Of a stretch of 15,182 nucleotides of DNA, positions 1-15,182 are shown piece by piece. Position numbers and translations under genes: made by a program. The notes under the pieces were generated by a model. The model was not told where the DNA came from. It saw only the letters and a program-made list of their open reading frames with translations, and did no database searches. The stretch's first letter is position 1, and the number at the start of each line of letters is the position of its first letter. Source of the stretch: Vicinamibacteria bacterium (GTDB lineage Bacteria; Acidobacteriota; Vicinamibacteria; Vicinamibacterales; 2-12-FULL-66-21); assembly GCA_025937075.1 (NCBI GenBank), contig JAICSD010000051.1, positions 1 to 15,182 on the forward strand. Reading direction: 5' to 3'.

Positions 1-292
1 CCGAAGGCGAACCGCCAAAATTCCCTCCTTAGTGCGCCGTCAGTTCGCGTATCCGTCAAGGCGCCTTGCCGAGCACAAGCCAGGTAGCTGTACTCACACA
101 CGGCCAAGTGTCGCCCGTGACGCGAATTGCACTCAATCGATCATGCAGCCCAGCCGACACACGTGATGTTCTCGGCGGAACACCCCATCACTGAAATCCA
201 CATGGTGAAGCTGGACAACGAATCGCCCACGCTCGGCCGCTAACACTCTCGCGTACCTGCCGTCATAAAGATGAATAGAGAGAGGTACCGGA
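1..292. other. Left-edge intergenic sequence, no gene recognised
   Basis: I see no convincing coding frame, RNA gene or repeat here. Short open frames exist on the minus strand, but they have no ribosome-binding site and do not resemble a family I know. The last bases hold the purine-rich ribosome-binding site of the following gene (GAGAGAGG at about 278-285). Confidence 0.5.
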
Positions 293-703
293 ATGACCAA
301 ACTACAGCGACTGACGTTTATCCTCACCGCGCTCAATCTCATACTGTTGGCGTTTGGTCTGGCTCAGATGCATTCGGTGGCTGCGCAGGAGGTCGCGCCA
401 GTACTCCGCGGTCGTGCATTGGAAATTGTGGACGACCGGGGTCGTGTTCGTGCGGAGATCAAAGTGCTCCCGGCACAACCGACGCTCAGGATGCCCGACG
501 GCACGACGGGATATCCTGAGACGGTTCAGTTGCGCCTGATCAGTTCGCAAAGCAGTCCTCACGTGAAGCTCGCGACCACCGAAGACGGATCGGGGTTGGT
601 GCTAGGCGGCGAGAAAGGATATACGCAGCTGCTGTCGCGAAAGGCGGACCCGTTGATCAAGATCGTCACCAAGGATGGTCGAGAGCGAACGATCAAGCCG
701 TGA
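293..703 (+). CDS. Small exported or membrane-anchored protein of unknown function
   Basis: 136 residues. The N-terminus is a basic start (MTKLQR) followed by a hydrophobic stretch at about residues 7-26 and then AQE, so it is either a cleaved signal peptide or a single anchor with the rest outside the cytoplasm. The remainder is predicted beta-rich and contains VLRGRALEIVDDRGRVRAEI, a PDGTTGYPETVQLRL segment, a Gly-rich GLVLGGEKGYTQLL turn, and ends in KDGRERTIKP. From memory this matches a recurrent family of about 130-140 residues in soil Acidobacteria and relatives, with no known function. The start is set by GAGAGAGG ending 7 nt before the ATG. No partner gene lies close by; hairpins follow the stop codon. 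Confidence 0.8.
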   Translation: MTKLQRLTFILTALNLILLAFGLAQMHSVAAQEVAPVLRGRALEIVDDRGRVRAEIKVLPAQPTLRMPDGTTGYPETVQLRLISSQSSPHVKLATTEDGSGLVLGGEKGYTQLLSRKADPLIKIVTKDGRERTIKP

Positions 704-746
704 GGCCGAAGCCTCGAGATGCCGGACAAAGTGACGCCGTTTGTCC
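702..746 (+). terminator. Two hairpins after the first gene, possible terminator
   Basis: GAGGC-CGAA-GCCTC (702-715) overlaps the stop codon. It is followed by a perfect 7-bp stem, GGACAAA (724-730) with TTTGTCC (740-746), around a 9-nt loop. Neither has a T-tract, so intrinsic termination is only a guess based on position and pairing. Confidence 0.35.
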
Positions 747-1102
747 CTCGCGGGCCCCAGCCAGGTGCGGCTCGGGCCGTGTAGTACGGCGTCCAGCAGC
801 CGCGGCTGATCCAGTTCTGTATCTGTCGACCAGCAGGTCGACCAGCCAGAGGAACAGCTCGTGATCTGTCGCCGGCAGCGACATGTCGCACCTCCGGATC
901 AGTTGGCCTGTCAGCATCTCGACCTGCTGATGCGAATGCCAGTCCGTAGAAGCAGCATGGGCGCATCCTTCAGCTCGTCCGGACCGAGCTACGGATGGCA
1001 AACCGGCCCGCTCACGCATCAGCAGTCGACCCGCCACAAGTGCAGTTTCCGGATCTCGCGTCGTTCTCCGAACAACAGAACTTCGCGGAAGGTCGTGCTG
1101 GA
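747..1102. other. Non-coding or decayed spacer
   Basis: No credible plus-strand gene. On the minus strand a stretch between about 930 and 800 has coding-like third-position GC and reads sensibly (fragment WLVDLLVDRY), but it lacks a ribosome-binding site, its ends look non-coding, and I do not recognise it. It may be a gene remnant. A perfect hairpin GTCGACC-AGCA-GGTCGAC lies at 825-842, inside the VDLLVD-encoding segment, so it may simply reflect a repeated codon pair. Confidence 0.4.
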
Positions 1103-2077
1103 TTGACGCATACGGCTGCGGAGCGCATACGCGCGTGCCTCCACGGCATCGCTGTTGGCGATGCCATCGGCAAGCAGACCGAGATGCTGTCGTACCAGGA
1201 CGTGTCTCGTTGGTATCCCGAAGGCATTCGCGGCTTCGAAGGCACCCCGGGCGCGATCATTCCTCGATATTCCGGCAATTCGAAGCGCGAATGGCGCATT
1301 GGCGAGACGACCGACGACACGGAGCGGACGATCGCGGTCGCCAAAGCCGTCATCGCGAATCGCGCCGTATCCCGTGTCAGCATCGGCCACGAGCTGCTCC
1401 AGTGTGTGAAGAGCGTGCATCCGGGCGTCAGATCGCTTTGGGAATTCCACCAGGCCGGTGATCCGGCACGCACGGCGACGGAACACGATGGATGTGGCGC
1501 GGCAGGTCGTGTCGCTCCCGTGGGCATCCTGTATCGCTCCGACTCGTTGAACGAGATCGTGAACGGCGCGCGGGAGGCGTCCATCTCGACGCACGGCGGA
1601 TCGCTGGCGATTGCCGCGGCAGCCGCGACGGCCGCTGCGGTGTCCGCGTCGATCGATGGAGCGTCCCCGAATCAGGTGCTCGCGCTTGCGGAACGAGCTG
1701 CCGGGCAGGCTGAGAGCGCCTGGCCCGGCGATGGGCGTCCAGCGTTCGCCGCTGCCATTCGGGCCGTCCACGACGATCTCGCACGGCTACGCGTGCTGCG
1801 AGCGACCGACCTGGCCGCGCGTTGTTTTCCGGATCAGCCCTTGACGATTGTGCCGCTGGCAGTGGCGCTCGCCACGTTGTTGCGGTCAGCGGACGAAGCG
1901 ATTCTGCTCGCGGCGAATGTCGGTGGCGACAGCGATTCCGTCGCGTCGATTGCGGGTGGGATTCTGGGCGCGATGTATCCGACGACGGTGAATCAGCGCT
2001 GGATTGATATCGTCGAGCGGATCAACGGCCATCAGCTCGAAGCGATTGCGGGTGAGCTCACCAAACGTCGACATTGA
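1103..2077 (+). CDS. ADP-ribosylglycohydrolase family protein
   Basis: About 324 residues from a TTG start. Family members are two-Mg hydrolases that remove ADP-ribose from proteins or small molecules, or act on related N-glycosidic bonds. Family motifs are present in order: VGDAIG (Asp20), TTDDT (residues 69-73), a GCGAAGR segment where GNGxxxR is usual, THGG (His164), and the C-terminal metal motif GGDSDS (274-279) followed by VASIAGGILGA. The metal-binding Asp residues therefore look intact. The start is uncertain. The frame is open from an ATG at 995, but that would add 36 residues of low similarity to any family N-terminus. TTG at 1103 has GGAAGG 10 nt upstream and places the protein start about 17 residues before GDAIG, as is usual. 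The Cys in place of Asn in the GNG-like loop is a notable change. No ADP-ribosyltransferase is adjacent, so the substrate cannot be inferred. Confidence 0.85.
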   Translation: MTHTAAERIRACLHGIAVGDAIGKQTEMLSYQDVSRWYPEGIRGFEGTPGAIIPRYSGNSKREWRIGETTDDTERTIAVAKAVIANRAVSRVSIGHELLQCVKSVHPGVRSLWEFHQAGDPARTATEHDGCGAAGRVAPVGILYRSDSLNEIVNGAREASISTHGGSLAIAAAAATAAAVSASIDGASPNQVLALAERAAGQAESAWPGDGRPAFAAAIRAVHDDLARLRVLRATDLAARCFPDQPLTIVPLAVALATLLRSADEAILLAANVGGDSDSVASIAGGILGAMYPTTVNQRWIDIVERINGHQLEAIAGELTKRRH

Positions 2078-2137
2078 TGTGCAACGGGCCGGGCTGCGCG
2101 CTCATGCTGACGCGTCGCGCGATTCCCCGTTCGACGC

Positions 2138-2690
2138 TTATTCCAGCCTCAGAGCCACGACCGGATCGACACGCGCAGCGCGACGAGCGGGGATGAACGC
2201 GGCCGCGAGTGCCACGACGACCAGCACGAGGCTGACGGCGGCGAACGTCACGGGATCTCTCGGCTTCAGCTCGTACAACAGACTTCCCAGGATACCTGTC
2301 GCAACGACGGCGCCGACCAGCCCCAGGCCGAGACCGACAAGGACCATCCGCAGGCTCTGGACGACGACGAGACGCTGAATGCCGCGGGGCTCGGCGCCCA
2401 GCGCAATACGAACGCCGATTTCGTTCGTGCGCTGGGTCACCGTGTACGCCACCACGGCGTACAGACCCACAGCCGCCAGGATCAAGGCCAGAGAAGCGAA
2501 CGCCCCGAGAACGAATACCGAGAAGCGGTCGCGCGTCAGTGATTCGGCGACGATGTCCTTTCATCGGCCGCGCCGCCGATATCGGTTGCGCGCTATCGAT
2601 GGCCCGCACTTGATCACGAACCGTCGGGGCGAAGCGGAGCGGATCCACGGACGCACGCAGCAGCACATGGATGGCCATCAAAAATAGATG
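2138..2690 (-). pseudogene. 3' remnant of an ADOP/MacB-type permease, frameshifted
   Basis: Reading from about 2690 downward, the minus strand encodes AIHVLLRASVDPLRFAPTVR followed by DQVRAIDSAQPI, a typical segment just before the last FtsX domain of duplicated orphan permeases. The frame then shifts at the AAAGG tract (plus-strand 2557-2563): removing one base restores DIVAESLTRDRF joined to the second frame, which continues through LAAVGLYAVVAYTVTQRTNE, IGVRIALGAE, three membrane segments and ends in SRAARVDP-like ARRAARVDPVVALRLE. Only roughly the last 180 of about 800-880 residues remain. The remnant starts directly after the stop codon of the neighbouring exported-protein gene, so the 5' part has been deleted. 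Its TQRTNEIGVRIALGA motif differs from the RRTRDFGVRMALGAS of the intact permease, so it is a different paralogue. Confidence 0.85.
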
Positions 2691-3145
2691 CCGTTCCTCT
2701 CCCGGCCGATGAGCGCGAAATGATTCACGCTGGTCGAGGCGGGATCTGAAACGAATCTGAACCCGTGGCCGTTCGACAGCCCTGTCTCCATCGTCCTCGG
2801 CGTCGTGGCGGTGACGGCAATGCTGGCGGTGCCCTCACCGAACGTTCCGCGCATGCTGTTCACCGGCTCGTTCGCCGTCGTCAGCGACGTAACGCCGCTC
2901 CATTCGATGTCGAGCGAGTTGATGATCCCCCGGACCAGGTTGACCGGCCGGTTCACGCCCAGAATGCTGTTGGGAACCGTAAAGGCATCGAACACGCACA
3001 GGTGCTCGACGTGAAGGGATGCCGTACCGTGATGCAGATTGACGTGAGCGGCGCCGTTCGGAATGCGCACGGCCCAGAAGACGCTGGTGGGTGACAGCCC
3101 ACCATCCCACGCGTGCGGGCCCAACGAGCCCGTCAGGCTATCGAG
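2678..3145 (-). CDS. C-terminal part of the Tat-exported protein, in frame after an internal TGA
   Basis: Directly continues the frame of the 3610-3146 segment: the TGA at 3148-3146 is followed by LDSLTGSLGPHAWDGG and then about 145 further residues ending GRERNGIYF before a second TGA. Codons after the internal TGA keep strong third-position G/C preference and there are no frameshifts, so this half has not visibly decayed. It holds predicted beta strands (SVFWAVRIP, VNLHHGTASLHVEHLCVFD, LDIEWSG, GFRFVSDPASTSVNHFALIG). Independent translation would need the TTG at 3124, which has no clear ribosome-binding site. I therefore read it as the second half of one protein of about 310 residues. The internal TGA is either a recent nonsense mutation (TGG to TGA would suffice), a sequencing error, or recoded, for example as selenocysteine. 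Function unknown. Confidence 0.6.
   Translation of the reverse strand, partial: LDSLTGSLGPHAWDGGLSPTSVFWAVRIPNGAAHVNLHHGTASLHVEHLCVFDAFTVPNSILGVNRPVNLVRGIINSLDIEWSGVTSLTTANEPVNSMRGTFGEGTASIAVTATTPRTMETGLSNGHGFRFVSDPASTSVNHFALIGRERNGIYF
3116..3132 (-). promoter_or_regulatory. Hairpin 13 nt downstream of the in-frame TGA, SECIS-like
   Basis: On the minus strand CGGGCT-CGTTG-GGCCCG forms a 6-bp stem (five Watson-Crick pairs and one closing U-G) with a 5-nt loop. The loop starts 19 nt after the TGA and has G as its second base. As I recall the bacterial SECIS consensus, a stem-loop at this distance with an early loop G is what is required. In GC-rich DNA such a hairpin can also arise by chance, so on its own this is weak. 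Confidence 0.3.
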
Positions 3146-3610
3146 TCAGACGAAAGCGAACGCCCCTCTTCGCTCGATGCCATCCGTACCAACGAACACG
3201 CCATCCATGAACCGCATGTCGGTGTGGAACGTGTACGGACCGGTCTCACCCGTGGTCAGATCGATTCCCGTTCCCGTCAAGTCGAAGTCGCCGAGACCAA
3301 CGAAGCCGTCGAAGTTGAAAATGACCGAAGGATCGCGTCCCTCCGGATGCGCCCCACTTGGATCCGTAGGCGCTGCTGCGCCGCTGACAGCTCCAGGGAA
3401 ATAGAAGTGGGCCCCTCCTGGTGGGGGAACATTGATGTGGGGAATCGGCACCGGAAAATCGCACAGCCCCGCTAACCCTTCGTCCTGCGCGAGCAGTTTG
3501 GCTGCTACGCCGGGGCTTAGCATTACCGCGCCGCTCGTCGCCGCCGCGCGGCCGAAGAAACTACGCCGCGACAATCCCGCAATCAGCTTGGACTCAGGTA
3601 AGGTCTTCAT
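3146..3610 (-). CDS. Tat-exported protein of unknown function, N-terminal part up to an in-frame TGA
   Basis: 154 residues up to the TGA. The N-terminus is a clear twin-arginine signal: SRRSFFG at residues 14-20, then a hydrophobic stretch (AAATSGAVMLSPGVAAKLLAQ), so the protein is probably exported folded. The mature part starts around LCDFPVPIPHINVPPPGG and includes NFDGFVGLGDFDLTGTGIDL and MRFMDGVFVGTDGIERRGAF, a predicted beta-rich, Gly/Asp-rich fold. Start choice is firm: AGGAGG (3617-3622) lies 6 nt before ATG 3610, and a good sigma-70 promoter lies upstream. The open frame continues past the TGA for another 155 codons to 2678, which suggests one protein of about 310 residues. I do not know its function; no cofactor-binding motif is evident. 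Confidence 0.7.
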   Translation of the reverse strand: MKTLPESKLIAGLSRRSFFGRAAATSGAVMLSPGVAAKLLAQDEGLAGLCDFPVPIPHINVPPPGGAHFYFPGAVSGAAAPTDPSGAHPEGRDPSVIFNFDGFVGLGDFDLTGTGIDLTTGETGPYTFHTDMRFMDGVFVGTDGIERRGAFAFV

Positions 3611-3679
3611 ACCTGTCCTCCTCTCAGCTTCCGAGGATCACTGACCTGGAAGAATTTGTAGAAGTCCGGCGCAGCGGGA

Positions 3680-3708
3680 ACCATGCGCCCGGCGAGAGTC
3701 GTTGTCAA
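3680..3708 (-). promoter_or_regulatory. Sigma-70-type promoter of the Tat-exported protein gene
   Basis: On the minus strand a perfect TTGACA -35 box (3708-3703) is followed after exactly 17 nt by CATGGT (3685-3680), a 3/6 match to TATAAT. Transcription would begin near 3673, giving a leader of about 60 nt with the AGGAGG site before ATG 3610. Confidence 0.55.
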
Positions 3709-3780
3709 GCGCAATTTATCGGGCTTTGTCGATCTGACAATTGCCGAGCTCGGCGGCCGACAGGACAAGCGATGATGCAC

Positions 3781-6411
3781 TTACTCCTGACGCAGTGCCT
3801 CCATCGGATCCACGCGTGACGCGCGCGACGCCGGGATGTAGCAGGCGATGAGCGACGCCGCGGCGAGCACCGCGACAACGCCAGCGTAGGTGAAGGGATC
3901 GGTCGGGGAGACGCCGAAGAGCGCGCTGCGCAGCACGCGGCCGGAGATCAGGCTCAGCGCGGCCCCGATCCCCAGGCCGGCGATCGTCAGGCGGACGCCT
4001 TCCGCGATCACCGATCGCACAATCTGGCGTGCGGAGGCACCGAGCGCCATGCGCACGCCGAAATCCCGCGTGCGGCGCTTCATCGTGAACGCGAGCACCG
4101 CATACTGCCCGAGCGTCGCGATCAGCAGCGACGCCGCGGCGAACAGCGTCAGCATCGTCGTCAGGATGCGGACGACGGACGTCATTCCCTCGAGCTGCGT
4201 CTCCATCGTCCGCATGTAGACGATCGGCGCGCGGGAATCCACGTCCGCCAGCGCGCGGCCGATCGCCGGCGCGGTCGGATCGAGCGGTCCGGCGTACCGC
4301 ACGTAGAACGTGGCGCGGCCCGGCGTGTGGGGGTCCGTTCGCATCGGCACGAACACGAAATACTGACGCTCCTCGCGGCGGAAGCCGCTGAAGAACGCGT
4401 TGGGTGCGACGCCGACCACCTCGACGGGCTGGCGATCCGTACTCAGGAGCACCGTTCGGCCGACCGCCGTCTCGCCCGGCCAGAGGGCTGCGGCGAGGTT
4501 CTCGTTGATCACTGCCGCCGTGGTCGTACGCGTGCGGTCCTCGCGCGTCAGCTCGCGGCCGAGGCGCGGCGCGAGCCCAAGGACGCGCAGGTAATCGGGT
4601 CCGACACTGTTTCTCTCGGCGCTGATCGGCTGCGCCGCGCCCGCAACGCGCACCTGCTCGGTGCCCCAGAACTCCTGGGGCGGCGTTCGCGCGTACGCCG
4701 CGCTTTGTACGCCCGGCACGCTCATCAGACGCTCGCGCATGCGATCGAGCAACGTCGCCTGCAGTCCTTCGGGCACCCCTTGCGCGTCGATCGTCACGAG
4801 CAGCAGGCCGGTCTTGTTGAATCCGAGATCGAGCGCTTCCACGAGCGACAGCGATCGATACGCGAGACCGGCGCTCGCGAGCAGCAGCACGGCAAAGGCG
4901 AGCTGAAGGAGGACAAGTCCGTTCGCGACGCGCGAGCGTCCTCGAACCACGCCCTGTTCTCCAGCCTTGAGGAACGGCAGGAGATCCTGACGCCACGTGC
5001 GGACGGCGGGGGCCGCGGTGAATGCGATCGTACCGATGGCCGCCAGCACCATCGCATACGCGATCACCTTCCAATCGGGCGTGAAGTCGAGTGCGATCGG
5101 GTCTCCAGCGTCGCCGCTCGGTGCGATCAGCCGTGGGAGGAGCTTCGATAAGGTCCACGCAAGGAGACACGCCGTGCCCCATGCGGCGGCGGAGATCGCA
5201 GCACCTTCAGCGATCACGAGCCTGACGACCCTGGATCGAGACGCACCGAACGATTGCCGGACGGCCATTTCCCGCTGCCGCACGACGGCGCGCGCCAGCA
5301 TCAGGTTTGCGACGTTCGCGCAGACGATCAGCAGCGTCAGCGCCGTGATGATTGAAAAGATCGCGAGGAACTGCGGGGCGCCCTGCGCGATCGGGCTGTC
5401 GCCGGCGGCCATCCCGGAGTACGGGAAGAGCGCGATCGTCTTTCCTTTGTTTGCCTCGGGATGAGACGCCCGCAGCCGCGCCGCGATCGTGCTCAGCTCG
5501 GCTCGCGCTTCGGCCAGCGACGAGTCGGGCGCGAGCCGTCCGACCATGGCAAGGGCACCCCAACGCCCATCTTGGAGCTCGCCAGCCCTGCCGCGCACAC
5601 GCGCATAAGCGGCGATCGGCACCCAGACGTCTGATCGCTCGAAGAGCCACACGCCCTGGAATCCAGGTGGCGCGATGCCGACGATCGTAGCCGGATAGCC
5701 GTTCAGCATCACGGTCTGGCCGATCGCCTCGTCGGCACGCTGGAAACGCTCGAGCCACACGCGATCGCTGATGACCGCCGTCAGCGCCGATCCGCGCGCC
5801 TCGTCTTCGGTGAACCCGCGGCCGCGCGCCAGCGTGAGGCCCATCGTGTCGAAGTAGTTCGGCGTCACGAGAGCGCCGTGCACCGCGTAGCTGCCGTCGT
5901 GATAGGTGAGCGTGAAGCGCTCGAACTGGAACCCGAGGAGCGGCCGTACGGTGCGCGCCTGCGCGGCGACATCGACGTAATTCGCGTAGCTGTCGACGGG
6001 GTGGACAGGCTGACGATCGACCGACCAGCCAAGGGAAACGAGACCGCGCGCCGGGATTGCCGGCGCGGGCTTGGTCAGCAGCCCGTGGACGCTCGAGAAG
6101 ATCGTCGTGTTGCCGCCGATGACGAGCGCGATCAGCGTGATTGCGGTGAAACTGACGCCCGGGGAGCGCGTGAGGATTTGAACGCCCGACCGGAGGTCCG
6201 CGATGAACTGCTCGACGGCCGTCCACGTCCACACGGCGCGGACGTCTTCCTGCGTGGCCCGGAAGTTGCCCAACTCGAGCAACGCCGCGCGGCGGGCTTC
6301 CTCGGGCGCCTCGCCGCGATCGATGCGTTCCTGGATCGCGAATGCGAGGTGTCCGCGCAGTTCCTCGTCGATCGTCTCGTCGGTCGGGCGGCGCCGGAAG
6401 AGGCCGCGCAT
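3781..6411 (-). CDS. ADOP-family duplicated orphan permease (MacB/FtsX type)
   Basis: 876 residues, the usual length for acidobacterial duplicated orphan permeases. Order of parts: a cytosolic prefix (residues 1-75, DETIDEELRGHLAFAIQERI and EARRAALLELGNF); a first membrane helix near 85-107 (SPGVSFTAITLIALVIGGN); a MacB-like extracytoplasmic domain to about 335; an FtsX core with the motif REMAVRQSFGASR near 380; then a second copy with its own helix (VLLQLAFAVLLLASAGLAYR, about 500-520), a second extracytoplasmic domain, and a C-terminal FtsX core with RRTRDFGVRMALGAS ending SRASRVDPMEALRQE. No ATPase gene is present in the window, as expected for an 'orphan' permease; substrate unknown. ATG 6411 is preceded by an in-frame TAG seven codons upstream and has no clear Shine-Dalgarno. 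A perfect inverted repeat lies 5 nt before the start codon, so repression there is plausible. ADOP genes are commonly associated with PadR-type regulators, but none is adjacent. Confidence 0.92.
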   Translation of the reverse strand: MRGLFRRRPTDETIDEELRGHLAFAIQERIDRGEAPEEARRAALLELGNFRATQEDVRAVWTWTAVEQFIADLRSGVQILTRSPGVSFTAITLIALVIGGNTTIFSSVHGLLTKPAPAIPARGLVSLGWSVDRQPVHPVDSYANYVDVAAQARTVRPLLGFQFERFTLTYHDGSYAVHGALVTPNYFDTMGLTLARGRGFTEDEARGSALTAVISDRVWLERFQRADEAIGQTVMLNGYPATIVGIAPPGFQGVWLFERSDVWVPIAAYARVRGRAGELQDGRWGALAMVGRLAPDSSLAEARAELSTIAARLRASHPEANKGKTIALFPYSGMAAGDSPIAQGAPQFLAIFSIITALTLLIVCANVANLMLARAVVRQREMAVRQSFGASRSRVVRLVIAEGAAISAAAWGTACLLAWTLSKLLPRLIAPSGDAGDPIALDFTPDWKVIAYAMVLAAIGTIAFTAAPAVRTWRQDLLPFLKAGEQGVVRGRSRVANGLVLLQLAFAVLLLASAGLAYRSLSLVEALDLGFNKTGLLLVTIDAQGVPEGLQATLLDRMRERLMSVPGVQSAAYARTPPQEFWGTEQVRVAGAAQPISAERNSVGPDYLRVLGLAPRLGRELTREDRTRTTTAAVINENLAAALWPGETAVGRTVLLSTDRQPVEVVGVAPNAFFSGFRREERQYFVFVPMRTDPHTPGRATFYVRYAGPLDPTAPAIGRALADVDSRAPIVYMRTMETQLEGMTSVVRILTTMLTLFAAASLLIATLGQYAVLAFTMKRRTRDFGVRMALGASARQIVRSVIAEGVRLTIAGLGIGAALSLISGRVLRSALFGVSPTDPFTYAGVVAVLAAASLIACYIPASRASRVDPMEALRQE

Positions 6412-6416
6412 ATGGC

Positions 6417-6431
6417 TGTAGACGTTCTACA
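6417..6431. promoter_or_regulatory. Inverted repeat at the ADOP start, operator candidate
   Basis: TGTAGA-CGT-TCTACA is a perfect 6-bp inverted repeat with a 3-bp centre, 5 bp upstream of the ADOP start codon. Its size and symmetry fit a site for a dimeric winged-helix repressor (BlaI- or PadR-type), which would block transcription or translation start. The regulator is not identifiable from this window. Confidence 0.4.
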
Positions 6432-6459
6432 CCCATGGACCGTCGGTTGTCCACTGCCG

Positions 6460-6475
6460 CAGCATCCATATGCTG
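6460..6475. repeat. Short inverted repeat in the divergent region
   Basis: CAGCAT (6460-6465) and ATGCTG (6470-6475) are perfect inverted repeats around CCAT. It lies between the two divergent genes and may be a regulatory site or chance. Confidence 0.3.
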
Positions 6476-6484
6476 GGCCGCGCC

Positions 6485-6514
6485 GATCTCGACGTGTGCG
6501 GCTCGCGGGAGCGG
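6485..6514 (+). repeat. 30-bp near-copy of the nucleotidyltransferase catalytic segment
   Basis: The 15-mer GATCTCGACGTGTGC (6485-6499), two differing bases (GG), then CTCGCGGGAGCGG (6502-6514) match 7064-7093 of the downstream nucleotidyltransferase gene at 28 of 30 positions, where they encode DLDVCYSRER. Similarity stops abruptly on both sides. Here it is non-coding, or would read DLDVCGSRER in a frame not used by any gene. Confidence 0.75.
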
Positions 6515-6526
6515 CCCGTGGCCGGT

Positions 6527-6551
6527 GGAGGGCAATATACATGTGTATAAT
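6527..6551 (+). promoter_or_regulatory. Operator-like palindrome, TATAAT box and ribosome-binding site
   Basis: TATACA-TG-TGTATA (6536-6549) is a perfect 6-bp inverted repeat with a 2-bp centre. A perfect TATAAT (6546-6551) overlaps its right arm, though no good -35 box stands 16-18 bp upstream. GGAGGG (6527-6532) lies 10 nt before GTG 6543. If TATAAT is the true -10, transcription starts near 6558 and the mRNA would be essentially leaderless from GTG 6558; if the GGAGGG site is used, the promoter is further upstream. Either way the palindrome is placed for autoregulation. Confidence 0.45.
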
Positions 6552-6956
6552 GTGGATGTGGAGCCCGTACATCACCAGGTGCTGGAAGCCGCGCGTGAGG
6601 CGGCGTCCGACAACTGGACGTTTCGCATCCCCGATGTCACGGCGGCGCTCCCGCACTTGAATGCCCCGACTGTCCGCACGCACATCGCGAGCCGCTGCTG
6701 CGTGAACGCGCCAGCCAATCACCAGTCGCGTTACGGCTATTTCAGAGCGCTTCGCCGCGGGCTCTACCGCATCGAGCCGGCGTTTCGCCGCCGACGATCG
6801 CGGCGCCCCAGACCTTCGCAGGACATCATTCTGTCGTCCATCGACAGCGGCGTCGACCCGACGCTCCTGGCGGAATCGCTCGCGATGGCCCCTACCGAGC
6901 GCCTCGAAATAATGCGGCGAGCCGCGCGTTCCCTCGACGGCCTTCGACCCTTGTGA
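6543..6956 (+). CDS. Winged-helix protein paired with a nucleotidyltransferase (antitoxin-like)
   Basis: 137 residues from GTG 6543 (GTG 6552 and 6558 are alternatives). Residues about 10-77 look like a winged helix: HHQVLEAAREAA, a DVTAALPHLNAPTVRTHIAS helix-turn-helix (about 31-50, recognition helix near 42-52), and a wing YGYFRALRRGLYRI (64-77). The C-terminal part (about 95-137) has SIDSGVDPTLLAESLAMAPT then ERLEIMRRAARSL, a short helical segment often seen in proteins encoded just before small nucleotidyltransferases. The stop overlaps the next start as GTGA, so the two are translationally coupled. By analogy with AbiEi (winged-helix antitoxin) and AbiEii (nucleotidyltransferase toxin) this could be a DNA-binding antitoxin, but no sequence homology to AbiEi is claimed. 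A plain transcription factor is the alternative. Confidence 0.7.
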   Translation: MYNVDVEPVHHQVLEAAREAASDNWTFRIPDVTAALPHLNAPTVRTHIASRCCVNAPANHQSRYGYFRALRRGLYRIEPAFRRRRSRRPRPSQDIILSSIDSGVDPTLLAESLAMAPTERLEIMRRAARSLDGLRPL

Positions 6957-7465
6957 CGCCGGACTTTCGGAAAATCTTCGAAGCTCTTGCGAAATCAGAG
7001 GTCGATTTCGTCGTGATTGGCGCCGTCGCCATGGTGCTCCACGGCTCGGCGCGCGTCACGCGCGATCTCGACGTGTGCTACTCGCGGGAGCGGCACAATC
7101 TCGATCGACTTGCGAAGGCGCTGAAGCCGTTCGCGCCAACGCTACGCGGGGCGCCGGAGGATTTGCCGTTCTCGCTCGATGCTGCGACGCTGCAGGCAGG
7201 ACTGAACTTTACGTTGCAGACGACGGCCGGGGATCTTGACCTGCTTGGCGAAGTCACAGGGATTGGCGGATACGCCACCCTCGCGCGGCTCTCCCTCGTC
7301 ATGACGGTGTACGATCGCGACGTGCGCGTCCTGAGTCTCGATGGGCTCGAGCGAGCCAAGCGCGCCGCTGGCCGGCTCACGGATCTCGCCGACCTTGCGG
7401 AGATTCATGAGATCCGACGCCTCACCAGACGTGACGACACTGGACGCGGCCGTGAGCGGACGTGA
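6953..7465 (+). CDS. Small nucleotidyltransferase (AbiEii/DUF6036-like fold)
   Basis: 170 residues, GTG start overlapping the previous stop. It shows the polymerase-beta-like nucleotidyltransferase signature: hydrophobic strand VDFVVIGAVAMVLHG, then GS (31-32), and the metal-binding pair D38-L-D40 in RVTRDLDVCYSR; a third acidic site is likely at D94/D96 in TTAGDLDLLGE. The C-terminal GLERAKRAAGRLTDLADL matches the conserved Lys-rich AAGR motif of AbiEii-like proteins. Such enzymes transfer a nucleotide or nucleotides to RNA or protein; as toxins they modify tRNA ends. Whether this one is toxic is unknown. It is coupled to the winged-helix gene before it and separated by only 3 nt from the cyclase gene after it. 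The segment encoding residues 38-47 recurs at 6485-6514. Confidence 0.85.
   Translation: MTPDFRKIFEALAKSEVDFVVIGAVAMVLHGSARVTRDLDVCYSRERHNLDRLAKALKPFAPTLRGAPEDLPFSLDAATLQAGLNFTLQTTAGDLDLLGEVTGIGGYATLARLSLVMTVYDRDVRVLSLDGLERAKRAAGRLTDLADLAEIHEIRRLTRRDDTGRGRERT
7064..7093 (+). repeat. Source copy of the 30-bp repeat inside the nucleotidyltransferase gene
   Basis: Encodes DLDVCYSRER, the metal-binding loop. It is the in-gene partner of the displaced copy at 6485-6514, differing at positions 7079-7080 (TA instead of GG). Confidence 0.75.
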
Positions 7466-7468
7466 CGC

Positions 7469-9523
7469 GTGTCGGTAACAACTGCCCGTAAGCTCGGCGC
7501 TGGTGTCGCGCTTGGCGCCGCATCCGCGTCGTTGGTGCTGCTCCTCGCAAGCGTCACCCCCGTCCGCGGATTCTTCGACACCGCCGAGCTGAAATCGTAC
7601 GACTGGCGAATCCGCCGCGCTGCGGAGCCCGCGTCAATCAACCACGACATCGTTCTCGTCGGCATCAGCGACACGACGATCCGCGATCTGGAGCCGCTGT
7701 TCGGTCACTGGCCCTGGCCGCGCGTGGCGCTGTCCTATGTCATCGACTATCTCGCCCGCGCGCCCGCGAAGGTCATCGCCGTCGATCTTGCCCTGACCGA
7801 GCGCGATCGTGTGCAGCGCTATGACATCGGGGATGGGGCTTGGACCGGATCGGGTCGCGACAGCGACGCCGCGCTCGCCGAATCCGTAAAGAAGGCCGGA
7901 AACGTCATCATGCTGGCGGATGCCGTCGGCAACGGCCTGGAAGGCGCTGATCAGCAGAAGGGTGCCGACTGGCGCGACGCAGGGTACAGCGTCCGCAGCG
8001 TCGCGGAGCCGCGGCCCGTCATACTTGCGCCTTACCCTGAACTGTCTGCAGCGAGCGTTGCGCTCGGCCACAATTTCCTCGCCCTCGATCCGGACGGCCC
8101 CGTACGCCGCATGGTGCCATTCGTCAGAAACGGCGGCAACGTGCTGCCGTCCCTCGGCCTCGCGGCGGCGCTCGACGTATCCGCCGTGGCGCCGCGGAAC
8201 GTCTCATCGAATGGTACGGATCTGGTTCTCGGCTCGACGCGTGTCCCGCTCCTGCCCGTTAGGGTCCGCGACGCATCCGATCGCGCCACGCCCACGCACA
8301 CGCAATGGACCATGATGATCGACTACAAGGCGCCCGCGGCGCTCCCGGACGGGCAGACGCCGTACGAGTCCTACGAGTTCCGGCACCTCTTCGAATCCGA
8401 GCAGCAGATCCTCGCGGGCGTGGCGCCGCACATCGATCCTTTGCAATTCCGCAGCAAGATCGTGTTCATCGGCTTCACCGCGTCTGGCCTTCGCGATGCC
8501 TTCAACACGCCGTTCGGCGAGGGGACGATGTCGGGGATTCAGCTGCACGCGAGCGTCGCGGACAGCGTGCTGTCGAAGCGATTCATCCGGCCCGCCTCAC
8601 TGGCATCACGAATCGGTTCGACGCTCGCGATTTCCGGTGCCGTCGGGCTGTTGGCGGCGCTGCTCCCGTTGTGGTTTGCGGTGCTCACGTCCCTGGCTGT
8701 TCTGGCCGCGTGGGTATGGACGACAGCGGCGATGTTCGGCGGCGGTCTGTGGCTCAATCTCACGCAGCCGCTCGCCGCCGGGGGGCTCGCACTGTTCGGT
8801 GGGACCGCTTACCAATATTTCATCGAAGGGCGCGAAAAGCGGAAAGTGAAGCGCCTGTTCGGCCGATACGTCTCCCGGGATGTCTACGCGCAGCTGCTGG
8901 CGCACCCGGAGCTCGCGGAGCTTGGCGGGAATCGGCGCGAGATGACCGTCCTGTTCTCCGATATCCGAGGATTCACGACCGTCACCGAGCGCGGCAACCC
9001 GGAAGACATCGTCGCGCAGTTGAACGAGTACTTCTCGAAGATGGTCGACGTCGTCTTCCGCCATCATGGTACCGTCGACAAGTTCGTTGGCGACATGGTG
9101 ATGGCGCTCTTTGGCGCGCCGGTCGACGACGAGCAGCACGCGGAGCATGCGGTGGCGGCGGCGATCGACATGGTGCGCGAGCTTGGTGGCTTGAACCGAC
9201 GCTGGGCGGCGGCTGGCATGGCGCAGCTCGACATCGGCATCGGCGTCAATTCGGGAGAAATGATTGCGGGCAACATCGGATCGTCGTCGATCATGAGCTA
9301 CACGGTAATCGGCGACAACGTGAACCTCGGGTCCCGGCTCGAATCGCTCAACAAGGAATACAAGACGCGGATCATCATCAGCGATGCCACACGTGCGCGG
9401 CTCAGCGGAACCTACGACCTGCGACCCCTCGGCGACGTCGTCGTCAAGGGCAAGAGCAGACCAGTGGCGATCTACGGGCTCTCGGTTCCAGCTCCGCTCG
9501 TCGAAGAGGAAGACACCCTATGA
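7469..9523 (+). CDS. CHASE2-domain class III adenylate cyclase, membrane-bound
   Basis: 684 residues. TM1 at about 9-30, then an extracytoplasmic CHASE2 sensor (from AELKSYDWRIRR and HDIVLVGISDTTI to about residue 360), three membrane helices (about 378-450), a linker EGREKRKVKRLFGRYVSRDV, and a C-terminal cyclase domain (about 490-684). Catalytic residues look complete: metal ligands D498 (FSDIRGF) and D542 (FVGDMVM), adenine-selecting K538 and D616, and transition-state residues N619 and R623 (NVNLGSRLE). It should therefore form active homodimers making cAMP from ATP in response to an external signal. GTG 7469 starts 3 nt after the nucleotidyltransferase stop with only a weak ribosome-binding site, suggesting coupling. 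The stop overlaps the protease start as ATGA. The nearby channel gene with a cyclic-nucleotide-binding domain is its obvious effector candidate. Confidence 0.93.
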   Translation: MSVTTARKLGAGVALGAASASLVLLLASVTPVRGFFDTAELKSYDWRIRRAAEPASINHDIVLVGISDTTIRDLEPLFGHWPWPRVALSYVIDYLARAPAKVIAVDLALTERDRVQRYDIGDGAWTGSGRDSDAALAESVKKAGNVIMLADAVGNGLEGADQQKGADWRDAGYSVRSVAEPRPVILAPYPELSAASVALGHNFLALDPDGPVRRMVPFVRNGGNVLPSLGLAAALDVSAVAPRNVSSNGTDLVLGSTRVPLLPVRVRDASDRATPTHTQWTMMIDYKAPAALPDGQTPYESYEFRHLFESEQQILAGVAPHIDPLQFRSKIVFIGFTASGLRDAFNTPFGEGTMSGIQLHASVADSVLSKRFIRPASLASRIGSTLAISGAVGLLAALLPLWFAVLTSLAVLAAWVWTTAAMFGGGLWLNLTQPLAAGGLALFGGTAYQYFIEGREKRKVKRLFGRYVSRDVYAQLLAHPELAELGGNRREMTVLFSDIRGFTTVTERGNPEDIVAQLNEYFSKMVDVVFRHHGTVDKFVGDMVMALFGAPVDDEQHAEHAVAAAIDMVRELGGLNRRWAAAGMAQLDIGIGVNSGEMIAGNIGSSSIMSYTVIGDNVNLGSRLESLNKEYKTRIIISDATRARLSGTYDLRPLGDVVVKGKSRPVAIYGLSVPAPLVEEEDTL

Positions 9524-10656
9524 GAACAGCGGTACTTGCCCTGACGGCAGCACTCTCAGCGGCTCCGGCGTATGCCCAGTTCGGCGACGTGCTGAACAAG
9601 ATTCAGAAGGCCAAGGAGAAGGTCGACGAGCTGAACATCGACGACCGGGAAGAGCGGCAGCTCGGAGAGACCGTCAGCGCGAACCTGCGTGAGAAGTACG
9701 GCGTCGTGCAGAGCGAGGAGCTGACGAAGTACGTGACGCTCGTCGGCACCGCGCTGGCCCAGGCCAGCACGCGCCCGAATCTCAATTGGCGGTTCATCGT
9801 CCTCGACACGGACGGCGTGAACGCGTTTGCGGCGCCAGGTGGAATCGTCCACGTCACCCGCGGCCTTCTCGGCCTGGTCAGGAACGAAGCGGAGCTCGCG
9901 GGCGCCCTGGGCCACGAGATCACGCACATCACCGTGAAGCACACGGTCAGGGCCATCGAGAAGTCGAAGACCATTCAGATGGCGAGCGACGAAGCCGGCA
10001 GCGGCACCGCGCGCGATCGCTTCGTGGCCAGGCTGGCGCAGGAGGCGTACAACAGAATCCTCAACAACGAATTCAGCCGCGAGGACGAGAGCGAGGCCGA
10101 CAGGGTTGGCGTGCAGCTCGCGAGCCGGCTTGGATACGCGCCCCATGGCCTCGTGGACGTGCTCCGGAAGCTGGACGCGCGCAACTCGGGCCGTGACGAG
10201 CGCAACGGCCTGTTTGCGTCACACCCGGCGACGAAGGAGCGGATCGATCGGCTGGAGAAGCAGATCAAGGACGAGAAGCTGACGGGGAACGCCATCGTCG
10301 AGGCCCGCTACGCGCAATACGTTCACTTCGAGGCGAAGCCGCTCGGCGACATTGCCGTCGGCGCGGACGGCGCCGCGGGTCTCGCCGGCGGCTCGAGCGC
10401 GACGAAGAATTCCAAGGACACGCAGGAGTCCAAGGACGCGCAGCAGCCAGCGGAGCCGAAGAAGAAGGGAAGCCTGCTCAGCAAGTTCACGACGTCTTCG
10501 AGCAGTGAGAAGCAATCGACTCAGACGATCGCGTCGGCAGGCGCCCGCGGGATCGGCCCCGATCGCGACGCGAAGGGTGGACCGAACAAGAATATCGTCG
10601 TCGTGACGGTGACAGCCGCTGAGGTCGCGGCGTTCAAGAAGGGCATCACCGCGTAG
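9520..10656 (+). CDS. Exported M48-family zinc metalloprotease
   Basis: 378 residues from ATG 9520, which overlaps the cyclase stop and has GAGGA 9 nt upstream. The signal peptide MRTAVLALTAALSAAPAYA is probably cleaved before Q20. The M48 core includes NAFAAPGGIVHVTRGLL, the zinc motif H132-E-I-T-H136, and the third ligand E192 in EDESEADRVG; LFASHPATKERIDRL follows as in BepA/YfgC- and LoiP-like periplasmic proteases. After about residue 270 comes a non-conserved Ser/Lys/Gln-rich linker (about 290-340, PKKKGSLLSKFTTSSSSEKQ) and a conserved-looking end NKNIVVVTVTAAEVAAFKKG. It probably acts on outer-membrane or periplasmic proteins. Its place between a cyclase and a channel suggests envelope quality control linked to that signalling unit; a role in processing CHASE2 or the channel is speculation. 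Confidence 0.92.
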   Translation: MRTAVLALTAALSAAPAYAQFGDVLNKIQKAKEKVDELNIDDREERQLGETVSANLREKYGVVQSEELTKYVTLVGTALAQASTRPNLNWRFIVLDTDGVNAFAAPGGIVHVTRGLLGLVRNEAELAGALGHEITHITVKHTVRAIEKSKTIQMASDEAGSGTARDRFVARLAQEAYNRILNNEFSREDESEADRVGVQLASRLGYAPHGLVDVLRKLDARNSGRDERNGLFASHPATKERIDRLEKQIKDEKLTGNAIVEARYAQYVHFEAKPLGDIAVGADGAAGLAGGSSATKNSKDTQESKDAQQPAEPKKKGSLLSKFTTSSSSEKQSTQTIASAGARGIGPDRDAKGGPNKNIVVVTVTAAEVAAFKKGITA

Positions 10657-10665
10657 CTGCCTTCC

Positions 10666-12105
10666 ATGATTCAGGCTTCGGGTCACCTCCTCCTCAGCGT
10701 TGCCGCGCTGGCGGTGACGGCCGGGTTCATGGGCCTGACCGTCAACCGCCTCGTCAAGCGGAAGCTGCGGCTGTCGGTTCTGCTGCTGGTCGCGGCGATC
10801 GGGATCAGCCTCGTCGAGCTGTTCTATCGCGGCCTCACACCGGACGCGGCCGCGCAGCTTCACGCCTTCCAGAATCTCGCGATCGCCGCCGCGTTGATCA
10901 ACGCCGTCGTCCTGATTGCGATCAACCCGCTGCGCGCCGATCGCGTGCCGGAGCGGTTTCCCGCTATCGTGCAGGACGCGGTGATCATCGGCCTCGTCCT
11001 CCTTGCCGCTACGTACCTGAGCGACAAGCTGCTGACGACGTCCGCGGTGAGCGCGGTGGTGCTCGGCTTCGCGCTGCAGGACACGCTCGGAAACGCGTTC
11101 GCAGGGCTGGCAATCCAGAGCGAGAAGCCATTCCATGTCGGCCACTGGATTCGCGTCGGGGACTTCGAGGGGCGCGTCGCGGAAGTCACGTGGCGCGCGA
11201 CGAAGCTTCGCACGAAGTCAGGCAATTTCGTCATCCTTCCGAACAACATCGTCGCGAAGGAGGCGATCACGAACTATTCGGAGCCGCTCGCTCCAACCCG
11301 GCTGGACGTGGACGTCGGCGCGTCCTACCTCGTGGCGCCGAACGACGTGAAGGCCGCAATCATGGAGGCGCTCCGGAACTGTGCGCGCGTCCTGACGACC
11401 CCCGCGCCTGACGTGACGCTGTTGTCGTTCGACGACTCTGCGATCACGTATCGCGCGCGGTTCTGGGTCGAAGACTACGAGCGTGACGAAGCGGCGCGCG
11501 ACGAAGTGCGCACTGCCATCTATTACGCGTTTCGGCGCAAGAACATCGAGATCCCGTGGCCGATTCAGGTTCAGTACGAACGCGCGCTTCCCGAACCCGA
11601 TCCCGACGCCGCGCTCGAGGAGCGGGAGCGGCTGCTCCTCGGCGTCGACTTGCTCGCAGCACTTCCACCGGAGCTCAGGCACGAGATCGCGATCTCTGCG
11701 CCGCTCACCGTGTTCGGGAGCGGCGAAGCCATCGTCCGGCAGGGCGAGCCGGGTCAGTCGATGTTCATCGTCTGCAGCGGAGCGGTGCGGGTCGTGCTCG
11801 AGCCGCAGCGCAACGAGGTCGCGCGAATCGAGCGCGGCGGATACTTTGGCGAGATGTCGCTGCTGACGGGGGAGCCGCGGTCGGCGACCGTGCTGGCCGC
11901 CGGGGACGCCTCGGTCGTCGAGATCGGCGTGCAGCTGTTCCGACGCCTTGGTGCCGCTCATCCTCACGCGATCGAGCAGATCGCCGTGGCGGCGATGGCG
12001 CGGCGCGCCGACCTGGATCGCGTCAAGACCGCCGCGGCCGGAGTCGTGGCGGTCGAGACGCACACACTGCTCACGCGGATGAAGAAGTTCCTCAGGCTCT
12101 CGTAG
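10666..12105 (+). CDS. MscS-family channel with C-terminal cyclic-nucleotide-binding domain (bCNG-like)
   Basis: 479 residues. Several N-terminal membrane helices (about 7-26, 35-55, 65-85, 98-118) lead into an MscS pore helix and beta domain: SAVVLGFALQDTLGNAFAGL (residues 129-148), then QSEKPFHVGHWIRVGDFEGR and VILPNNIVAKEAITNYS. After about residue 330 there is a CNMP-binding fold: VFGSGEAIVRQGEPGQSMFI and the phosphate-binding cassette FGEMSLLTGEPRSATV with G395, E396 and R405. This is the architecture of bacterial cyclic-nucleotide-gated MscS relatives, which open on cAMP binding and are poorly mechanosensitive. A short basic tail (MKKFLRLS) follows. It starts 9 nt after the protease stop without a clear ribosome-binding site, so coupled translation is likely. 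With the cyclase two genes upstream, cAMP gating is the natural hypothesis. Confidence 0.93.
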   Translation: MIQASGHLLLSVAALAVTAGFMGLTVNRLVKRKLRLSVLLLVAAIGISLVELFYRGLTPDAAAQLHAFQNLAIAAALINAVVLIAINPLRADRVPERFPAIVQDAVIIGLVLLAATYLSDKLLTTSAVSAVVLGFALQDTLGNAFAGLAIQSEKPFHVGHWIRVGDFEGRVAEVTWRATKLRTKSGNFVILPNNIVAKEAITNYSEPLAPTRLDVDVGASYLVAPNDVKAAIMEALRNCARVLTTPAPDVTLLSFDDSAITYRARFWVEDYERDEAARDEVRTAIYYAFRRKNIEIPWPIQVQYERALPEPDPDAALEERERLLLGVDLLAALPPELRHEIAISAPLTVFGSGEAIVRQGEPGQSMFIVCSGAVRVVLEPQRNEVARIERGGYFGEMSLLTGEPRSATVLAAGDASVVEIGVQLFRRLGAAHPHAIEQIAVAAMARRADLDRVKTAAAGVVAVETHTLLTRMKKFLRLS

Positions 12106-12147
12106 CGCGCGACTTCAGTTGCGCGTCGGGGCGATCAGCGACGCCCC
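12106..12147. terminator. Tandem hairpins between convergent genes, possible bidirectional terminator
   Basis: Hairpin 1 spans 12106-12125: CGCGCGAC pairs with GTTGCGCG around TTCA, 8 bp with one G-T pair. Hairpin 2 pairs GGGGCG (12128-12133) with CGCCCC (12142-12147) around 8 nt. They fill the 29-nt gap between the channel stop and the convergent minus-strand gene and overlap that gene's stop. No T-tract, so termination is inferred from position. Confidence 0.4.
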
Positions 12148-12821
12148 TCACGATACGCGCGCTCGTATCCCTGCTGGAATCCACGGCGGTACTGCGCTTT
12201 GTAAGCATCGCGCGATCCGTAGCGCCCCTCGTAATGGCGATCGCCGTCGCGGTACCACTTCTGTCGCGCGTAGTCGGGATACTTCCGATCGTGAAGATCG
12301 TCGAGGCCTTTTTCGTAGCCGTCGTTCAGGCCGTTCTGGAACCCGATGTCCGCCGTGTAGCCGTAGCCTGCGCCGGGATACGACGGATATCCACTCGGAT
12401 ACTGGCCAGGGTAGCCGTAGCCGCGGTCACGCCGGACCACTCCGCCATTGTTGCCGTAGTAGCCGCCGTTATATCCGTATCGATCGTACGCCGTACGATA
12501 TCCGTCCCGATAGCCGTTCCGGAAGTTGTCCCGATACCGATCCTTGTCGCCGTAGTTGTGGTTGTACCCCTTGTCGGCCTTGCGATAATCTTTCTCACGC
12601 TCGACGTCGAGGCCCTTGCGATCGCGTACGGCGGATTCGCCGTCGTGCATGCCTTCGCGATAGCCATTGTCGTAAGCAACGCGGCGCGAATCGTACCTGG
12701 AGTTGCCATAGTCGCCCCAGTACGGCGAACGCTGGGCCATCCACTGATTGAATTGCTGGGCGCCGGCGGGGGCAGCGACGAGCAGCAACGACGTGCCGAA
12801 GACGAATGCGCGTATGGACAT
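12135..12821 (-). CDS. Secreted Tyr/Gly/Arg-rich repeat protein of unknown function
   Basis: 228 residues. Signal peptide MSIRAFVFGTSLLLVAAPAG then AQQ. The mature protein is extremely rich in Tyr, Gly, Arg and Asp. Four imperfect copies of a 13-residue motif with Gly every fourth position occur: AYDNGYREGMHDG, FRNGYRDGYRTAY, FQNGLNDGYEKGL and YRRGFQQGYERAY. Between copies 2 and 3 lies a flexible YGYNGGYYGNNGG and YGYPGQYPSGYPSYPG spacer. The motif would form amphipathic helices with a small-residue face. Start: GGAG (12830-12833) 8 nt before ATG. The nearest minus-strand gene upstream ends at 12939. I do not recognise a function; an envelope-associated or surface structural role is only a guess. 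Confidence 0.75.
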   Translation of the reverse strand: MSIRAFVFGTSLLLVAAPAGAQQFNQWMAQRSPYWGDYGNSRYDSRRVAYDNGYREGMHDGESAVRDRKGLDVEREKDYRKADKGYNHNYGDKDRYRDNFRNGYRDGYRTAYDRYGYNGGYYGNNGGVVRRDRGYGYPGQYPSGYPSYPGAGYGYTADIGFQNGLNDGYEKGLDDLHDRKYPDYARQKWYRDGDRHYEGRYGSRDAYKAQYRRGFQQGYERAYREGRR

Positions 12822-12938
12822 AGGATCTGCTCCAGCAGGTGTTCTGCGCCGGAATGAGCAAGATCCTTACCCGCGCCGCGCGGTGAAACGGGCCGGAAAA
12901 CGAAGGATTTGCGTCGAGTGGTCGCCGCGGAAGGACAG

Positions 12939-13439
12939 CTACTGCGTCCAGACGAGGACACGCTCCCCGCCGTGTCCTCTGTGATCGACGATGAGCGTGG
13001 GGCCGTAGCGCTCGAGATCTTCGACCGACAATTTGAGGTCTTCGAGATCCACGCTGTCGCCGCCGATCCCGACGCGCGTGCCGCGCATCTTCAGCCGCAG
13101 CAGCCAGAACGGGATCTCCATCCGCACGGCGCGTCCCTCGTCCGGATCGAACGCGAGGATGTTCAACGAATCGGGCCGCTTCGCCTCCGCCGGCGGGCGC
13201 TTCGCGTTCGAGCGGACGAAGTGGCCGCGCTCGTCCAGCTCGATGAGCGGCTTCTCCTCCTTGAAGCGCTCACGGACGCGCTGGAAATCGTCCGAGACGC
13301 TGGCGGACGTTGCGGACGTGACGTTGATGTGCGTTTTCGCGAACCAGAGTCCGGCGGCGGCGAGACCGATCAGGCAGAGAATGCCCAACACGAAGACACT
13401 GACGACGACCCAGACCCACGTCCTGACTTTGCCAGCCAT
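12939..13439 (-). CDS. One-TM protein of unknown function
   Basis: 166 residues from ATG 13439; the frame is open upstream, but those codons lie inside the TPR gene and look non-coding. One membrane helix (residues about 8-33, VWVVVSVFVLGILCLIGLAA), then an extracytoplasmic or cytosolic domain with LNILAFDPDEGRAVRMEIPF, WLLRLKMRG and a C-terminal LSVEDLERYGPTLIVDHRGH then GGERVLVWTQ. It starts 10 nt after the stop of the TPR gene with only a weak AAGAGA site, so the two form an operon. The shape (anchor plus small domain with an FWLLRL core) recalls an uncharacterised acidobacterial family; no function can be assigned. Confidence 0.75.
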   Translation of the reverse strand: MAGKVRTWVWVVVSVFVLGILCLIGLAAAGLWFAKTHINVTSATSASVSDDFQRVRERFKEEKPLIELDERGHFVRSNAKRPPAEAKRPDSLNILAFDPDEGRAVRMEIPFWLLRLKMRGTRVGIGGDSVDLEDLKLSVEDLERYGPTLIVDHRGHGGERVLVWTQ

Positions 13440-13449
13440 CACGTCTCTT

Positions 13450-14631
13450 TCATTTGACGAGCCGCTTCGACTGTTCGACGCATATCGGATCCGAATCTCT
13501 TTCGCAGGCGTCGATCGCCTGCGCGGCCTGCGTCCGCGCCGCCGCGCCGTTGCCTTCGCGCAGCGCGAGCCGCCCCAGCTCGAGGTGCGCACGCCCCTGG
13601 ACCCAGACCGGAGAGTCGGGACCAAGCGCGATCTCCAGGTCCCGGCGCGCCTCTTCCGCGCGCCCGAGCAGCACGCGCGCGGCGCCGCGCTTGTAGTGCC
13701 AGAGCCCGGCCTCGCCCGGCACTTTGCGGCGCGGGTCGTGCGAGAACATCTCGATGCCCGTGTTCAGGAGCGCCTCCGCCTCCGCGCCGCGTCCGGCACG
13801 CACCGCCGTCGCCCCAGCTTCGAGCAGCACGAGGCGGTTGCGTGGATACCGGCGATGAAGCCGATCCAGCACGGTCAGGGCGTCTGCGTATCGCTTCTCG
13901 CGGTTGTAGAAGAGGACGAGCGCGAAGAGCGCGTCCGTCTGATCCTCGCTCGGGGTCGCCGCACTCTCCTCGACGAGCCGCAGGCCGCGCTCGCGCCCGC
14001 CCCCGAAGCCCACCATGTACGCCATCAGCCGCATGGGCAGCGAGAGCGTCGAGATGAGATAGCGGTACGTGCCGACGATCAGACCCGCTTCCTTGCGTGA
14101 GGGGTCGAGCCGCAGCACGCGCTCCTGTTCGTCGAAGCTCCGGCGCGCGGCCCGCAGCCCGGCGAGCAGCCGTCCTTCGACGGATGCAATATAGGACGCT
14201 TCCAGGCCGAGCGCCGTGCCGAGATCGTAGTGCGCCTGCGGATCGTTCGGCGCCGCCGCCACCCGCTGCTCCGCCAGCTCGATGGCCTTGGCGATTTCGC
14301 GCTTGAATTCCGCATCGAGCTCCGGCGCGGGTTTCGTCACCTTGATCATCGATCGCGAGACGGTGCCCAGATAGTGATCGACCGTGACGGCGCCGCGCTG
14401 GAACAGGATGTCGAGCCAGACCGACGAGGCCAGGGCGCGGTGCGTGGCCGAATCGTTCGGATCGACGGCGACGGCCTGCCGCAGGAGGCGGATGGACTCC
14501 TGCTGATCGAGGTTGTAGGCGAATTCGGCCGCGCGGTCGCGCAGTTCGCGCGCGGTTTCGGCGGCGGCTGGCACGGCGCCGGACAGGCTGGCCGCAATTA
14601 CGACGGCCGCCTGTAGTCTGCGCGGCGACAT
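13450..14631 (-). CDS. Exported TPR-repeat protein
   Basis: 393 residues from ATG 14631. Signal peptide MSPRRLQAAVVIAASLSGAV ending AAA before Glu25. The mature protein is all-helical with TPR-like pairs: about 27-66 (SIRLLRQAVAVDPNDSATHR), 108-150 (AIELAEQRVAAAPNDPQAHY), 160-195, 232-300 (FYNREKRYADALTVLDRLHR) and 312-385 (YKRGAARVLLGRAEEARRDL). A less regular stretch near 190-225 (TLSLPMRLMAYMVGFGGGRE) interrupts the repeats. It is probably a periplasmic scaffold; the partner is unknown. No Shine-Dalgarno precedes the ATG; TATCAT stands 6 bp upstream, so a leaderless or weakly initiated mRNA is possible. The one-TM gene follows 10 nt later in the same operon. Confidence 0.82.
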   Translation of the reverse strand: MSPRRLQAAVVIAASLSGAVPAAAETARELRDRAAEFAYNLDQQESIRLLRQAVAVDPNDSATHRALASSVWLDILFQRGAVTVDHYLGTVSRSMIKVTKPAPELDAEFKREIAKAIELAEQRVAAAPNDPQAHYDLGTALGLEASYIASVEGRLLAGLRAARRSFDEQERVLRLDPSRKEAGLIVGTYRYLISTLSLPMRLMAYMVGFGGGRERGLRLVEESAATPSEDQTDALFALVLFYNREKRYADALTVLDRLHRRYPRNRLVLLEAGATAVRAGRGAEAEALLNTGIEMFSHDPRRKVPGEAGLWHYKRGAARVLLGRAEEARRDLEIALGPDSPVWVQGRAHLELGRLALREGNGAAARTQAAQAIDACERDSDPICVEQSKRLVK

Positions 14632-14780
14632 ATGAATATGATAGCCGGGGGGCTGGAGCGCCTCGGATCGGTCGCCGCAGGGTGTTATGCGAGTCGGCGC
14701 TGTGGATGGGCGGTGCGGGGCCATGGGGGCGCCGCGAGCGGCCGCCTTCGCGCCCCGCGGTATTAGAGGAGGACACGAAG

Positions 14781-15110
14781 ATGCCTCGTGGCAGACGCCG
14801 CAGGAATGCGGACGCACTGATGACGTCAGCGGAATTCATCGGCTGGGCGCTGGGCGCGCTCGAGCGCGAAATCACTGAAACGAGACAGCGGCTGTCGACG
14901 CTCACCGAACAGGCGCGTCGACTCCGCATCGGGCGCGGCGGGCGGGGCGGGGGCCCCGCGGCAGCAGCCACCTTCGACGAACCGGGCGCGTCCGCGAAGC
15001 CGCGGCGCCGGCGCAAGCGGGGGATGTCGGCGGAAGCACGCAAGCGGATATCCGACCAGATGAAGAAGCGCTGGGCTGACCGCCGCCGCGCGGGCAAGAA
15101 GACGCTCTGA
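14781..15110 (+). CDS. Small basic protein with a C-terminal SAEARKRIS-KKRW motif
   Basis: 109 residues. The start is firm: GAGGAGGA (14766-14773) ends 7 nt before ATG 14781, although the frame is open further upstream. The N-terminus is Arg-rich (MPRGRRRRNAD), followed by a predicted helix or coiled coil (residues about 14-49, FIGWALGALEREITETRQRL), a Gly/Ala-rich linker, and a strongly basic end KPRRRRKRGMSAEARKRISD then QMKKRWADRRRAGKK. The MSxEARKRIxxxxKKRWAxRR motif recurs in small bacterial proteins that are probably nucleic-acid-binding. A nucleoid- or RNA-associated role is likely but unproven. It is transcribed divergently from the TPR operon. Confidence 0.8.
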   Translation: MPRGRRRRNADALMTSAEFIGWALGALEREITETRQRLSTLTEQARRLRIGRGGRGGGPAAAATFDEPGASAKPRRRRKRGMSAEARKRISDQMKKRWADRRRAGKKTL

Positions 15111-15182
15111 GGGTCAGGCCCGCGTCATAGCACGAACCCACGACCCAGGCCGCGCGCCACCGCACACTGCCAGGCGAGGCGC
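15111..15182. other. Right-edge sequence, nothing recognised
   Basis: 72 bases after the basic-protein gene with no visible gene or strong terminator hairpin. Confidence 0.5.

What the first reader, a model, noticed from the sequence alone, without database searches (positions are those of the whole stretch)
7469..12105. Self-contained cAMP circuit: CHASE2-cyclase, M48 protease and cyclic-nucleotide-gated MscS channel in one operon
Seen: intact class III cyclase residues (D498, K538, D542, D616, N619, R623); an MscS pore followed by a cyclic-nucleotide-binding cassette (G395, E396, R405); gene junctions of -4 and +9 nt. Known: CHASE2 is an extracytoplasmic sensor and MscS-CNB proteins (bCNG) can be cAMP-gated. 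Inferred: the cyclase makes the ligand for the channel encoded beside it, so an envelope signal opens a pore, with the exported protease part of the same response. A source and a dedicated ion-channel target of cAMP coupled this tightly in bacteria is unusual.
Basis: partly seen in the sequence, partly recalled or inferred. Interest (0 to 1): 0.75.

Follow-up and report, generated by a model that had tools for sequence, protein, structure and literature searches.

The report
Adenylate cyclase beside cAMP-gated membrane channel
A soil-type bacterium carries, side by side, a membrane enzyme predicted to make the messenger cAMP, a secreted protease and a pressure-type membrane channel with a cAMP-binding pocket; most close relatives keep them together, so the enzyme probably controls the channel, a link not yet tested by experiment.

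Summary
Window 7469-12105 encodes a CHASE2 adenylate cyclase with intact catalytic residues, an exported BepA/LoiP-like M48 protease and an MscS channel with an intact cyclic-nucleotide pocket; junctions -4 and +9 nt. The neighbourhood test named as a possible refutation goes the other way. In 149 genomes of one class, 42 of 52 channels of this subfamily lie within 4 kb of a class III cyclase. In ten genomes chosen for holding the channel, 10 of 11 CNB-bearing MscS genes are next to a cyclase, against 0 of 26 without CNB. The trio recurs in another order in other Acidobacteriota and Desulfobacterota; CHASE2-cyclase and CNB-MscS pairs also occur in Cyanobacteria. Outside the subfamily most CNB-MscS channels are unlinked. 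In 24 of 42 linked genomes the linked cyclase is the only class III cyclase found. Best explanation: an envelope signal acts through the CHASE2 cyclase; cAMP binds the channel and changes its gating; the protease acts on the periplasmic side. Ligand binding, gating and the protease's role are inferred. 'Self-contained' is too strong: these genomes hold other CNB proteins. The parts are known families; the module was in no paper listed by my searches.

The parts
7469..9523 (+). CHASE2 adenylate cyclase, 684 aa, GTG start
   Evidence: residues; Pfam; six key residues invariant in 15 sequences, window included
7544..8605 (+). CHASE2 sensor domain, residues 26-379
   Evidence: PF05226 E 4.9e-47; hydrophobic segments at 9-27 and 394-412
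8939..9460 (+). class III cyclase catalytic domain, residues 491-664
   Evidence: PF00211 E 2.3e-26; D498 K538 D542 D616 N619 R623
9520..10656 (+). exported M48 metalloprotease, 378 aa, overlaps cyclase stop by 4 nt
9520..9576 (+). signal-peptide-like N-terminus (residues 1-19, ends AYA)
   Evidence: read from the sequence; similar N-termini in relatives; no signal-peptide program run
9913..9927 (+). HEXXH zinc motif, residues 132-136
   Evidence: H132 E133 H136 and E190 D194 invariant in 15 sequences, window included
10534..10653 (+). conserved C-terminal tail of the M48 protein after a low-complexity linker
   Evidence: tail conserved; linker 291-340 pLDDT about 30-38, residues 351-378 about 87-96
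10666..12105 (+). MscS-type channel with C-terminal cyclic-nucleotide-binding domain, 479 aa
11032..11124 (+). pore helix region, residues 123-153
11713..11952 (+). cyclic-nucleotide-binding domain, residues 350-429
11836..11889 (+). phosphate-binding cassette, residues 391-408
   Evidence: G395 E396 R405 invariant in the 55 channels chosen for A5, dCache-linked ones not among them
6953..7465 (+). nucleotidyltransferase-like ORF just upstream (gap +3); possibly in the same transcript, not part of the conserved module
   Evidence: weak PF10706, below cut-off; no tblastn match in 80 loci, some of them short

Best explanation
A conserved sensor-cyclase and channel operon. The CHASE2 domain senses a condition or partner on the periplasmic side; this changes the activity of the cytoplasmic class III adenylate cyclase; cAMP binds the CNB domains hung below the MscS cage and shifts the channel's gating, either opening it or changing its tension threshold, so that an envelope signal is turned into ion or solute flux. 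The exported BepA/LoiP-like protease acts on the same periplasmic axis, most simply on the CHASE2 sensor or an outer-membrane partner. Shown here: gene content, intact residues, conserved and specific linkage, matched integrity of enzyme and pocket. Inferred: cAMP as the physiological ligand, direction of gating, the signal, the protease's role, co-transcription.
For: Linkage: 42 of 52 subfamily channels in 149 class genomes within 4 kb of a class III cyclase, 40 with the cyclase upstream on the same strand and 2 tail-to-tail; rough chance per channel about 0.1-1.6%. Specificity: 10 of 11 CNB-MscS against 0 of 26 other MscS in ten genomes, Fisher p 3e-8 (one of the ten is the degenerate pair of L214); 0 of 20 non-CNB MscS loci near a cyclase, several of these loci short. 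Recurrence: M48 > CHASE2-cyclase > channel in L053, L058, L144, and with a gene's length between cyclase and channel in L125, L127; CHASE2-cyclase > channel in L142, L158, L160, L161, L162. Matched integrity: cyclase hexad DKDDNR in 45 of 48 CHASE2-linked loci plus the window (41 of the 48 loci remain after removal of near-copies), pocket Glu and Arg in 48 of 48; in ten dCache-HAMP-linked loci (L065 left out) the hexad is intact in 0 of 10 and the pocket Arg absent in 9 of 9 readable. Co-occurrence: all 51 channel genomes have a class III cyclase, against 38 of the 98 others. The CNB model matches cAMP/cGMP-bound PKG, MloK1, SthK and HCN domains. A CHASE2 cyclase is tied to an outer-membrane sensor in Sinorhizobium (PMC13001267, passages).
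Against: Most CNB-MscS channels outside this subfamily are not beside a cyclase: unlinked are 43 of 54 in the Acidobacteriota sample, 18 of 18 fetched Myxococcota, 23 of 30 fetched Cyanobacteria, 7 of 9 fetched Desulfobacterota and 3 of 3 fetched Bacteroidota; ten of these have under 3.5 kb upstream. The cassette genomes hold other CNB proteins, so the cyclase may mainly serve transcription. In 7 of 51 channel genomes the channel is apart from the cyclase with no known contig edge or insertion to explain it. The dCache pairs mostly fall in one clade, so matched loss is few events. Ten of 107 unlinked channels with enough flank have also lost the pocket Arg. No biochemistry; the AF2 model is a monomer with pTM 0.58.
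Confidence: 0.62

Rival explanations
1. The cyclase is the general cAMP source of these bacteria, acting mainly through Crp-type regulators; the channel is one of several targets and its neighbourhood reflects shared envelope-stress regulation.
For: In 24 of 42 linked genomes the linked cyclase is the only class III cyclase found; one to nine further PF00027 matches per cassette genome, many in open frames of about 160-360 aa, the size of Crp-type regulators.
Against: Among the neighbours that I identified, the protease and the channel are the constant ones; no Crp-type regulator showed up, though only a few neighbours were scanned with Pfam.
Confidence: 0.22
2. The channel is gated by membrane tension; the CNB domain only tunes or assembles it, and the operon is a hypo-osmotic or envelope emergency set in which cAMP is secondary.
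For: MscS pore and cage domains are intact; one bCNG, Ss-bCNGa, is titled as gating in response to mechanical tension (reference entry seen); the M48 protein resembles LoiP, whose name I recall as low-osmolarity induced.
Against: The phosphate-binding Arg and Glu are kept in 48 of 48 CHASE2-linked channels, hard to explain if ligand binding is unimportant.
Confidence: 0.2
3. A Pycsar-like anti-phage system: infection triggers the cyclase, the nucleotide opens a pore and kills the cell.
For: PADLOC Pycsar cyclase models match the cyclase and PycTIR/PycC models match the CNB domain.
Against: The cyclase has the Lys and Asp recalled for adenine recognition and an extracytoplasmic sensor; the subfamily channel occurs once in 50 of the 51 class genomes that have it and mostly keeps its neighbours, unlike patchy defence islands.
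Confidence: 0.04
4. Neighbourhood by inheritance only: ancestral gene order without functional coupling.
For: 33 of the 42 CHASE2-linked rows of the tree fall in one clade.
Against: Different gene orders, orientations and sensor types keep the pairing; the CHASE2-linked label needs at least 8 changes on well-supported branches; plain MscS genes in the same genomes do not show it.
Confidence: 0.06

Closest known systems
bCNG channels (MscS-superfamily channels with a C-terminal CNB domain; Caldwell 2010, Malcolm 2012, seen only as reference entries, content recalled)
   Same: MscS pore plus C-terminal CNB domain with intact pocket
   Different: operon with its own sensor cyclase and an exported protease; a candidate native ligand source is visible in the genome
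CHASE2 adenylate cyclases CyaD1/CyaD2/CyaK of Sinorhizobium meliloti (PMC13001267, passages)
   Same: CHASE2 sensor plus class III cyclase making cAMP
   Different: there the listed target is the regulator Clr and the signal comes through outer-membrane NsrA; here a channel is encoded beside the cyclase
MloK1/MlotiK1 and SthK, prokaryotic cyclic-nucleotide-gated channels
   Different: a different pore, not MscS; a cyclase neighbour of MloK1 is only my recollection, and the two paper searches for it listed nothing that I could use
BepA and LoiP, M48 periplasmic proteases
   Different: below both curated cut-offs; a disordered linker and conserved tail follow the protease domain
Pycsar anti-phage systems
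   Same: cyclase beside a CNB-domain membrane effector in principle
   Different: adenylate-type residues, sensor domain, conservation across a class, protease partner

Membership tests
bCNG channel family | MscS pore and beta domain followed by a CNB domain in one chain | tested here: met
bCNG channel family | intact phosphate-binding cassette (Gly, Glu, Arg) | tested here: met
   G395, E396, R405 present and invariant in 55 chosen channels
bCNG channel family | conductance changed by cyclic nucleotide | not testable with these tools
   needs electrophysiology
class III adenylate cyclase | two metal Asp, purine-selecting Lys and Asp, Asn and Arg (residue roles recalled) | tested here: met
   D498 D542 K538 D616 N619 R623
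CHASE2 sensor cyclase | N-terminal CHASE2 between membrane segments | tested here: met
   PF05226 E 4.9e-47; hydrophobic segments on both sides
M48 peptidase | M48 domain with HEXXH and third zinc ligand Glu | tested here: met
   PF01435 E 2.2e-31; H132 E133 H136 E190
BepA (NCBIfam NF052400) | score above the curated cut-off of 570 bits | tested here: not met
   103 bits, residues 37-242 only
LoiP (NCBIfam NF052399) | score above the curated cut-off of 365 bits | tested here: not met
   84.8 bits
Pycsar | pyrimidine cyclase with an anti-phage effector | tested here: inconclusive
   generic homology to PycC and PycTIR models; product not assayed, but purine-selecting residues present

The most novel reading that the evidence does not exclude
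Bacteria have a recurrent receptor-cyclase and cAMP-gated channel module, assembled repeatedly from different sensors and MscS-CNB channels, in some lineages decaying on both sides together into a pseudo-cyclase and a pocket-less channel that may couple by direct contact; in Vicinamibacteria-type Acidobacteriota gating this channel, not transcription, is the main job of cAMP.
Probability: 0.28. Interest if true: 0.85.

Novelty: new variant of a known kind. Interest (0 to 1): 0.68.

Why it matters
The natural ligand source and role of bCNG channels are, as far as I know, open. This conserved operon names candidates for both and gives a compact system for testing direct control of a bacterial membrane pore by cAMP, which in bacteria is mostly studied through transcription. 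It would be a bacterial parallel of receptor-cyclase and CNG-channel signalling built on an unrelated pore. The matched loss of catalytic and pocket residues in the dCache pairs gives a natural control.

Tried and rejected
Rejected: (1) chance neighbourhood. (2) Upstream HTH-like and nucleotidyltransferase-like ORFs as module members: no relative in 80 loci, some of them short. (3) Pycsar defence: see rivals. (4) L065, where the cyclase is 2.1 kb away and divergent, was treated as probable coincidence and left out of the dCache count. (5) A conserved further partner: the few downstream genes scanned differ (ornithine cyclodeaminase and proline racemase families in L012/L013, TPR protein in L052). 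Many ORFs in those clusters look like overlapping reading frames of GC-rich DNA, and not all clusters were identified.

Led nowhere: no whole genome is held for the window. Ten literature searches listed no paper on a cyclase beside an MscS-CNB channel; that covers the open-licence library only, and one search listed 15 of 1,612 papers. I saw passages of three papers (bCNG only in their reference lists) and of PMC13001267; the other papers were seen only as listings. In none of the 60 PDB chains shown of 265 did the listed stretch cover both MscS and CNB; each row gives only the best stretch. The promoter and terminator scan was no better than shuffles.

Rows dropped before counts: one search counted 52 channels (E up to 3.8e-120) and set apart 9 weaker matches; of these, two (G718, G671) also have a cyclase within about 2 kb on the same contig. 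One search lists only part of its match rows; cyclase counts per genome come from its genome table. In one search, 38 Myxococcota channels reach the CNB and 18 were fetched. In one search, 30 cyanobacterial channels were fetched, leaving out the centre's L057, G485:C47 and one partial match. In one search, two of 56 matches that do not reach the CNB end were not fetched. In one search the centre's own channel (L053) is kept out of the 2 of 9. The genomes overlap in part, so these surveys are not independent. The CHASE2 label count (11 on starred branches) treated rows of unknown flank as unlinked; one search leaves them out and gives 8, which is used here.
Full report

Conservation. A scan of one genome per species with a channel profile gave 80 loci. 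By HMM score 38 belong to the window's subfamily; 30 of these have a CHASE2 cyclase beside the channel, five end too close upstream to tell (L001, L002, L010, L014, L036; four of them still show the M48 gene), one is interrupted (L019) and two lack it (L033, L052). The usual order is cyclase > M48 > channel; in L011, L021 and L035 the cyclase-M48 pair faces the channel tail-to-tail, and in L027 the cyclase alone does. A start codon overlapping the cyclase stop by 4 nt, as in the window, is available for M48 in at least 19 of 29 loci that hold both genes as separate ORFs in this order. In L026 cyclase and M48 form one open frame, the signal-peptide core following the cyclase directly; this may be real or an assembly slip.

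Counts and controls. In 149 genomes of the class, 51 hold 52 channels of the subfamily; 42 of 52 are within 4 kb of a class III cyclase, 40 with the cyclase upstream on the same strand; the median distance of the 42 is 1.2 kb. Of the ten others, one is cut by a contig edge with its M48 in place (L228), one starts 1.6 kb from a contig edge (G725:C133) and one has an insertion (L226). For the other seven I read other cyclases of the same genomes: a CHASE2-cyclase plus M48 pair stands elsewhere in four (L217, L218, L220, L221), a CHASE2 cyclase without M48 in view in two (L219, whose contig ends there, and L224); in G122, with eleven cyclases, I read three and none had CHASE2 or M48. Fifteen further class III cyclases read in channel-bearing genomes (these three included) have no M48 or MscS hit in the stretch fetched. 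In ten genomes chosen for holding the channel, 10 of 11 CNB-bearing MscS genes neighbour a cyclase, against 0 of 26 MscS genes without CNB; one of the ten is the degenerate pair of L214. Twenty non-CNB MscS loci from the Bacteroidota, Desulfobacterota and Cyanobacteria samples: 0 of 20, several of them short.

Other lineages. Outside the subfamily linkage is the exception. In the Acidobacteriota sample 11 of 54 channels are linked: nine of the ten subfamily members, among them the centre genome, and L125, L127. Desulfobacterota: 2 of 9 without the centre. Cyanobacteria: 7 of 30. Myxococcota: 0 of 18. Bacteroidota: 0 of 3 without the centre. The CHASE2-linked channels lie in several parts of the channel tree: leaving out rows of unknown flank, the label needs 11 changes, at least 8 of them on well-supported branches, gains and losses not distinguished (a quick tree, many deep forks weak). 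L125 and L127 have M48 > CHASE2-cyclase > channel with a gene's length between the last two; in L125 this gene is a metallo-beta-lactamase-fold hydrolase and a K+ channel gene with TrkA domains follows the channel.

Matched integrity. All 48 CHASE2-linked channels (41 without near-copies) keep the pocket Glu and Arg; 45 of their 48 cyclases have the full hexad, and the other three (L158, L160, L161) differ only at the two purine-selecting positions. Ten channels linked to dCache-HAMP cyclase homologues (Cyanobacteria, Ignavibacteria, Kapabacteria; dCache matches in all ten, in most below Pfam's cut-off) show the opposite: hexad intact in 0 of 10, pocket Arg absent in 9 of 9 readable. A further HAMP-cyclase and channel pair in G131 (L214) looks degenerate on both sides by eye. 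Unlinked channels with enough upstream sequence keep the Arg in 97 of 107. The dCache pairs are mostly one clade, so this is few independent events, but it is what coupling predicts.

How it probably works. Envelope condition > CHASE2 > cyclase > cAMP > CNB ring of the MscS heptamer > changed gating. The ligand step rests on residues and linkage; the gating step is inferred from bCNG precedent, recalled and seen here only as reference titles. Published CHASE2 cyclases of Sinorhizobium respond through an outer-membrane protein (PMC13001267, passages), which makes a periplasmic protease partner plausible; its substrate is unknown.

Limits. In 24 of the 42 genomes with a linked channel the cyclase is the only class III cyclase found, which supports a central role but also means cAMP is probably shared: the nine cassette genomes examined hold one to nine other PF00027 matches. 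Other cyclase classes were not searched, and the genomes may be incomplete. 'Self-contained' is therefore not established. Operon boundaries are open, since two non-conserved ORFs sit directly upstream.

Noticed in passing
window 6342-7465: Two same-strand ORFs directly upstream of the cyclase, one perhaps a DNA-binding protein (by eye) and one nucleotidyltransferase-like (weak PF10706), junctions -4 and +3; no match in 80 related loci. Possibly a recent insertion.
   Followed up: partly
L057, L064, L069, L071, L073, L074, L075, L146, L147, L149: dCache-HAMP cyclase homologues that have lost catalytic residues sit directly upstream of MscS-CNB channels, nine of which (L064 unreadable) have lost the pocket Arg: a pseudo-cyclase and channel pair.
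   Followed up: partly
L125 7853-15004: Six-gene run: SH3 protein, M48, CHASE2 cyclase, metallo-beta-lactamase-fold hydrolase (possible cAMP phosphodiesterase, guess), MscS-CNB channel, K+ channel with TrkA domains.
   Followed up: partly
L026 2788-5832: CHASE2 cyclase and M48 protease in one open frame of 1015 codons; real fusion or assembly slip not decided.
   Followed up: partly
L158, L160, L161: Cyanobacterial CHASE2 cyclases beside MscS-CNB channels carry Glu at the purine-selecting Lys position, perhaps a different nucleotide product; the channel pocket has Thr after the Arg.
   Followed up: no
window 10534-10653: Conserved tail of the M48 protein, predicted with high confidence after a disordered linker; possible regulatory or binding element.
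   Followed up: no
L236 5585-9505: Another class III cyclase directly beside a different CNB-domain protein.
   Followed up: no
window 995-2077 and 3781-6411: ADP-ribosylglycohydrolase-family gene (+) and a MacB/FtsX-type permease gene (-) near the operon.
   Followed up: no
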